64,000 bases of DNA from Synechococcus lacustris (GTDB lineage Bacteria; Cyanobacteriota; Cyanobacteriia; PCC-6307; Cyanobiaceae), in assembly GCA_903943975.1 (NCBI GenBank), contig CAJAQB010000019.1, forward strand, positions 62,001-126,000, in the 5' to 3' direction. The first letter of the stretch is position 1, and each line of letters starts with the position of its first letter. Shown here one piece after another: positions 1 to 64,000 of the stretch. Position numbers and translations under genes: made by a program. A model generated the notes under the pieces. It searched no databases. It saw only the letters and a program-made list of their open reading frames with translations, and was not told where the DNA came from.

Positions 1-497
1 GGCAGCAGATGCTGATGCATCAGCTCCTCCACCCCCAGCTGGGCCGGCCCATGGGTTTGAAACAGGCCGGAACGCATGGCCAGTTCAGAATCTTCCCCAG
101 GTTTTGCATGCTGCAGTTCGTCGTAGAGCACGGCGGTTAGCAGCATCGGATTGACCTGAAAACGCTTTGCCTCCTGTCGCACCGCTGGCATCAGCGCCTC
201 CAGCCGTTGAAGGGTGTGGCTGCGCAGGGGGGCCCAGTGGTCAAGGCCGGCGGTGAACAGCTGGGCCAGGGGGGTTTGGGGGCCATGGACGCCAAACCGT
301 TTCTGCAGTTCCTGCAATTCCGCCACTTCAAAATCGGCCGGGTTTGGCCGCTGGCCTTCCGCCACCAGGGGCTCGTCGGCGCTCAATTGGACCAGGGCCA
401 GGGGCTGAGCGGCGGCCAGGCCATCGGCCTGGGGTCGCAACGGTGCCCCGGCCAGCCCCAGCAGGCAAGCGGCCAGGCTCAGCCCCCCAAGGGAAAT
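1..497 (-). CDS. secreted protein, partial (3' end outside window), no standard start codon
   Basis: Read on the minus strand, an open frame runs off the left edge. It opens with a hydrophobic leader (LGGLSLAACLLGLAGA) and continues with a segment containing FQVNPMLLTAVLYDEL and a later SGLFQTHGPAQLG, which has the feel of a lytic-transglycosylase-like helical fold; I do not recognise the family. An in-frame TAA lies at 540-542, and between it and the leader there is no ATG, GTG or TTG. ATT at 497 and ATC at 524 are the only near-start codons; ATC would add a basic n-region (CHRR) that suits a signal peptide better. The 5' end is therefore uncertain. It is divergent from pgi. Confidence 0.6.
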   Translation of the reverse strand, partial: MSLGGLSLAACLLGLAGAPLRPQADGLAAAQPLALVQLSADEPLVAEGQRPNPADFEVAELQELQKRFGVHGPQTPLAQLFTAGLDHWAPLRSHTLQRLEALMPAVRQEAKRFQVNPMLLTAVLYDELQHAKPGEDSELAMRSGLFQTHGPAQLGVEELMHQHLL

Positions 498-581
498 TCT
501 GCGATGGCAGGCCGAGAAGCCGATAGGTCTGAAATGCTCTTACCAGCAGATTTTAGGACGGATTCGCTTGCTTCACAGTCC

Positions 582-596
582 CCCACAAAATGTGGG
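582..596. other. short hairpin between the divergent secreted-protein gene and pgi
   Basis: CCCACA and TGTGGG form a perfect 6-bp stem around an AAA loop in the spacer between the two divergent genes. It has no adjoining T-run, so it is not an obvious terminator. It may be an operator or a leader stem for either gene. The rest of the spacer shows no clear tRNA or other RNA gene. Confidence 0.3.
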
Positions 597-684
597 AATC
601 CGAAATCAGTGGCGCGGCTTAACCCCTACCAGCAATGCTGCCTAGGTGGCCCAGTGGCTAAAGCTGGGTTTCCCAATCAGCACC

Positions 685-2298
685 ATGAGCATGGCGAATA
701 CCATCCCCGACCTCAATCCAGCTAATGCCAGTGCCCAATGGCAGCGTTTTTGCCAGCTGCTCTGGCACCACGAGCCCCTAGGCCTTTGGCTGGATGTGAG
801 CCGGATGGCCCTCAGCCAGCAGCAATTGGAGGATCTTCAGGAACCCTTTCAGCGGGCCTTCGCGGCGATGGAGGCCCTCGAACAGGGGGCGATCGCCAAT
901 CTGGATGAGCAGCGCCAGGTGGGCCACTACTGGCTCCGGAATGCGGCCCTGGCCCCAGACCGGGAGGTGGCCGCCCAGATCAGCTCCGAACTGCGCCGCA
1001 TTCAAGAATTTGCGGCCCAGGTGCTTACGGGCAGCTTGACCCTGCCCTCTGGCCAAGCCTTCAGCGATGTGCTTTGGATTGGCATCGGCGGTTCTGGGCT
1101 GGGGCCGGTGCTGATCGTGAGGGCCCTTCAGGAAAATCAGCAGGGCCTGCCCTTCCACTTCCTAGACAACGTCGATCCAGATGGCATGAGCCGTTTGTTT
1201 GATCGCCTGGCCGACAGGTTGCCCACAACGCTGGTGGTGGTGGTGAGCAAATCCGGCGGCACCCCTGAGCCCCACATCGGCATGGTCCAGGCCCGCGCCC
1301 GCCTGGAGCAACTCGGCGGTAATTGGAGCCGCCAGGCGGTGGCGATCACCATGGCCGGCAGCAAGTTGGACCAGGAGGCTGAGGCGGAGGACTGGTTGGA
1401 GCGATTTGACCTGTTCGATTGGGTGGGGGGTCGCACCTCGATCACCAGTGCCGTTGGTTTGTTGCCGGCCGCCCTGGCTGGCATCGATGCGGAGGCCTTC
1501 CTGCACGGGGCAGCGCTGATGGACAGCGCCACCCGAGGGAAAGAACTGCTGGCTAACCCCGCCGCCCTAATGGCTGCTGCTTGGTATGGGGCCGGCGATG
1601 GCGTGGGCCGTCGCGACATGGTGATACTTCCCTATCGCGATCGCCTGGAGCTGTTTAGCCGTTATCTACAACAGCTGGTGATGGAATCCCTTGGTAAGCG
1701 GCTGGATCGCCAGGGCAATGTGGTGCATCAGGGGATTGCCGTATATGGCAACAAGGGCTCCACTGATCAACATGCCTATGTGCAGCAGTTACGCGATGGG
1801 GTGGATAACTTCTTTGCCACATTTATTGAGGTGCTAGAGGATCCCACTGATATTCTAGAGCTGGAGAATAGCCTGCCCGGTGATTTCCTTGACGGTTTTC
1901 TGCAAGGTACAAGGGCCGCCCTTAGCGAGGGTGGACGCCAGAGCATCACCATCAGCCTACGTAAATTTGATGCCACGGCCCTTGGCGCCCTGGTGGCCCT
2001 GTTTGAGCGGGCGGTGGGTTTCTATGCTGAATTAATTGATATAAATGCCTACCACCAACCCGGGGTGGAGGCTGGCAAGCAGGCGGCGGCTGAAATCCTC
2101 GATTTGCAGAAACAACTAGAAGCTTTGCTCCAGGACGGAAAGGGGCGCAGTGTTGAGCAGATCAGCCAGGAGTTGGGAGCTAGCACCAGCCCTGAGGTTG
2201 TTTTCTTTATCCTGCGCCATCTCTCTGGTAATGCCCGGGGCCTGCAGGCCACGGGCAATTGGGCAGATCCGCTAAGCCTGCTGTTTCAGAAGATTTAA
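685..2298 (+). CDS. pgi: glucose-6-phosphate isomerase
   Basis: Interconverts glucose-6-phosphate and fructose-6-phosphate in the cytoplasm, linking glycolysis, gluconeogenesis and the oxidative pentose phosphate route. The 537-residue protein carries the expected motifs in order: GIGGSGLGP, the sugar-phosphate loop SKSGGTPEP, the catalytic region QLVMESLGKRLD, and QHAYVQQLRDG with the conserved histidine. I chose the ATG at 685 because cyanobacterial Pgi proteins begin shortly before the PDLNP...WQRFC segment. The frame stays open to a start at 646, but those extra residues look non-native. ATG at 691 is equally plausible. The next gene starts 9 bp after the stop. Confidence 0.95.
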   Translation: MSMANTIPDLNPANASAQWQRFCQLLWHHEPLGLWLDVSRMALSQQQLEDLQEPFQRAFAAMEALEQGAIANLDEQRQVGHYWLRNAALAPDREVAAQISSELRRIQEFAAQVLTGSLTLPSGQAFSDVLWIGIGGSGLGPVLIVRALQENQQGLPFHFLDNVDPDGMSRLFDRLADRLPTTLVVVVSKSGGTPEPHIGMVQARARLEQLGGNWSRQAVAITMAGSKLDQEAEAEDWLERFDLFDWVGGRTSITSAVGLLPAALAGIDAEAFLHGAALMDSATRGKELLANPAALMAAAWYGAGDGVGRRDMVILPYRDRLELFSRYLQQLVMESLGKRLDRQGNVVHQGIAVYGNKGSTDQHAYVQQLRDGVDNFFATFIEVLEDPTDILELENSLPGDFLDGFLQGTRAALSEGGRQSITISLRKFDATALGALVALFERAVGFYAELIDINAYHQPGVEAGKQAAAEILDLQKQLEALLQDGKGRSVEQISQELGASTSPEVVFFILRHLSGNARGLQATGNWADPLSLLFQKI

Positions 2299-2307
2299 GC
2301 AATAACT

Positions 2308-3762
2308 ATGGATTTGCCCGCCCCAACAACAAAAAGGATGAAACACAGTGTTCAGTCTTATATAGAAGAGATACCCAGTTGGGATGATGGTTCAACCCTG
2401 GCCAGTGCCCCCCTCTCCAGCATGCAATGGTTGGTATGGAGCCTGGCCACCGCAGGCAAATTTTTCGAAGGTTTGATTGTGTTTATGGGCGGTATCGCCC
2501 TGCCTTTGGTGGCCGAGGAGTTTTCAATTGATCCAACCCAGAAGGGGCTCATCACGGCGGCCACCCTGGCGGGCATTCTGGTGGGGGCGCTGTTGTTGGG
2601 GGGGCTGGCCGATCGCTTCGGTCGTAAGCCGGTATTTATTGGCGAGATGGTGCTGTTGTTGTTGGGCCTGTTGGGGGCAGCCACAAGCCCAAACACCACA
2701 GCCCTGATCCTTTGGTTATTCGTGATGGGGCTGGCCTTGGGGGCTGATTACCCCACGGCCCACCTGGTGATTTCCGAGAGCATCCCAGCGGCTATCCGTG
2801 GTCGCCTGGTGTTGGGAGCTTTTAGCTTTCAGGCCCTGGGGGCGGTGATCGGTACGGCTATTTGCGCTGTGATGCTGAGCAGCCATCCTGAACTCAGCAC
2901 CTGGCGATTGTTCTATATCCTGCCGGTAATTCCGGTGGCATTTGTGATCTGGGGCAGGTTATTTCTACCGGAAAGCAGCCATTGGCTGGTGAGCAAGGGG
3001 CACATTGATAAGGCTGAAAAGCATCTGCGCAAATTATTGAATCGCAAGGATATTCAGCTGCTGCAGTTGGAAACAGCGGAGGAGGGGGCCCTGCCCAGGC
3101 GTTCCGCCGATTGGAGTCGATTGTTCCAAGGCAAACAACTGCGTTCTACGATTCTTGCCTCACTCCCCTGGTTTCTACAGGATATTTCCACCTACGGCAT
3201 TGGCATCTTCACCCCTGTGATTATTGCTGCCGCCTTCGGGGCTGAATCCCATAAACACACGGTGGCAGGGATCATCCACAACGATTTGCTGGGCGCCAGG
3301 GGAACAGCCCTAGTGGATATTGGCTTCCTGGTGGGCATTGCCTTTGCGATCTGGCTGTCGGACCGGCTCGGACGCATGCCTTTGCAAATTTTCGGCTTCA
3401 TTGGTTGTGCCTTTGGTTTGCTGATTGCAGCGGCAGGAAGCCTGGGCAACAGCAACAATCTGCCGGTGATTGTTGTGGGATTTTTCCTGTTTCAGTTCAT
3501 GACAAACCTTGGGCCCAATTCCCAGACCTATCTGATTGCCGGTGAGGTATTTCCCACCAAGGTGCGGGGCATCGGTGCGGGTTTCGCCGCCGCCTGTGGC
3601 AAGGTGGGCGCCGTGCTCACCGCCTTTCTTTTCCCCTCGCTACTGCAAACCCTCGGCACCGATCGTTTATTGCCGCTACTGGCCCTCATTTCCCTGCTCG
3701 GGGCTTTGATCACCTGGTTGTACCGGGTGGAAACCAAGGGGATGGACCTGGAAGCGCTTTAA
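2308..3762 (+). CDS. MFS transporter, sugar-porter-like
   Basis: A 484-residue integral membrane protein with about twelve hydrophobic segments in two halves. The loop between helices 2 and 3 has the MFS signature GGLADRFGRKP, and its counterpart in the second half is SDRLGRMP. SESIPAAIRGR after helix 4 and GEVFPTKVRG late in the protein match the sugar/organic-solute porter branch. The substrate cannot be read from sequence. It lies 9 bp downstream of pgi and may be co-transcribed, making a sugar or phosphorylated metabolite thinkable, but this is inference. ATG at 2338 is an alternative start. Confidence 0.85.
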   Translation: MDLPAPTTKRMKHSVQSYIEEIPSWDDGSTLASAPLSSMQWLVWSLATAGKFFEGLIVFMGGIALPLVAEEFSIDPTQKGLITAATLAGILVGALLLGGLADRFGRKPVFIGEMVLLLLGLLGAATSPNTTALILWLFVMGLALGADYPTAHLVISESIPAAIRGRLVLGAFSFQALGAVIGTAICAVMLSSHPELSTWRLFYILPVIPVAFVIWGRLFLPESSHWLVSKGHIDKAEKHLRKLLNRKDIQLLQLETAEEGALPRRSADWSRLFQGKQLRSTILASLPWFLQDISTYGIGIFTPVIIAAAFGAESHKHTVAGIIHNDLLGARGTALVDIGFLVGIAFAIWLSDRLGRMPLQIFGFIGCAFGLLIAAAGSLGNSNNLPVIVVGFFLFQFMTNLGPNSQTYLIAGEVFPTKVRGIGAGFAAACGKVGAVLTAFLFPSLLQTLGTDRLLPLLALISLLGALITWLYRVETKGMDLEAL

Positions 3763-3832
3763 AGGCCCCTGGATCTTTGCTTTCAGTTCAGACCCGCTCG
3801 GCGTTAGTTTTGAGCAGCTTTGAAGCTTTTGA

Positions 3833-4924
3833 ATGCGCCGTTACCAGTTGCTGCTTCTGCTCCTGCTAGGGGCAACTCCGGCCCTGGCGGAACCATCCCT
3901 ACGGGTGGGGGTTGTTGATGGGGGTGCCCCCTGCAATTTCCAGGTGAGTGGCGCCTGGAAGGGGCTGGCGGTGGATCTTTGGAGGGCTGTTGCCAACCGT
4001 GAGCGTCTGGCCTATGAGCTCGTGCCGATGGCCACCACGAGGGATCAGCTGGCAGCGGTGGAAAATGCTGAAGTGGACGTAGCTATTGGTTGTTTGTCGA
4101 TGACACCCACGCGTCTTGATCGTTATCGCTTTAGCCAAACTTACCAGGAATCGGGACAGGCGGTGATGCTGCAACGTCATCCCCTTGAATTGGGCCGCTC
4201 AATGTTGCTCTCCCTGTTCAGTCCTGATCTGTTTGCTTTGTTGTTGGGTTTTCTGGCGATTTTTATTGTTATGGCCCTAGGGGTCTGGCAAACAGATGCC
4301 TGGGGTAATAAGAATGAAACTTTAAATAATGGTCGGATACGCAGTTTTGCCAAGGTGTTTCAGATCCTGGCCACTGGTCCCGGTACTAACACGATTGTGG
4401 ATTCAGTGGGGGGCAACAGTCTGGTGGTGCTCAGTTATCTGTTGCGGGCACTTATGGCATCTTTTCTGGTTAGCTATGTGACCGTAAATGTGGTTCGCAA
4501 TCCAGCAAATCGCCTAGATGGAAACATGCGTTCCCTTGTTGATCTTCAGAATCAAAAGGTAGCCGTAAGAGTAGGCACTGCTAGCCAAGGCATACTTCAG
4601 GAGGTCATGAGAACTAATCCTGCCCTGTCGATTAAGATAGTCCCGATGAATCGCATTGACCAAGCTCCCTTTATGCTGGAATCGGGCCGCGCTAGTGCCG
4701 TGCTCGCAGATGAACAGCAACTGCTTTATCTGATGAAGAATTTAAAGGAAAAGAAGTTTCACATTGTCTTGAATAATCTCTATCCAGACTATCAGGGTTT
4801 TATCTTTGCCAAGGGCCTTGAGCCAGCTATTGCTGGCCAGATAAATAGAGGAATTGTCGAAGTAAGGCGCTCGGGTCTGCTGCAGGAGATCAAGAATTCC
4901 CTGGGCATGGAGAATCTACAATAA
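3833..4924 (+). CDS. ligand-gated ion channel-like protein (GluR0-type architecture) with atypical pore loop
   Basis: 363 residues with the layout of prokaryotic ionotropic glutamate receptors. There is a signal peptide (1-19, ending ALA), then a first solute-binding lobe (about 22-115), membrane helix M1 (about 130-152), a re-entrant pore region (about 168-195), M2 (about 196-220) and a second binding lobe (about 230-350). In GluR0 the selectivity filter is TVGYG; here the corresponding place reads ATGPGTN (180-186), so potassium selectivity cannot be assumed. Similar picocyanobacterial proteins have, as I recall, been annotated as possible GIC-family channels. A plain membrane-anchored binding protein is the alternative. 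It follows the MFS gene after 70 bp. Confidence 0.7.
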   Translation: MRRYQLLLLLLLGATPALAEPSLRVGVVDGGAPCNFQVSGAWKGLAVDLWRAVANRERLAYELVPMATTRDQLAAVENAEVDVAIGCLSMTPTRLDRYRFSQTYQESGQAVMLQRHPLELGRSMLLSLFSPDLFALLLGFLAIFIVMALGVWQTDAWGNKNETLNNGRIRSFAKVFQILATGPGTNTIVDSVGGNSLVVLSYLLRALMASFLVSYVTVNVVRNPANRLDGNMRSLVDLQNQKVAVRVGTASQGILQEVMRTNPALSIKIVPMNRIDQAPFMLESGRASAVLADEQQLLYLMKNLKEKKFHIVLNNLYPDYQGFIFAKGLEPAIAGQINRGIVEVRRSGLLQEIKNSLGMENLQ

Positions 4925-4964
4925 GCTTGATAGTTGTAAGATTTTGTGCTGCAAGTTGGATTGT

Positions 4965-5831
4965 TTAAGGCTTCTTTTCCGGAAGTGGTGGCTTGCGTAG
5001 GCCATCGCCCAGAAACAACCAGCTGCCTTGGAGCTGAATTAATAATTGATTTAAATTACGCGCTGTGCTATCAAGCTCATGGATTGTATTCAGTAGATCT
5101 GGTCGCAGCTCGTTGAAGGTTTGCTGGGCGGCATTGGCGGCGTTGGTTGTGCTGCCGGCGGTGTGTCGAACAGCCGTACTGGTCTGCTCAATATTGCCCA
5201 GGGTTGAACGCAATACAGGGCCTGTGCTTCGCACTTCCTGGCCCACTTGTTTGCTCATCTGGCCCGCCTGGCTGAGGTTGCTACGCAAGCTTTGTAGGGT
5301 GTTTGGCACATCTTTCTGGGCTAATTGGGTGGTGCCAAGCAAGGTGCGGTTCAATTCCTGCCTAGTGCCTTGGAGATCATTCAGAAAACTCTGCAAACTG
5401 ATGGCTGCTTCGAAGGGCAGTCGCTGGGGCAGGGGCCTTGAACTTGTTTGGCCCCCTGGGGCGGGGTCAGGCTTAAGCACCACAAAAGCGTCACCCAGCA
5501 GGGTGACACTGCCGGTGCTAACTGTGGAGCGGGGGCCTAGGTAGCGGCGGTAGGGCTCGCCGATGCGCAATTCCACCTCCACTGAAGCATCAGGCTGAAG
5601 TTTGATCTGCTGCACCTGGCCCACCCGTATGCCAGAGAGGTGCACATCCATGCCCCGTTTGAGGCCTAGGGCAGAGGGGGCTCGAAAATAAACAGGAAAG
5701 CGAGCTTCTCCCCAGCTCTGCTGGCGGCCGATGGCCACAAGAAAAAGGCCTAGCACCAGCAAGCCACTGCCGATGAAAAGTAGCGAGGGGGTGCGAAATT
5801 CAGAGCTATAGGCAGAGGCAGTTGGTTTCAT
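4965..5831 (-). CDS. MlaD-like MCE-domain protein of a lipid ABC transporter
   Basis: Anchored periplasmic substrate-binding/tunnel component of an MCE-type lipid transporter. The 288-residue protein has one N-terminal membrane helix (SLLFIGSGLLVLGLFLVAIG), an MCE domain from FPVYFRAPSALGLKRGM to GDAFVVLKP, and a long Gln/Asn/Thr-rich helical tail rich in LRSNL/IEQTSTAV-like repeats, as in cyanobacterial and plastid TGD2 proteins. I chose ATG at 5831 because it overlaps the upstream stop codon (ATGA), which indicates coupling to the ATPase-like gene. By analogy it moves phospholipids or galactolipids between envelope and thylakoid membranes. Confidence 0.88.
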   Translation of the reverse strand: MKPTASAYSSEFRTPSLLFIGSGLLVLGLFLVAIGRQQSWGEARFPVYFRAPSALGLKRGMDVHLSGIRVGQVQQIKLQPDASVEVELRIGEPYRRYLGPRSTVSTGSVTLLGDAFVVLKPDPAPGGQTSSRPLPQRLPFEAAISLQSFLNDLQGTRQELNRTLLGTTQLAQKDVPNTLQSLRSNLSQAGQMSKQVGQEVRSTGPVLRSTLGNIEQTSTAVRHTAGSTTNAANAAQQTFNELRPDLLNTIHELDSTARNLNQLLIQLQGSWLFLGDGLRKPPLPEKKP

Positions 5832-6382
5832 CGCTCTAGCAGGGCCCCTGGGGCAATGCTTGTCCATTGATTGCCGCTCGGCAACGGTTGCTCAGCATCA
5901 GCCACCACGATCCAGGCGGCGCCATTGAGTTGAGCCATGGTTTGCTGCCAGGGCTGTTGCTGCTGTTGCTGAGCCCGGGCAAACCAGTCGGCATCGAAAA
6001 TCAGCAAATGGGGCTCCAGTATTAGGGCGCGGATGAGGATGCCCGCTTGGGCCTCCAGGGGCGTTAGATCCCTGGAACGACTCTGGAGCAGTTCGCTGGC
6101 CCTGTCGCTGTTATAACCAAGGCATTGCAACAGTTCTCGGGCCCGATGGGCCACACTGCCCAGGCGCCGCGGCAGCCGCCAGCCAATCGGCAGCCAGATG
6201 TTCTCCGCCAGGGAGAGATGACTCACCAGCGCCCCCTTGAGGCTAAGTAAGCCGTAGCTGAGCTGTTCAGCGTTGGCATGGGCACAGAGTTGATCAATCA
6301 CACTTTCCTTCTCCACCAGGTTCTGGCCCCGGTAAAGCCAACGGGACCCCTGGGGTAACTGTTGCAAGGGCAGCAGTTTCAC
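5828..6382 (-). CDS. degenerate ATPase-like subunit of an MCE-type transporter (no Walker A)
   Basis: This gene sits where mlaF-type ATPases sit, between the MlaE-like permease and the MlaD-like protein, overlapping both by 4 bp. The 184-residue product keeps an ABC-ATPase outline: HLSLAENIWLP resembles the segment after the Q-loop, DLTPLEAQAGILIRAL aligns with the LSGGQ signature and following helix, and LLIFDADWF with Walker B. It has no Walker A (GxxGxGKS) at all, no signature serine/glycines, no catalytic glutamate after the Walker B aspartate, and no H-loop histidine (VVADAE). A poly-Gln run lies at about 138-144. It cannot be expected to bind and hydrolyse ATP normally; it may be a structural pseudo-ATPase. 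Confidence 0.7.
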   Translation of the reverse strand: MKLLPLQQLPQGSRWLYRGQNLVEKESVIDQLCAHANAEQLSYGLLSLKGALVSHLSLAENIWLPIGWRLPRRLGSVAHRARELLQCLGYNSDRASELLQSRSRDLTPLEAQAGILIRALILEPHLLIFDADWFARAQQQQQQPWQQTMAQLNGAAWIVVADAEQPLPSGNQWTSIAPGALLER

Positions 6383-7092
6383 AGGCTGGTGAGCGTGATC
6401 GGCTGGATCAAGGTGGAGCTCAGTAAATCAAGCAGCAACACCGCCACCAGCGCCTGCAGCACCCCTTCCGACACCAGGGATGGCAAGGAAAGACCCTGAT
6501 CACGGTCATTTAACTCGGCGCGGCTGCCCCACCAGCAGGTGATCAGCGAGGCCACCGCCCCACAGAGCCCGGCCCGCAACAGGGCCAAAACCATATCGAT
6601 GCCATTTATCTGGGAAAACAACAAGTCCAGCTCGCCGAGCACATCAAAATTCGGGGAGCTCACCACACTGATAATTACGCCGGTGGCCAGCCAATAACAG
6701 AGCAGCAACATGCAAGACAGGCTGCCGGCAACGGTGCAGGGCAGCACGTAAATGCCAAAGGGGTTAATGCCCTGGCGCCGTAGACCGCGCCACTCACCCT
6801 TGCCTGCCATCTCGCCAACCGATACAGCAATGGCCGCCCCTGAGCGGGCGATGAAAACCACGGGCACCAGCAGCGGACCCAGCACCCGCACCGAGACCAG
6901 CCATTGCAGGTGCACTGAATAGGCACTGCGCAAGCCGAGGGAATCGGTCATCAGTCGCACTTCGCCGGCGGCCAGGGCCGCCGCCATCAGCACCACCAAG
7001 CCAACCGATCGCACCCCATCTAGGTAGAGCAAGCGAAAGAACTCCCGCAGGGCCGGCAGTCGCGGCATCAATTTGAAGAGTGGGGCAGCCAT
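6379..7092 (-). CDS. MlaE-family ABC permease
   Basis: The 237-residue membrane protein belongs to the MlaE/TGD1 permease family of MCE-type lipid transporters. Hydrophobic segments occur near LVVLMAAALAAGE, LGPLLVPVVFIARSGAAIAV, YVLPCTVAGSLSCMLLL and the C-terminal VAVLLLDLLSS. The family hallmark, an acidic stretch after a small-residue-rich helix, appears as RSGAAIAVSVGEM. The stop overlaps the start of the ATPase-like gene (ATGA), giving the order permease, ATPase-like subunit, MCE protein. The HAD gene lies just upstream with an 8-bp gap, so all four may be one transcript. Confidence 0.88.
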   Translation of the reverse strand: MAAPLFKLMPRLPALREFFRLLYLDGVRSVGLVVLMAAALAAGEVRLMTDSLGLRSAYSVHLQWLVSVRVLGPLLVPVVFIARSGAAIAVSVGEMAGKGEWRGLRRQGINPFGIYVLPCTVAGSLSCMLLLCYWLATGVIISVVSSPNFDVLGELDLLFSQINGIDMVLALLRAGLCGAVASLITCWWGSRAELNDRDQGLSLPSLVSEGVLQALVAVLLLDLLSSTLIQPITLTSL

Positions 7093-7100
7093 GGCCAGCG

Positions 7101-7772
7101 CTAAAGGGGAACGCCGTGGAGGCTTTCCAGCTCAATGATTCCGGCTGGGTAGTCGTTGGCACTGAGCCCCGGCGCTGGCAGCACAAAAACAACACAACCA
7201 GCCCCAAGGGCTGCCTCGGCCCCGGCCTGGGAATCTTCAAAAGCCCAGCAGCTGCTGGCGCTAAGGCCCAGCCGCCGGGCCGCCTCCAGAAAAATATCTG
7301 GGGCCGGCTTGCCCAGCCGCACGTTGGGATCATCGCCAAAAACCCGCACCTCAATCGCCTTGAGCCAGGGGTGGGGGCCGGTTTTAAGGCTCACCGCCTC
7401 CTGGCCGCTGCTGGTGGCTAGGGCCATCGGGATGCCGAGCCCCTGGATTCGAGCCACCAGGGCTTCGGCCCCCGGCATCGGTTTTGCATGGATCACCTTC
7501 GCCCGGGCCAGGGGTTGTTGCAGCGCTAGCAACTCCTCGACCGTGGCTTGAATTCCAAGCCGTTCGATCACCTGGCGGGCATTGTCAAAGCGATTGCGGC
7601 CCCGCAGTTCCAGCAAGAAACCAACTGGCAGCTGGGCACCGAAGTGCTGGATCGTTTGCTCCCAGGCCTGGCCATGCAGGGGTTCGGTATCCAACAACAG
7701 GCCGTCAAGGTCAAACAAACACCCGGCGGGCCGTTCCAATGCCTGCACTATTGGGAAAGCCGGTGCTGTCAT
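7101..7772 (-). CDS. HAD-superfamily hydrolase (phosphatase/phosphoglucomutase-like)
   Basis: 223 residues with all haloacid dehalogenase motifs: motif [12 protein letters not shown] with the nucleophilic aspartate, motif II ALATSSG, motif III lysine in RLGKPAPD, and motif [11 protein letters not shown] helical cap between motif I and II (about residues 30-95) places it in subfamily I, as in CbbY/GPP-like sugar-phosphate phosphatases. The substrate cannot be fixed from sequence. It reads toward the MlaE gene and is divergent from acs, with a duplicated 21-bp sequence in the shared upstream region. Confidence 0.85.
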
Positions 7773-7780
7773 TCTCCACC

Positions 7781-7822
7781 GCCTTCGGCAGCCTGGCCAT
7801 CGCCTTCGGCAGCCTGGCCATC
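7781..7822. repeat. 21-bp perfect tandem duplication upstream of acs
   Basis: GCCTTCGGCAGCCTGGCCATC occurs twice in direct succession (7781-7801 and 7802-7822), followed by a partial third copy. It lies between the divergent HAD and acs genes, just outside both coding regions. It looks like a replication-slippage duplication; a regulatory role is possible but unsupported. Confidence 0.85.
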
Positions 7823-7934
7823 GCTTCCGGTTCAGGATCCGGGCCCGGTACCGTTAAACAAAGCGTGTCATCCCTGTTCTCTGGCCAGCTTTGCTGCTTT
7901 TAATGCCGGATTGGATGTTCCCCCCTTAATCACC

Positions 7935-9905
7935 ATGAGCGACGCCACGATCGAATCGGTGCTGCACGAATCGCGGCTGTTTGCCCCCCCAGAAGCCCTG
8001 GCTGCGACAGCGCGCATCGGCTCGATGGCGGCCTATCAGGCCCTGGCGGACCAGGCAGAGGCCGATCCCGACCGTTTTTGGGGCGATCAGGCCCGGGAGC
8101 ATTTGCATTGGTTTGAGCCCTTTCATACGGTGCTCAACTGGAGTGATCCGCCCTTTGCCCGTTGGTTTGAGGGGGGCACAACCAATCTTTCCTATAACTG
8201 CCTTGATCGCCATCTCGAGGGCCCCAGGGCCAATAAAACGGCGCTGATCTGGGAGGGGGAACCCGGAGACGGGGGCAGCTACACCTACAGGGAGCTCCAC
8301 AGCGAGGTCTGCAAGGCCGCCAATGCCCTTAAGGCCCTCGGCATTAGCAAGGGCGACCTGGTGGCGCTCTATATGCCGATGGTGCCGGAGGCGGCGATCG
8401 CGATGCTGGCCTGTGCCCGCATCGGCGCGCCCCACTCGGTGGTGTTTGGTGGATTTTCGGCCGAAGCCCTGCGCGATCGCCTGATCGACGGCGCCGTCAA
8501 GTTAGTGATCACCGCCGATGGCGGCTTCCGCAAAGACAAGGCCGTGGCCCTAAAGCCCGCCGTTGATCAAGCCCTGGCGGAGGGTTGTCCCACGGTGCAG
8601 CAGGTGCTGGTGGTGCAGCGCACCAAGCAGCCAACGGCCATGGAGCCAGGCCGGGACCATTGGTGGCATGAGCTGGTGGCTGGCCAGAGCAGCGACTGCC
8701 CGGCGGAACCGATGCAGAGCGAAGACCGCTTGTTTGTGCTCTACACCTCCGGTTCCACCGGCAAACCCAAGGGGGTGGTGCACACCACCGCCGGTTACAA
8801 CCTCTGGGCTCACCTCACCTTCCAGTGGATTTTCGACATTCGCGAGGACGACATCCACTGGTGCACCGCCGATGTGGGCTGGATCACTGGCCACAGTTAC
8901 ATCGTCTATGGACCGCTATCTAATGGCGCCACCACAGTGATGTATGAGGGGGCGCCCCGCCCGGCCAAGCCTGGGGCCTTCTGGGAGGTGATTGAAAAGC
9001 ACAAGGTCTCGATTTTCTATACAGCGCCCACAGCAATCCGTGCCTTCATGAAGAACGGCCGTGAGGTGCCTGATCAATACAACATGAGCTCCCTGCGGAT
9101 CCTCGGCACCGTGGGAGAACCGATCAATCCGGAGGCCTGGATGTGGTATCGCGATGTGATCGGCGGTAATCGCTGTCCGGTGGTTGATACCTGGTGGCAA
9201 ACGGAAACCGGGGGGGTGATGATCAGCCCCCTGCCAGGCGCTACCCCCACCAAGCCCGGCTCCGCCACCTTGCCCTTACCCGGCATTGCCGCCGACGTGG
9301 TTGATATCGATGGCAGCAGTGTTGGCGTTGATGAGGGTGGTTATCTAGCCATCCGCCGCCCTTGGCCTGGGATGTTGCGCACGGTGCACGGTGATCCCGA
9401 ACGCTTCCTTTCGAGCTATTGGCAACACATCCGCCCCGCCGACGGCAGTTACATCTACTTCGCCGGTGACGGCGCCCGCCGCGACAAAGATGGCTACTTC
9501 TGGGTGATGGGCCGGGTTGATGATGTGATCAATGTCTCCGGCCACCGGCTGGGCACGATGGAAATTGAATCAGCCCTGGTGAGCCATCCCGCCGTGGCAG
9601 AGGCCGCAGTAGTGGGGCGCCCCGATGAACTCAAGGGGGAGGGGATTGTGGCTTTTGTGATCCTGCAGGGGGATTGCCACGGCGATGCTGAGCTGGTTAA
9701 GAGCCTGCGTCAACACGTGGGGGTGGAGATCGGCCCGATCGCCCGCCCCGATGAGATCCGCTTCAGTGATGCCCTGCCTAAAACCCGCAGTGGCAAGATC
9801 ATGCGCCGGATCCTGCGGGCCCTGGCGGCGGGTGAAAAGGTGAGCGGCGACACCAGCACCCTCGAAGACCTCTCGGTACTAGACAAACTGAGGTCTGAAG
9901 CTTGA
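7935..9905 (+). CDS. acs: acetyl-CoA synthetase (AMP-forming)
   Basis: Converts acetate, ATP and CoA to acetyl-CoA through an acetyl-adenylate. The 656-residue protein is full length. It has the adenylate-forming P-loop [12 protein letters not shown], the acetyl-pocket region [10 protein letters not shown], the hinge region [16 protein letters not shown], and the C-terminal [11 protein letters not shown] with the lysine that is reversibly acetylated in studied Acs enzymes. I chose ATG at 7935 because the family N-terminus begins just before the conserved F..P..L segment; the frame stays open to 7548, but that part overlaps the HAD gene and is not Acs-like. The Ca2+ ATPase gene follows after 7 bp. 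Confidence 0.96.
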
Positions 9906-9912
9906 CCCCCTG

Positions 9913-12630
9913 ATGGGCTCCACCGCCAACATCTGGCATGCCCTGGCCCTAGAGCAGCTGCCCGCCGACCTGTTGGGGGATCCCAGCCAGGGGGTTGGCC
10001 AGCAGGTGCGGGAGCAGCGACAGCAGCGCTATGGCTTGAACCGATTGCCCAGCAAGGGGGGGCGCAGCAACCTGCGCATCCTGCTGGATCAATTCGTCAA
10101 TGTGATGTTGCTGCTCTTGATCGCCGTGGCGGTGGTGTCGGCGCTGCTGGACCTACAGGCGAAGCAGTTCCCTAAGGATGCAGTGGCGATCGGCGTGATC
10201 GTGTTGCTGAATGCCTTGCTGGGTTACTTCCAGGAGAGTCGGGCCGAATCGGCCCTGGCGGCGCTCCAGGCCCTGGCGATGCCGATGGTGCGGGTGCGCA
10301 TTGCTGCTGAGATCCAGAGCCTGCCCGCCGAACAGTTGGTGCCGGGTGACGTGGTGTTGCTGGAGGCGGGTGATCGGGTGCCGGCGGATTTGCGCCTACT
10401 GGAGGCGGCGCGGCTGGCGGTGCAGGAGTCGGCCCTCACCGGTGAATCCCTGGCGGTGCTTAAGGATGCCAAGGCAGTGCTTAGTGCTGATACGGGCCTG
10501 GCGGAGCGCTTGAACTGCCTCTACCAGGGCACCGAAGTGGTGAACGGTCGTTGTTTGGCCCTGGTGGTAGCCACTGGCGGAGCCACGGAGTTGGGTCGGA
10601 TAGCCAGCCTGTTGGAACAAAGCGAGCAGGGGCCTACGCCGCTGCAGGAGCGCCTTGATCAGTTGGCCAAGGTGTTGGTGGGCTCTGCCCTCGCCCTGGT
10701 GGCCTTGGTGGTGGCGCTGGGGGCCCTGGCGGGCCATCCGGTGGCGGAACTGCTGGAGATTTCCCTGAGCATGGCCGTGGCCATCGTTCCCGAGGGTTTG
10801 CCGGCGGTTATCACCGTTTGCCTAGCGGTGGGCACCGTGCGCATGGCCCAGCGCCATGCCTTGATCCGGCGCTTGCCGGCGGTGGAAACCCTGGGCTCTG
10901 TGACCACGATCTGCAGTGACAAAACCGGCACCCTCACCGCCAATGCAATGACGGTGCAATTGATCGAACCCGCCGATGGGGCAGCCCTTGGCCAAGGCCA
11001 GTGGCATCCCCTGCTGCGCTGTGCGGTGTTGTGCAACGACAGCGTTGTGCCGGAACGCCAGGGGGATGCCGCCGCCCAGGGGGACCCCACGGAAACGGCC
11101 CTGCTCACCGCCAGCCTTGGCCAGGCTTTATCCCCCCGCCAGGAACGGCTGCGTTGGTTGAGGCCACTGGAGTTGCCATTTAGCTCTGAACGGCAACGGA
11201 TGGCGGTGGTGGTTAGCGCCTTGAATCCATTCGATATCCCTGGGCAGACGCCACTGCTGTTGATGAAGGGATCACCCGAACGGGTGCTGGAGCACTGCCA
11301 AAGCATCAGCACCGCCGCTGGACCCCGCAGCATTACCCCAGGGGACCGCGCCGATTTGGAGGAGCATTTTCAAGTTCTGGCAAGTCAGGGACTAAGGCTG
11401 CTCGGTTTTGCCGAACGGCCCTGGCTACAGCCAGTTGATCAAGCCGCCCCTCAAGTCCTAGAGGAAGCCGATGAGCAGGGGCTCTGCTGGCTTGGGCTGA
11501 TCGGCTCGATTGACCCCCCCCGCCCGGAGGCAATTGCAGCTATTAGCCGCTGCCGCTCCGCTGGCATCCGCACGCTGATGATCACCGGCGATCACCCCCG
11601 CACGGCCCTGGCGATCGCCAAGCAGGTGGGTTTGATCGATGCCGACGCTGATGGAAGCGTTGATGGAGCTGATCTAGTCGTTACTGGCCGGGAACTGGAG
11701 CAGCTTTCTGATCATCAGCTGGAACTGGTGGTGGCCAGCACCAATGTGTTTGCCAGGGTATTGCCGGAGCAGAAACTCGATCTGGTGCGCGCCCTGCAGC
11801 GGCGCCATCAGGTGGTAGCGATGACTGGCGATGGCGTGAATGACGCCCCTGCCCTTCGCCAGAGCGACATCGGTGTGGCGATGGGCATCACTGGCACCGA
11901 CGTGAGCCGCGGGGCGGCAGACATGGTGTTACTGGATGACAACTTCGCCACAATTGTTTCGGCTGTGCAAGAGGGGCGACTTGTTTACGAAAACGTGCGC
12001 CGCTTTATCCGCTACATCCTCGGCAGCAATGTGGGCGAACTGATCACGATTGCAGCGGCCCCTCTGCTCGGTTTACCGGTGCCGCTGAGTCCGATGCAGA
12101 TCCTCTGGATGAACCTCGTAACCGACGGCCTGCCAGCCCTTGCCCTCGCCGTAGAACAGTCGGACGACAACTTGATGCTGCGCAAGCCAGCGGGCCGCAA
12201 CGAGACGATCTTTGCCAGGGGCCTGGGCCGCTACATCCTCGAGGTGGGCTTTGTGTTTGCGGCTATTGCCATTCTTTTGATGGCCCTGGTGGTGCGTCAT
12301 CCGCTCAGCGATGGCAACCTCAACCTTGATCCCAACCGTTGGAAAACGATTGTGTTCACCACCCTCTGCATCGCCCAGATGGGCCATGCCCTCTCGGCCC
12401 GTTCCGAGCGGCCTTTGCTGCAGGTGCCGCTGTTTAGCAACCCTTGGTTGATCATGTCTGTGGTTGTAACCAGCCTGTTGCAGCTGGCCCTGATCTATGT
12501 GCCAGTGCTGCAGCGCTTTTTTGGCACCTATCCAATCAGCCTGGCGGAGTTGGGTTTATGCCTGGCCTTCTCGCTGCTGCTGTTGCTTTATCTGGAGCTG
12601 CGCAAGCTATTCAAACGCTCCCACCATTGA
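9913..12630 (+). CDS. P-type Ca2+ ATPase, SERCA-like (PacL type)
   Basis: A 905-residue P2A cation pump. Visible motifs: TGES actuator loop (ALTGESLAV), M4 PEGLPAVITVCLAVGT, the phosphorylation site DKTGTLTAN, and MTGDGVNDAPAL. In the transport helices it keeps SNVGE in M5 and NLVTDGLPALAL in M6, matching the Asn/Glu and Asn/Thr/Asp residues that form both Ca2+ sites in SERCA; this argues for Ca2+ rather than Na+/K+. It probably exports Ca2+ across the plasma membrane or loads an internal space. It lies 7 bp after acs. Its last 43 bp overlap the convergent DUF1350 gene. Confidence 0.93.
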   Translation: MGSTANIWHALALEQLPADLLGDPSQGVGQQVREQRQQRYGLNRLPSKGGRSNLRILLDQFVNVMLLLLIAVAVVSALLDLQAKQFPKDAVAIGVIVLLNALLGYFQESRAESALAALQALAMPMVRVRIAAEIQSLPAEQLVPGDVVLLEAGDRVPADLRLLEAARLAVQESALTGESLAVLKDAKAVLSADTGLAERLNCLYQGTEVVNGRCLALVVATGGATELGRIASLLEQSEQGPTPLQERLDQLAKVLVGSALALVALVVALGALAGHPVAELLEISLSMAVAIVPEGLPAVITVCLAVGTVRMAQRHALIRRLPAVETLGSVTTICSDKTGTLTANAMTVQLIEPADGAALGQGQWHPLLRCAVLCNDSVVPERQGDAAAQGDPTETALLTASLGQALSPRQERLRWLRPLELPFSSERQRMAVVVSALNPFDIPGQTPLLLMKGSPERVLEHCQSISTAAGPRSITPGDRADLEEHFQVLASQGLRLLGFAERPWLQPVDQAAPQVLEEADEQGLCWLGLIGSIDPPRPEAIAAISRCRSAGIRTLMITGDHPRTALAIAKQVGLIDADADGSVDGADLVVTGRELEQLSDHQLELVVASTNVFARVLPEQKLDLVRALQRRHQVVAMTGDGVNDAPALRQSDIGVAMGITGTDVSRGAADMVLLDDNFATIVSAVQEGRLVYENVRRFIRYILGSNVGELITIAAAPLLGLPVPLSPMQILWMNLVTDGLPALALAVEQSDDNLMLRKPAGRNETIFARGLGRYILEVGFVFAAIAILLMALVVRHPLSDGNLNLDPNRWKTIVFTTLCIAQMGHALSARSERPLLQVPLFSNPWLIMSVVVTSLLQLALIYVPVLQRFFGTYPISLAELGLCLAFSLLLLLYLELRKLFKRSHH

Positions 12631-13328
12631 GTAATTGCTGAGGCGAGCCGCTCCAATTGCCGTTGCCGCCCCCCATCCCCAAGGCCGCCAAGGAATTGTT
12701 GACGCAGGCCGGCACTGGCTGGGGTGAGGTGATCACCGGCTAATTCCAGCCATTGGCTGCCGTCCTGGGGGCGCCGTTGTAACGCCTCAAACAGTTGGGC
12801 GCTCTGGTCGAGCTCATCACTGCGAAAACGAATCACCAGGTTATGGGGGGGGCCGTAGCTGGTTTCGATCAGCCGCAGGGCCTCCGCCGGGGAGGGGCTG
12901 AACTCTGTGGTTACCCCTAGGCGGGGAGCCAGCTCGCCGAGCAGGGGGATCGAGCGGCCGGCGGCGAAATTGTTGAAACTGATCAGCCCACAGCCGCCAC
13001 AGCCGCGGCCCTGGTCGGGGGCCAGCAGCTGCAATTTGCAGCCCATGCTGTGGCCCAGCCGCAGGGTGGGCAATCGGATTCCTGGGCCTTGGCGTTCCTG
13101 CTGACGCCGAAAGGCGCGCCAGGCCTGCACCGCCAGCAGCTGGTGGTCAAAGCCTGGTACAAACGGCCAGGCCTGCACCGCCCAACCCTGCTGGGCGAGG
13201 GCCTCCAACAGCCGCCGATAGCTCAGTTGGGGGCTAGTGCCTAAACCGCTACCACCGATGAACTCAAGCCGACCCTTGGCTTGGGGTGGTTCCAGCAGCC
13301 AGAGCTCCCCCACCTGGCGCCAGTTCAT
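12588..13328 (-). CDS. DUF1350 family alpha/beta-hydrolase-like protein
   Basis: 246 residues. The N-terminal FIGGSGLGTSPQLSYRRLLE and the central GHSMGCKLQLL, resembling a G-x-S-x-G nucleophile elbow, match the DUF1350 family found in cyanobacteria and plastids, which is assigned an alpha/beta-hydrolase fold. Substrate unknown. I chose ATG at 13328 because it overlaps the TGA of the peroxiredoxin gene (ATGA), implying coupled translation. The 3' end overlaps the convergent Ca2+ ATPase gene by 43 bp. Confidence 0.82.
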   Translation of the reverse strand: MNWRQVGELWLLEPPQAKGRLEFIGGSGLGTSPQLSYRRLLEALAQQGWAVQAWPFVPGFDHQLLAVQAWRAFRRQQERQGPGIRLPTLRLGHSMGCKLQLLAPDQGRGCGGCGLISFNNFAAGRSIPLLGELAPRLGVTTEFSPSPAEALRLIETSYGPPHNLVIRFRSDELDQSAQLFEALQRRPQDGSQWLELAGDHLTPASAGLRQQFLGGLGDGGRQRQLERLASAITQWWERLNSLRSSR

Positions 13329-13783
13329 CAAGCCTTGAGCTGCTCCAAACATTGGCGGGCCTGGCCCACGTGGGCGCTGGCATCAAGCATGGCGTTGAAA
13401 GCAAGCCGCACTTGGCCCTGGCCATCGATCACATAGGTAACTCGCCCGGGCAGAAACAACAGGGCCTTGGCCACACCAAAGGCCTGGCGCAGCTTGTTTC
13501 CTTCATCCACCAGCAATGGGAAGGGCAGCTGATGGCGCTCCACAAATTTGCGGTGGCTGGCGGCACCATCGCCACTCACCCCCCACACCTCTGCCCCCAG
13601 GGCCTGGAGGCTGGCGTAGTTATCACGAAAGGCACAGGCCTCTGCGGTGCAGCCCGGGGTGTCGTCTTTTGGATAGAAAAACAGCACCAGCGGTTTGCCG
13701 TTTAGATCCTCTAGTCCCCTGCTAACGCCGTTTTGATCCTTCAGGCGGAAGGCCGGAGCCTTGTCCCCAACTGCTATGGCCAT
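13328..13783 (-). CDS. bcp: thiol peroxidase, Bcp/PrxQ-type peroxiredoxin
   Basis: Reduces hydrogen peroxide and organic hydroperoxides, probably with thioredoxin as electron donor. The 151-residue protein begins with GDKAPAFRLKDQ and has the active site FYPKDDTPGCTAEACAFRD; the first cysteine is peroxidatic and the second, five residues on, fits the atypical 2-Cys arrangement of Bcp/PrxQ. I chose ATG at 13783 because the family N-terminus begins there; the upstream open frame is not Prx-like. The gene is divergent from the exonuclease gene and coupled to DUF1350 downstream. Confidence 0.94.
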   Translation of the reverse strand: MAIAVGDKAPAFRLKDQNGVSRGLEDLNGKPLVLFFYPKDDTPGCTAEACAFRDNYASLQALGAEVWGVSGDGAASHRKFVERHQLPFPLLVDEGNKLRQAFGVAKALLFLPGRVTYVIDGQGQVRLAFNAMLDASAHVGQARQCLEQLKA

Positions 13784-13873
13784 GGCAGAGGTGATGCTTT
13801 CCCAGACCCTAGTCAGAAACAAGCCAAAGCTCGAGCCAAGCTGAGAACATGGCTTGAGTAGCAGTAGGTGGCC

Positions 13874-14638
13874 ATGGCTGAACAGGGGTCGCCTGGCTGG
13901 CAACAAACGAGCCTGCTCTCCCTGGTGCCACCCCAGGAGCAGCCCCTAGTACCCCAACGGCTGCTGATCCTGGACACGGAAACCAGCGGTCTCGATCCGG
14001 AGCGGCACCAGTGCTTGGAAGTGGGGGCAATCCTGTTTTCGGTGCCCCAGCGGGCCGTGCTGGCCCAGCTCTCCTTCCTGATTCCAGCTGCCAGTAACGC
14101 CGCTGAAGCACTCAACGGCATTGCCCCTGCCGCCACCCAGGAACCCCAGCCCTGGCAGCAAAGCCTTGCCCTGCTCGAGGCCTTGGCCTCCCAGGCCCAG
14201 CTGCTGGTGGCCCATAACGCCGCCTTTGATCGGGCCTGGTTTGGGCGGGGGGCCCTGCCGAAGCTGCCCCTGCCCTGGCTTTGCAGCATGGAAGACATAA
14301 GTTGGCCGGCCCAGCGGCAGTTGCGGCCCCGGCCCTCGGTGCGAGACCTGGCCCTGGCCTATGGCGTGCCTGTGTGGGCGGCCCATCGGGCCCTCACCGA
14401 TTGCATTTATCTCGCCCAGGTGTTTGAACGCTGCACTGACCTGGAGACCTTGCTGCGCGAAGGGCGCGAACCGCGCCAGCTCTACCGGGCCCAGGTTTCC
14501 TTTGAGGAGCGGTATCTGGCCCGGGATGCCGGCTTCAGCTGGAACAACCCTGTGCAGGGGGCCTGGACCCGCAGGCTTAGTGAACGGCAATTGCAGGCCC
14601 TTGCCCTGCCCTTTGCCACTAGCCCGGTGGCCAGCTGA
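13874..14638 (+). CDS. DEDDh 3'-5' exonuclease (DnaQ/epsilon-like)
   Basis: 254 residues with the exonuclease domain of the DnaQ superfamily: Exo I LILDTETSGLDPE, Exo II region LLVAHNAAFDRAWF and Exo III AAHRALTDC, giving the D-E-D-D set with histidine. The C-terminal part contains FEERYLARDAGFSWN, which resembles a segment of cyanobacterial exonucleases beyond the nuclease core. It could proofread for DNA polymerase III (DnaE has no exonuclease of its own) or process RNA/DNA ends. A GTG at 13868 is an alternative start two codons upstream. Confidence 0.85.
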   Translation: MAEQGSPGWQQTSLLSLVPPQEQPLVPQRLLILDTETSGLDPERHQCLEVGAILFSVPQRAVLAQLSFLIPAASNAAEALNGIAPAATQEPQPWQQSLALLEALASQAQLLVAHNAAFDRAWFGRGALPKLPLPWLCSMEDISWPAQRQLRPRPSVRDLALAYGVPVWAAHRALTDCIYLAQVFERCTDLETLLREGREPRQLYRAQVSFEERYLARDAGFSWNNPVQGAWTRRLSERQLQALALPFATSPVAS

Positions 14639-14680
14639 GGGGGCGTTGCCCTTTGCCTGGGGTGTGGCCACTGTGGGGCG

Positions 14681-14908
14681 ATGGATCAGCGTCAGTTGCT
14701 TGCACTCCAACTGGCCTCCTGGCAACGGGCCCGCACCCTGGCCCGCTTGATCCGGGAGGCGGAGCACCTCTGGCATGTGGATGTGCGCGACCTGCAGCGC
14801 CTCGGGGCCCTGGAACTAGACCAACTCCTCCATGAGGTGCCCCCCGGCTTGAAGCCGAGGGTGAACCGCTGGTTAAAGGGCTATCGGGCCGCCACCCGGC
14901 TCAGCTAG
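14681..14908 (+). CDS. small conserved-looking helical protein
   Basis: 75 residues, predicted helical, rich in Leu, Arg and Ala, with no membrane segment and no motif I can name. It follows the exonuclease gene by 42 bp in the same direction, and its stop is one base from the stop of the convergent ferredoxin gene, so a transcript from one gene must read close to the other. Codon use matches the neighbours. Confidence 0.6.
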   Translation: MDQRQLLALQLASWQRARTLARLIREAEHLWHVDVRDLQRLGALELDQLLHEVPPGLKPRVNRWLKGYRAATRLS

Positions 14909-14909
14909 C

Positions 14910-15194
14910 TCAGCTCAGCTCAGCGCCGACGTTGGCCCTGATATTGCAATCGGCGGTGGGATAGCTCACGCAAAGCAGCGCAAAGCCCTGGGCGATCTGG
15001 TCATCATCAAGGAAGCTTTGGTCGGATTGATCCACCGAACCGCTCAGCAGTTTTGCGGCACAGGCGGAACAGGCTCCGGCCCGGCAGGAGGAGGGCAGGT
15101 CGATACCTGCCTCTTCGGCCGCATCGAGGATGTAGGTGTCATCGGCACAGCTGAAACTCTGGCCCCCTTCAACCGTGATCGTGTAATTGGCCAT
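14910..15194 (-). CDS. petF: plant-type [2Fe-2S] ferredoxin
   Basis: A 94-residue soluble electron carrier of the PetF family, accepting electrons from photosystem I and passing them to FNR, bilin reductases and other enzymes. The cluster ligands are in [14 protein letters not shown] with the fourth cysteine in FALLCVSYP. The protein is short and acidic, with [17 protein letters not shown] typical of photosynthetic ferredoxins. A good ribosome-binding site (GAGGA) precedes the ATG. PcyA, encoded at 60026, depends on such a ferredoxin. Confidence 0.95.
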
Positions 15195-15217
15195 GGGTTC
15201 CTCTGAATAGAGATAGG

Positions 15218-15239
15218 TGCTAGCAGCTGGCGGCTAGCA
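15218..15239. promoter_or_regulatory. 7-bp inverted repeat in the ferredoxin leader
   Basis: TGCTAGC and GCTAGCA form a perfect inverted repeat separated by 8 bp, about 24 bp upstream of the ferredoxin ATG. It could be an operator or a leader hairpin. It carries no recognised regulator consensus. Confidence 0.35.
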
Positions 15240-15253
15240 GCGCTGTTTTAGCC

Positions 15254-15284
15254 CAAAAAAAAGACCGGCAGATTGCCAGTCTTT
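15254..15284 (-). terminator. intrinsic terminator after tRNA-Pro
   Basis: On the minus strand AAGACTGGCA and TGCCGGTCTT pair with one mismatch around a 3-nt loop and run into a T-tract of eight. It lies directly downstream of the tRNA-Pro gene and upstream of the ferredoxin gene, isolating the two transcripts. Confidence 0.8.
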
Positions 15285-15295
15285 GTTTCAAAAAA

Positions 15296-15369
15296 TCGGA
15301 GCGGCGGGATTTGAACCCACGACCCCTACTACCCCAAAGTAGTGCGCTACCAAGCTGCGCCACGCCCCG
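15296..15369 (-). tRNA. tRNA-Pro (anticodon GGG)
   Basis: A 74-nt cloverleaf on the minus strand. The acceptor arm CGGGGCG pairs with CGCTCCG (one G-U) and is followed by discriminator A. The D-arm reads GCGCAGCTTGGTAGCGC. The anticodon stem CTACT/AGTAG encloses loop TTGGGGT, so positions 34-36 are GGG. The T-arm contains GGTTCAAATCC. CCA is not encoded. Confidence 0.95.
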
Positions 15370-15402
15370 ATCGAATTGAAGTTACCACAGCAACCTGGCC
15401 GC

Positions 15403-15741
15403 TTAACGCTTCTGGCGCAGGCGCTTAAGCAGCCTCTCGCTTAGCTCATCCCGGCGTTGGCGTCCATAGCCCCAGAGCCCTTCCTGGTGGGCCAGTTGGC
15501 GTAGCTGGGCGAAGGAAAGGGCCGCCAGCATCAGTTCCGGCACCCGTCGCCAGGCGGCGGCCGGGGCGGGCAGCTGGTTCTCCCCTTCGGGGTCCTGGAA
15601 CCCCGCCAGGGCGCCGCTGGCCAGCCACTCCGGCACCAGCACAATCAGTACGGCCAGCAGGCCGTAGAGCTCCACCAAGCCCCGGGGCATGGGATGCAAT
15701 GGGCGTTGCTGTTTTGGTGGCTGGGGGCGGGGCTCCGGCAC
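15403..15741 (-). CDS. small membrane protein with a Rho-N/SAP-like C-terminal motif
   Basis: About 112 residues. A Pro-rich N-terminus is followed by one hydrophobic segment (LVELYGLLAVLIVLVPEWL). The C-terminal LRQLAHQEGLWGYGRQRRDELSERLLKRL resembles the helix-extended-helix of Rho N-terminal/SAP-type domains (L..LA...GI.GYS...K.EL...L). That suggests nucleic-acid binding, but the resemblance is by eye. The start is uncertain: GTG 15741 is used here, ATG 15690 is the alternative. It is downstream of the secreted protein below, with a short gap. Confidence 0.6.
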   Translation of the reverse strand: MPEPRPQPPKQQRPLHPMPRGLVELYGLLAVLIVLVPEWLASGALAGFQDPEGENQLPAPAAAWRRVPELMLAALSFAQLRQLAHQEGLWGYGRQRRDELSERLLKRLRQKR

Positions 15742-15769
15742 CAGGGGGGCTTCGAGGGGGCGGGGTTGA

Positions 15770-16135
15770 TTAAACCTGTTGAAAGCGATGACAACGGGTG
15801 CTGGTGAGCAAATCTTCGATGGTGATCTCATCACCATTCAGCGTGAGCGTGAGCCGATCGTTGCTGTAGCGCGTTACGAGGGAATTGCGCTGGTCTCGGA
15901 AGAGATTGATCTTGTAGCCATTGCGATAGAGCGAGGCCTGGCTGGCGTTGCGTTCCAGTAATAGGCCACTTTCGTCTGTGCAGCGATATTGCTCCTCCAG
16001 CTCGTAGTTCTCCCACCAGGGGGAAGGACCCGCCAGCGAGGGCATTGCTGGCCCCCAGCTGAGCAGAAGGGCCCCAAGGGAGCCCAGCAGCCAGCGGGGG
16101 GGGCGCTGGCCCGGTTCAGGGGCTGATCGGCTCAT
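15770..16135 (-). CDS. secreted protein of unknown function
   Basis: 121 residues. A basic N-terminus (RPPRWLLGSLGALLLSWG) and a cleavage-like ALxSLAG segment indicate an export signal, followed by a beta-rich domain with two cysteines (YRCTDESG and STRCHRF) that could form a disulfide. I do not recognise the family. I chose ATG at 16135, which overlaps the msrA 3' end by 20 bp in another frame; the two genes are probably co-transcribed. Confidence 0.65.
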   Translation of the reverse strand: MSRSAPEPGQRPPRWLLGSLGALLLSWGPAMPSLAGPSPWWENYELEEQYRCTDESGLLLERNASQASLYRNGYKINLFRDQRNSLVTRYSNDRLTLTLNGDEITIEDLLTSTRCHRFQQV

Positions 16136-16799
16136 TGTTACCGCGCAATACACAGTGGCTAACTGACCAGTCGTAGTGCGTCCAAACGCTGCTGGGAAGT
16201 TGATAGTGGCCACCAGGAAACTGGCCGAGGCTGATGCCGCTGGGCTGGGCAGAACAGTAGGGGCGGCCGCCCGGCTTGGCCAGGTACTGCTGGTGATAGG
16301 CCTCCGCTGGGTAAAAGCTTTGATCCTGGGCAATTTCCGTGGTGATGCGGCCAAAACCCTTGGCGCTGAGCAGTTCCTGATAGGCATCCCTGCTGGCCAG
16401 GGCCAGCTGCACCAGGGCCGGGTCATTTACGTAGATGGCAGAGCGGTATTGGCTGCCGCGGTCGTTGCCCTGGCGGTTGCCCTGGGTGGGGTCGTGGCAT
16501 TCCCAGAAGAGCTTGAGCAGATCACTGAAATCGATGCGGTCGTTGTTCCACACCACCCGCACCACCTCCGCATGGCCGGTGCGGCCGCTGCATACGGCGT
16601 CGTAGCTGGGGGCTGGGTCGCTGCCGCCGGCGTAGCCCACGGCTGTGGTTTCCACCCCCGGCAGCCGCCAGAAGCCCTTTTCCGCCCCCCAGAAGCAACC
16701 GCAGCCAAACAGCACCTCCCCCTGCCCCGCCAAGGGCGCCGCCGCAATCGCCGTGCCCAGCACCGCATGGTTACCAGGTGCTTTCAGCCACTCAAACAT
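16116..16799 (-). CDS. msrA: peptide-methionine (S)-S-oxide reductase
   Basis: Repairs oxidised methionine (S-epimer) in proteins using thioredoxin. The 227-residue protein has the catalytic FGCGCFWGAEKGFWRLPGV motif with the nucleophilic cysteine in GCFWG, YAGGSDPAPSYDAVCSGRTGHAE, and FWECHDPTQGNRQGND, all MsrA hallmarks. C-terminal cysteines (PYCSAQ and SHC) may act as resolving residues. There is no MsrB domain fused. It shares the minus-strand cluster with the ABC exporter upstream. Confidence 0.96.
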   Translation of the reverse strand: MFEWLKAPGNHAVLGTAIAAAPLAGQGEVLFGCGCFWGAEKGFWRLPGVETTAVGYAGGSDPAPSYDAVCSGRTGHAEVVRVVWNNDRIDFSDLLKLFWECHDPTQGNRQGNDRGSQYRSAIYVNDPALVQLALASRDAYQELLSAKGFGRITTEIAQDQSFYPAEAYHQQYLAKPGGRPYCSAQPSGISLGQFPGGHYQLPSSVWTHYDWSVSHCVLRGNNEPISP

Positions 16800-16849
16800 C
16801 AGGAAAAATCCCCTGCTCCCTTGGCTACGGGTTCTAGGGCAAATGCAGC

Positions 16850-18607
16850 TCAGGCGGTTTCCAATTTGCTAGTGGCCTGCTCGCGATCCCAGAGCCGGCG
16901 GTAGGCCCCCTCCTGGTCCAGCAGCTGGCGGTGCTTGCCCTGTTGCACGAGCCGACCGTTCTCCAGCACCAACACTCGATCACAGGCGGCGGCGGCCGAG
17001 AGCTGGTGGCTGATGAACAGCACCGTGCGCTGTTGATCCAGGGTGAGCGACTGCAGAATCGCCGCGGCGGTGCGGTTGTCCACGCTGGCGAGGGCGTCAT
17101 CCAGCACCAGGATCGGTGCCTTCACCAACAGGGCCCGGGCCAGGGCGGTGCGTTGGCGCTGGCCGCCGCTGAGGGTGATGCCCCGTTCCCCCACCAGGGT
17201 GTTGAAGCCCTCGGGGAAGGTGAGCACATCGGCCTCCAGCTGGGCCTGGCGGGTCACCCGTTCGACCTGCTGCTGGGGGGCTTCAGGGTCACCAAAACGC
17301 AGGTTTTCGGCCAGGGTGGCGGTGAATAGATAGCCCTCCTGGGGCACCAGGGCCAACTGGCTACGCAGGTCTTCCAGGCGCAGGTGGGTGATGTCTTGAC
17401 CGTCTACCCAGAGCTGACCTTCGGGCACCTCCACCATGCGCCCGATCGCCCGGGCCAGGCTGGTTTTGCCGCAGCCCACCGGCCCCACCACCGCCACCAA
17501 TTCGCCGGGCTTAATCGCAAAACTGACCCCGTCTAGGGCCAGCCGCTCACTGCCCTCGTAACGCACGCAGAGTCCCCTGGCCTCCAGGGCCCCGGAGGGT
17601 TTGTTGCTGGTTTGCAGGGGCTCCGGCTGGAGCGGATCTTCAATGCCAGGACGGCGGGACAGCAGTTCCTCCACCCTTTCAAGGCTCACCTGACCCGTTT
17701 GAAAACTACTGAGGGTGAACCCCAGCAGGGCCGTGGGAAACACCAGCCGTTCCACATAGAGGATCAGGGCAATTAGGCCGCCAAGGGTGAGGCTGCCCCG
17801 TTCCAGCTGGCCGCTGCCCAGGGCTAAAAGCACCAACAGGGAAAGGGAGCTGATCCCCTCCAGCAGCGGAAACAGGGTGCTGCGGGTGCGGGCCAGGCCG
17901 AGGGCCGCATCTCGATAGCGGCGGCTCAAGGCCGCGAAAGCGTTTTCTTCCGTGGGCTCCTGGCCATAGATCTTGATGGCACTGATGCCAGAGAGGTCCT
18001 CCTGGATCAGATCGCTGAGGGAGGCCAGATCCTTTTGTTGCTGCCGTTGCTGGGCCATCATTCGGCCGCCGGAGGCGCCCACCACCAGCAACATCAGCGG
18101 ATAGAGCACGATTGCCGCCACGCTGAGCAGCGGATCAATCGCCAGCATTGCCGGCAGGGTGAGGGCATAGGCCAGGGCCGTATTGGTGAGGCTGAGCACC
18201 GCAAAACCCAGCAGGCGCCGCACATTTTCCACATCACTGGTGGAGCGGCTGATCACTTCGCCACTGCCGGCGGTTTGCACCCAGCCCGGTTCCTGGCGCA
18301 GCAGGTGGTCAAAGATTCGCTGGCGCAGCAGCACCTCCACCTGGCGACCGGCCCCAAATACCAGCACCCGCGACCAGAGCCGCATGCCGGCCATCAGCGT
18401 GGCCAGCAGGGCCAGCCAGAGGGCCTGCTGCAGTAGTTGGGGCAGCGAAAAGCCCGGATGCAGGCTGTTGATCGTGTGCTGCACCAGCAGCGGCAGGCTG
18501 GTGCCCAGCAGGTTTACCACCAGCAGGGCAGCGGCCCCCTGCAGCAACTGGCGCCGTTGGGGCCGCAGGTGGCGAGCGATCAGGCCCAGCTTGAGTGGTG
18601 CGGCCAT
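16850..18607 (-). CDS. ABC exporter half-transporter, MdlA/MsbA-like
   Basis: 585 residues with fused membrane and ATPase domains. Six membrane helices span about 1-310; the nucleotide domain has Walker A GPVGCGKTS, signature LSGGQRQRTALARAL, Walker B ILVLDDALASVD and an H-loop ISHQL. The catalytic glutamate after Walker B is aspartate (LDDA), as in the MdlA/BmrC-type partner of heterodimeric exporters. No partner gene is adjacent, so it may pair with an unlinked half or work as a homodimer. Substrate unknown. ATG 18607 is chosen over an in-frame upstream codon because it starts the conserved region. Confidence 0.88.
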   Translation of the reverse strand: MAAPLKLGLIARHLRPQRRQLLQGAAALLVVNLLGTSLPLLVQHTINSLHPGFSLPQLLQQALWLALLATLMAGMRLWSRVLVFGAGRQVEVLLRQRIFDHLLRQEPGWVQTAGSGEVISRSTSDVENVRRLLGFAVLSLTNTALAYALTLPAMLAIDPLLSVAAIVLYPLMLLVVGASGGRMMAQQRQQQKDLASLSDLIQEDLSGISAIKIYGQEPTEENAFAALSRRYRDAALGLARTRSTLFPLLEGISSLSLLVLLALGSGQLERGSLTLGGLIALILYVERLVFPTALLGFTLSSFQTGQVSLERVEELLSRRPGIEDPLQPEPLQTSNKPSGALEARGLCVRYEGSERLALDGVSFAIKPGELVAVVGPVGCGKTSLARAIGRMVEVPEGQLWVDGQDITHLRLEDLRSQLALVPQEGYLFTATLAENLRFGDPEAPQQQVERVTRQAQLEADVLTFPEGFNTLVGERGITLSGGQRQRTALARALLVKAPILVLDDALASVDNRTAAAILQSLTLDQQRTVLFISHQLSAAAACDRVLVLENGRLVQQGKHRQLLDQEGAYRRLWDREQATSKLETA

Positions 18608-18663
18608 CGCCCCGGGGTCGTTGGCGACCAAACTACGGAGCCATCCCCACCCAATGCGAACAG

Positions 18664-18996
18664 ATGGCCCCCCCAGCTGAGTCCAGTGGCGAACAAACCC
18701 ACCCGCTCTATGGGCGCGACCGTTCGATTGTGGATGGCTTGCTGGCCGCCAGCGTGCCCAGCAATGACCAGTTGGTGGAGGCAGCTCGCCTTTGGATCCG
18801 CTACGACGGCTTTCCCGGCGCCGTTGATGTGCAGAGGGACCTGGAGAAATTGTTGCGGCTCTGGGGGTTGAGCCGAGAGGAGCTGAATGGCCGCTGTCGG
18901 GAGCTGTGGGCGGCTGGCTTTCGGCCAGGCCAGGGGGCCGGCCAGGCCACTGCCCAGGTGGGCAGCGGTTTCGACAGTGCCGACAGCGAAACTTGA
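18664..18996 (+). CDS. DUF3288 family protein
   Basis: 110 residues. The pattern HPLYGRDRSIVDGLLAA, then ARLWIRYDGFPGAVDVQRDLE and LLRLWGLSREEL matches the cyanobacterial DUF3288 family. No catalytic motif is visible and the function is unknown. I chose ATG at 18664. The trpD start follows after 3 bp, so the gene probably heads a transcript with trpD. Confidence 0.8.
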   Translation: MAPPAESSGEQTHPLYGRDRSIVDGLLAASVPSNDQLVEAARLWIRYDGFPGAVDVQRDLEKLLRLWGLSREELNGRCRELWAAGFRPGQGAGQATAQVGSGFDSADSET

Positions 18997-18999
18997 TAA

Positions 19000-20046
19000 A
19001 TGAGCCCAGCCCCCCCCACCCCCTGGCCCGAGCTGCTGGAGCGCATCCTCGAGGGGGGGCTGCTGGCGGAGGCGGAGGCCAGCGCCCTGATGCAGGCCTG
19101 GCTCAGCGAGCAGCTTTCAGCGGTGCAAACCGGTGCCTTTTTAGCCGCCCTGCGCAGCCGCGACCCCAACCCCGAGGAGTTGGCGGCCATGGCCCAGGTG
19201 TTGCGCCAGGCGGCGCCCCTGCCCTGCCCGCGGCCCCGGCTACCGCTGGTGGATAGCTGTGGCACCGGCGGGGATGGGGCCAACAGTTTCAACATCTCCA
19301 CGGCGGTGGCCTTCACGGCGGCGGCCTGTGGGGCGGTGGTGGCAAAGCACGGCAACCGCAGTGCCAGCGGTCGGGTGGGTTCAGCTGATGTGTTGGAGGG
19401 TCTGGGCTTACGGCTGCAGGCTCCGCTCGAACAGGTGGTGGCGGCCCTGGAAACCGTGGGGGTCAGCTTTCTGTTTGCCCCCGGCTGGCATCCGGCCCTG
19501 GCCGGTTTGGCGCCGCTGCGCCGCAGCCTTGGCATCCGCACGGTGTTCAACCTGTTGGGGCCGCTGGTGAATCCGCTCAGCCCCGAATACCAGGTGTTGG
19601 GGGTGGCTCGGCAAAATTTGCTCAGCCCCATGGCCGGCGCCCTGCAACGGCTCGGCCTGGAACGGGCCGTGGTGGTGTACGGCTATGGCGGCCTCGATGA
19701 GGCCAGCCTGGGGGGCCCAAATCAATTGCTGCTGCTTGAGCACGGCGATCTGCGGGCCGAGCAGTTAAATCCCAGCGAACTAGGGCTTACCCCAGCCCCC
19801 CTGGAGGCCCTGGCCGGCGGCGACCTCCAGTGCAACCAGGAGATCCTGGCGGCGGTGTTGGCCGGGGGGGGCAGCGAGCCCCAGCGCCAGGTGGTGGCCC
19901 TCAATAGCGCCCTGGTGCTCTGGAGTGCCGGCAAGGTTTCCGATTGGGCGGAGGGGCTGGAGGCCTCCCTGGCGGCCCTGGCATCAGGGGAGCCCTGGCG
20001 CCGGCTGCAGGCGCTCAGCCGGGCCTTGGCCGCTGCTGAGGGATGA
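19000..20046 (+). CDS. trpD: anthranilate phosphoribosyltransferase
   Basis: Second step of tryptophan synthesis: transfers phosphoribose from PRPP to anthranilate. The 348-residue protein shows the glycine-rich [21 protein letters not shown] loop, [18 protein letters not shown] for Mg-PRPP binding, and [10 protein letters not shown] later in the chain. There is no fused glutamine amidotransferase domain. carA starts 22 bp after the stop. Confidence 0.96.
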
Positions 20047-20068
20047 TCTGATCACGATCGTTGAGCCT

Positions 20069-21220
20069 ATGGACGCCTTGCTCGTGCTCGCTGATGGCAC
20101 CGTGCTGCGGGGCCGTGGTTTTGGGGCCCGGGGCACGGTGCTGGGGGAAGTGGTTTTCAACACCGGCATGACCGGCTACCAGGAGGTGATCACCGACCCC
20201 AGCTACACGGGGCAGCTGGTTACCTTCACCTACCCCGAACTGGGGAACACCGGCGCCAATGACCAAGACCTCGAGGCAAACGAACCAGCGGTCAAGGCTG
20301 TTATCACCCGGGAACTTTCCCCCTTAGCCAGCAACTGGCGTTCCGAGGGATCCCTAGAGGATTGGCTAGGGCAGCACGGGGTGGTGGGCCTGGCGGGGGT
20401 AGACACCCGTGCCCTGGTGCGCCATCTGCGGGAGGGGGGGGCGATCAACGGTGCCGTGAGTAGCGATGGCAGCTCCGCCGCTGAACTGCTCCAACAGGTG
20501 CGTTCCGCCCCTTCAATGCAGGGGCTCAACCTGGCGGAGCAGGTGTCCACCAAGGTCGCCTACCCCTGGAATCAAGTGAGCGTCGCCAGTTTTGACCAAC
20601 GGCTGCAGACGATTCCCGCCCAGCCTTACCGGGTGGTGGCGATTGATTTCGGCATCAAGCGGGCAATTCTGGAGCGGCTCAGTGCCCATGGCTGTGCCCT
20701 CACCGTGCTGCCCGCCAACAGCAGCCTGGAGCAGGTGCTAGCCCTTAAGCCGGAGGGGGTGTTCCTTTCCAATGGCCCCGGGGACCCGGCGGCGGTGGCC
20801 GCTGGCATCAGTTTGGCCAAAGGGCTGCTGCAGCAGAGGGATCTACCGCTGTTTGGCATCTGCCTAGGCCATCAGATCATCGGTTTAGCCCTGGGGGGCA
20901 GCACCTTCAAGTTGGGCTATGGCCACCGGGGGCTAAACCACCCCTGTGGCGGTGAGGGCCTGGTGGAAATCACCAGCCAGAACCATGGTTTTGCCCTGGA
21001 GGCCAGCAGCCTCGACAGCGCCCGGGTACGGATCACCCACCACAACCTCAACGACGGCACCGTGGCGGCCCTGGAGCTACGGGATCAGCCGGTAATTGGG
21101 GTGCAGTACCACCCGGAGGCCTCGCCCGGCCCCCACGATGCAGACCACCATTTCGGCAGATTTGTGGCATTGATGGCCGCCCGGCGCAGCATGGCCGCCA
21201 GCCCGACTGCCCACGGATAA
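20069..21220 (+). CDS. carA: carbamoyl-phosphate synthase small (glutaminase) subunit
   Basis: Hydrolyses glutamine and channels ammonia to CarB for carbamoyl phosphate, feeding pyrimidine and arginine synthesis. The 383-residue protein begins with [20 protein letters not shown] and contains [16 protein letters not shown], the nucleophile FGICLGHQ, and [11 protein letters not shown] with the catalytic His/Glu. carB is not in the window. I chose ATG at 20069; the longer open frame overlaps trpD. Confidence 0.96.
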
Positions 21221-21223
21221 GAT

Positions 21224-21245
21224 TGGGCGCCCCCAAGGGGGCCCA
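21224..21245. other. GC-rich hairpin after carA
   Basis: GCCCCC and GGGGGC with flanking TGGG/CCCA form a strong stem-loop between the carA stop and the next gene. It lacks a T-run, so it may be a transcript-stabilising or attenuating stem rather than a classic terminator. It directly precedes the first possible TTG of the STAS gene, which argues that translation starts a little further on. Confidence 0.5.
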
Positions 21246-21644
21246 TTGCGCTTGAGGACTGGGGCCATCACCGAACTGCAGCGACTCACCGTCTCCCTCC
21301 GTGGTGGTTTTGAGCTTCAGGATCAGTGTCTGCTGTTCCATTTCACCGGTCAGCTGGATGCCTATTCCGAGCGTCAGTTCCGCGATTTCATCGCCGCCCA
21401 TCAGCCCGGCCCGAAACAGGCCAAGTTGCCCCTGGTGCTCGACCTGACCCACATTGACTTTCTGGACTCCTCCGGCCTTGGTGCCCTGGTGCAGATCGCC
21501 AAGCAATGCAACGACAGCAAGCAGCGTTTCCTGGTGGTTGGCAACAGCCGCGTGGTGCAAACGGTCAAGTTGGTGCGCTTGGAAAGCTTCCTGAACCTCC
21601 AACCTGATTTGGCCACGGCCCTTGGTTCCCTTGCTACTGCCTGA
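21246..21644 (+). CDS. STAS-domain anti-sigma factor antagonist
   Basis: A SpoIIAA/RsbV-like protein of up to 132 residues. The core LQRLTVSLRGGFELQDQCLLFHFTGQLDAYS leads to LVLDLTHIDFLDSSGLGALV, with the SSG serine at the site phosphorylated in SpoIIAA. Such proteins bind anti-sigma kinases in partner switching; a kinase of that type is encoded at 43289. The start is uncertain: only TTG codons (21246, 21252) precede the conserved part. The stop codon lies inside the first copy of an 18-bp repeat and overlaps the next gene. Confidence 0.85.
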   Translation: MRLRTGAITELQRLTVSLRGGFELQDQCLLFHFTGQLDAYSERQFRDFIAAHQPGPKQAKLPLVLDLTHIDFLDSSGLGALVQIAKQCNDSKQRFLVVGNSRVVQTVKLVRLESFLNLQPDLATALGSLATA

Positions 21645-22056
21645 GCAAACGGGCCTGCCTGAGCAAACGGGCCTGCCTCAGCAAACGGGACTTCCAGGCC
21701 CGGCGCAACTGGCCTGGCTGGGGGATGCGGTTTGGGAACTGCACCAACGGCTGCGGCTGGTGAAAGTACCCGCCACCCCCCAGTGGTTACACAAGGCTGG
21801 GGTGGCCCAGGTGCGGGCTGAAGCCCAGAGCCAAGCCCTGGCCCGGCTGGAGCCTGGCCTCACGGAGGAGGAACAGCAATGGGTGCGCCGGGGCCGTAAT
21901 GCGGCCGGTCGCGGGCCGAGGCGGGGGGATCCCGCCACTTACGGAAGGGCCACGGGATTTGAGACAATGGTTGGCTGGCTCTATCTGTGCAATCCGGAGC
22001 GACTCCAAGAGTTGCTCAGCTGTCTGGACGGTGATCCCGCCGACGGCCCGGTGTGA
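21622..22056 (+). CDS. mrnC: Mini-ribonuclease III
   Basis: A ribonuclease III-like enzyme without a dsRNA-binding domain, which matures 23S rRNA or other structured RNA in bacteria where it was studied. The 144-residue protein has LAWLGDAVWELHQR, the RNase III-like catalytic start, and RRGRNAAGRGPRRGDPATYGRATGFETMVGWLYL, which includes the second catalytic acid in the GFE(T)...GWLYL helix. The N-terminus is extended by three LP(E/Q)QTG repeats. The start is TTG (21622 or 21631), overlapping the STAS gene, so translation is probably coupled. Confidence 0.85.
   Translation: MVPLLLPEQTGLPEQTGLPQQTGLPGPAQLAWLGDAVWELHQRLRLVKVPATPQWLHKAGVAQVRAEAQSQALARLEPGLTEEEQQWVRRGRNAAGRGPRRGDPATYGRATGFETMVGWLYLCNPERLQELLSCLDGDPADGPV
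21637..21690. repeat. 18-bp tandem triplication at the STAS/Mini-III junction
   Basis: CTGCCTGAGCAAACGGGC is present twice exactly (21637-21654, 21655-21672) and a third time with two changes (21673-21690). The unit is a multiple of three, so in the Mini-III frame it encodes a repeated L-P-(E/Q)-Q-T-G hexapeptide. The TGA that ends the STAS gene is part of the first copy. Confidence 0.92.
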
Positions 22057-22092
22057 ATGTGTTTGAGCCTGGTTCCCTCTGTTGGCTACACC

Positions 22093-23655
22093 ATGGCTTC
22101 CCGATTTGATCAACCCCGAGAGCCTGGTGCCCGCGGCGACCGCTCCCGTCGCCCCTTCAGCCGACCGGATGGCCCCTCGCGGGCCCCAGCCCGGCGTGCC
22201 GGTGTAGATCGCTTTGATCGCAAGGAACGTTCCTACCGGCCGGATCGCCCTGATCGCATTGACCGCCCTGACCGTGCCGAGCGTGGGGACCGCCCCGAGC
22301 GTGGCGATCGGCCCGAGCGGAGTGATCGGCCTGACCGCTATGACCGTGGTCCCCGCTTTGAACGCCCCGACAGCGGCGAGCGGCCTGAGCGCAGCCCCCG
22401 CTTCAACCGCTTTGGCAGTCGCCCTGAGGGTCGCCCAGACAGTCGCCCGGAGCGGCGGCCAGAGCGGCGCCCTGAGGGCCGTCCCGAGGGGCGCTATGGC
22501 GAGCGCCGCTTTGAGCCCCGCGGCCAGTCTGGTCGCCCGGAACGGCGGTTTGATGGCCGCCCGGATCGTTTCCCGCGGCCTGAAGCCGGCCCCCGGTTTG
22601 GCCGCCCCGATCGCAGTCCCGAGCGCAGCCCCGATGAATTAGTTCCCAGCTCCGATTCCCAGGGCAGCCCTGAGGTGGATGACCTGATTTGGGGTCGCCA
22701 CACCGCCCTGGCGGTGCTCGACAGCGGCCGACCGATCCACCGGATCTGGTGCACCCCGGAAATGCGCTTCAGCAGCCGTTTCCTGCAGCTGCTGCGGGAG
22801 GCCAAGGGCTCGGGGGTGTTGGTGGAGGAAGTTACCTGGGCCCGGCTCGCCCAACTCAGTGGCGGGGCTGTGCACCAGGGCATCGTGCTGCAAACCGCTG
22901 CGGCCGAAACCCTTGATCTCGCCACCCTGATGGAGGGCTGTAAACAGCTGGGTGAAGCCCCGATCCTGATGGCGGTGGACGGGATTACGGACCCCCACAA
23001 CCTTGGGGCGATCGTGCGCAGTGCCGAGGCCCTTGGGGCCCATGGGCTCGTGCTGCCCCAGCGCCGTAATGCCGGGCTTACCGGCTCTGTGGCCAAGGTG
23101 GCTGCCGGCGCCCTCGAACATCTACCCGTGGCCAAGGTGGTGAACCTCAACAGGGCCTTGGAGAAGCTCAAGGAGGAGGGTTATCGCGTTGTTGGCTTGG
23201 CTGAAGAGGGCAATGTTTCCCTGCTGGAGGCAGACCTGGAGGGACCGCTGGTGGTGGTGACCGGCTCCGAAGGCAGCGGCCTTTCGATGCTCACCCGCCG
23301 CCACTGCGACCAACTGATTCGGATTCCCTTACGCGGCGTTACCCCCAGCCTCAACGCCTCCGTGGCCACGGCGATGCTCCTCTATGAGGTGGCCCGCCGC
23401 GGCTGGATGGCCACGATCAAGGGCCAGGAGCCAGCCCCCCGGATTCAACGGGTGAAGCTGAGCAACGCTCCCTCCCCAGAGCCCAGTTCAGAATTGGCGG
23501 CTGAGGATCCGCTTGCTGAAGCAGCTGTGGATGTAGGGGAGGCTTTCGAAGCAGTGGAGGCTTTCGATGCAGAGGATGCCTTCGATGCAAAGGAAGCAGC
23601 CGAGCCAGGGGAAGCAGTGGAGCCAGACGATTTCGGTCCGGACATCCGGCTTTAA
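22093..23655 (+). CDS. rlmB: RlmB/TrmH-family 2'-O-ribose methyltransferase with Arg-rich N-terminal extension
   Basis: 520 residues. The last two-thirds hold a SpoU methyltransferase: an N-terminal substrate-binding part starting LIWGRHTALAVLDSG, then the knot motifs ITDPHNLGAIVRSAEALGA, VTGSEGSGLS and IPLRGVTPSLNASVA. RlmB methylates 23S rRNA; this precise target is inferred. Residues 1-190 are a low-complexity extension of RPDR/RPER/GDR-type repeats, strongly basic, and the C-terminal 50 residues are acidic (EAVEAFDAEDAFDAKEAAE). Both tails are probably disordered. ATG at 22057 (touching the Mini-III stop) is an alternative start. Confidence 0.85.
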   Translation: MASRFDQPREPGARGDRSRRPFSRPDGPSRAPARRAGVDRFDRKERSYRPDRPDRIDRPDRAERGDRPERGDRPERSDRPDRYDRGPRFERPDSGERPERSPRFNRFGSRPEGRPDSRPERRPERRPEGRPEGRYGERRFEPRGQSGRPERRFDGRPDRFPRPEAGPRFGRPDRSPERSPDELVPSSDSQGSPEVDDLIWGRHTALAVLDSGRPIHRIWCTPEMRFSSRFLQLLREAKGSGVLVEEVTWARLAQLSGGAVHQGIVLQTAAAETLDLATLMEGCKQLGEAPILMAVDGITDPHNLGAIVRSAEALGAHGLVLPQRRNAGLTGSVAKVAAGALEHLPVAKVVNLNRALEKLKEEGYRVVGLAEEGNVSLLEADLEGPLVVVTGSEGSGLSMLTRRHCDQLIRIPLRGVTPSLNASVATAMLLYEVARRGWMATIKGQEPAPRIQRVKLSNAPSPEPSSELAAEDPLAEAAVDVGEAFEAVEAFDAEDAFDAKEAAEPGEAVEPDDFGPDIRL

Positions 23656-23706
23656 GCACCGAAAACGGCCGCGATTCGGCACAATGGCTCTGCTTGTTTC
23701 TGCTCC

Positions 23707-23952
23707 ATGGGTGTCTTTTCCGCGCCATTCCGCGCCACTGCCAATGTTCTGGGGTTGGCGTGGTGGGCGCGGATAGACACCCGTCAGCCGGATGTGACCT
23801 ATTGGTTTGGTCCGTACCTGCGTCGCGAAAGCCTCGAAGCGGAACTCCCCGGTTTTCTTTCCGACCTGCGCAGCGAAGCGCCGGCGGTGCTGGAACACGA
23901 GCTGCTGCGCACCCGCCGCAGCGAGCCCTTCACCGTTGAGCACCAGGGCTGA
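23707..23952 (+). CDS. DUF1816 domain protein
   Basis: 81 residues. WWARIDTRQPDVTYWFGPYLRRESLEAELPGFLSDL matches the short cyanobacterial DUF1816 domain (W-A-x-I-x-T, then Y-x-F-G-P-F/Y). The domain also occurs attached to phycobilisome-related proteins, but no function is established here. It stands between rlmB and gatA in the plus-strand run with gaps of about 50 bp. Confidence 0.82.
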   Translation: MGVFSAPFRATANVLGLAWWARIDTRQPDVTYWFGPYLRRESLEAELPGFLSDLRSEAPAVLEHELLRTRRSEPFTVEHQG

Positions 23953-24000
23953 GCCTGGGGGGCCGCGCTGATAGCGTCGCCCCAAGATCTTGGGAGCCTG

Positions 24001-25458
24001 ATGGCGATCAGCGCTTGGTTAACGGCCCTTAAACAGGGGGATGCTTCCGCTCAGTCGCAAACGGAGGCCAGCCTTGCTCGCATTGCCGCCACCGAACCTG
24101 AGCTGAACGCTTTTGTGCGGGTCACCCCCGAGCGGGCTCTGGCTGATGCCGCCCGCGTGGATGCCGATCTGGCGGCGGGTAAACCCCTGGGCCCCCTGGC
24201 GGGGGTGCCGGTGGCGATCAAAGACAACCTCTGCACTAAGGGGATCACCACCACCTGTTCGAGCCGGATGCTCGAACACTTTGTGCCCCCCTACGAATCC
24301 ACCGTCACCCAGCGGCTTTGGGACGCTGGGGCCGTGCTCGTGGGTAAAACGAACCTCGATGAGTTCGCCATGGGGAGCTCCACGGAGACCTCTGCCTTTG
24401 GCACCAGCCGTAATCCCTGGGATCCCAGCCGGGTGCCCGGCGGCAGTTCCGGCGGCAGTGCCGCTGCCGTCGCCTCTGGCCAGTGCCTGGTGGCCCTTGG
24501 TTCTGATACGGGTGGCTCGATTCGGCAACCCGCCAGTTTCTGTGGGGTGGTGGGGCTCAAGCCCACCTATGGCCGCGTTAGCCGTTGGGGCCTGGTGGCC
24601 TTTGCCAGTTCCCTAGACCAGGTGGGGCCCTTCAGCCGCACAGTGGCGGATTCGGCAGCGGTGCTGCAGGTAATCGCCGGCCATGACCCCCGCGATGCCA
24701 CCAGCCTGGATGTGCCAGTGCCCAACTACCTGGCTGGGCTGGAGCAGCCGATCAAGGGCCTGCGGGTGGGGATCCTCAAGGAGGCCTTCGCTGAGGGCCT
24801 TAACCCTGAGGTGAAGGCCTCGGTGGAGGCGGCGGCAAAGCTGCTGGAGGGGTTGGGCTGCGAACTCGTAGAGGTGAGCTGTCCCCAGTTCAAGGCTGGC
24901 ATCGCCACCTACTACGTGATTGCCCCCTCGGAGGCCTCCGCCAACCTGGCCCGCTACGACGGCGTTAAATATGGCCACCGCAGTGACGAGGCCGAGAGCC
25001 TCAGCACGATGACTGCCCTAAGCCGCGCCGAGGGCTTTGGCCCTGAGGTGCAGCGCCGCATCCTGATCGGCACCTATGCCCTATCTGCCGGTTATGTGGA
25101 GGCGTTCTATAAAAAAGCCCAGCAGGTGCGCACCTTGATAAGGCGCGAATTCGAGCGGGCCTTTGACCAGGTGGATGTGTTGCTCACGCCCACGGCCCCC
25201 AGCACCGCTTTCCACCACGGGGACCATGCCAACGATCCCCTGGCCATGTACCTGGCCGATTTGCTCACGATTCCCGCCAACCTGGCGGGGCTGCCGGCTA
25301 TCAGCGTGCCCTGCGGTTTCGATAGCCAGGGTTTACCGATTGGTTTGCAGTTGATGGCCCCAGTGCTGGAGGAGGAACGGCTGCTGCGGGTGGCCCACCA
25401 ATACGAACGGGCCGCCCAGGTGATGGAGCGGCGACCCCTGGCACCCCTGGCGGTATGA
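24001..25458 (+). CDS. gatA: glutamyl-tRNA(Gln)/aspartyl-tRNA(Asn) amidotransferase subunit A
   Basis: Amidase subunit of GatCAB, which converts Glu-tRNA(Gln) to Gln-tRNA(Gln) in organisms without glutaminyl-tRNA synthetase. The 485-residue protein has the Ser-cisSer-Lys triad: lysine in VAIKDNL, the cis-serine and nucleophile in [12 protein letters not shown] and [29 protein letters not shown] follows. It is full length; gatB and gatC are not in the window. A 34-bp palindrome separates it from dnaE. Confidence 0.96.
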
Positions 25459-25470
25459 GCTAGTGGTTTG

Positions 25471-25504
25471 ACTCTAGCCACACCAGATCTGGTGTGGCTA
25501 GAGT
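25471..25504. promoter_or_regulatory. 34-bp perfect palindrome between gatA and dnaE
   Basis: The two 17-bp halves (first half ACTCTAGCCACACCAGA) are exact reverse complements with no spacer, centred on AGATCT. The inner 12-mer CACCAGATCTGG recurs once more at 25509-25520, beyond the palindrome. There is no T-tract, so it could be a large operator, a gatA 3' stem, or a cruciform. It lies 12 bp after the gatA stop and 25 bp before the preferred dnaE start; an earlier possible GTG start (25494) would lie inside it. Confidence 0.9.
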
Positions 25505-25529
25505 GGCTCACCAGATCTGGGCCGAACCC

Positions 25530-28500
25530 TTGACCTTCGTCCCGCTCCATAACCACAGTGACTACAGCCTGCTCGATGGGGCTACGCAGTTGCCCCAGAT
25601 GGTGCAGCGGGCCGTAGAGCTGGGCATGCCCGCAGTGGCGCTCACCGACCACGGCGTGATGTATGGGGCGATTGAATTACTAAAACTCTGCGCCAAAGCG
25701 GGCATTAAGCCGATCATTGGCAATGAGATGTATGTGGTTAACGGCAGCATCAGTGATCCCCAGCAAAAGAAAGAACGTAGATATCACCTGGTGGTGCTGG
25801 CCAAAAATGAAATCGGCTATCGCAACCTCGTAAAACTCACCAGCATTAGCCACCTGCAGGGAATGCGGGGTCGCGGTATTTTCTCCCGGGCCTGCGTAGA
25901 TAAGCAGCTACTTAAAACCTATAGCGAGGGCTTGATTGTGGCCACCGCCTGCCTTGGCGGTGAGATTCCCCAGGCGATCCTCCAGGGGCGACCTGAAGTG
26001 GCCCGGACCGTGGCCCTTTGGTACCAGGAGGTGTTTGGTGATGATTTTTACTTGGAGATCCAAGACCATGGCTCCCCAGAGGATCGGATTGTAAATACCG
26101 GCATGGTGGCCCTGGCCGGAGAATTAGGCATTTCGCTAATTGCCACTAATGATGCGCATTACCTAAGTAGTGCAGACGTGGATGCCCATGATGCCCTGCT
26201 ATGTGTACTCACTGGTAAATTAATTACAGACGAAAAACGATTGCGCTATACGGGCACTGAATATATCAAAAGTCGCCAGGAGATGGAGCGGTTATTTGTA
26301 GATCACCTGGATCCTGCGGTTGTACAGCAGGCTTTAGATAACACCCTTAAAGTAGCCGATAAGGTGGAAAACTATGACATCCTTGGCCGCTCCCAGTTAC
26401 CTGAATTTCCGATTCCAGAGGGCCATACGGCCAGCAGTTATTTGCAGGAGGTGAGTGAAGCGGGCCTGCGTTGGCGCCTGGAATTGACCGCCGTTGAGCC
26501 AGTTGATCCCCTCTATGAAGAGCGGCTTCATTTTGAACTCAAGGTGATGGAGCAAATGGGTTTCCCCACCTACTTCCTGGTGGTGTGGGATTACATCCGT
26601 TTTGCCCGCGAACAGGGCATTCCCGTTGGCCCCGGTCGGGGCTCCGCCGCCGGTTCCCTGGTGGCCTATGCCCTGGGCATCACCAACATTGATCCGGTGC
26701 AGAACGGTTTGTTGTTCGAGCGATTCCTAAATCCAGAACGGATGTCTATGCCTGATATTGATACTGATTTCTGCATCGAACGGCGGGGGGAGGTGATCGA
26801 CTATGTGACCCGTCGCTATGGGGAGGATCGTGTGGCCCAGATCATCACCTTTAACCGGATGACCTCCAAGGCGGTACTCAAGGATGTGGCACGGGTGCTT
26901 GATATCCCCTATGGCGATGCCGATCGGCTCGCCAAGTTGATTCCTGTGGTGCGGGGTAAACCTGCCAAGCTGGCTGAAATGATCGGCGAAAACTCACCGG
27001 CCCCAGAATTTCGAGAAAAATATGAGAAGGACCCAATTGTGCGTCGCTGGGTTGACATGGCCCGAAGGATTGAAGGTACTAACAAATCCTTTGGTGTCCA
27101 TGCGGCGGGGGTGGTGATTAGTGCCCGGCCCCTTGATGAGTTGGTGCCTTTGCAGCGCAACAACGACGGCCAGGTGATCACCCAATACTTCATGGAAGAT
27201 GTGGAGGCCATGGGGCTGCTGAAGATGGATTTCCTCGGCCTCAAGAACCTCACAATGATCGATAAAACCCTTGATCTGGTGGCCCTGGAAAATGGAGAAA
27301 AGATAGATCCCGATCGCCTGCCAGCCAATGATCCAGCCACCTATGCGCTGCTGGCCCGGGGCGATCTGGAAGGTATTTTCCAGCTGGAATCCAGTGGCAT
27401 GCGTCAGATCGTGCGTGATCTGAAACCTTCTTCCCTAGAGGATATATCTTCGATCCTTGCCCTCTACCGCCCTGGACCGCTCGATGCCGGTTTGATTCCT
27501 AAGTTTATCAACCGCAAGCATGGCCGTGAAGCAATTGAGTTCGCCCATGAATTGCTAAGACCGATTCTCAAGGAAACCTACGGAATCATGGTCTACCAGG
27601 AGCAGATCATGCGCATTGCCCAGGATCTGGCTGGTTACTCCCTTGGGGAAGCAGATTTATTGCGCCGAGCCATGGGCAAGAAAAAAGTATCAGAGATGCA
27701 GAAACATCGTGACCTGTTTGTGAATGGCTCTAAGGGCCGTGGGGTGGAGGCCAATGTGGCCGATGCCCTGTTTGATCAAATGGTGTTGTTTGCAGAATAC
27801 TGCTTCAACAAGAGCCATTCCACCGCCTACGGCGCTGTTACCTATCAAACCGCTTACTTGAAAGCGCATTATCCGGTGGCCTACATGGCCGCCCTGCTCA
27901 CAGTTAATGCCGGCATCACCGACAAGGTGCAGCGCTATATCGCCAATTGCAATGCGATGGGTATAGAGGTAATGCCCCCAGATGTGAATCGATCCGGCAT
28001 TGATTTCACCCCCAAAGGCAAACGAATCCTGTTTGGACTTTCCGCCGTGCGTAACCTCGGCGAGGGGGCGATCCGGGGCTTGATTAGTTCCCGCGAGAGC
28101 GATGGCCCCTATCGCTCGTTGGCGGATCTCTGCGACCGCCTTGGGGCCAGCAGTTTGCTGAACCGTCGCGCCTTGGAATCACTAATCCACTGTGGCGCCC
28201 TCGATGCGATGGAGCCCAAGGCCAACCGCGCCCAACTAATCGCTGATCTGGACTTGTTGCTTGACTGGGCCAGTTCTAGGGCCCGGGACCGGGCCAGTGG
28301 CCAGGGCAGTTTGCTGGATCTGTTGGGGGCGGCGGCCGAAAGCGAAGGGGCCGATCCGCTGAGCACGGCGCCAAAGGCGAAGGCCGTGAACGACTATCAC
28401 CCCACAGAAAAGCTAAGGCTGGAAAAGGAACTGGTTGGTTTTTACCTATCCGACCATCCCCTTAAGCAACTGAGTGGCGATAGCAAGTTGCTCTCGCCGA

Positions 28501-29048
28501 TTGGTTTGGCCAGCCTGGAGGAACAGGCTGATAAGAGCCGCATCTCCCTGCTGGTAATGGTGCCGGAAATGCGGATGGTGACCACCCGTAAGGGCGATCG
28601 CATGGCCGTACTCCAAGTGGAAGACCTCACCGGCAGTGCCGAGGCCGTGGTATTTCCAAAAACCTATGCGCGGCTCAGTGACCACCTGATGACCGATGCC
28701 CGTTTATTGATGTGGGCCTCCGTGGATCGCCGTGATGAGCGGGTGCAGTTGATTGTTGAGGATGTGTCCTTGATTGATGAGTTGTATCTATTGCTGGTAA
28801 TGCTCAACCCCCAGCAGGCCGGTGATATCACTGTGCAACATCAACTGCGTGAATGCCTGCAGCAGCACCGGGTGGATCCTGAACTGTTGGGCCTACGGGT
28901 GCCGGTGATTGCCCAGGTGGGATCAGCCGATGACCGTTGTTATGTGCGCCTTGGCCATCAGTTTTGTGTGAACAATGGTGAAGCTGCGGCCGCCAGTCTT
29001 AGCGCCGCCCGCTTTGAGGTGCAGTTGCGCCGCTGCGCAGCCGTTTGA
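25530..29048 (+). CDS. dnaE: DNA polymerase III alpha subunit, intein-free
   Basis: Replicative polymerase, about 1172 residues. The PHP domain opens with VPLHNHSDYSLLDGA; the polymerase core has GPGRGSAAGSLVAYALGI and the catalytic MPDIDTDF; a helix-hairpin-helix region and OB fold (MAVLQVEDLTGSAEAVVFP) follow. The segment FAEYCFNKSHSTAY, where many cyanobacteria carry a split intein, is uninterrupted (junction about 27800/27801). I prefer TTG at 25530 because the conserved N-terminus starts there; GTG 25494 or 25503 would add residues encoded by the palindrome. The 3' end overlaps the convergent PAM68 gene by 50 bp. Confidence 0.95.
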   Translation: MTFVPLHNHSDYSLLDGATQLPQMVQRAVELGMPAVALTDHGVMYGAIELLKLCAKAGIKPIIGNEMYVVNGSISDPQQKKERRYHLVVLAKNEIGYRNLVKLTSISHLQGMRGRGIFSRACVDKQLLKTYSEGLIVATACLGGEIPQAILQGRPEVARTVALWYQEVFGDDFYLEIQDHGSPEDRIVNTGMVALAGELGISLIATNDAHYLSSADVDAHDALLCVLTGKLITDEKRLRYTGTEYIKSRQEMERLFVDHLDPAVVQQALDNTLKVADKVENYDILGRSQLPEFPIPEGHTASSYLQEVSEAGLRWRLELTAVEPVDPLYEERLHFELKVMEQMGFPTYFLVVWDYIRFAREQGIPVGPGRGSAAGSLVAYALGITNIDPVQNGLLFERFLNPERMSMPDIDTDFCIERRGEVIDYVTRRYGEDRVAQIITFNRMTSKAVLKDVARVLDIPYGDADRLAKLIPVVRGKPAKLAEMIGENSPAPEFREKYEKDPIVRRWVDMARRIEGTNKSFGVHAAGVVISARPLDELVPLQRNNDGQVITQYFMEDVEAMGLLKMDFLGLKNLTMIDKTLDLVALENGEKIDPDRLPANDPATYALLARGDLEGIFQLESSGMRQIVRDLKPSSLEDISSILALYRPGPLDAGLIPKFINRKHGREAIEFAHELLRPILKETYGIMVYQEQIMRIAQDLAGYSLGEADLLRRAMGKKKVSEMQKHRDLFVNGSKGRGVEANVADALFDQMVLFAEYCFNKSHSTAYGAVTYQTAYLKAHYPVAYMAALLTVNAGITDKVQRYIANCNAMGIEVMPPDVNRSGIDFTPKGKRILFGLSAVRNLGEGAIRGLISSRESDGPYRSLADLCDRLGASSLLNRRALESLIHCGALDAMEPKANRAQLIADLDLLLDWASSRARDRASGQGSLLDLLGAAAESEGADPLSTAPKAKAVNDYHPTEKLRLEKELVGFYLSDHPLKQLSGDSKLLSPIGLASLEEQADKSRISLLVMVPEMRMVTTRKGDRMAVLQVEDLTGSAEAVVFPKTYARLSDHLMTDARLLMWASVDRRDERVQLIVEDVSLIDELYLLLVMLNPQQAGDITVQHQLRECLQQHRVDPELLGLRVPVIAQVGSADDRCYVRLGHQFCVNNGEAAAASLSAARFEVQLRRCAAV

Positions 29049-29355
29049 TATTTAGGCCAATCTGTTCAAAACCCAGGAGGCTGCCGGGCTGCAGCTCCCA
29101 GCTGGAGGAAAACAGGCCATAGCTCAAGCCCACTAAGCCCAATAAAAAACAAGCACCGGAGCTAACAAGGGTTAGCGCCGGTGCAATGTCAACAATCTGT
29201 TGGGATACCAGCCAGTAGCTGCCGATAAACACTGCCATGCCCATCAAGGTGGGAATACCAGTGGCAATCGCCACCCGCCGGGCCATACGGTTTGAAACCT
29301 CAGGCGGTATTCCCCCTGGGGCAGCACTGGGCCTTGGTTTGGCTTTGGCTGCCAT
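28999..29355 (-). CDS. PAM68-family (DUF3464) photosystem II assembly protein
   Basis: 118 residues: a basic, Pro/Ala-rich N-terminus, IPPEVSNRMARRVAIATGIPT, two membrane helices (LMGMAVFIGSYWLVS and LTLVSSGACFLLGLVGLSYGLFSSSWE), and GFEQIGLNIKRLR. This is the PAM68 pattern; PAM68 assists early photosystem II assembly in thylakoids. The gene lies 6 bp downstream of rpsO on the minus strand and overlaps the dnaE 3' end by 50 bp. Confidence 0.9.
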   Translation of the reverse strand: MAAKAKPRPSAAPGGIPPEVSNRMARRVAIATGIPTLMGMAVFIGSYWLVSQQIVDIAPALTLVSSGACFLLGLVGLSYGLFSSSWELQPGSLLGFEQIGLNIKRLRSGATAPQSGRR

Positions 29356-29361
29356 AACAAC

Positions 29362-29631
29362 TCAGCCGCGGATGCCGAGCTTGGCGATCAGGGTTTGATA
29401 GCGCTCGTTGCTCTGGCTCTTGAGGTAGCTGAGCAGGCTCTTACGCCGTCCCAGCATCTTCAGCAGTCCCTGGCGGGATGAGTAGTCGTGCTTGTTGGCC
29501 TGCAGGTGGCCGGAAAGTTGAGAGATGCGCTCGCTCAACATCGCCACTTGCACCTCCACCGAACCGGTATCGGTGGCATGGGTCTGATGACTGTTGATCA
29601 GTTCCTGCTTTTTTTCTGTATTAAGCGGCAT
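29362..29631 (-). CDS. rpsO: 30S ribosomal protein S15
   Basis: An 89-residue primary 16S rRNA-binding protein. The sequence [22 protein letters not shown] followed by [25 protein letters not shown] is the S15 core. I chose ATG at 29631, giving the usual family length; the upstream in-frame codon adds nine residues outside the family. It is transcribed with the PAM68 gene downstream; ruvA lies upstream in the same direction. Confidence 0.97.
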
Positions 29632-29687
29632 GCGGGGGTTCGGCCCGAATCGGTGCAATCTGCCACCTTAACGCCCCGTGGGCCGAT

Positions 29688-30338
29688 CTAGGCAATTTGT
29701 CGCCCCAACCAGCTCAAGCATTCCCGCAGCCAGTCGTCGAGGCCGTCCTCCGCCAGGCAGCCCGCCAGGGCTGCTGCCCGCTGGGCTTCGCCGATTTCTA
29801 GGGGGCCATAGCCCAGGGCGCTGAGGGTTAGCTCCAGTTCCTGCTTCAGCCCCAATGGGGCGGGGGCGCCGCCATTAAGCACCAGCAACTGGGCCGTGGG
29901 GCTTGTGGGGCCGAAGCGATCGCCCAATTTGCTGCGCAGTTCCACGCTCAGCCGTTCGGCGGTGCGTTTGCCCACCCCCTGGGCGCTGCTCAAGCGGGCT
30001 AAATCGGCCTGGAGGATGGCCTCCACCAGCTCTTCAAAGCCCAGGGCCGACAGCAGGGCCAGGCCCACCTGGGGGCCCACGCCGTTCACGCTGATCAGCA
30101 GGCGAAACAGATCCCGCTCGCGCCGCTCCTCAAAGCCATAGAGCTGGGCGCTGTCTTCCCGCTGCACATGGTGGATGTGCAGGCTGATGGCGGTAGGCGC
30201 CAACTGCCCCTGCCAGCGGCCATGGAGGCTGAGCGGCACCTGCACTTCGTAGCCCACCCCAGCGCAGATCACCAGCAGGCCAGCCCTAGGGCCTTCACAC
30301 CAGCAGCTGCCCAGTTGCCCCTCCAGCCATCCGATCAT
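29688..30338 (-). CDS. ruvA: Holliday junction DNA helicase subunit RuvA
   Basis: Binds four-way junctions and loads RuvB for branch migration in recombination repair. The 216-residue protein starts MIGWLEGQL and has an OB fold domain with GVGYEVQVPL, tandem helix-hairpin-helix motifs (LISVNGVGPQVGLALLSAL and LSSAQGVGKRTAERL), and a C-terminal RuvB-contact domain (LTLSALGYGPLEIGEA). I chose ATG at 30338 on the family start. Only 21 bp separate it from the divergent lipoprotein gene. ruvB is not in the window. Confidence 0.95.
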   Translation of the reverse strand: MIGWLEGQLGSCWCEGPRAGLLVICAGVGYEVQVPLSLHGRWQGQLAPTAISLHIHHVQREDSAQLYGFEERRERDLFRLLISVNGVGPQVGLALLSALGFEELVEAILQADLARLSSAQGVGKRTAERLSVELRSKLGDRFGPTSPTAQLLVLNGGAPAPLGLKQELELTLSALGYGPLEIGEAQRAAALAGCLAEDGLDDWLRECLSWLGRQIA

Positions 30339-30359
30339 GCTGAACTCTGGTTGCCTCTC

Positions 30360-30791
30360 ATGTTGCCGGTGCTGCCAAGTCTGCGTCGCCTGGGTACCTG
30401 GATCCTGGGCTTGATCCTTGTGGTGAGCCTGGCGGCTTGCTCCAACCTGGGCCAACCGCCCCGCAAGGTGCTGCTCCAGGCCCTTGACCTGCAGGTGCAA
30501 CTCACCCAGGCCGAATTGGCCTCGGCCCTGGCCCTGCCCGCCCCCGAGGGCCACCCCAGCCTCAACCGGGTGCGCCTCGAGCAGCAGGGCAGCACCGAGG
30601 TGGAGGGGCAAAAGGCCTGGCGGCTGCAGGGCCGCTTTGACTGGCAATTGCCGGGGGATCCCCTCAAGGTGGACAGTGGCTTTGAGGTGCTGTTATTGCG
30701 CGGTGACCAGGGCCAGAGCTGGCGCCTGGTGCGGCCCCCCACGGCCGCCGCGCCCCAATGGCGTAGCTACCCCCTGGTGGCTGGGGCCTAA
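30360..30791 (+). CDS. lipoprotein of unknown function
   Basis: 143 residues. The N-terminus SLRRLGTWILGLILVVSLAAC is a lipoprotein signal, with the lipobox ending at Cys27. The mature part is soluble and resembles a small beta-rich domain (FDWQLPGDPLKVDSGFEVLL, WRLVRPP). I do not recognise a family. It runs between ruvA (divergent) and dnaG (33 bp downstream, same direction). Confidence 0.75.
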   Translation: MLPVLPSLRRLGTWILGLILVVSLAACSNLGQPPRKVLLQALDLQVQLTQAELASALALPAPEGHPSLNRVRLEQQGSTEVEGQKAWRLQGRFDWQLPGDPLKVDSGFEVLLLRGDQGQSWRLVRPPTAAAPQWRSYPLVAGA

Positions 30792-30824
30792 AGCGGGGAG
30801 AATGAAACCCCCTTCCCCCGCAGC

Positions 30825-32864
30825 GTGAGCGTTCCCCGGCTGCATCCGCGCACCATTGAGGCGGTAAAGGAACGCGCCGACATCGTTGATGTGGTGGGTG
30901 AGCACGTGGTGCTCAAAAAGAAGGGCCGTGAATTCGTGGGGCTTTGCCCATTCCACGACGACAAGTCGCCGTCGATGACGGTGTCTCCGGCCAAGCAGTT
31001 TTATTACTGCTTTTCCTGCGGCGCCGGCGGCAACAGCATCAAGTTTTTGATGGAGCTGAAGCGCGAGAGCTTCAGCGATGTGGTGTTGGAGCTGGCCCGG
31101 CGTTATTCGCTGCCGGTGGAAACCCTTGATGCCCCCCAGCAGGAACGGCTGCGGCAACAGCTCTCCCGCCGGGAACAGCTCTATCGGGTGCTGGCCCTAG
31201 CCAGTGGCTGGTTCCGCAGCAACCTGCGCCAGCTGGAGGGCGCCGCAGCCTTGGCCTATCTCAAGGAGCAGCGGGGCCTCCATGAGAGCAGCATTGAGGG
31301 CTTTGAGCTGGGCTATGCCCCCGAGGGCTGGGATGGCCTGATCAATTATTTGCAAAAGGTGGAACAGCTGCCGATCGAGCAGTTGGAGGCCGCTGGCCTG
31401 GTGGTGGCCCGTAAGGGGGGGCAGGGGTTCTATGACCGTTTCCGCCATCGGCTGATGGTGCCAATCCACGATCGCCAGGGCCGGATCATCGGTTTTGGTG
31501 GTCGCAGCCTGGACAGCACTGAACCCAAATATCTCAATTCCCCGGAAACGGAGGTGTTTGAAAAAGGGAAAAATCTGTTTGGCCTCGATAAGGCCGCTGA
31601 CCCGATCCGTCGGGCCGACTGTGCCGTGGTGGTGGAGGGTTATTTCGATGTAATTGCCCTGCACGCGGCCGGGGTGCGCCAGGCGGTGGCGGCCCTGGGT
31701 ACGGCCATGGGCAGTGCCCAGATCACCCAGCTCTGCCGTTGCTCTGAAAGCCGCCGCATCGTGTTGAATTTCGATGCCGATAACGCCGGGGTGCGGGCCG
31801 CCCAGCGCACGATTGGTGAGGTGGAACACCAGGCCCTGCAGGGGCAGCTGGAGCTGCGGGTGCTGCATCTGCCCGCCGGCAAGGACCCCGATGAATTCCT
31901 GCGCCTCCAGGGCCCAGCCGACTATCTGGCCCTGCTCGATAAGGCGCCCCTTTGGCTCGATTGGCAGATCGATCAATTGCTTGCGGGCCGGGATCTAACC
32001 AAGGCCGACCAGTTTCAGCAGGCGGTGCAGGGGCTGGTGGAGTTGCTGGGCAAATTGCCCCAGTCGGCCCTACGCAGCCACTATCTGCAGCAGGTGGCAG
32101 AACGGTTATCAGGCGGCCAGGCCCGCCTCGCCCTGCAGTTGGAGGAGGACCTGCGCCAGCAGGTGAAGGGCCAGCGCTGGCATGGGCGCTCCAGCCGCCA
32201 TGGGGAACCCGGGGAGGCGGGGGTGCGCGAACGGGCGGAAGCCCAATTGCTGCGCCTTTATCTCCACTGCCCGGAGCTGCGGGGCGAGATCCGTTTGGAG
32301 CTGCGCCAACGGGAATTGGAAGAATTCGGCCTGCCCCACCACCGCAAGCTCTGGGCCCAGTTGTCTGAGCTGGAGGAGGAAAAGCTTGGGCTGGGGCAGC
32401 TGGAACCGATCAGCCGCGGGTTAGCCCCCGGGGACGTGCTCGCTGGGCTCGACCTGCCGCGGCTGTTGAGTGATCGCCTGCTGGAGGAAGACACGGCCCT
32501 GCTGCACCGGCTCACCGCCCTGCTGGAGCCCAACGAGTTGCAGCAGTTAGCCCTGGGCAATCCCTCCCAACAGCTGCGGGGCACCACCGCCAGCCTCGAA
32601 CGCCAACGGGTGCTGCGGCGTTGTAAGCACCTGCTGGAGGCCTGGGGCACCCAGCGGCTGCAAACCCTGGAGAACTGCATTGCCCAGCTGCTGGAGGCGG
32701 ATCGCTCTGCCCCTGGCGACAGCAGCGATGGCGAAACCCGGATTGAGGCCCTATTCCAGGAACTTAATGCCGATGCCCTGCGGTTTCAGGAGTTGTATTA
32801 CCTCGAACGTAAATACCTGCAGGCCCTAGATGAACGCCGCTGCCATCAGGTGGCAGTGGTTTAG
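30825..32864 (+). CDS. dnaG: DNA primase
   Basis: Synthesises RNA primers for replication. The 679-residue protein has the N-terminal zinc finger (CPFHDDKSPSM...FYYCFSCGAGGNS), the RNA polymerase basic motif region around FYDRFRHRLMVPIHD, and the TOPRIM domain with VVVEGYFDVIALHAAG and LNFDADNAGVRAA. The C-terminal part matches the helicase-interacting domain in position. GTG at 30825 starts the family-typical VPRLHPRTIEAVKERADIVDVVG. Confidence 0.96.
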   Translation: MSVPRLHPRTIEAVKERADIVDVVGEHVVLKKKGREFVGLCPFHDDKSPSMTVSPAKQFYYCFSCGAGGNSIKFLMELKRESFSDVVLELARRYSLPVETLDAPQQERLRQQLSRREQLYRVLALASGWFRSNLRQLEGAAALAYLKEQRGLHESSIEGFELGYAPEGWDGLINYLQKVEQLPIEQLEAAGLVVARKGGQGFYDRFRHRLMVPIHDRQGRIIGFGGRSLDSTEPKYLNSPETEVFEKGKNLFGLDKAADPIRRADCAVVVEGYFDVIALHAAGVRQAVAALGTAMGSAQITQLCRCSESRRIVLNFDADNAGVRAAQRTIGEVEHQALQGQLELRVLHLPAGKDPDEFLRLQGPADYLALLDKAPLWLDWQIDQLLAGRDLTKADQFQQAVQGLVELLGKLPQSALRSHYLQQVAERLSGGQARLALQLEEDLRQQVKGQRWHGRSSRHGEPGEAGVRERAEAQLLRLYLHCPELRGEIRLELRQRELEEFGLPHHRKLWAQLSELEEEKLGLGQLEPISRGLAPGDVLAGLDLPRLLSDRLLEEDTALLHRLTALLEPNELQQLALGNPSQQLRGTTASLERQRVLRRCKHLLEAWGTQRLQTLENCIAQLLEADRSAPGDSSDGETRIEALFQELNADALRFQELYYLERKYLQALDERRCHQVAVV

Positions 32865-32902
32865 ATCAGTATTCAGTGGTGTAGACCAATGCTAATGCTA
32901 AT

Positions 32903-32916
32903 AAAGCTATTGCTTT
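32903..32916. terminator. possible weak bidirectional terminator
   Basis: AAAGC-TATT-GCTTT is a 5-bp stem in an AT-rich spacer between the convergent dnaG and 32938 genes, preceded by repeated AATGCTA. The stem is weak and the T-run short, so this is tentative. Confidence 0.3.
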
Positions 32917-32937
32917 GATCTAGAATCCTCCCAGGCT

Positions 32938-33330
32938 TCAATCGTCCTCTTCAAGCAGTAATTGCTGAAAGGCGGTGTATAGCTCGCTGTCTGGATTGAG
33001 CTTGTTCGCTGGTTGCTGCTGCTGTTTCTTTTGTAATTGTTGCAACTTTGCTTTTGCAGGCTCAGCGGCGGCGGCGGCGGCCTTTGGAGCTGCCGCTGGC
33101 TTTGCCTTTGCTTCCATTTCCCGCAGGCGGGCCAGCAGGTGATCGGGCACCTTGCCATCGGGGCTCACCTTGACCAGTTGCCGAAACAACTCCTCGGGGT
33201 TTTCTTCGGTTTCAACGCGATGCAGCGCAGCAGGTTGTTTTGCCGGCTTCGCCTTAGGGGTGGGTAGGGGCTGGGGCAACTGGCGTCCCAGTTCTTGCAG
33301 GCGCTCGAGGCTGCGGGAATCAAAGGCCAT
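32938..33330 (-). CDS. Gln/Ala-rich protein of unknown function
   Basis: 130 residues. The N-terminal FDSRSLERLQELGRQLPQPLP and the central ENPEELFRQLVKVSPDGKVPDHLLARLREME look structured; between and after them are low-complexity stretches of Ala, Lys, Pro and Gln (KAAAAAAEPAKAK, KKQQQQPAN) that are probably coiled or disordered. No domain is recognised. It lies 4 bp downstream of the pentapeptide gene on the same strand. Confidence 0.7.
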   Translation of the reverse strand: MAFDSRSLERLQELGRQLPQPLPTPKAKPAKQPAALHRVETEENPEELFRQLVKVSPDGKVPDHLLARLREMEAKAKPAAAPKAAAAAAEPAKAKLQQLQKKQQQQPANKLNPDSELYTAFQQLLLEEDD

Positions 33331-33334
33331 TGGG

Positions 33335-33826
33335 TTAAGCGCAGTTGAGGCTGTCGTGGGTAAGGCGACCGGTCACTGGATTGCTGCCACTGGCCCGGGC
33401 GCAGAGGTCGCGGAGCACATCAGCCCGCAGGGGCACGTTTGTGAAATCAGCGCCGCTGATGGTCACGTTGCTGAAATGCGTATTGAAGGCAAAGGCATCT
33501 TCCAGCACGGCATCGCTGAGGTTGGTGCCCTCCAACACAGCTGAATCCAGGGTGGCGCCCCGCAGGTTGGCGCCGCTGAAGTCAGCGTCCTGCAATTTGG
33601 CGCCAAACAGGCTGGCCCCCTCGAGGTTGGCCCCCCGGAAATCGGCTTCGCGCAGGTTGGTGAGGCTAAAGGTGGTTGCCCGCAGATCGGCCCCATGGAA
33701 ATCAGCGCCGATCAACACCTGCTTGGCGTAGTCCATGGCTGCCCCGGCGGGGCTAACGGGGCCTAGGGGGCCCCAGAGGCCAAGCGCCCCTAGGCAGCAC
33801 AGCAATATCCCCAGGAACCTTGCCAT
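33335..33826 (-). CDS. exported pentapeptide-repeat protein
   Basis: 163 residues. A signal peptide (RFLGILLCCLGALGLWG, with AGAA near the cleavage site) is followed by about twelve A(D/N)LxX units such as GADFHGADLR, ANLEGASLFGAKLQDADFSGANLRGATL, forming a right-handed beta-helix. Similar proteins lie in the thylakoid lumen; that location is inference. The role is unknown. Two cysteines in the C-terminal tail could form a disulfide. Confidence 0.85.
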   Translation of the reverse strand: MARFLGILLCCLGALGLWGPLGPVSPAGAAMDYAKQVLIGADFHGADLRATTFSLTNLREADFRGANLEGASLFGAKLQDADFSGANLRGATLDSAVLEGTNLSDAVLEDAFAFNTHFSNVTISGADFTNVPLRADVLRDLCARASGSNPVTGRLTHDSLNCA

Positions 33827-33876
33827 CGCAACTTCTCCTATAGGGGAACCCTAGGGGGATCCTCAGCCCCCTGACC

Positions 33877-34245
33877 ATGGCTTCCCAGCCCAGCAGCAGC
33901 ACCAAAGGCTTCTGGGCCGAGCGGCGAGCCCTCATTGCCCTAGAGCGCCATGGCTGGCGGCTACTGGCCCAGCAATGGCGCTGTCGTTGGGGGGAAATTG
34001 ACTTGCTGCTGGCCAAGCCAGAGCGGCTGTTGCTGGTGGAGGTGAAGGGCCGCAGCAGATGTGGCCCCGATGGTTGGGGGGTGGCCGCCTGTGATGGCCG
34101 CAAGCGCCTGCGGATTCGCCGTGGCTTTGGCTGCTGGTTGCTGGAGAATCCCCAGTGGCAGGGGGCCTCGGTGCAGATGGTGCTGGCCCTGGTGCCATTG
34201 CCACCCCTGCGGGCCAGGGTGCGCTGGCTAACGCTGGAGGGTTGA
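33877..34245 (+). CDS. YraN/UPF0102 family nuclease-like protein
   Basis: 122 residues of the restriction-endonuclease-like fold family. GFWAERRALIALERHGWRLLAQQWRCRWGEIDLLL and LLLVEVKGRS show the E-x(n)-D-x(n)-E-x-K pattern (GEIDLL and VEVK). The cellular role of UPF0102 is not settled. It precedes rsmA by 44 bp and follows the divergent pentapeptide gene by 50 bp. Confidence 0.9.
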   Translation: MASQPSSSTKGFWAERRALIALERHGWRLLAQQWRCRWGEIDLLLAKPERLLLVEVKGRSRCGPDGWGVAACDGRKRLRIRRGFGCWLLENPQWQGASVQMVLALVPLPPLRARVRWLTLEG

Positions 34246-34289
34246 GGCCCCCGCCCTCCAGCCCAGAGCCCCCCTGGCACAGTTAGGCG

Positions 34290-35093
34290 ATGGGTTTTTC
34301 TGGCCACACCGCTCGTAAACGTTTTGGGCAGCACTGGCTCAAGGACGCCAGTGTGCTGGATCGGATCGCAGCGGCTGCTGAACTCGAGCCTGGAGACACG
34401 CTGCTGGAAATCGGTCCTGGGCGGGGGGCGCTCACCGAACGCTTGCTGAAAAGCCCCATTGAGCAACTCCATGCAGTGGAACTAGACCGCGACCTGGTGC
34501 AGGGCCTGCGCCAACAGTTCGGCCACGACCAACGCTTCCTGCTGCTGGAGGGGGACGCCCTGGCCATACCCCTACCGCCGGCTCGCAAGGTGGTAGCAAA
34601 TATCCCCTACAACATCACTGGCCCTTTGCTGGAGCGGCTGCTGGGCCGCCTAGATCGCCCCAGCAACCATCGCTATGAGCGTCTGGTTTTGCTGCTGCAG
34701 AAGGAGGTGGCCGACCGCATCACCGCCCCTGCGGGCCACAGCAGTTTCAGTGGCCTCAGTGTGCGACTGCAGCTCCAAGCTGAGTGCGAATCAATCTGCA
34801 GCGTGCCGCCCCGCTGTTTTCAGCCGCCCCCCAAGGTGATGTCTGAGGTGATCTGTTTGCGGCCCCGGGCGGAAAGCCTTGAGCCTGAATTAGCCAAAAA
34901 GCTGGAAAGCTTGCTCAAGCGTTGCTTTGGTGCCCGCCGCAAGATGTTGCGCAACACCCTGGCCGGTTTGCTGGCCCCAGAGGCCCTGGAAGCCTGGGCC
35001 AGCGGCGCCGGGGTGCGCCTTGAGCAACGGCCCCAGGAGTTGGCGCCGGAACGCTGGCTAGCTTTGGCGGCTGGATTGCCGCCGTCCCCTTGA
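34290..35093 (+). CDS. rsmA: 16S rRNA A1518/A1519 dimethyltransferase
   Basis: Dimethylates two adenosines in helix 45 of 16S rRNA late in 30S assembly. The 267-residue protein shows [19 protein letters not shown], the SAM motif [15 protein letters not shown], and the catalytic [22 protein letters not shown] is the conserved later segment. The stop overlaps the TTG of ispE (TTGA), implying coupled translation. Confidence 0.97.
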
Positions 35094-36040
35094 GCACGCT
35101 CACGCTCACCGCCCCCGCCAAGCTGAACCTGCACCTGGAGGTGCTGGGGGAGCGGGGCGATGGCTTCCATGAATTGGCGATGTTGATGCAGAGCATCGAC
35201 CTCTGCGATCAACTGCTGGTGGATGCCGGCCCCCCAGGCGAATTGCAGCTGGAATGCTCCGACCCAACCCTGCCGCTGGATGACAGCAACCTGATCCTCA
35301 AGGCTGCCGAACTGTTGCGGCAGTTTGTGGCTAGGCCGGAGCTGGGGGCCAGGATCCAGCTGCAAAAACGGATCCCGATTGGGGCGGGCTTGGCCGGCGG
35401 TTCCAGCGATGGGGCCAGCGCCCTGCTGGCCTTAAGCGAGTTTTGGGGCTTGAGCCTTACAGCCTCTGAGCTCCATGGCTTGGCGGCGGCCCTGGGCTCT
35501 GATGTGGCCTTCTGCCTGGCCGGTGGCAGCCAGCTCTGCTTTGGCCGGGGTGAGCGCCTGGAGCCCTTGCCCCCGGCCCCGGCCCTTGGGGTGCTGCTGC
35601 TTAAGGATCCCAGCGTCAGTGTTTCCACCCCCTGGGCCTACGGCCGCTGCCGCGAGCTGCGCAGCGATTTTTACCTAACGGCTGAAGCGGATTTCGAAAG
35701 CCGGCGCCAAAGCCTGCGCCAGGGGCCCCTGGTGCAGGCTCTGCTCAACGCCAATGCCAACGCCCCTGGCGAGCCCCTGGGCCTGCCGCGGCTCCGTAAT
35801 GACCTGCAGGATTTGGTGGCGGCGGAAACCGCCTCGGTGCAGGCCGGCCTCGCCCTTTTGAAGGGGGCTAGCGGCGCCATGGCCCTGGCGATGAGTGGCT
35901 CTGGCCCCAGCCTGTTTGCCTTGTTCGCCGATCAGAGTGCGGCTGCCCTCGCCCAGCAGCAGCTGCAGACCAACCTCCAGGAGAATGGCTTCGAGAGCTG
36001 GGTCTGCTCATTCCTGCCGCCCCGTACCCCCCATGGCTGA
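35090..36040 (+). CDS. ispE: 4-diphosphocytidyl-2-C-methyl-D-erythritol kinase
   Basis: Fourth step of the MEP route to isoprenoids, which feeds carotenoids, phytyl tails and plastoquinone. A 316-residue GHMP kinase: [24 protein letters not shown], the ATP loop [20 protein letters not shown], and the C-terminal [13 protein letters not shown]. The start is TTG at 35090, overlapping the rsmA stop by four bases. The DUF3082 gene starts 8 bp before its stop in another frame. Confidence 0.95.
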
Positions 36041-36335
36041 AACTCCCCCCCCCAAGGCCCCTGAACCAAGCCGGCTGAGCTATCTGAGTGGTGGCCTCAC
36101 CAGTGCCCTGTTTTGTGCCGTGGCGGTGTTCTTGACCCAGCGGCTGCTGGGTTATTACGCCAACCATCCCCCCCACTACAGCCAACAGGTGGCCCAGTCG
36201 ATCGCCACAGCAATGAAAACGCTGCTGGTGGGCAGCGCCAGCCTGGCCTGCTTCAGTTTTGGCCTAACGACGCTGGGTTTGTTGCTGCTATTCCTGCGGA
36301 GCCTGTTGCCCGGCCGTAAGCCAGCCCAGGGCTGA
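36033..36335 (+). CDS. DUF3082 membrane protein
   Basis: 100 residues with two membrane helices ([21 protein letters not shown] and [24 protein letters not shown]) around a short loop ([22 protein letters not shown]), matching the cyanobacterial DUF3082 pattern. Function unknown. The start overlaps the ispE 3' end by 8 bp. Confidence 0.82.
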
Positions 36336-36414
36336 GCTGCACGACCCTGAGCTCGGCACTGATAAGTTGACCCCTTGCCGGACCCAGCCGGCCAGCCGCC
36401 CTGCGCCTGATTTC

Positions 36415-37392
36415 GTGGCCGAAACCCTTCTGTTTAATGCCTTGCGTGAAGCCATCGATGAGGAGATGGCCCTAGACCCCCTTGTTTGCGTGATGGGGGA
36501 GGACGTGGGCCACTACGGCGGTTCCTACAAGGTCACCAAGGATTTGTATGAGAAATACGGCGAACTGAGGGTTCTAGATACGCCGATCGCTGAGAACAGT
36601 TTCACCGGCATGGCCGTGGGGGCTGCGATGACGGGCCTACGGCCAATCGTCGAAGGCATGAACATGGGCTTCCTGTTGCTGGCCTTTAACCAGATCTCCA
36701 ACAACATGGGGATGCTGAGATATACCAGTGGTGGCAATTTCACAATCCCCACGGTGGTCCGTGGTCCCGGCGGGGTTGGCCGTCAGCTGGGGGCCGAGCA
36801 TAGCCAGCGGCTGGAGGCCTATTTCCACGCGGTGCCCGGCATCAAGATCGTTGCCTGCAGCACCCCCACCAATGCCAAGGGGCTGATGAAGGCAGCGATT
36901 CGAGATAACAATCCGGTGCTGTTTTTCGAGCATGTGTTGCTCTATAACCTCAGCGAGGAGATTCCCAGCGGCGAATACACCTGCGCCCTTGATCGGGCTG
37001 AATTAGTGCGGGAGGGCAAAGACATCACCCTGATTACCTATTCACGGATGCGCCACCACTGCCAGGCGGCGGTGAAGCAGCTGGTGGAACAGGGCTATGA
37101 CCCAGAGCTGATTGATCTGATCAGCCTCAAGCCCTTTGACATGGAAACGATCAGCCGTTCGATTGCCAAAACCCATCGGGTGGTGATCGTGGAGGAGTGC
37201 ATGAAAACCGGTGGCATCGCCGCTGAATTGATTGCCCTGATCACAGAGCAATGTTTCGACGAACTCGACGCGGCGCCGATGCGGCTCTCCAGCCAGGACA
37301 TTCCCACCCCTTACAACGGCACGCTGGAAAATCTGACGATTATTCAGCCCCATCAGATTGTTGAAGCCGTTAAAGGCTTGGTGCAGCGATGA
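36415..37392 (+). CDS. pdhB: pyruvate dehydrogenase E1 component, beta subunit
   Basis: Part of the pyruvate dehydrogenase complex making acetyl-CoA; pairs with PdhA (not in window) to bind thiamine diphosphate. The 325-residue protein has [54 protein letters not shown], and [17 protein letters not shown] at 36415 matches the family N-terminus. A TTG at 36367 would add sixteen residues and cannot be excluded. secD starts 4 bp before the stop. Confidence 0.95.
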
Positions 37393-38861
37393 CCCGCCCC
37401 CAAGGTTGGTTGGCCTTGATTTTGGCCCTGGCGATCGGCAGTTTGTTGGTGTTGCGCACCCTGCCCCTCTCGCTCGGGCTAGACCTGCGTGGCGGCAGTC
37501 AGTTGACCCTGTTGATCAAGCCCGCCGGCAGGATCACCCAGGTGGACAGCAAGCAGCTGGAGGCCGTTAAGGACGTGCTGGAACGGCGGGTGAATGGGCT
37601 TGGGGTTTCAGAGGCCACTGTTACCACCTCCGGCAATGATCGGATTGTGGTGCAACTGCCCGGGGTGCAAGATCCCCGCCGGGCCGCCAGCGTGCTGGGT
37701 ACCACTGCCATGCTCGAATTCCGGGCCCAGAAAGTTGGCACCGACCAGGAGATGACCGGGCTGCTGCGCCTCAAGCGCCTGATCGAAGCCAAGCTCAATC
37801 AACTGCAGGGCAAAGCAAAATCTACCGATGGCAAACCTGCCCCTGATGTGAGCGGACCCCTGGGGGAAACGCTTAAGTCGCTGGGGTTAGAGGCGCCCCA
37901 GGGGGCCAACGAAGAGCAACAACTGGAGCTGATTCTCCAAGACAGTAATCGCCGCATTGTTGGCCTGTTTGAGGCGCCCCTACTCACCGGTAGCCATCTA
38001 ATTGATGCTGGCCGAGTACAGCAAACAAATAGCCCCAATTGGGAGGTAACCCTGCGCTTTGATCGGGAGGGGGGTGATCAATTTGCGGCGCTCACCAAGT
38101 CGATTGCCGGCACTAATCGTTTGCTTGGAATCATGCTTGATGGCCGCTCCATCAGTGAAGCCAGCGTTGGTCCCCAGTTCGCCACCGCAGGCATAACCGG
38201 CGGAGCCGCCAGTATCACCGGTGGTTTCAGTGCTGATCAAGCCCGCGACCTGGAGGTGCAGCTCCGTGGTGGCGCCTTGCCCCTGCCGGTGGAGATCATC
38301 GAAAACCGCAGCGTTGGCCCCACCCTGGGGGCTGAAAACGTGCGCAATAGCCTGCTGGCGGCCCTGGTGGGCATTGGCCTGGTGGGTATTTTCATGGTGG
38401 TGCTCTATCGCTTGCCAGGTTTTGTGGCCGTGTTGGCCCTTGGCCTCTATGCCCTCTTCAACCTGGCGATGTATGCCCTGATTCCGGTGACCCTCACCCT
38501 GCCAGGGATCGCCGGCTTCATCCTCTCGGTGGGCATGGCTGTGGATGCCAACATCCTGATCTTTGAGCGCACCAAGGAAGAATTGCTAGATGGCAATACC
38601 CTTTTCCGTTCGGTGGATGTGGGTTTCACCCGCGCCTTTTCATCAATTTTTGATGGCCACGTCACCACACTTATCAGTTGTGCGGCCCTCGGCTGGCTGG
38701 GCAGTGGCCTGGTGCGGGGCTTTGCTATTACCCTCGCCGTGGGGGTCGTGTTGAGCCTGTTCACCGCCCTCACCTGCACACGCACCCTGCTGCGCCTGTT
38801 GCTCAGCTACCCCGTCCTGCGTCGACCCGGCCTATTCCTGGCTGCCCCCACCCAACCATGA
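37389..38861 (+). CDS. secD: protein translocase subunit SecD
   Basis: Uses the proton gradient to pull proteins through SecYEG. The 490-residue protein starts with a membrane helix and [15 protein letters not shown], has a large periplasmic P1 region (about 40-310), and then five more helices with [24 protein letters not shown], the conserved RND motif. Start ATG 37389 overlaps the pdhB stop. secF overlaps its stop (ATGA). Confidence 0.96.
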
Positions 38862-39817
38862 CCTCCTCCACCGGTGCGTTGCTGCGGGAACCCCGCTTCC
38901 GCATCACCCGTTACCGCCGCATCTGCCTAGGTATCACTGCGGTACTGGTATTTCTTAGCCTGTTGGGTTTATTCCTTTCTTGGTTGTCTCCCCTGCATTC
39001 GCCGCTTAAACCTGGGCTGGATTTCACCGGCGGCACCTCAATCCAGGTGGAACGTCGTTGTGAACCCAAGTGCGCTGATCTCAATGTTGATGCTATCCGC
39101 AAGGCCCTAGTTGAACCAGCGGTGGTGCAACTGCTCGATGATGGCCGGGCGATCAGTTTGCGCACTGCCGCCCTCAGCCCAGCCGAAAGCGGCGAGGTGG
39201 TGGAAGCACTAAACAAAATTGCTGGACCCCTGAAGCAGGAAGGCACCCAAATCAACACGATTGGCCCCTTGCTAGGTGAACAGTTGCTGCGCAGCAGCCT
39301 GTTGGCCCTGCTGGTTAGTTTCGTGGGTGTTGCCCTATATATTTCAGCTCGCTATGCCCGCCTCTACGCCGGCATGGCCCTGGTTTGCTTGGCCCATGAC
39401 GTACTTCTAACAGCAGGTTTATTTGCCTGGTTGGGGCTGATATGGGGGGTGGAGGTGGATAGCTTGTTTGCCGTAGCCCTGCTCACCCTCGCTGGCTATT
39501 CAGTGAATGACACGGTGGTGGTCTTTGACCGGATCCGTGAACAACAGCAGGTGTTGCCAAATCTCAGCGTGGAGGATCAGGTGGATCGGGCGGTGGCCGG
39601 TACGCTCACCCGCTCTCTTTTCACCACCCTCTGCACCGAATTACCAATCTTGGCCCTGCTCTTCTTTGGTGGCGAAAGTCTTCATTGGTTTGCCGTGGCC
39701 CTGTTTGTGGGGGTGGCGGTGGGGGGCTGGTCGAGTATTGGGGTGATCCCACCGCTGCTGCCAATTTTTGGCGGCAGGTTACCCCAAAAAATTAATTCTG
39801 TTTCGGCAAGCGCGTGA
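38858..39817 (+). CDS. secF: protein translocase subunit SecF
   Basis: Partner of SecD in protein export. 319 residues: FRITRYRRICLGITAVLVFLSLLGL as first helix, GLDFTGGTSIQVE, and the later helices with AGYSVNDTVVVFDRIRE. I chose ATG at 38858, coupled to the secD stop, because the family N-terminus is at this position; the open frame to 38678 is not SecF-like. A small membrane protein overlaps its 3' end. Confidence 0.96.
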   Translation: MTSSTGALLREPRFRITRYRRICLGITAVLVFLSLLGLFLSWLSPLHSPLKPGLDFTGGTSIQVERRCEPKCADLNVDAIRKALVEPAVVQLLDDGRAISLRTAALSPAESGEVVEALNKIAGPLKQEGTQINTIGPLLGEQLLRSSLLALLVSFVGVALYISARYARLYAGMALVCLAHDVLLTAGLFAWLGLIWGVEVDSLFAVALLTLAGYSVNDTVVVFDRIREQQQVLPNLSVEDQVDRAVAGTLTRSLFTTLCTELPILALLFFGGESLHWFAVALFVGVAVGGWSSIGVIPPLLPIFGGRLPQKINSVSASA

Positions 39818-40020
39818 GAATCTCCCGGGGCTTGGCACTGTTGCTAATGCTATTGGCCCTATTGGAATTGCGTACGGAAATTACGCTGCTTATTCAGCAT
39901 TTTACCTGGACTGGCTTTTTCTTTGCAATTGGCAGCCATAAGTTAGCCGCCTTGATTGTATTGCTTACTCCCTGGGCCTTCGTTGGTCGATCGAGGCCCG
40001 CAGGGTCCAGCGGTCCATGA
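39814..40020 (+). CDS. small membrane protein downstream of secF
   Basis: 68 residues starting at GTG 39814, which overlaps the secF stop (GTGA). There are two hydrophobic segments (RGLALLLMLLALLELR and FFFAIGSHKLAALIVLLTPWAFV). No family is recognised, but the coupling to secF suggests it is translated with SecDF. Its last 56 bp overlap the convergent AI-2E-family gene. Confidence 0.6.
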   Translation: MRISRGLALLLMLLALLELRTEITLLIQHFTWTGFFFAIGSHKLAALIVLLTPWAFVGRSRPAGSSGP

Positions 40021-41023
40021 TTTCTTTAACAAATATTTCCTCAAGCAACACCTGAAGTACCACCACAAATGGCAGGGCCAAAAGCACCCCTGGCAGCCCC
40101 ATTAAGGCGCCAAGGCTTAGTTGGGCCATCAATGCCACGGTGGGCAACAGGTTCACCGTACGTTTCAATAACAATGGAGTTAAGAGAAAGGCTTCAGCGT
40201 TCTGCAAAAACAGCCGCAGGATGATCACCTGCAGGCTGAGTAATGGTGAGATCAAGAGGGCCACCGCCGCGGGCACCAGGGTGGCCACAGTGGGCCCAAT
40301 CGTGGGTACAAAGGTGAGTAACCCACAAATCAAGCCACTGAGCAGGGCAAGCGGCACCTTCAGCCAGGCCAGCCCAGCCCAGGTGAGCAGGAAAACAATC
40401 AGCGAAGAAAGGGTCATCCCCGCCAGCCAACCGCCGAGGGCCTCGCGGCATTCCGCCAACAGGCGACGGCTGTGCTGCCGATAGAAGCGCGGGGTGGCAG
40501 CAATCAGCAGGCGCGTATGACTGTTGGGATCCAGGCAAAGCAGCAGGGCCAGCAGGGCCATCAACAGCACCTGGATAGAAGTATTGGCTGCCCCCCCCGC
40601 CAGCCCCAGCAACTGACTGCCCAGGGGCTGGAGCCTTTCGAGGCTGGAAAAACTATTAAGAGAATTCTGAAAATCACTGAGGCCCTTCACTTGGCCGCTG
40701 AGTACCACCAGCCGTTGCATCAGCACGGGCACCAATTGGGTGAGGGTCTGGGCCTGCTGCACCAGTTCCGGCAGCAGCAGATAACCAAGCACCGTTGCCA
40801 GCCCGCCAAAGGCCAGCACCACCAAGGCCAGGGCCAGGGGCCGCTGCAGCCCCAGCCGTTGCCTTAACAGCTGCACTGGCACATCCAAGGCGACGGCTAG
40901 TACCACCGCCCCAAATAAAACCAGCAACACCCAGCGCAGTTCCCAGGCCAGCACCGCCAGCAGCAATAGGGCGAGGCTGCCCAGCAAAGCCGGCCAGCTA
41001 ATGGCGGAGCTGCTTGCTCTCAT
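39965..41023 (-). CDS. AI-2E family transporter, copy 1
   Basis: 352 residues with about eight membrane helices of the AI-2 exporter/permease (PerM) family, with ALICGLLTFVPTIGPTVATLVPAAVALL as the family core. The family includes AI-2 exporters, Na+/H+ antiporters and PerM-like proteins, so the substrate is unknown. It is directly coupled to a paralogue upstream by a 4-bp overlap (41020-41023). The 3' end overlaps the small secF-linked gene. Confidence 0.88.
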   Translation of the reverse strand: MRASSSAISWPALLGSLALLLLAVLAWELRWVLLVLFGAVVLAVALDVPVQLLRQRLGLQRPLALALVVLAFGGLATVLGYLLLPELVQQAQTLTQLVPVLMQRLVVLSGQVKGLSDFQNSLNSFSSLERLQPLGSQLLGLAGGAANTSIQVLLMALLALLLCLDPNSHTRLLIAATPRFYRQHSRRLLAECREALGGWLAGMTLSSLIVFLLTWAGLAWLKVPLALLSGLICGLLTFVPTIGPTVATLVPAAVALLISPLLSLQVIILRLFLQNAEAFLLTPLLLKRTVNLLPTVALMAQLSLGALMGLPGVLLALPFVVVLQVLLEEIFVKEIMDRWTLRASIDQRRPRE

Positions 41024-42069
41024 GGCCAGCGGGGGCGCTTCCAGCCATCCAGCAGATCATGGATCAGCAGTTCCCGCAGCATCACCTGTAAACAAACGGC
41101 GAGGGGCAGGGCCAGCAGCAGGCCCACAGGCCCAAAAATGACCGTGAAAATCACCTGGGCCGCCAGGGTTAAACCCGGCAATAACTTCAGCTGGTGATGC
41201 ATCACTGAAGGGGTAATCACGTAGCTCTCCAGGTTCTGGATCACCACATAAAGCAGCAGCACCGCCAATGGTTTCCAGGGGTTCTCCAGCAGGGCCACGG
41301 CCATCGGAAATACCGTGCCAATGGTGGGGCCCACATTGGGAATCACGTTCAACAGCCCCGCCAGCAGGGCATTGGCCATGGTGAGCTTCACCCCCAGCAG
41401 GCTGAGGCCAATGAAGGCCAGCAGGCCCACACACACGGAACTAATCAGCACCCCCACCATCCAGCTGCTGAGCGCTTCGCCGCAGAGGTGGAGCACCTGG
41501 CGGAAACGGCGGCGGTAAAAAGAGGGCAGCAGCGCCACCGCCACCTCGCGATAGCCGCGGGGCTGGGCGGTAAACATCACCGCCACCGCCAGCACAAACA
41601 ACAACTGCAGCAAGCCACCGCCGAGGTTGCCGGCCAGGCCGAGCAATTGACCAAGGCTGCGGCTCACCCCCCAGTCGGAGGGCTCGGTGAATGATTGCAG
41701 CCAGCCCTCGGGTAATTCGCTGTGGCCATAGAGCATCAGGCTGATTCGGTGCAGGCTGCCACTGGCTAGCTGCCCCAGGGTTGCCGCCGCCTCGGGCAAC
41801 TGACGAACTAATTCTTCGAACTGCTTCACAAAGGGGGGAATCAGCACGGCGCCCAGCAGCAGGGCCCCTACCAACACCAAACCGAGGCCCAGCAGCAACG
41901 CCTGCCAGCGCCTCCACTGGAGGCGCCGTTCAAGGGCCCCCACCAGGCTGGAGAGGGCCACGGCCAGCACGATTGAGCCAAACAACTCAATCAAAACCCC
42001 GCGCAGGTTCCAGAGCAGGGCAGCGGCGGCAAGTAATGCGGCGAAGGCGCACCACTGGGCAAATTTCAT
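41020..42069 (-). CDS. AI-2E family transporter, copy 2
   Basis: 349 residues, a paralogue of the gene immediately downstream, sharing GLLNVIPNVGPTIGTVFPMAVALL and QNLESYVITPSVMHHQLKLLP. The tandem pair probably arose by duplication. I chose ATG at 42069 (start MKFAQWCAF); upstream residues look non-native and overlap the psb28 region. psb28 ends 8 bp before it on the same strand. Confidence 0.88.
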   Translation of the reverse strand: MKFAQWCAFAALLAAAALLWNLRGVLIELFGSIVLAVALSSLVGALERRLQWRRWQALLLGLGLVLVGALLLGAVLIPPFVKQFEELVRQLPEAAATLGQLASGSLHRISLMLYGHSELPEGWLQSFTEPSDWGVSRSLGQLLGLAGNLGGGLLQLLFVLAVAVMFTAQPRGYREVAVALLPSFYRRRFRQVLHLCGEALSSWMVGVLISSVCVGLLAFIGLSLLGVKLTMANALLAGLLNVIPNVGPTIGTVFPMAVALLENPWKPLAVLLLYVVIQNLESYVITPSVMHHQLKLLPGLTLAAQVIFTVIFGPVGLLLALPLAVCLQVMLRELLIHDLLDGWKRPRWP

Positions 42070-42076
42070 CGGCTGA

Positions 42077-42415
42077 TCAGCTTTGGCTGAAACCAAGCTC
42101 GTGGCTGGCGGCATAGCGCTCGGCAAAACGCATGAAGCGTTCGAATTCGACCTCACTCTTCCATGTGTAGGTGGCTTCCAAGGCGCTGGCCTTGCCATTT
42201 ACGAAGCGGGCATTCACCGAACGGGTCACCAGTTCGCCCTCCTCGTCCAGCAGAAACATGCCGGTGATGTCCCCCAGTGTTTCCGGGGCCAGGGCCACGG
42301 GCTCCTCAAAAACAAACAGGGCCTGGCCGGTCACGCCGTCCCGGGATCTGGTGAGGCGGATATCGGGAACAACGGTTTCATCAGTGCCACGGAAAAACTG
42401 GATGGCTGCTCCCAT
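42077..42415 (-). CDS. psb28: photosystem II assembly protein Psb28
   Basis: 112 residues. [39 protein letters not shown] and [21 protein letters not shown] are the Psb28 pattern. Psb28 joins photosystem II assembly intermediates (CP47 modules) and is absent from the mature complex. It is transcribed with the two AI-2E-family genes downstream and is divergent from gun4 across a 98-bp spacer. Confidence 0.95.
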
Positions 42416-42513
42416 CGGTGCCCTCTAAAGCGGCAAGCTTAGGCAGTGCTGGCGGCTTTGAAGTCGCTGCTTAGCGGTGCCCGCTGCGATACTGGCCACT
42501 GGCCTGTCTAGTT

Positions 42514-43260
42514 ATGTTGTCTGGTCCGCGTCCAACCACCGCCGCCGGTGCCCCCCTTGGGGGAGCGTTGGAGCCAAAGGAAATGCTGGAACGGTTCCTT
42601 TCCGGTTCAAATCGCCAGCGGCAACGGGAATGGCCCCAGCTGCAGGCCCTGGGCCCAGCCCTGTGGGAGCCGCTCTGGCAGCGCTTAACGGCCGAGAAAC
42701 GCCAAGCCAGTAATTGGGGCCTGGGCTTACTGCTGCAATGGCTGGCCCAGGATCCGCAGCAACGGCAGTTGCTGGAAAAGCGCTGGCCCGGCGGCTGGTT
42801 GCCCAACCCCGGCCCTGGCAATCCAGCCTATGGCGATCTGCAAACGGCCCTGCTGCTGGGTCAACTGGAGGAGGCAGACCGGCTCACCAGTGCCTTCCTG
42901 CGCCAACTGGCCGGCAGTGCAGCCGAAAAGCGCGGCTATGTGTATTACAGCGAAGCGCCAGCGATCCCCCGCCTGGATCTCGGCCATCTCGATGACCTCT
43001 GGTGGTTTTATTCCGGAGGTCGCTATGGCTTCCGGGTGCAACGGCGTCTGCTGGAGCAGTGCGGCGGCCGCTGGGAGGAACTCTGGGGGCGGCTGGGCTG
43101 GAAGGACGCTGGCATCTGGACCCGTTACCCCCGTTCCTTCACCTGGACCCTCGAGGCCCCGGAGGGGCATTTGCCCCTGGTGAATCAACTAAGGGGTGTG
43201 CGCTTGCTGGATGCATTACTAAAACATCCGGCTATCGACCGGCCGACCGGCGATCGATAG
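42514..43260 (+). CDS. gun4: GUN4-domain tetrapyrrole regulator
   Basis: 248 residues. An N-terminal helical bundle (about 20-125) precedes the GUN4 core: IPRLDLGHLDDLWWFYSGGRYGFRVQ, LWGRLGWKD and WTLEAPEGHLPLVNQLRG. GUN4 binds protoporphyrin IX and Mg-protoporphyrin and stimulates Mg-chelatase, steering tetrapyrrole flux to chlorophyll. The divergent arrangement with psb28 suggests shared regulation, but no specific operator is seen. The C-terminus ends in KHPAIDRPTGDR. Confidence 0.92.
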   Translation: MLSGPRPTTAAGAPLGGALEPKEMLERFLSGSNRQRQREWPQLQALGPALWEPLWQRLTAEKRQASNWGLGLLLQWLAQDPQQRQLLEKRWPGGWLPNPGPGNPAYGDLQTALLLGQLEEADRLTSAFLRQLAGSAAEKRGYVYYSEAPAIPRLDLGHLDDLWWFYSGGRYGFRVQRRLLEQCGGRWEELWGRLGWKDAGIWTRYPRSFTWTLEAPEGHLPLVNQLRGVRLLDALLKHPAIDRPTGDR

Positions 43261-43288
43261 GATCAAAACAACGGCCGGCGACTTACCG

Positions 43289-43696
43289 ATGGGTCAGGGG
43301 CTGGGGCTTTCAACCAGTTGGTGTTGGAGTGAGTTCATCACTCCCTCCACCCTGCAGCTGCAACCCCTGATTGAGCTGCTGATGGAGCCTGTGCCCAGCC
43401 CCGACCGGGACCTGTTGCACCTGGGCCTCCAGGAGGCATTGGTAAATGCGGTGCGCCATGGCAATGGCGGTGATCCCCACAAACCGCTGCGCATTCGCCG
43501 CATCCTTTCTCCCCGCTGGTTTGTGTGGCAGGTGCAAGACCAGGGCCTGGGCATTCCCCAGCGCCACCGCCGCGGCAAACTTCCTGAAAACCTGGAGGCC
43601 CCCAGTGGCCGTGGTTTATTTCTGATCCACCAATGTTTTGACGACGTGCGCTGGAGTCGCCGCGGCAATCGCCTGCAACTGGCCAAGCGCCGTTAG
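43289..43696 (+). CDS. anti-sigma regulatory serine/threonine kinase, RsbW/SpoIIAB-like
   Basis: 135 residues with an HATPase fold: the N box in LGLQEALVNAVRHGNG, the G1 box DQGLGIP, and the G2 box PSGRGLFLI. Such kinases bind sigma factors and phosphorylate STAS antagonists. A STAS protein is encoded at 21246, and whether they are partners is inferred. The protein lacks any receiver or PAS domain. It follows gun4 by 28 bp, and its stop overlaps the convergent DUF6439-like gene by four bases. Confidence 0.85.
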   Translation: MGQGLGLSTSWCWSEFITPSTLQLQPLIELLMEPVPSPDRDLLHLGLQEALVNAVRHGNGGDPHKPLRIRRILSPRWFVWQVQDQGLGIPQRHRRGKLPENLEAPSGRGLFLIHQCFDDVRWSRRGNRLQLAKRR

Positions 43697-43947
43697 CTCG
43701 CTCGCTGGTGGCCAGGACAACCGGGATCGTGTTGTTCCCGCTGTAACCAGCGCAGGGCACTGGCCAGCAAAGCTTCCGCTTCGCCACTGCTGGGATCACT
43801 GAGCAGTTGCACCAGGGCCGCAGATAACTGCTCCGCCGCCCGGCGTTCCCGCTTGCTTTTTAACTCATGCCATTCGCTTACGGGGATGCTCAGCAGCCCA
43901 TGCAGTTCCTGGGCCTTAGCCAGTGCAGCGGTTGGTAGCGGATCCAT
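43693..43947 (-). CDS. small helical protein, DUF6439-like
   Basis: 84 residues. AKAQELHGLLSIPVSEWHELKSKRERRAAEQLSAALVQLL and ALRWLQREQHDPGCPGH match my recollection of the cyanobacterial DUF6439 pattern; I cannot confirm it by search. No function is known. Its stop overlaps the kinase gene and its start overlaps a divergent small gene. Confidence 0.7.
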   Translation of the reverse strand: MDPLPTAALAKAQELHGLLSIPVSEWHELKSKRERRAAEQLSAALVQLLSDPSSGEAEALLASALRWLQREQHDPGCPGHQRAS

Positions 43948-44002
43948 GGCAGCCAGGGCAAAGCTGCTTCATTGTGTCTGTTCCGATGGCCGCCGGGCGC
44001 CG

Positions 44003-44275
44003 ATGGCAAGCAAGCGCAAGCCCCTGCATTGGCTCCATCACCTGTCAACAGTGCTGGTTATCTGTCGCGGGGCGGGTAAGCAGCTAAAAGCTAAGGCCGC
44101 CATCGGGGTTGCCCAGCGGCGGCGGCGGCAACGTCAGCGCCTGGCCCAACAGCTGCTGGAGGCCCAGCCCTGGTGGCCCCTCGGCGGGGATCAGTTGTTT
44201 TGGCGGGGGCTGCGTTGGGGCGGCGGCGGCTTCCTAGTGGCCCAGGCCCTGCATCACTTCCTGCCGCGGGGTTAG
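44003..44275 (+). CDS. small basic protein of unknown function
   Basis: 90 residues from ATG 44003 (or 109 from ATG 43946, which overlaps the divergent start as CATG). It is strongly basic, with WLHHLSTVLVICRGAGKQLKAKAAIGVAQRRRRQRQRLAQQLL. No family is recognised. Codon use fits the neighbours, and the frame is open for its length, but no independent support such as a ribosome-binding site was found. Its 3' end overlaps the convergent 44234 gene. Confidence 0.45.
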   Translation: MASKRKPLHWLHHLSTVLVICRGAGKQLKAKAAIGVAQRRRRQRQRLAQQLLEAQPWWPLGGDQLFWRGLRWGGGGFLVAQALHHFLPRG

Positions 44276-44608
44276 GGAGGGGGCCAGTTGCTGGGAGCGG
44301 CGCAGCAGATCCTCCTGCAGTTCCAGCTCCTCGCCCCGCTCCACGTCAATCACTGTCTGGAGCAGGTGCTGGGGCCCGCGCTTCCAGGCGTTGTGGAGGG
44401 AATGGCGTAAACGGTCTTCGGCTAGCACCAGGCGATCAGCCGCTTCCCTAGGGCTTTCCCCAGAGAAGATCTCACCCTTTAGGCAAACACCAAAGCCATA
44501 GGCCTCAATGATCGGCCGACCACCCAGCAACACGGTTTGGAAGGTCCAGCCCTCAAGCCAACGCACCCGAAAGGGGTTAATCATCAAATGCAAATGGCGG
44601 TAAGCCAT
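44234..44608 (-). CDS. conserved-looking cytoplasmic protein of unknown function
   Basis: 124 residues with MINPFRVRWLEGWTFQTVLLGGRPIIEAYGFGVCLKGEI and a helical tail (LLQTVIDVERGEELELQEDLLRR). No domain is recognised. The start is supported by a good ribosome-binding site (AGAAGGAA) about 10 bp upstream. It lies downstream of the methyltransferase gene on the same strand after a 68-bp AT-rich spacer. Confidence 0.75.
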   Translation of the reverse strand: MAYRHLHLMINPFRVRWLEGWTFQTVLLGGRPIIEAYGFGVCLKGEIFSGESPREAADRLVLAEDRLRHSLHNAWKRGPQHLLQTVIDVERGEELELQEDLLRRSQQLAPSLTPRQEVMQGLGH

Positions 44609-44676
44609 TTCAGCGGATTCCTTCTCGTTTTACAAGTTTCTTTCCTTTTGTGTTTACCTTTGAAAACTTTGTCTGC

Positions 44677-45741
44677 CTAGCTGGCGCCGGCTACGGGCTT
44701 GCGGGCGCTCCACACCCTGGTCATGAAATGCGACTGGCCCTGGATGGCCATGAAACCCGCCTCGCCAAGCCTGGCGGGGATGTCGTCTGAGATGTAGTCG
44801 CGGTAATAGGGCTCATGGAACAGCCGTCGGAAGTTCTCCATGGCGCCCCTGAACTGGGGGGAGTCGCTGAGTTGCACTGAGTCGGCCAGCACCAGTACTC
44901 CCCCTGGCTCCAGCACCCGGAAGGCTTCATTCAGGCAGGCCTGCCGGGCGGCCCCTGGCAGTTCATGCAGCAGAAACACGCAGGTCACCGCTTGCATGGA
45001 GCCATCGGCAAAGGGCAGCGCCTCGGCATTGCCCTGCACTAATTGGGGCAGCTCACCGGGCAGCTGTGACAACCAGCGGTTGGCCTGGCGCAGGTAGGCA
45101 CTGGATAGATCAATGCCTAGCAATTGGGCTTTGGGCAGGGCGCCCCGCAGTTGCCGCAGGGTGCGGCCAGTGCCTGTGGCCACGTCGAGGATCCGGGGGG
45201 GCAGGGCCTGGTTCCGCTGGGGCAGGGCCGTGAGCAGGGGCTTTATTAGCCGTCGCCGCATCGCATCGGTGGTGCCGTTGAAGAGGATCTCCACCTGCAG
45301 GTCATAGAGCTCGGCGGAGCGGTCGCTCAGGTAGCCATCGGTTTGGTGGTGGAAATTTTGGAGGTAGTAGTCGGGAAACTGCTCAGGATTCACGTCCCTT
45401 GGCAGGTCTCGCACATCCCTACGGCTGCGGCGACTCCAGATCGCAGGTTGATCCAGCCACACCAGTGGGTAGCGCAGAAACCAATCCAGCCAGGGACCAG
45501 CAAATAGCAGCTGGCTGGGGTAAAGGCCTTGCTCTGCCTCGCGCCAATCAAGTTCCAGCAGGGCGTCCATGCTCTGGCGCAGTTCGGCGAGCACGGCAGG
45601 TGCCAAAGGCACGACGTTTGCCTTGGCCTTGGGGGCCAGCCAGGCCATCAGGCGACTGTTTAGCTCCTTGTGGGCTAGTCCCGCCAAGCTCCTGCCCTGT
45701 TGCAGGGTTTTGTATGCCAGCTGGCCAAGGGGATCGCTCAT
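44677..45741 (-). CDS. class I SAM-dependent methyltransferase
   Basis: 354 residues. The N-terminal ~180 residues, including LPRDVNPEQFPDYYLQNFHHQTDGYLSD, are a family-specific extension. The Rossmann domain shows motif I LDVATGTGRTLRQL, the acidic end of strand 2 LLGIDLSSAYL, and the later LPFADGSMQAVTCVFLLHELP and EAFRVLEPGGVLVLADS, similar to the UbiE/MenG/COQ5 group. A substrate such as a quinone or lipid is plausible because it is divergent from a Coq4 homologue. The evidence does not fix it. Confidence 0.85.
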   Translation of the reverse strand: MSDPLGQLAYKTLQQGRSLAGLAHKELNSRLMAWLAPKAKANVVPLAPAVLAELRQSMDALLELDWREAEQGLYPSQLLFAGPWLDWFLRYPLVWLDQPAIWSRRSRRDVRDLPRDVNPEQFPDYYLQNFHHQTDGYLSDRSAELYDLQVEILFNGTTDAMRRRLIKPLLTALPQRNQALPPRILDVATGTGRTLRQLRGALPKAQLLGIDLSSAYLRQANRWLSQLPGELPQLVQGNAEALPFADGSMQAVTCVFLLHELPGAARQACLNEAFRVLEPGGVLVLADSVQLSDSPQFRGAMENFRRLFHEPYYRDYISDDIPARLGEAGFMAIQGQSHFMTRVWSARKPVAGAS

Positions 45742-45822
45742 GGGGGCCCAGGGGATTGGTCTATTTCAACGGATCTTGACGGCCAGCGTGACTAAAGTCG
45801 CCGCTTCCTCCAGCCATGGACA

Positions 45823-46509
45823 ATGGAACGATTCAAGGAAATATTCCGCAGCATTGGCAATCTGAGGTTGCTGGGTGAAATCGCCCGCAGCGGCGGCGAA
45901 CTCAGCACGATTGGCGATCTTGTGGACAATTTCCTCGATTCTCCGCAGATGGAGCTTTGTATTAAGAGGTTCCGGGCTTTGCCGGGGGGAGCCGAACTTA
46001 TGGATAGCCGCTATCCACCCCTTGACCCCCAGCTGGAGAGCCTGGAACATTTGCCCCCCGGCAGCCTGGGCCACAGCTACGTAACGATGATCCGCACCCT
46101 CAATTACGACGCCGACTTCTTTCGGCCTCGGCCGATTGAAAGCGAAGCCCAGTGGCTCACCCAGCGGATTGCCACCACCCACGACATCCACCACGTGGTT
46201 TCTGGATTCGGCACCAGCCGTTTCGGTGAAGGTGGCGTATTGGCGATCACGGCCACCCAGGTGGGTTTCCCGGCCTATGTGCTGCTCAACAATGCGGCCT
46301 TAATGGCCGGTTTTCGGCTCGACACCCAGAATTTTGAGGAGCTCAGCGCCGCCATTAGCCGCGGGGTGAGCATCGGCCTTGAAGCCGCCCCCCTCTGTGT
46401 TCAACGCTGGGAAGACCACTGGGACTGGTCAGTGCAGCAGTGGCGCCAGCACTTGGGCCTTAAGAATCCTGTTGAGTCGGTACCCTATGCCCTCAACCTT
46501 TCGCTGTAG
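45823..46509 (+). CDS. Coq4 family protein
   Basis: 228 residues, the Coq4 fold. The metal motif HDIHHVVSGFGTSRFGE matches H-D-x-x-H-x(11)-E exactly. RTLNYDADFFRPRP and GVLAITATQVGFPAYVLLN follow the family. In mitochondria and some bacteria, Coq4 proteins act in ubiquinone synthesis (ring decarboxylation/hydroxylation in recent work). Cyanobacteria make plastoquinone, so the substrate here is open. The start ATG at 45823 is 81 bp from the divergent methyltransferase start. Confidence 0.85.
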   Translation: MERFKEIFRSIGNLRLLGEIARSGGELSTIGDLVDNFLDSPQMELCIKRFRALPGGAELMDSRYPPLDPQLESLEHLPPGSLGHSYVTMIRTLNYDADFFRPRPIESEAQWLTQRIATTHDIHHVVSGFGTSRFGEGGVLAITATQVGFPAYVLLNNAALMAGFRLDTQNFEELSAAISRGVSIGLEAAPLCVQRWEDHWDWSVQQWRQHLGLKNPVESVPYALNLSL

Positions 46510-46553
46510 CAGTTGATACCGATTAGAGATGGGTGAGTGGCGCAAGGGGACCC

Positions 46554-46805
46554 ATGACTCTTTTGAACGGTTTACCCAGCAACCCTGAGCAGCTGGCCTG
46601 GGCGATCAAGCACCAGCGGGATCGGATTCGCTTGGCCGCTGGCCTGGCCCAAATCAGCCGCCATCCCGATGCTCATCTATACAAGGATGCCCAGGCCCTT
46701 CAGCAAACTTGGGCCCGCAGCCATGGCCGTGAGCGACGCCTATTGGCCAATGCCGTGGCCCAGCTGCGCCAAGCGCCAATGGGCGGTAAGCCTCAAGCGT
46801 CGTAG
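46554..46805 (+). CDS. small helical protein of unknown function
   Basis: 83 residues from ATG 46554 (GTG 46533 would add seven). [55 protein letters not shown] is predicted to be helical and basic. No family recognised. It follows the Coq4 gene by 44 bp, and its end overlaps the convergent glnA 3' end by 13 bp. Confidence 0.6.
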
Positions 46806-48211
46806 TACATCGTGAATTCGTGGGGGTGGGGCCGTTGCCGCAGCTGCTGCACCTCCTCGTACTTCAATGCAATCCAGTTGTTGAGAAAGTCTTCAGTGAA
46901 CACTTCGCCGGCCAGCAGATAATCCTTGTCTTCATCTAGGGCCTGCAGGGCGCCATTAAGCGAAGAAGGCACCGTGGAAATGCGGGCCAGCTCATCGGCT
47001 GAAAGTTCAAACAAATCAAGATCGGTGCCATCGCCGGGGTCGATCTGATTACGGATCCCATCCAGGCCTGCCATCAACATGGCGCTAAAGGCCAGGTAGG
47101 GGTTGGCCAGGGCATCGCCGGAGCGGAATTCCAGGCGCTTTGCCTTTGGATTTGGGCCAGTGAGGGGTATGCGCACCGCCGCCGAACGGTTGCCCTGGGA
47201 ATAAACAAGGTTCACGGGGGCTTCAAAGCCTGGCACTAGGCGTTTGTAGCTGTTGGTGGTGGGGTTGGTGAAGGCCAGGAAGGAGGGGGCGTGCTTCAGC
47301 AGGCCACCGATGTACCAACGGGCCGTTTGGGAGAGGTTGGCATAGGTGCCTTCCCCGAAGAACAGCGGCTGCCCCCCCTTCCAAAGGCTCTGGTGCACAT
47401 GCATGCCACTGCCGTTATCGGCAAATACCGGCTTAGGCATGAAGGTGGCTGTGCGCCCGTACTTTTTTGCCACGTTGCGTACAACGTATTTGTAGATCAT
47501 TACGTTGTCGGCGGCAGTGATCAGTTCCGCAAACTTCATGCCCAGCTCATGTTGGGCGGTGGCCACCTCATGGTGCTGTTTCTCGATCGGCACCCCAAGC
47601 GAGCCCATGGTGAGCAGCATTTCGCTGCGCATGTCCTGGAGGGTGTCGTTTGGGGCAACTGGGAAATAGCCCTCTTTCAATTGAACTTTGTAGGCCAAGT
47701 TGCCCCCTTCTTCGAGGCGGGCGCTATTCCAAGGCGCCTCCACCGAATCAACGCTGTAGAAGCTGCTACCTGAGCCCGAGCTATAGCGCACATCGTCGAA
47801 AACGAAGAATTCCGGTTCTGGGCCGAAATAGGCGGTGTCCGCCAGGCCGGTGGAAGCCAGGTGATTCAGCGCTTTCTGGGCCAGGGCCCTGGGGCAACGG
47901 CCATAGGGCTGGCCACTGCGCGGTTCCTGGATCGAACAAATCAAACTGAGGGTTTTGTGCCGATAGAAGGGATCAAGCCAGGCGGTGGCGGCATCGGGCA
48001 CCATCGCCATATCTGATTCATTGATTGCCTTCCAACCCCGGATCGATGAGCCATCGAAAGCCAAGCCTTCACTGAAGGATTGCTCCTCCACCAGGTCTGC
48101 ACAAACGGTGAGATGTTGCCATTTGCCGTGCAGATCGGTGAACTTCAGATCTATCAGCTCAATGCCCTCATCCTTGATGCGGCGCAGGATGTCGTGGGGG
48201 GTATGGGCCAT
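46793..48211 (-). CDS. glnA: glutamine synthetase, type I
   Basis: Assimilates ammonium into glutamine; it is the entry point of the GS-GOGAT cycle. The 472-residue protein is full length: [17 protein letters not shown], the metal and substrate residues in FFVFDDVRY and [29 protein letters not shown], and the ATP-binding [13 protein letters not shown]. At the position of the adenylylated tyrosine of enteric enzymes (about residue 401) the sequence is LDLFELS, so phenylalanine replaces tyrosine; control is more likely by inactivating factors or transcription. The upstream NtcA promoter fits nitrogen control. Confidence 0.97.
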
Positions 48212-48243
48212 GGAAATGACTTGGGCAGCTAAGGCACGGCCGG

Positions 48244-48285
48244 AACGTACGGAGCCCTGGGGTGGGCCCCTGTAGCAATTGATAC
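48244..48285 (-). promoter_or_regulatory. NtcA-activated class II promoter of glnA
   Basis: On the minus strand GTA-N8-TAC (48285-48272, GTATCAATTGCTAC) is followed after exactly 22 bp by a -10 hexamer TACGTT (48249-48244) of the form TAN3T. This is the textbook architecture of NtcA-dependent promoters in cyanobacteria, where NtcA senses 2-oxoglutarate. The leader to the glnA ATG would be about 25 nt, too short for a glutamine riboswitch. The same palindrome could in principle influence divergent apcF, which starts about 128 bp away. Confidence 0.88.
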
Positions 48286-48412
48286 TTTCCTCCCCCGGGC
48301 TCGCCGTTATTCATCGTCAGGTAACCGTTTCTGTCAGATCGACGGAATCCCAGCTGTTTCAAGGGATTCTCGCCGTTTCTGGTGCTAGTTTCCGGCCACT
48401 GATGTCGGTGAC

Positions 48413-48931
48413 ATGCAGGACGCGATCACAGGTCTAATCGGCCGTTACGACCAAAAGGGCCGTTACCTCGACCGCTCCGCCTTGGACAGCCTTGAGGGTT
48501 ACTTCGGCGAAGCTGAAACCCGCCTGGCGGCAGTGACCACCATCAATCGGGAGGCGGCTGAAATCGTGCGGGAGGGCAGCCAACGGCTGTGGCTCGCCGA
48601 TCCAGAACTGTTGTTGCCCGGTGGCAATGCCTACACCACCCGGCGTTTGGCAGCCTGCCTGCGCGACATGGATTATTTCCTCCGCTACATCTCCTATGCC
48701 CTGGTGGCAGGTGATTGGCGGATGCTCGATGAACGGGTGCTGAATGGCCTAGACGACACCTACAAATCCTTGGGGGTACCCACCGGTGCCACCGCCCGGG
48801 GCATCCTGCTGATGGCAGATGTGCTCACAGAGCAGCTGGCGGCCCAGGGGGTCACCAATCTGGCCATCGTGCGCGAACCCTTCGAGCACCTGGCCCGGGG
48901 CCTCGCCGAGATCAGTCTCACCGGCCGATGA
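48413..48931 (+). CDS. apcF: allophycocyanin beta-18 core subunit
   Basis: A phycobilisome core subunit that replaces one beta chain next to the membrane-linker ApcE and helps energy transfer to photosystem II. The 172-residue protein has AITGLIGRYDQKGRYLD, GGNAYTTRRLAACLRDMDYFLRYISYALVAGD with the bilin-attachment cysteine in AACLRDMDY, and YKSLGVPTGATARGI. The sequence is ApcF rather than ApcB by its N-terminus. ATG at 48413 is the only sensible start. Six tandem repeats follow just after the stop. Confidence 0.92.
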   Translation: MQDAITGLIGRYDQKGRYLDRSALDSLEGYFGEAETRLAAVTTINREAAEIVREGSQRLWLADPELLLPGGNAYTTRRLAACLRDMDYFLRYISYALVAGDWRMLDERVLNGLDDTYKSLGVPTGATARGILLMADVLTEQLAAQGVTNLAIVREPFEHLARGLAEISLTGR

Positions 48932-48935
48932 CGTA

Positions 48936-49049
48936 GGCCCCGGCTGTTGGCTGAGGCCCCGGCTGTTGGCTGAGGCCCCGGCTGTTGGCTGAGGCCCCGG
49001 CTGTTGGCTGAGGTCCCGGCTGTTGGCTGAGGCACCGGCTGTTGGCTCC
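48936..49049. repeat. 19-bp tandem repeat, six copies
   Basis: The unit GGCCCCGGCTGTTGGCTGA occurs six times head-to-tail without spacers; copies 1-4 are identical, copies 5 and 6 carry one to three changes. The array starts 4 bp after the apcF stop and lies in the 293-bp spacer before the aminotransferase gene. No gene is seen in the rest of that spacer. The unit is not a multiple of three, so it is not protein-coding. It is a likely variable-number repeat; whether it acts as a 3' UTR element is unknown. Confidence 0.95.
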
Positions 49050-49224
49050 GCTCACCCGCTTTTCAGTCAGTCAAGCGCCGACTAGATAAGTCAGCTAACG
49101 GTTGTATCCGGCCGCGCTGCTGTTTCGGGGGGCCAAGCTGGTCCGCTGGCTCACGGCTGTTCCGGGGGGCCACAGCAGTTCCGGCACCACTGCATAATCT
49201 TCACTCTGTACTTTCTTCTGGCGC

Positions 49225-50415
49225 GTGACCCTTTCCTCGCTCTCCCCCGTCCTTGAGACCGTGAGCGAGGCCCACCGCCTGCGGCTTGATCCGATCTCCA
49301 CCCCGGAACGGCTGCTGCTGGGCCCAGGCCCCTCCAATGCCCATCCCACGGTGCTCCAGGCCCTTTCGCGGCCGCCGTTGGGCCACCTCGACCCCCTTTA
49401 CCTCGAACTAATGAACGAGGTGCAGGAAATGCTGCGCTACGCCTGGCAAACAGAAAATCGAATCACCATTCCAGTTAGCGGCACCGGCAGTGCTGCCATG
49501 GAGGCCACGATCGCCAACAGCATCGAAGCCGGGGAGAGTGTTGTTGTTGGGGTGATCGGTTATTTCGGTCAACGGCTTGTGGATATGTGCGGCCGTTATG
49601 GCGCCGATCTGCACGTGATTGAGGCCCCCTGGGGGGAGGCCCTCAGCCTTGAGGCCATTGCCCAGGCCCTCGAACAACACAAACCAAAAGTGTTGGCCCT
49701 CGTGCATGCCGAAACCTCCACCGGTGTCTGCCAGCCCCTGGAGGGGGTGGGTGATCTCTGCCGTGAGCACAACTGCTTGCTGCTGCTCGACACGGTCACC
49801 TCCCTGGGGGCGGTGCCGCTCAAGCTGGATGAGTTGAAGGTGGATCTGGCCTATAGCTGCAGCCAGAAGGGGCTCAGCTGCCCCCCCGGCCTTGGCCCCC
49901 TCACCATGGGCCCCCGGGCCGAAGAAAAGCTGGACCGCCGCCAGAGCAAGGTGCCCAATTGGTACCTGGATATGTCTGGCTTGAAGTCGTACTGGGGTAC
50001 CGACCGCACTTACCACCACACGGCCCCCGTGAACATGAATTTCGGCCTGCGGGAGGCGCTGCGCTTGCTCTGTGAGGAGGGCATCGAAAACGCCTGGGCC
50101 CGCCACCGCCGCAACAGCGAAAGGCTCTGGGCGGGGCTTGAAGCCCAGGGGCTGGAATTACATGTGCCTTTGGAGCTGCGCCTTCCCACGCTCACCACTG
50201 TGCGGATTCCTGAGGGGGTTGATGGTCGTGCCTTCGGCCTGCACCTGCTCAACAAGCATGGGGTGGAAATTGGCGGTGGCCTTGGCGCCCTGGCTGGTCA
50301 GGTGTGGCGGATAGGCCTGATGGGCACCAACAGCACCCCCGCCAATGTGGATCTGCTGCTCAATCTGCTGGAGCTGGAGTTGCCGGCTTTCCGCAGCGCT
50401 GCTGCTGCTGCTTAA
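49225..50415 (+). CDS. class V aminotransferase, alanine/serine-glyoxylate type
   Basis: 396 residues, PLP-dependent. LLLGPGPSNAHPTVL, SGTGSAAMEATI, HAETSTGVCQPLEGV, LLLLDTVTSLGAVPLKL and the PLP-lysine segment YSCSQKGLSCPPGL are typical of alanine-glyoxylate/serine-glyoxylate aminotransferases. The enzyme would convert glyoxylate from photorespiration to glycine. The exact amino donor is not fixed by sequence. GTG 49225 is used as start. The final 56 bp overlap the convergent tadA gene. Confidence 0.9.
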   Translation: MTLSSLSPVLETVSEAHRLRLDPISTPERLLLGPGPSNAHPTVLQALSRPPLGHLDPLYLELMNEVQEMLRYAWQTENRITIPVSGTGSAAMEATIANSIEAGESVVVGVIGYFGQRLVDMCGRYGADLHVIEAPWGEALSLEAIAQALEQHKPKVLALVHAETSTGVCQPLEGVGDLCREHNCLLLLDTVTSLGAVPLKLDELKVDLAYSCSQKGLSCPPGLGPLTMGPRAEEKLDRRQSKVPNWYLDMSGLKSYWGTDRTYHHTAPVNMNFGLREALRLLCEEGIENAWARHRRNSERLWAGLEAQGLELHVPLELRLPTLTTVRIPEGVDGRAFGLHLLNKHGVEIGGGLGALAGQVWRIGLMGTNSTPANVDLLLNLLELELPAFRSAAAAA

Positions 50416-50869
50416 AACGTTTTTGCTGAAACCACTCCTGCAACTGCAAGCGGCAGGCCTCCTCCTTCACCCCAGCGATCACCTCCATCTGGTGGTGGGC
50501 CGTGGGCGAAAGGCTCAGGTCAAGGCAGCTGCCCAGGGCGCCGCGCTTGGGGTCGCTGGCGCCGTAAACCACCCTGCCCATGCGGGCTTGCACCAGGGCG
50601 CCAGCGCACATGGGACAGGGTTCGAGGGTCACCAGCAGGGTGTGCTGGTTGAAGCGCCAGTCCTGGCGCAGGCGCGCCGCCTGGGCCAGGGCCTGGAGTT
50701 CCCCATGGCCGAGGGGGTCTTGGCTGGCTTCGCGGCGGTTGCAGCCCCAACCGATCGCCAGGCCCTTGGGATCCAGTACTACTGCCGCCACGGGCACCTC
50801 CCCCCGCTGCCCCGCCTGGGCCGCCAGCCGCAGCAGCCGTTCCATCCAGAACCCGTAGGAGTTGTCCAT
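50360..50869 (-). CDS. tadA: tRNA-specific adenosine deaminase
   Basis: Deaminates A34 of tRNA-Arg(ACG) to inosine, widening its codon reading. The 169-residue protein has the zinc motif PCPMCAGALVQARMGRVVYGASDPKRGALGS. The usual catalytic H-A-E is H-G-E here (GHGELQALAQAA), keeping the histidine and glutamate. A GS-rich insert is absent. I chose ATG at 50869; ATG 50872 and an internal ATG at 50845 are alternatives. Its start is only a few base pairs from that of the divergent decarboxylase. Confidence 0.9.
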   Translation of the reverse strand: MDNSYGFWMERLLRLAAQAGQRGEVPVAAVVLDPKGLAIGWGCNRREASQDPLGHGELQALAQAARLRQDWRFNQHTLLVTLEPCPMCAGALVQARMGRVVYGASDPKRGALGSCLDLSLSPTAHHQMEVIAGVKEEACRLQLQEWFQQKRFKQQQQRCGKPATPAPAD

Positions 50870-50874
50870 CAACC

Positions 50875-52308
50875 ATGAGAATGGCCGATCAACGGTTGCC
50901 TGGCTTGGTTGCTCCCGTTCCAGCTAACGATTCAGGGGGTTTGCCCCTGTTCCCCTCCCCCCAAGGTCTGGACCCTGGGCTGCAGGATTTTTTGGAGCAG
51001 GCCAGCCAGTTGCTCTGCCAATGGCTGGGGGATAGCCATCTGCATGGGCCAAGGCCGGGCTTGAGTCTGCAACCCAGTGCTGAACCAAGCCAGGGCGGTA
51101 GGGAAGCGGCGGCATTGCTAACGGATCTGCAGCAGCTGATGGCCGGTGGCTTTCGACCCAACCATCCCGGTGCCCTGGCCCACCTAGATCCACCGCCCCT
51201 GAGCGTTTCGATCGCCGCTGATCTGATCGCTGCGGGCATGAATAACAACCTGTTGGCGGAGGAGTTATCCCCTTCCCTCAGCCGGCTGGAACGGGGGCTG
51301 TGCGCCTGGCTGGCCCAGGCCTTGGGCCTAGGGCCCCAGGCCTCAGGGGTACCGGCCAGTGGCGGCAGCCTCAGCAATCTGATGGCTTTGGTTTGTGCGC
51401 GGCGGGCCGCCGGGCTCCAGGGCAGCCTCAAAGGGGTGGTGATCACAGCTGCCGCCGCCCACATCTCTTTGGAGAAGGCCCTGGGGGTGATGGGCCTACC
51501 GGAGGGGGCCCTCTGGCGCCTGCCCCCAGATGCCCAGGGTCGTTTGCAGGCGAACGCTGTGGCCGCTGCCCTAGGGCGCTGCCGCCAGCAGGGGCTGCCG
51601 GTGATCGCTGTGGTGGCCACCGCTGGTACCACCGTGCAGGGGCTGGTGGATCCGCTCGAGGAGCTGGCCGCCCTCTGTGGCCGCGAGGGGGTGTGGCTGC
51701 ATGTGGATGGGGCGATCGGGGCGGTGTGTGGCCTGGTGGAGGCCCAGCGCTGGCGGGTGCGCGGCATCGGCGCCGCCGATTCGGTGACCCTCAACCCCCA
51801 GAAACTGCTGGGGGTTAGTAAGCCCTCCTCGCTGCTGTTGTTGCGCAATCCCCAGCACCTGCAAGACAGCTTTGGCACCGGCTTGCCCTACATGGAGCCG
51901 GCCCACGCGGGGGTTCACGGCGGTGAACTCGGCCTGCAGGGCACCCGCGGGGCAGAGGTGTTGAAGCTCTGGCTCAGCCTCCAGCACCTTGGCCTTGAGG
52001 GAATCGAGACGCTGCTGGCGGGGGCCTTCCAACGGGCGGAGGGGCTGCGCCATCGGCTCGCCCCCCTACCCCTGGCAGTGCTGCCCGGCGATTTGCATCT
52101 GGTGAGCTTCGCCCGCCAGGGGCCTGACCAGGGCTGGCGTGACGCTTGCCACCGCCAGTTGCTGCAGGGGGGCTTCTGGCTTTCGAAACCAGCGCTGGCG
52201 GGGCAACCGCTGCTCAAGGCGGTGCTGGGCAATCCCTTCACCACAGACCAGCACCTAGACCAGCTGGCGGCGTTGGTGCAGCAGAGCTGCCTGGGGGCCA
52301 AACGATGA
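50875..52308 (+). CDS. PLP-dependent group II amino-acid decarboxylase
   Basis: 477 residues. The N-terminal FRPNHPGALAHLDPPPLS and GGSLSNLMALVCARRAAG, then AAAAHISLEKALGVMG, the aspartate in LHVDGAIGAVCGL and the PLP lysine in LNPQKLLGVSKP are the pattern of aspartate/2,4-diaminobutyrate/glutamate-type decarboxylases. The product cannot be read, but aspartate (beta-alanine for pantothenate) or diaminobutyrate are options. A small membrane-protein gene overlaps the stop (ATGA). Confidence 0.85.
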   Translation: MRMADQRLPGLVAPVPANDSGGLPLFPSPQGLDPGLQDFLEQASQLLCQWLGDSHLHGPRPGLSLQPSAEPSQGGREAAALLTDLQQLMAGGFRPNHPGALAHLDPPPLSVSIAADLIAAGMNNNLLAEELSPSLSRLERGLCAWLAQALGLGPQASGVPASGGSLSNLMALVCARRAAGLQGSLKGVVITAAAAHISLEKALGVMGLPEGALWRLPPDAQGRLQANAVAAALGRCRQQGLPVIAVVATAGTTVQGLVDPLEELAALCGREGVWLHVDGAIGAVCGLVEAQRWRVRGIGAADSVTLNPQKLLGVSKPSSLLLLRNPQHLQDSFGTGLPYMEPAHAGVHGGELGLQGTRGAEVLKLWLSLQHLGLEGIETLLAGAFQRAEGLRHRLAPLPLAVLPGDLHLVSFARQGPDQGWRDACHRQLLQGGFWLSKPALAGQPLLKAVLGNPFTTDQHLDQLAALVQQSCLGAKR

Positions 52309-52523
52309 GCAATCACAACCCCCGGGGCCGTTGGGTGGCGATCGTTACCGGGGCCCTGTCGGTGGCGATCGCCTTGGCTTATCTGTTGTTGGTGCTGCTG
52401 CTGGACCGTCAGGGTCCGCTGCTGCCGCCCCCCGCCGAGGCCCTTGGCGGGGCGGTAATTGGCGATCCTTCCGTTTCAATGGTTCCACCACCCGGGCTAG
52501 GGCCGCCTCCAGGAAGCGCCTGA
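52305..52523 (+). CDS. small membrane protein
   Basis: 72 residues starting at ATG 52305, which overlaps the decarboxylase stop. One hydrophobic segment (VAIVTGALSVAIALAYLLLVLLLD) is followed by a Pro/Gly-rich tail. No family is recognised. Translational coupling supports the call. From 52345 to 52523 it lies entirely antisense to the 3' end of the convergent GTPase gene, a 179-bp overlap, so one of the two ends may be misassigned. Confidence 0.6.
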   Translation: MSNHNPRGRWVAIVTGALSVAIALAYLLLVLLLDRQGPLLPPPAEALGGAVIGDPSVSMVPPPGLGPPPGSA

Positions 52524-53970
52524 GGTCGAGGTCGCGCCGTTGCAGGTCAAAGTGTTCCCGCACCACCTGGCCGATGCCGCCATCACCCCAGTCTTGTTGC
52601 TGGGAGAAATAGGTGATGAAACTGCGGCCCGCCAGGCGGGTGAGCCAGGCGGCGGTCACCGCCTGCACCGCTTTTGAGGCCAGCAATGCCGGCATGTTGA
52701 GGCTGAGGGCGCTGGCGATCAGGCCGGCCCCCCCCTTCACTACCCCAAGGCTGGCCAGGGTGCGCCCCAGGGAAAGGGCCAGCTGTTGCCCCTGGTCGCG
52801 GCTCATCGCCACCCCATACACCTGGCCGATCTCCACCACCATCTGGGCATTAACCGCGGCGGTGCCAAGCAAATCCAGCCCCGGCAATGGGGTCACGGCG
52901 ATCACCCCGGCCCCGATCCAGCTGTAACGATCCACGATCGCCTGGGCCTCCCGTTCCCGTTGCTGGTTCAGCAATTGCTGGGAGGCCTCCGCCAGGCGGC
53001 TGCTCTGCAGAAGGATGTTGTCGGCCAGCAATTCCTCCCCCTCCTCCCGCAGCACGGCCGCCAGCCGTTGCAACAGCCGTTCGATTTCTGGCTGGGGTTG
53101 TAGCGGCCGCTGGCCGGGCCTCGGGATCGACTGGGGCTGGGCACTGGCGGTGACCACATCGATCGGCTCCACTAAGCCTTCACAGCGGCGCCGCAGCTGT
53201 TGCACCAGGCGCAGTTCTTCGGTTTCGCCGCGCAGGTCACACTTGTTAAGCACCAGCACCAGGCGTTTGCCCAGCTGGGCCAGGGCCTTCACAACGCTGA
53301 ACTCACTGGCCCGCAGGTCCCCATCCACCACAAACAGGAGCAGATCCCCCTGCACCGCCTCCTGCCGCGCCTCCTGCTCCCGCTCCAGCCCCCCCTCGCC
53401 GGCCTCGAGGATGCCTGGGGTGTCGCGCAGCTGGATCGAACGCTGTAGGCCCTGGAGCCGCAGGCGATAGCTGTGGCTGCTGCTGGTGGAACCCATGGCG
53501 GCCCCCACCGTGCCCACCTGATCGTTGAGCAGGGCCCGAATCAGGGAGGTTTTGCCACTGGAACCACTGCCGAATACCACCACGATCAGATCGCCCCGCT
53601 GCAGCGACTCCTCCACCTGGCGCCGTTGCTCTTCCAGGGCCTGGCGGGCCACCGCATCGCGGATCCGGCTGACTTGCTGGTCGATGGCATCAAGGTTTTG
53701 GCGGGCGGCCTCCTGGCGATTGCCGGGGGCCTGGGGGCTGAGCTTCGGCTTGCGGCCCTGGCCTCGGCCTTTTATCCAGGGCAGCAACAGCGGATAAAGG
53801 GCCAGCCCCAAGGCCCCCAGCAGCAGCAGCACCGTTGGCGCCACCAACCAGGAGGGCAGCCAATAACTCAGCTGCCAGAGCACGCTGCTGATCGCCTGCA
53901 GCACCATCGAAAAAACGATGATTCCCAGCAATAGGCCTGCGATCAGCAGCCAAAGCCGAGGGATCTTCAT
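52345..53970 (-). CDS. Era-like GTPase with DUF697 C-terminal domain
   Basis: 541 residues. Two N-terminal membrane helices (LWLLIAGLLLGIIVFSMVL and VAPTVLLLLGALGLALYPLLLP) precede a GTPase domain with P-loop GSGSSGKTSL, switch II DTPGILEAG and NKCD, then a DUF697 region (YSWIGAGVIAVTPLPGLDLLGTAAVNAQMVVEIGQVYGV). The final 50 residues are basic and Pro-rich. The start ATG 53970 overlaps the PBP gene stop (ATGA), placing it last in the bioY-lspA-PBP operon. Function unknown. Confidence 0.85.
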   Translation of the reverse strand: MKIPRLWLLIAGLLLGIIVFSMVLQAISSVLWQLSYWLPSWLVAPTVLLLLGALGLALYPLLLPWIKGRGQGRKPKLSPQAPGNRQEAARQNLDAIDQQVSRIRDAVARQALEEQRRQVEESLQRGDLIVVVFGSGSSGKTSLIRALLNDQVGTVGAAMGSTSSSHSYRLRLQGLQRSIQLRDTPGILEAGEGGLEREQEARQEAVQGDLLLFVVDGDLRASEFSVVKALAQLGKRLVLVLNKCDLRGETEELRLVQQLRRRCEGLVEPIDVVTASAQPQSIPRPGQRPLQPQPEIERLLQRLAAVLREEGEELLADNILLQSSRLAEASQQLLNQQREREAQAIVDRYSWIGAGVIAVTPLPGLDLLGTAAVNAQMVVEIGQVYGVAMSRDQGQQLALSLGRTLASLGVVKGGAGLIASALSLNMPALLASKAVQAVTAAWLTRLAGRSFITYFSQQQDWGDGGIGQVVREHFDLQRRDLDLRRFLEAALARVVEPLKRKDRQLPPRQGPRRGAAAADPDGPAAAPTTDKPRRSPPTGPR

Positions 53971-56096
53971 CGCTTTGCTTCAGTGCTGGTGCTGCCGCGG
54001 CCGGCACTGCGGATGATGTCGCCCCAGAGCTGGGCGGCCAGGCCACTGCTGCCGCCACTGGGGCTGCTGTCGTCGTTGCCCAGCCAGATGCCCATCACCC
54101 AATGGCGACTCGGTTCATAGCCGATGAATAGCAAATCGCGACCGTCGTTGGTGGTGCCGGTTTTGCCCCATTCCTGGCCCCCTAGGGAGGCGGCCGTACC
54201 TGTGCCCCCCTGCACCACCCCCCGCAATAACCCCTGCATCATTCGGGCCTGGGCCGGGGGAATCACCCGGCGGCCACTGGCGGCGGTGCGGGCCGGTTGT
54301 CGGCAATTTTTGGCTTGATTGGCACAGGGCTCGGCATCGGTGAGCCGCCGGATCGTGGTGGGGGCCAGCCAGAGGCCATCGTTGGCGATCGCCCCATAGG
54401 CGGCGGTCATTTCCATTAGCCGCGTTTCGCTCTGGCCCAGCACCAGCCCAGGCACCGCCGCCAGGGGGGTGGTTATGCCGAGATCCCGGGCTTTCTTCAC
54501 CACCGCTTCGAGCCCATAACGGCGCCCCAGGCGCAGGGCGGCGGTGTTACTGCTGATCGCCAGGGCCTGGCTGAGGCTGAGGGTGCCGCCACAGCCAGTG
54601 CTGAAACTTTGGCCGCCCCAATCCACCGGGTTACAGCTCACAGGATCCCAGGGTTTCAGGCCCCTTTCCAGGGCCACCAGGTAGGTCATCAGCTTGAAGG
54701 TGCTGCCCGGTTGGCGCAGGGCCTGGGTGGCGCGGTTGAACTGGCTGGTGTTGTAATCCTTGCCCCCCACCAGGCTCAGCACCCCCCCCGTGCGGCTATC
54801 AAGCACCACCACCGCCCCCTGCTGCACCCCCCAGCCGTTCTCCTGGCGCAGGTATTCACGCAATTTGGTTTCAACCACCTCTTGGAGTACTGGATCCAGA
54901 TGGGTTTCCACGAGGAAATTGCCCTCCGCCGCCACTTCCGGCCCCAGCAGATTCTCGAGATCGCGCTGCACCTGGTCGGTGTAGAAGGGGGCCGGCCGCC
55001 GTTCTTTGCCGCCACAGGCCTTGGCGTCTAGCAGCACCGGGGTGCGGCGGGCGCGGCGGGCAGTGTCGCTGGAAATCCTGCCCTCGTCTGCCATTTTCGT
55101 GAGCACCCCATTGCGGGCGCTGAGGGCCTCCCGGGGGAAGGCACAGGGGTCATGGCCGTTGGGGGAGGGCAGCAGGCCCACCAGCAGGGCCGCCTGTTCG
55201 AGGCTTAGCTGCCGGGCGGAACGCCGGAAAAAATGCTGGGAGACATCCTCAAAACCCCAACCCACCCCCAGATACACCCGGTTGAGATAACTCAGCAAGA
55301 GATCGCGTTTGCTGAAACGGGCCTCCAGTTGCAGGGCCACCAGTAATTCACGCCACTTGCGGCCCAGGGTTTCCCCCTGGCCCACCTGCTCGGGATAGAG
55401 GCTGCGGGCCAGTTGCTGGGTGAGGGTGCTGCCCCCCTCCAAAACCTTGCCCCCCAACAGATTGGTGACTAGGGCGCGGCTGGTACCGATCGGATCGATG
55501 CCGGGATGCCACCAGAAACGGGTGTCTTCACTGGATAGGAGCGCTTTGATCAGATCAGGCGAGAAATCGGCCAAACCCTGGTTCTCCCGATGGCCATCAC
55601 TGGTCACGCTGGAGAGCGGTTTATTACTGCGGTCATAGAGGGCCAGGGGGCCCCGCACGGTGGCCAAACTGCCCCGCACCGGCACCTGCAGGCTGCCCCA
55701 GGCCAGCAGCAGCAAGCCAAAACCTGCCAGGCCGAGGCCCGCGGCACTGGCCTGCTGGCTAACCAGCTGCAGCCAGGGGTGGCGATAAACCTGACGGAAC
55801 TCGAGCTCAGGTAGGTCTTCCCCCTTGCTGGGGCCCAGCCGCACCCGATCGCCCGTACGTAATTCCAGCGAATGGAGACTGTGGCCCTGCCAGGAGAGGC
55901 CGTTGGTGGAGCCGTTATCAGTGAGCAACCAGTGGCGGCCGCGCTTTTCCAGCAGCGCATGGTGTTTGCTCACGGCCCCGTGGGTGATTACCACCTCCCC
56001 ATCGGGATCACGGCCAATTCTGTACACCTGGCCATAAAGGGGGATGCGCAGGGATTCAAGGCCCTGTTGATGCACCCAGAGTTCAGCGGCCTCCAT
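53967..56096 (-). CDS. class A penicillin-binding protein with N-terminal FHA domain
   Basis: 709 residues. An FHA domain (about 25-90: YRIGRDPDGEVVIT, GAVSKHHALLEKRG, TDNGSTNGLSW) is followed by a membrane helix (about 118-140), a glycosyltransferase domain with the catalytic SSEDTRFWWHPGIDP and EGGSTLTQQLARSLYPEQ, and a transpeptidase domain with SxxK in GSTFKL, SxN in SSNTAAL and KTG in GKTGTTNDG. It polymerises and cross-links peptidoglycan. The FHA domain, which binds phosphothreonine, suggests Ser/Thr-kinase control. Overlaps of 4 bp link it with lspA and the GTPase gene. Confidence 0.92.
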   Translation of the reverse strand: MEAAELWVHQQGLESLRIPLYGQVYRIGRDPDGEVVITHGAVSKHHALLEKRGRHWLLTDNGSTNGLSWQGHSLHSLELRTGDRVRLGPSKGEDLPELEFRQVYRHPWLQLVSQQASAAGLGLAGFGLLLLAWGSLQVPVRGSLATVRGPLALYDRSNKPLSSVTSDGHRENQGLADFSPDLIKALLSSEDTRFWWHPGIDPIGTSRALVTNLLGGKVLEGGSTLTQQLARSLYPEQVGQGETLGRKWRELLVALQLEARFSKRDLLLSYLNRVYLGVGWGFEDVSQHFFRRSARQLSLEQAALLVGLLPSPNGHDPCAFPREALSARNGVLTKMADEGRISSDTARRARRTPVLLDAKACGGKERRPAPFYTDQVQRDLENLLGPEVAAEGNFLVETHLDPVLQEVVETKLREYLRQENGWGVQQGAVVVLDSRTGGVLSLVGGKDYNTSQFNRATQALRQPGSTFKLMTYLVALERGLKPWDPVSCNPVDWGGQSFSTGCGGTLSLSQALAISSNTAALRLGRRYGLEAVVKKARDLGITTPLAAVPGLVLGQSETRLMEMTAAYGAIANDGLWLAPTTIRRLTDAEPCANQAKNCRQPARTAASGRRVIPPAQARMMQGLLRGVVQGGTGTAASLGGQEWGKTGTTNDGRDLLFIGYEPSRHWVMGIWLGNDDSSPSGGSSGLAAQLWGDIIRSAGRGSTSTEAKR

Positions 56097-56560
56097 CAGC
56101 GGCGCCTCAGGCTGTCTAAAAGCAGGCTGAACACCGCCAGGTTGATGGCCACATCAGCCAAATTGAACACAGGGAATGAGATCGGCACCAGTTCAAGAAA
56201 ATCAACCACCGCCCCCAAGCGCCAGCGATCTAGCCCATTGCCCAGGGTGCCCCCCAGCAACCAGCCGGCCGCCAGTAGCGAGCTCAAGCGCCAGCTGGGG
56301 CCGGCGCGCCACAGCCAACCAATAAGCCCCACCGCCACCGCCAGGCTGATCAAGCCCAACCAACTGGCCCCCTGGGGGAAAAGGCTGAAGGCAGCGCCGT
56401 TGTTCCACACCAGCCTCAGGTTGAGCAACCCCGGCAGCAGCGGCTTACTAACCCCAGGCGCTAATCCCTGCAATACAGCCAATTTTGTTAACTGATCAAG
56501 CAGCAGCACCCCAAGGGCGAGGCCCAGGCTGAGGCGGCGGGGCTGGGTTAGGGCGCTCAA
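56096..56560 (-). CDS. lspA: lipoprotein signal peptidase
   Basis: Cleaves signal peptides of prolipoproteins in the membrane. The 154-residue protein has four membrane helices and the aspartyl-protease motifs VWNNGAAFSLFP, GTLGNGLDRWRLGAVVDFLEL and FNLADVAI (two catalytic aspartates). The start is TTG at 56560, overlapping the bioY TGA as TTGA. The reading frame extends further upstream but without LspA similarity. The lipoprotein at 30360 would be a substrate. Confidence 0.93.
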   Translation of the reverse strand: MSALTQPRRLSLGLALGVLLLDQLTKLAVLQGLAPGVSKPLLPGLLNLRLVWNNGAAFSLFPQGASWLGLISLAVAVGLIGWLWRAGPSWRLSSLLAAGWLLGGTLGNGLDRWRLGAVVDFLELVPISFPVFNLADVAINLAVFSLLLDSLRRR

Positions 56561-57159
56561 CGGTTGAGCAGCAATAAGGGCCGCAGCAAACGGGCCAAAA
56601 CGGCCACCACACAGCAGAGCAGCAGTTGGCCTGGCAGGGGCAGCAGGCTGTAGGTGATCACCAGTTGCGGCAGGCTTTCCCCCCAGCGGTGGGCGAGGCT
56701 GCCCAAGGCCAGGTTGATCAGCCCACATAACTGAATCGTGACCAGGCCCAGCACCGCCGAGCCGGCGAGCCGATCAAGGCGACCCATGCCCTCCTGTTGG
56801 CTTAAGCGGCCGCAGAGCCAGGCGGCAGGGATAAAGCCAGCCAGATAGCCAAAGGAGGGTTGCTGCAGGTAGGCCAGCCCCCCGCCGTCTTGAAATACGG
56901 GCAACACCGCCATGCCAAGGCTGAGGTAGGCCACCGCCGCCAGCATTCCGGAACGGGGACCACAGACCAGCGCCGTGAGCAGCAATGCCGGCACCTGGGC
57001 GGTAATCGGCAATTCCTTGAAATCAAGACCCCGCTGGGGATCCCACCAGGGCACTGCCGGTTGCAACAGGCCACCGGTGAGGATGAGCAGTAGGCCCACC
57101 AGGGCACCCCACCAGTTCAACAAGGCGCGCAAGCTTCCGGCCCCTTCGATTGCCGCCAT
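56557..57159 (-). CDS. bioY: biotin transporter BioY
   Basis: 200 residues with six membrane helices, the S-component of an ECF-type biotin transporter (or a solitary BioY carrier). FKELPITAQVPALLLTALVCGPRSGMLA and FGYLAGFIPAAWLCGRL are characteristic. No biotin ligase, EcfA or EcfT is visible nearby. It heads a coupled minus-strand operon with lspA, the FHA-PBP and a GTPase, and is divergent from sipA with 29 bp between starts. Confidence 0.9.
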   Translation of the reverse strand: MAAIEGAGSLRALLNWWGALVGLLLILTGGLLQPAVPWWDPQRGLDFKELPITAQVPALLLTALVCGPRSGMLAAVAYLSLGMAVLPVFQDGGGLAYLQQPSFGYLAGFIPAAWLCGRLSQQEGMGRLDRLAGSAVLGLVTIQLCGLINLALGSLAHRWGESLPQLVITYSLLPLPGQLLLCCVVAVLARLLRPLLLLNR

Positions 57160-57188
57160 CCTGCACCAACTCCCTTAGGGCAACAACG

Positions 57189-57530
57189 GTGACCCACAAC
57201 CCAGAAGCACTTTCCAAGCAAGAACCCGAGCAAGAACAGGCTTCGTCCCTGGCGCCTCCGTTCCCCGTTGGCGCCCTTGTGCGCCTCAAGGAAGCCCAGC
57301 CCTATCTCAAGACCGCCGCCCCGATGCCGATGTTGCGACCCGCCGATCTGGTGGAGGTGGGGGAGCAGGGGGAGGTGCTGGCCCTCAGGCCCCTGGAGCA
57401 GCGGGCCGTTCGTTTCCGCAGGGGTCAGTTTTTACTGCCGATCACTGCCCTGGAGGGGGCCCCTGAAGCCAGCACTGATCCCAATGGCGCTGGGCCTGAA
57501 CCAGCGCTTCCGCCGGACCACACACACTGA
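57189..57530 (+). CDS. sipA: SipA-like (DUF3148) protein
   Basis: 113 residues. VGALVRLKEAQPYLKTAAPMPMLRPADLVEVGEQGEVLALRP and AVRFRRGQFLLP match SipA, an SH3-like small protein that binds and activates the sensor kinase NblS controlling high-light, nutrient-stress and phycobilisome-degradation responses in Synechococcus. The N- and C-terminal tails are low complexity. GTG 57189 is my chosen start; earlier in-frame codons exist. Its 3' end overlaps the convergent M16 gene by 89 bp. Confidence 0.82.
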   Translation: MTHNPEALSKQEPEQEQASSLAPPFPVGALVRLKEAQPYLKTAAPMPMLRPADLVEVGEQGEVLALRPLEQRAVRFRRGQFLLPITALEGAPEASTDPNGAGPEPALPPDHTH

Positions 57531-58689
57531 GGCTGGGCTCTAGCAACCAGCGCTGGGCCACCGCTTGAACCTGCCCGGGGCCAATGCTGCCCAGCCGTTC
57601 CAGGGCCCGTTCGTTGTGGTCCGCCGGCAGGCCATGGCTGAGCAGCAGGGCAAGGCGATCGGCCCGTTGGCTGCCGGTTTCGCGGCCCAGGGCCTCCTGG
57701 CCCCGCAATTTGGCCTTGGCTAGGGCCAGCGCTGCCTCGGCCAGGGGGGCCTGGCGCAGGGCCTGCCATTCGCCGTAGAGGGCATCCATCGCCTCCGGCA
57801 AGCGCTCGGCGCTGGTGGATAGATGCCAAACAAAGGGGGAATCCCGGCGCCGGGCCGGCAGGTCAGTGCCCACGTCGTAGGCCAACCCCAGCTCCTCCCG
57901 CAGCACCTGGAAAAGCCGACTGCTCATGCCCACCCCCAGGTGCACCTGCAGCAGCCGCAGCGGCAGGGCATCGCCATGGGCAAGGCCCACCGTGCGGAAA
58001 CCAAGCATCAACACCGCCTGTTCGGTGTCACAGGCCAGCAGCCCCAGGGAGCCAGCCGGGCTGGGGGCCACGCTTTGCTCAGCCACGGGGCCGGCAGACC
58101 ACTGGCTGAAGCGTTCCTGGCAGCGCTCCAGCAGGCTGGCCTCCGGATCCCCTGCCAGCACCAGTTGGGCCCTGGCCTGGGGCAATTGCAGGGCCGCCTG
58201 CTGCAGCTGTTTGGGGCCGATGTTGGCCAGTTGGGGCGCCAGGCCCAGGGGGTCGTGGCCGTAGGGGCCGCTGCCAAACAGTTGGTGGCGCAGCTGTTCG
58301 TGGCAGAGGTGGAAGGGGTCCTCCTGGAGCCGCTGCAGGGCCTGGAGATTCAGATCCCGCTCCAGTTCCACCTGGGGGGCGGCGCAGTGGGGTTGCTCCA
58401 ACATCTGCAGCAGCAGCGGCAGCAGCGTGTTGGCATCAGCCAGGGCGCATTTGAGTGCCACCACCAGCAGATCGTCGCCGGCTTCACAGCGCAGGTTGGC
58501 GCCGAGGCCCTCCACCACATCGGCAAAGGCTTCCGCATCCAAGTCCCCACAGCCGCGGGTCAGCACCCCCGCCAGCAGTTGTTGCTGGCCCGCCCGCCTA
58601 GGCGGATCCAGGTGACTGCCCAGCGGCACCACCAGCCGTGCCGCCAAAATTGCCGCCCCGGGTTGGGCCAAGCAGACCAGCTGATTCAT
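57442..58689 (-). CDS. M16-family peptidase homologue lacking the zinc motif
   Basis: 415 residues. The two-lobed M16 fold is suggested by ERDLNLQALQRLQEDPFHL, the conserved LQVHLGVGMSSRLFQVLREELGLAYDVGT and FVWHLSTSAE. The HxxEH motif of active members, found in the neighbour, is absent: at the equivalent place the sequence is RRAGQQQLLAGVL. It is thus probably the non-catalytic partner of the adjacent peptidase, as in MPP and other heterodimers. The start overlaps the upstream stop by 4 bp; the 3' end overlaps sipA. Confidence 0.85.
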   Translation of the reverse strand: MNQLVCLAQPGAAILAARLVVPLGSHLDPPRRAGQQQLLAGVLTRGCGDLDAEAFADVVEGLGANLRCEAGDDLLVVALKCALADANTLLPLLLQMLEQPHCAAPQVELERDLNLQALQRLQEDPFHLCHEQLRHQLFGSGPYGHDPLGLAPQLANIGPKQLQQAALQLPQARAQLVLAGDPEASLLERCQERFSQWSAGPVAEQSVAPSPAGSLGLLACDTEQAVLMLGFRTVGLAHGDALPLRLLQVHLGVGMSSRLFQVLREELGLAYDVGTDLPARRRDSPFVWHLSTSAERLPEAMDALYGEWQALRQAPLAEAALALAKAKLRGQEALGRETGSQRADRLALLLSHGLPADHNERALERLGSIGPGQVQAVAQRWLLEPSLSVCGPAEALVQAQRHWDQCWLQGPPPGQ

Positions 58690-59954
58690 GCGGGCAGCAC
58701 CTCAAGTACAGAGGCCTGGGCGGGATCCCAGGCGGGGGCCAGGGCCTGCAAACGCTCCAGATCCCAGCTCTCTAGGCGCTGCAGCGGGGCATCGAGATCA
58801 AGCAAACGCCCCTGCAGGGTGGCCTGGGCCAGTTGATGGGTCACCTGACTGGTGGCCTCGAGGCCAAAGCTGTGGCCATGGCCCAGCAGCCGCTTGGCGC
58901 GCTCTAGCTCCTGGGGTCTGATGCCCTCTTGAACGCCCTGGAGCACCTGCTGTACGGCTTCAACCACCCTGGGCAGATTTTCCGGTTCTGTGGTGGCCTC
59001 AAGGATGGCCAGGCTGCCTTCTTCCAGGGGGTGAATGTCTAGGTCGATCGATTCCACCAGCTGTAGTTTTTCGCGCAATTCCTCCACCAGGCGGCTGCGG
59101 CGGCCCTCCGCCAACACTGTTGCCCAGAGCTCATGGCCCATCAGGGCATCCAGTTCCCTTGCCGCTGGGCAGGGCCAGGCCATCAACAGGCGGGCTGATT
59201 CCAGCCGTGGCAAAGCCAGCTGCTGGCGTCCGGCCTGAAAGTTAAAACTGCCGCGGGGGCTGGCCTGGGCCGCCCGGCCCAAGCGAGCGATTGGTCCGGC
59301 CTCCAACTGGGCCAGCAGCAGCTCAGGATCAAAGTTGCCCCCCACGGCCACGGCACAGCGGTCACTGCGGTAGTTGCGCTGTTGGAAGGCCCCCATGGAG
59401 TTGGGCGTATGGGCCAGCAGATCCGGCTTAAGGCCAAGAATTGGTCTGCCATAGCCATGGCTGCCACAGGCCTGGCTCAGCAAATGCTGGAAGGCCAATT
59501 CCTCCGGTTGATCTTCACTCTGGGCCAGCTCCTCCAGCACCACCTGGCGTTCCAGTTGAAAGGCAGCGTTCTCAAGGCTCGGCTGCAACACCAACCGGGG
59601 CAGCAACTCACAGGCCAGTCCCAAGCCCTCCGGTGGCAGCAGCAGGTGATAGTGCACCTCATCAAAACCGGTGGCGGCATTGCTGTAGCCGCCCAGGGAT
59701 TCAATCTGCAGATCAAAGGCCCCAGGCCCGAGGCCTTCGCTGCCCTTAAACACCATGTGTTCTAGGAAGTGGGCCAGCCCGCTTTCCCCTGGCAGCTCCT
59801 GGAGACTGCCGGCCTGGCACCAGAACTCCATGCACACCACCGAGGCAGTGGCCAGGGGGAGGAGGGTGACGGGACAGCCATTGCTGAGGCTGGTCTGGAT
59901 TGGGGCAGGGAAGCCCAGGGCGGGTCGCAGGACAGCCAGGGGGCGCTCACTCAT
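58686..59954 (-). CDS. M16-family zinc metallopeptidase
   Basis: 422 residues with the inverted zinc motif GLAHFLEHMVFKGSE (H-x-x-E-H) and the third ligand E in ENAAFQLERQVVLEELAQSED, characteristic of processing-peptidase-like M16 enzymes. It begins with LSNGCPVTLLPLATASVV. It probably acts with the motif-less paralogue downstream, to which it is coupled by ATGA. The start ATG 59954 is chosen over 59966. The gene is divergent from pcyA; substrates unknown. Confidence 0.92.
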   Translation of the reverse strand: MSERPLAVLRPALGFPAPIQTSLSNGCPVTLLPLATASVVCMEFWCQAGSLQELPGESGLAHFLEHMVFKGSEGLGPGAFDLQIESLGGYSNAATGFDEVHYHLLLPPEGLGLACELLPRLVLQPSLENAAFQLERQVVLEELAQSEDQPEELAFQHLLSQACGSHGYGRPILGLKPDLLAHTPNSMGAFQQRNYRSDRCAVAVGGNFDPELLLAQLEAGPIARLGRAAQASPRGSFNFQAGRQQLALPRLESARLLMAWPCPAARELDALMGHELWATVLAEGRRSRLVEELREKLQLVESIDLDIHPLEEGSLAILEATTEPENLPRVVEAVQQVLQGVQEGIRPQELERAKRLLGHGHSFGLEATSQVTHQLAQATLQGRLLDLDAPLQRLESWDLERLQALAPAWDPAQASVLEVLPA

Positions 59955-60025
59955 TGCGACCATCATCGCCAGTAATCGCGCCCCCTGGCGTCACCCCTAG
60001 GCTGAGTTGCAGCATTGGAACCGGC

Positions 60026-60763
60026 GTGGAGAGCGTACCCATTTCGCTTGTGGACAGGATTGCCGAGGCTTTGCGTCCCCAATGGTCTGCCCTCCCTGAG
60101 CTAGCGAAGCTGCCGCTCTCGGCAGAAATGCAGGAGATCCGATGGGAGCTGGAGGGGGATGCCATGGAAATCCGCAACGAACTACTGCGCTGCCGTGGCC
60201 TGCGCAAAATCCATCTGGAAACAGCCCATGTGGGCAGGAATTTAGACATCCTTCACTGTGTGATGTTTCCCGATCCCTGCTTTGACCTTCCCCTATTCGG
60301 CGCCGACATCGTTGCCAGCCGTGGGGTGGTCTCGGCCGCCATCGTTGATCTCTCCCCCAGTGGCGAACGGCTGCCGGCAGCGCTTGCCCAGGCCCTGGCT
60401 GCCCTGCCAAAGCACCCCTACAGCCAACCAAGGGAGGTGCCCGGCTGGGGGGCAATCTTTTCTCCCCAGGTGTTGTTTGTGCGTCCCTCCCCTGGGCAGG
60501 AGGAGGACTGGTTCCTAGAGGATGTGCTCAGCTTCCTAAAGCTGTTCATTGCGGCGCTGGCTGCATGCCAGCCGGATCCCCCCGAGCATCCCGCCAGCCA
60601 AAGGCGCTACGAGGGGCAACTGCATTACTGCCAACAGCAGCGCTGTAATGACAAAACCCGACGGGTGCTTGAAGTGGCCTTTGACCAGCAGTGGGCCGAT
60701 AACTACATCAATAACTTGCTGTTTGACGATCCCCTACCCCCCGGCAGCTCGCGTGCGTCCTAA
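60026..60763 (+). CDS. pcyA: phycocyanobilin:ferredoxin oxidoreductase
   Basis: Reduces biliverdin IXalpha in two two-electron steps to phycocyanobilin, the chromophore of phycocyanin and allophycocyanin, with ferredoxin as donor (see 14910). The 245-residue protein has IRNELLRCRGLRKIHLET, HVGRNLDILHCVMFPDP and FGADIVAS, matching the catalytic Glu, His and Asp of PcyA, and the C-terminal WADNYINNLLFDDP. GTG at 60026 is the first suitable codon. The devB-like gene starts 7 bp after its stop. Confidence 0.95.
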   Translation: MESVPISLVDRIAEALRPQWSALPELAKLPLSAEMQEIRWELEGDAMEIRNELLRCRGLRKIHLETAHVGRNLDILHCVMFPDPCFDLPLFGADIVASRGVVSAAIVDLSPSGERLPAALAQALAALPKHPYSQPREVPGWGAIFSPQVLFVRPSPGQEEDWFLEDVLSFLKLFIAALAACQPDPPEHPASQRRYEGQLHYCQQQRCNDKTRRVLEVAFDQQWADNYINNLLFDDPLPPGSSRAS

Positions 60764-60770
60764 CCCTGTA

Positions 60771-61733
60771 ATGGAGCGTTCCAGCCCCCCAGAAGCTGCC
60801 ACTGCTCCCCAACCCAGCAAAAAAGGCAAGGCCGCCTGGGTTTGGCTGACCCTTGGCGCCATCGCTGTGGCCCTGGTGGGGGCCCTGGGCTTGCGCAAAC
60901 AGGTGGTGGCCCTACGGCCGCCGGCGCCAACCCCTGCCCCTGGGATCAGCAAAACTCAGCCGCTGGGGGTAACCGCCCTAGGGCGCTTGGTGCCGGCGGG
61001 AAACGTGCGGCGGCTGGCCGCCCCCAGTGGCTCCATGGGCATGATGCCGCGGGTGGCGGCCCTGGAGGTGGAGGAGGGGGATCGGGTCCAGGCCGGTCAA
61101 CTGCTGGCCAGTTTTGATAACCGCGTTGATGCCCTCGCTGACCAGGCCGTGGCAGAGGCAACGCTCACCAGCCTGGTGCAACGGCGTCGGATCCTCCAAG
61201 CCGATCTGGCCCGTTACCGCGGACTGCAGGTGGCTGGTGCTGTAACCACCGAGGGGGTGGAACAGCGGCAATTGCGCCTGCTGGAGGTGGAACAGGAGCT
61301 GGTGAAAGCCCGGGCCGAACGTCAGCGCCAGGCGGTGAAATTGCCGTTCACCGAATTGCGCGCCCCCTTTGCCGGCACCGTGCTGCAGATCCATGCCCGC
61401 AGTGGTGAACGGCCAGGGGATAAAGGGGTGCTGGAACTGGGGCGCAGTGACCAGATGGAAGCAGTGGTGGAGGTCTATGAAAGTGATATCAACCGGGTGC
61501 GCGTCGGCCAAGCCGTGAGCATGCGCAGTGAGAACGGTGGCTTTGACGGCAGTCTCCGCGGTCGGGTCATTCGGATTGAACCCAGCGTGCGCCAGCGCCA
61601 GGTGCTTTCCACCGACCCCAGTGCAGACACCGATGCCCGCATCGTTGAAGTGCGGGTGAAGCTATTTGCCCCAGATGCCGCCCGGGTGCAAAATCTCTCG
61701 GGCTTGAAACTGATCGCCAAATTGCAGCCATGA
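60771..61733 (+). CDS. DevB-like membrane fusion protein (HlyD family)
   Basis: 320 residues. One N-terminal membrane helix (VWLTLGAIAVALVGALGL) precedes an HlyD-type periplasmic part: a lipoyl-like half (ALEVEEGDRVQAGQLLASFDNRVDAL), a helical hairpin (about 125-190), the second half (LPFTELRAPFAGTVLQIHARSGERPG) and a beta-barrel. In DevBCA systems the fusion protein links the inner-membrane pump to a TolC-like outer-membrane channel. It follows pcyA by 7 bp, and devC overlaps its stop (ATGA). Confidence 0.88.
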   Translation: MERSSPPEAATAPQPSKKGKAAWVWLTLGAIAVALVGALGLRKQVVALRPPAPTPAPGISKTQPLGVTALGRLVPAGNVRRLAAPSGSMGMMPRVAALEVEEGDRVQAGQLLASFDNRVDALADQAVAEATLTSLVQRRRILQADLARYRGLQVAGAVTTEGVEQRQLRLLEVEQELVKARAERQRQAVKLPFTELRAPFAGTVLQIHARSGERPGDKGVLELGRSDQMEAVVEVYESDINRVRVGQAVSMRSENGGFDGSLRGRVIRIEPSVRQRQVLSTDPSADTDARIVEVRVKLFAPDAARVQNLSGLKLIAKLQP

Positions 61734-62911
61734 GCCCCTGGCCGGCGCAACTTTGGCGCTCGCGGCGGATTCCGTTGGCCTGGCTTTTACTTAGCCGTCA
61801 ACCGGCGCGGCTGGCCATTGCCCTGGCGGGTATCAGTTTCGCCGGGATTCTGATGTTCATGCAGTTGGGATTCCGTGATGGCCTTTTCGATGCCAGCGTC
61901 ACGATCCATCGACTGTTTAATGCCGATCTGGTGTTGATGAGTCCCCGCTCGATGAGCTCGATCAGCATGGCTGGATTTCCCGAGCGACGGCTGATTCAAA
62001 GCCTGGCTGATCCTGAGGTGGAGGATGTGACTCCAGTGCACTGGAACTTTGTGCTCTGGCGTAATCCAGAAACCCGTACGACCCGATCTATCCTTGCCCT
62101 TGGCTTTGAACCCAGCGATCCGCTATTTATTGATTCGATCCTGGCAAATCAGGCCGCAGAGCTGAACCAGCAGGGGCGGGTGCTATTTGATGAGCGCTCC
62201 CGGGCTGAATTTGGCCCCGTGGGCCAGTGGTTTCGCCAGGGGCGGCTGGTGGAGTCTGAGGTGGCAGGTCAACGGCTGCGGGTGGCTGGCCTGGTGCAAC
62301 TGGGGCCCTCCTTTGGGGCCGATGGGAACATGATCACCAGCCGCGAAACCTTTCGCAGCCTGCTGCCAACCAGCCCCCACGGCAGCATTGAACTGGGCTT
62401 GATTCGGCTTAGCCCTGGTGCTGATCCCCTTCAGGTGGCGGCCCGCCTAAAGAAGCAACTTCCCCAGGATGTGAGCATATTTACTAAGCAACAGTTTATT
62501 GAGTTCGAGAAGAACTACTGGCGTTCCAGCACTGCCATCGGCTTCATCTTTACCCTCGGGGCCGCCATGGGTTTTGTGGTGGGTTGTGTGATCGTTTATC
62601 AGATCCTCTACAGCGATGTGAGTGATCACCTGCCGGAATACGCCACGTTGATGGCGATGGGCTACAAGCTCACGGATTTGCTGGGGGTGGTGGCCCGGGA
62701 AGGATTATTGCTGGCGCTGATTGGTTATTTGCCGGCCTATGGCGCCGGCGAAGCTCTTTACGCCTTGATTCGTAATTCCACCAAATTGCCGGTGGGTATG
62801 GAACTCCAGCGGGCCCTGGTGGTGTTCAGCATGATTCTGGTGATGTGCATGGGTTCCGCCCTCCTGGCGATGCGCAAGCTGGCGGATGCCGACCCGGCGG
62901 AGATTTTCTGA
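61730..62911 (+). CDS. DevC-like ABC exporter permease
   Basis: 393 residues with four membrane helices: one at the N-terminus (ALAGISFAGILMFMQLGFRDGLFDAS), then a large periplasmic region, and three near the C-terminus (about 260-380: GFIFTLGAAMGFVVGCVIVYQILY, GVVAREGLLLALIGYLPAYGAGEAL, LVVFSMILVMCMG). This is the MacB/DevC-type topology. The start ATG 61730 overlaps the devB stop. DevA follows immediately, with its start one base after the stop. Confidence 0.88.
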   Translation: MSPWPAQLWRSRRIPLAWLLLSRQPARLAIALAGISFAGILMFMQLGFRDGLFDASVTIHRLFNADLVLMSPRSMSSISMAGFPERRLIQSLADPEVEDVTPVHWNFVLWRNPETRTTRSILALGFEPSDPLFIDSILANQAAELNQQGRVLFDERSRAEFGPVGQWFRQGRLVESEVAGQRLRVAGLVQLGPSFGADGNMITSRETFRSLLPTSPHGSIELGLIRLSPGADPLQVAARLKKQLPQDVSIFTKQQFIEFEKNYWRSSTAIGFIFTLGAAMGFVVGCVIVYQILYSDVSDHLPEYATLMAMGYKLTDLLGVVAREGLLLALIGYLPAYGAGEALYALIRNSTKLPVGMELQRALVVFSMILVMCMGSALLAMRKLADADPAEIF

Positions 62912-62912
62912 G

Positions 62913-63629
62913 ATGGATCGCTCCAGGCCCAGCACGATCATCCGAGCCCGCCAGCTCTGTCATTCCTATGGCCAGGGGGAGCTGCGCCGTCAGGTGCTCC
63001 AGTCGATTGATCTCACGATTGCCGCCGGCGAGGTGGTGTTGCTCACCGGTCCCTCCGGCTGCGGTAAAACCACCCTGCTCACCTTGATTGGGGCGCTGCG
63101 CACGGTGCAGCAGGGGGAACTGGAGGTGCTGGGGCAGTCTTTGCAGGGGGCCAGCCGCGACCAACGCCGCTGCGTGCGCCAGAAAATCGGCATGATTTTT
63201 CAGGGCCACAACCTGCTGCGTTGCCTCACGGCCGAGCAAAACGTGCAGATGGGGGCAGACCTGCTGCCCCAACGCAGCTATGCCACCCGCCGCGGCTTGG
63301 CCAGGGAATGGCTGCGGGCCGTGGGCCTAGAGACTGAATTGGGGAAGCTGCCCCACGATTTGTCTGGGGGCCAGAAACAACGGGTGGCGATCGCCAGGGC
63401 CCTGGCGGCGGAACCACGCCTGTTGCTGGCCGATGAACCCACGGCCGCCCTCGATAGCCGCACCGGCCGCGAAGTGGTGGACCTGCTTAAGTCGCTGGCC
63501 CGGGATCAGGGCTGTGGGGTGTTGATGGTGACCCACGATCCCCGCATTCTTGATGTGGCCGATCGCCTACTGGAGATGGAGGATGGCCAACTCCAAGAAA
63601 CAACGGTGCTGCCGCAGGCGGGGCGCTAA
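62913..63629 (+). CDS. DevA-like ABC exporter ATPase
   Basis: 238 residues, a MacB/LolD-type ATPase. Walker A GPSGCGKTTLL, Q-loop KIGMIFQGHNLLRCLTAEQNV, signature LSGGQKQRVAIARALA, Walker B LLLADEPTAALD, and H-loop VTHD are all intact, in contrast to the motif-less subunit at 5828. ATG 62913 is one base past the devC stop. In heterocyst-formers the DevBCA pump exports glycolipids, but a different lipid or peptide is likely here. Confidence 0.92.
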   Translation: MDRSRPSTIIRARQLCHSYGQGELRRQVLQSIDLTIAAGEVVLLTGPSGCGKTTLLTLIGALRTVQQGELEVLGQSLQGASRDQRRCVRQKIGMIFQGHNLLRCLTAEQNVQMGADLLPQRSYATRRGLAREWLRAVGLETELGKLPHDLSGGQKQRVAIARALAAEPRLLLADEPTAALDSRTGREVVDLLKSLARDQGCGVLMVTHDPRILDVADRLLEMEDGQLQETTVLPQAGR

Positions 63630-63660
63630 ACTGTAAATATCAAAAGGAGTTGATCGGCCC

Positions 63661-63816
63661 ATGGCGAAGCGTAGGAACCTGAAACGGGAAAAGCAGGAAC
63701 GCAACCGTGCCTATGCCCGCAAGTTCAAGAAGCGCAAGCTGCGGAATGATGGCCGTGGTGAAGGCGCTGGCAACGGCGTCACCGGCACCGCCAACAACGG
63801 CGGCGCCGCTGATTGA
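63661..63816 (+). CDS. 51-residue basic protein
   Basis: This short gene encodes 51 residues: MAKRRNLKREKQERNRAYAR at the start, then KFKKRKLRND, ending in a Gly/Asn/Ala-rich tail (GEGAGNGVTGTANNGGAAD). A perfect AAAAGGAG ribosome-binding site lies about 10 bp upstream. The first 30 residues are almost all charged and could bind RNA or the ribosome. I recall similar small proteins in picocyanobacteria but no assigned function. Confidence 0.8.
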   Translation: MAKRRNLKREKQERNRAYARKFKKRKLRNDGRGEGAGNGVTGTANNGGAAD

Positions 63817-63906
63817 TCCCTTGGCTGGCCGGCTGGGCTGATGTGTCCTAGCCGGCCAGCTATTGCTAGAGCTGCTGCTTAAGGTGAGCAGGAATTTTTG
63901 AGCTCA

Positions 63907-64000
63907 ATGCTCCTTCAGCAGTTGTCCCTTGGGGGACCGGTGATGCTGCCCCTGCTGATCCTCTCGATCGCAGTGGTCACCATTGGGGTGGAGCGATTCA
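63907..64000 (+). CDS. ExbB/TolQ/MotA-family proton channel, partial
   Basis: The gene starts at ATG 63907 and continues past the window edge, so only 31 residues are seen: GGPVMLPLLILSIAVVTIGVERF is the first transmembrane helix typical of ExbB/TolQ proteins. With an ExbD/TolR partner it would energise TonB-type import or envelope constriction; the partner is not visible. Confidence 0.75.
   Translation, partial: MLLQQLSLGGPVMLPLLILSIAVVTIGVERF

Follow-up and report, generated by a model that had tools for sequence, protein, structure and literature searches.

MCE systems move lipids in a direction, and with a need for ATP, that are both unsettled in the field. In the E. coli Mla transporter the coupling helix of the permease MlaE lies between TM2 and TM3, with E127, Q128, S131, M135 and R142 touching the ATPase MlaF, while L96 and R157 are two of the five MlaF residues that touch this helix in turn (PMC7784689). 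Elsewhere the ATPase may be shared, as with MceG, which serves several Mce systems (PMC9947336), and transport by PqiABC and LetAB is thought to be passive, driven by the PMF or powered by an unknown ATPase (PMC10897342). A literature search that covered few subscription journals found no description of an MlaE-type permease that operates independently of an ATPase.

The locus described here lies in a window of 64,000 nucleotides, by which we mean the whole stretch that was analysed, taken from a 2.47 Mb draft genome of Synechococcus lacustris. Three genes on its minus strand, here called E2, F2 and D2, follow one another in that order (Table 1), with a HAD-family hydrolase gene upstream on the same strand. 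The stop of E2 and the start of F2 share 4 nt (GTGA, 6379-6382), and F2 overlaps the annotated start of D2 by 40 nt; if D2 begins at an internal ATG at 5831, which from its sequence context is the more likely start, this overlap shrinks to 4 nt (ATGA, 5828-5831). As GTGA and ATGA overlaps join them, the three genes are probably co-translated. Both outer genes are recognizable, such that E2 matches the Pfam MlaE family (PF02405, E=1.3e-20) and has the fold of an MlaE permease, its AlphaFold2 model (pLDDT 90.1) aligning in Foldseek with MlaE of 6xbd (TM 0.75, prob 1.00) at 20% identity to the E. coli protein, and D2 combines a PF02470 MlaD domain (E=7.9e-14 in Pfam; TIGR00996 at 1.4e-19) with a hydrophobic segment, read from the sequence, N-terminal to the MCE domain. 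An earlier note on this DNA had described F2 as lying between, and overlapping, an MlaE-like permease and an MlaD-like protein, which the open reading frame, the 4-nt overlaps and the Pfam matches of its neighbors bear out; the order of the three genes is E-F-D rather than the F-E-D of E. coli. On the plus strand of the window, at 3833-4924, lies a solute-binding-protein family 3 gene in which the domain match stretches across residues 23-355 for only 127 profile positions, with hydrophobic segments inserted mid-domain, and which resembles channels of the prokaryotic ionotropic glutamate receptor type.

Table 1. Features of the E2-F2-D2 locus, in positions of the window.
Feature	Position	Strand	Description
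E2	6379..7092	minus	divergent MlaE-type permease, 237 aa, second copy in genome
E2 coupling-helix segment, ~residues 99-115	6748..6798	minus	GEWRGLRRQGINPFGIY; between TM2 and TM3; retained, divergent
F2	5828..6382	minus	degenerate ABC nucleotide-binding domain, putative pseudo-ATPase, 184 aa, GTG start
F2 Walker A relic, residues 19-27	6302..6328	minus	GQNLVEKES; canonical GPSGxGKTT; G46 to E, T48 to E
F2 best-conserved stretch, residues 43-70	6173..6256	minus	YGLLSLKGALVSHLSLAENIWLPIGWRL; aligns with coupling-helix-contacting region of MlaF
F2 signature position, residues 106-110	6053..6067	minus	LTPLE, replaces LSGGQ/M
F2 Walker B strand, residues 126-131	5990..6007	minus	LLIFDA; Asp (D130) kept, catalytic Glu to Ala
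D2	4965..5867	minus	MlaD-like MCE protein, 300 aa as listed

By sequence comparison, F2 evidently descends from an ABC nucleotide-binding domain, the similarity spanning the helical domain to Walker B. Profile searches gave no significant match in Pfam and weak matches to ABC ATPase models in NCBIfam (1.8e-5 to 8e-4, three models below 1e-3). The best PDB match is the ABC ATPase OpuCA (E=0.001), an ABC HMM built for this analysis matches at 1.5e-5, and F2 aligns in register with ABC ATPases from the Q-loop to Walker B. A two-row F2 profile compared with MlaF in hhalign yielded a 19-column match at 19% probability, and an AlphaFold2 model of F2 from two sequences, with a pLDDT of 39, was set aside. 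A chance open frame is ruled out by base shuffling, which left the F2 stretch free of stops in only 33 of 20,000 shuffles, and by a homolog at a second locus; each of the other frames is interrupted by 5-8 stops.

That second locus (L074) emerged from an E2 profile search of 400 genomes of the host family, two of which hold F2. It lies on contig CAIZQU010000093.1 of an 'uncultured cyanobacterium' MAG (G249) from a different genus than the window genome and shows the same order of E2, F2 homolog (193 aa) and D2, with E2 and F2 overlapping by ATGA and a gap of ~170 nt between F2 and D2. Its F2 alone is too diverged for significant similarity to ABC ATPases. No convincing further member was found among 291 genomes of the class, where G483 matched at 6.6e-5, or in the rest of the genus to which G249 belongs, where five weak matches ranged from 1e-4 to 6e-4. 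A contig scan with F2 returned one convincing relative (L107), which is the same contig as L074, and 13 other matches, at 28-49% over short parts and from other phyla, that look like ordinary ABC ATPases; the same scan with E2 alone as query gave no match.

Aligning F2 with the MlaF proteins of E. coli and of the host (row L135 left out) revealed that, as judged from these columns, it has lost all catalytic motifs but the Walker B Asp. The P-loop Gly and Lys remain in the window copy, in a relic that no longer fits GxxGxGK[ST]; the signature column reads LTPLE in the window and LPIHQ in L074, neither of them LSGG[QM]; and the H-loop His is gone from both copies, with Asp / Pro at that column. 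The N-terminus and the interval from Walker A to the Q-loop are shortened in the alignment, and the equivalent of MlaF L96 is retained within the best-conserved stretch. A hidden Walker A or a frameshift was ruled out by a six-frame search of the region, which found G....GK[ST] in no frame. The statement of the earlier note that no Walker A, signature, catalytic Glu or H-loop His is recognizable is confirmed, qualified by the Walker B Asp and the relic Gly and Lys that are left. Past Walker B, at ~5951-5974, the window copy carries a glutamine run (QQQQQQ) that is missing from L074. We favor, with a probability of roughly 0.5, the reading that E2 and D2 form a second, diverged MCE lipid-transfer module whose ATPase subunit, F2, has turned into a structural pseudo-ATPase.

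Evaluating E2 further, we found its coupling-helix segment to be of normal length and divergent sequence, with E100 aligned to E127 of E. coli MlaE, GEW in place of the TEQ motif, and a modeled helix at residues 100-106 that falls between the second and third long helices, the place of the coupling helix. Canonical cyanobacterial MlaE proteins have 38 residues in this block, as do 3 of 64 E2 proteins (window, L074 and L077), whereas the remainder have 34-35 without the motif (4/64), 31 (1/64) or 20-29 (56/64), such that the helix, by alignment, appears to have been deleted from most E2 relatives. In L034, L035, L064 and L065 a TM2-TM3 loop of 34-35 residues is unlike a coupling helix, which may there have been replaced rather than deleted. 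F2 accompanies two of the three full-length helices and none of the other E2 loci, an association with a chance of about 0.0015 in a hand calculation that ignores relatedness; helix and F2 are imperfectly linked, because the G083 locus L077 keeps the helix and has no F2.

E2 occurs in about 77 of the 400 host-family genomes (profile search, row count), and almost all complete loci have D2 immediately behind E2 or overlapping it, with a gene between the two only in the window and L074. Strong E2 scores are restricted to the host family, the same profile finding weaker, canonical-looking MlaE proteins outside it. In a tree built without the coupling-helix columns, E2 proteins form a single clade apart from canonical MlaE (support 100), and the window and the group of L074, L077 and L076 fall outside a large, mostly helix-less clade (support 91). 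A number of the branches involved are long, and the precise order in which they split is uncertain. Purifying selection acts on the helix-less E2 genes and on D2, with dN/dS across 15 close pairs of 0.06-0.47 for E2 and 0.08-0.51 for D2. No ATPase gene recurs beside E2-D2 when the ABC HMM is run over all fetched E2 loci, where ABC-like genes are scattered (L070, L071, L073, L075, L081, L089, L090, L091 and L098). Both the rarity of F2 (2/400) and the apparent loss of ATPase gene and coupling helix from most E2 relatives go beyond what the earlier note had described. Helix-less E2 proteins may be overlooked or annotated as hypothetical, because two of three tested do not reach the Pfam MlaE cut-off (L036:1492-2169 and L057:1498-2157). 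Apparently broken, fragmented E2 copies in L072, L073, L075 and L068 suggest loss of the E2-D2 module in some lineages, and G049, G204, G226 and G339 each hold two E2 copies, some deeply diverged from one another.

The strongest rival, which we consider less likely, is that E2-D2 borrows the housekeeping MlaF, with F2 acting as a regulator or as the inactive half of an MlaF heterodimer in the manner of ABC transporters with one degenerate site. The window genome does hold intact canonical MlaE (L030), MlaF and MlaD (L032) elsewhere, its MlaF matching solved MlaF at 1.5e-47, so that the second, intact mlaF-like gene for which the earlier note had allowed exists and borrowing is possible. Exactly one canonical MlaF, at 64-73% identity, was likewise present in each of 20 host-family genomes tested, nearly all of them E2 carriers; MceG offers a precedent for a shared ATPase (PMC9947336), and the window E2 still has its coupling helix. 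However, the TEQ motif is gone from that helix, and the MlaF-binding helix as a whole has been lost from nearly all other E2 proteins, which makes borrowing unlikely for most of them. F2, moreover, has neither Walker A nor LSGG, the two halves of a composite site, and so presumably could not help to close even one ATP site.

Comparison of the two F2 copies bears on another alternative, that F2 is a functionless, decaying relic whose frame is held open by translational coupling of E2 and D2. The window and L074 proteins match pairwise at E=8e-11, 22 standard deviations above shuffles, and are 28% identical, against 30% for E2 and 26% for D2, so F2 is not diverging faster than its neighbors. This similarity persists although synonymous change has reached saturation (dS about 2.4), and both frames are open although an unconstrained F2 would be expected to gain ~20 stops at one substitution per site. 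Both copies share the Glu-to-Ala change, inside a D-A-x-W-F motif, both have lost LSGG (L074 also the P-loop Gly and Lys), and both retain the counterparts of MlaF L96 and R157 in the alignment. With the same lesions in the same place in a second genus, F2 is, from its sequence, no fresh pseudogene. A relic would fit the absence of F2 from nearly all E2 loci, which marks it as dispensable in most lineages, the poly-Gln run of the window copy, which suggests relaxed constraint, and the 4-nt overlaps at both ends, which could hold the frame open for translation of D2. Against it stand the protein similarity just described, at a rate the same as that of E2 and D2, and the L074 copy, which is intact though uncoupled from D2 by its gap. 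We regard decay as improbable. What weakens the pseudo-ATPase reading is that only two F2 sequences are known, one of them from a MAG, so that the case for constraint on F2 comes from a single, very diverged pair. That F2 keeps some nucleotide binding, or is a different enzyme with an unrecognized site, is very improbable: the window copy has its Walker B Asp and P-loop Gly and Lys, but L074 lacks even the P-loop residues, neither copy has a signature, a catalytic Glu or an H-loop His, and no other enzyme family matches F2 in Pfam, NCBIfam or further searches.

The structural pseudo-ATPase reading, one of those that the earlier note had offered for a frame it took to be intact, coupled and no obvious pseudogene, gains from the same degenerate gene in L074, from an F2 rate no higher than that of E2 and D2, and from the lack of a hidden Walker A in any frame. 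The frame and its overlaps agree with that description, and the decay in relatives that would have told against it is not seen in L074, the one other F2 locus. Under this pseudo-ATPase reading, F2 would dock on the remaining coupling helix of E2 and stabilize or position the E2 dimer without hydrolyzing ATP, while lipids would cross E2 and the ring of D2, either following their gradient or exchanged with a partner in the periplasm. The locus may then be a rare intermediate between an ATP-driven Mla transporter and an ATPase-free E2-D2 conduit, in which the ATPase would first have lost catalysis while keeping its docking role and later have been lost together with its dock. For the lineage as a whole we tentatively propose, at a little under even odds, that within one cyanobacterial family an MlaE-type ABC permease left ATP behind, at first with a retained pseudo-ATPase, as in the window and one further genus, and then, through loss of ATPase and coupling helix, as a stand-alone MlaE-MCE conduit that is passive or otherwise powered; the ATP independence of this conduit is something we infer.

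One permease occurs in a natural series, with a live ATPase (canonical), a dead one (window), and none with the helix deleted (about 70 relatives). The series offers a test of the part that ATP plays in complexes of MlaE and MCE proteins, and it illustrates how an active ABC transporter could have become a passive conduit. Among known systems, E. coli MlaFEDB (PDB 6xbd, 7cge) and the canonical MlaE, MlaF and MlaD of the host resemble the window locus in permease fold, MCE-domain partner, an NBD-derived third gene and operon organization. They differ from it in that the window NBD is, by its sequence, catalytically dead, in gene order as given above, and in that E2 is only ~20% identical to MlaE with a coupling helix that has diverged in the window and that most E2 relatives lack. 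Mycobacterial Mce systems with MceG likewise encode a YrbE-type permease and MCE proteins apart from an intact ATPase (PMC9947336). Their YrbE loops, however, retain an EExDA coupling motif and depend on MceG (PMC9947336), whereas the corresponding region is deleted from most E2 proteins, and the window locus has a dead NBD of its own. PqiABC and LetAB share with E2-D2 an MCE protein and a membrane partner with no dedicated ATPase (PMC10897342), but the fold of PqiA and LetA is unrelated, whereas E2 has the ABC-permease fold of MlaE.
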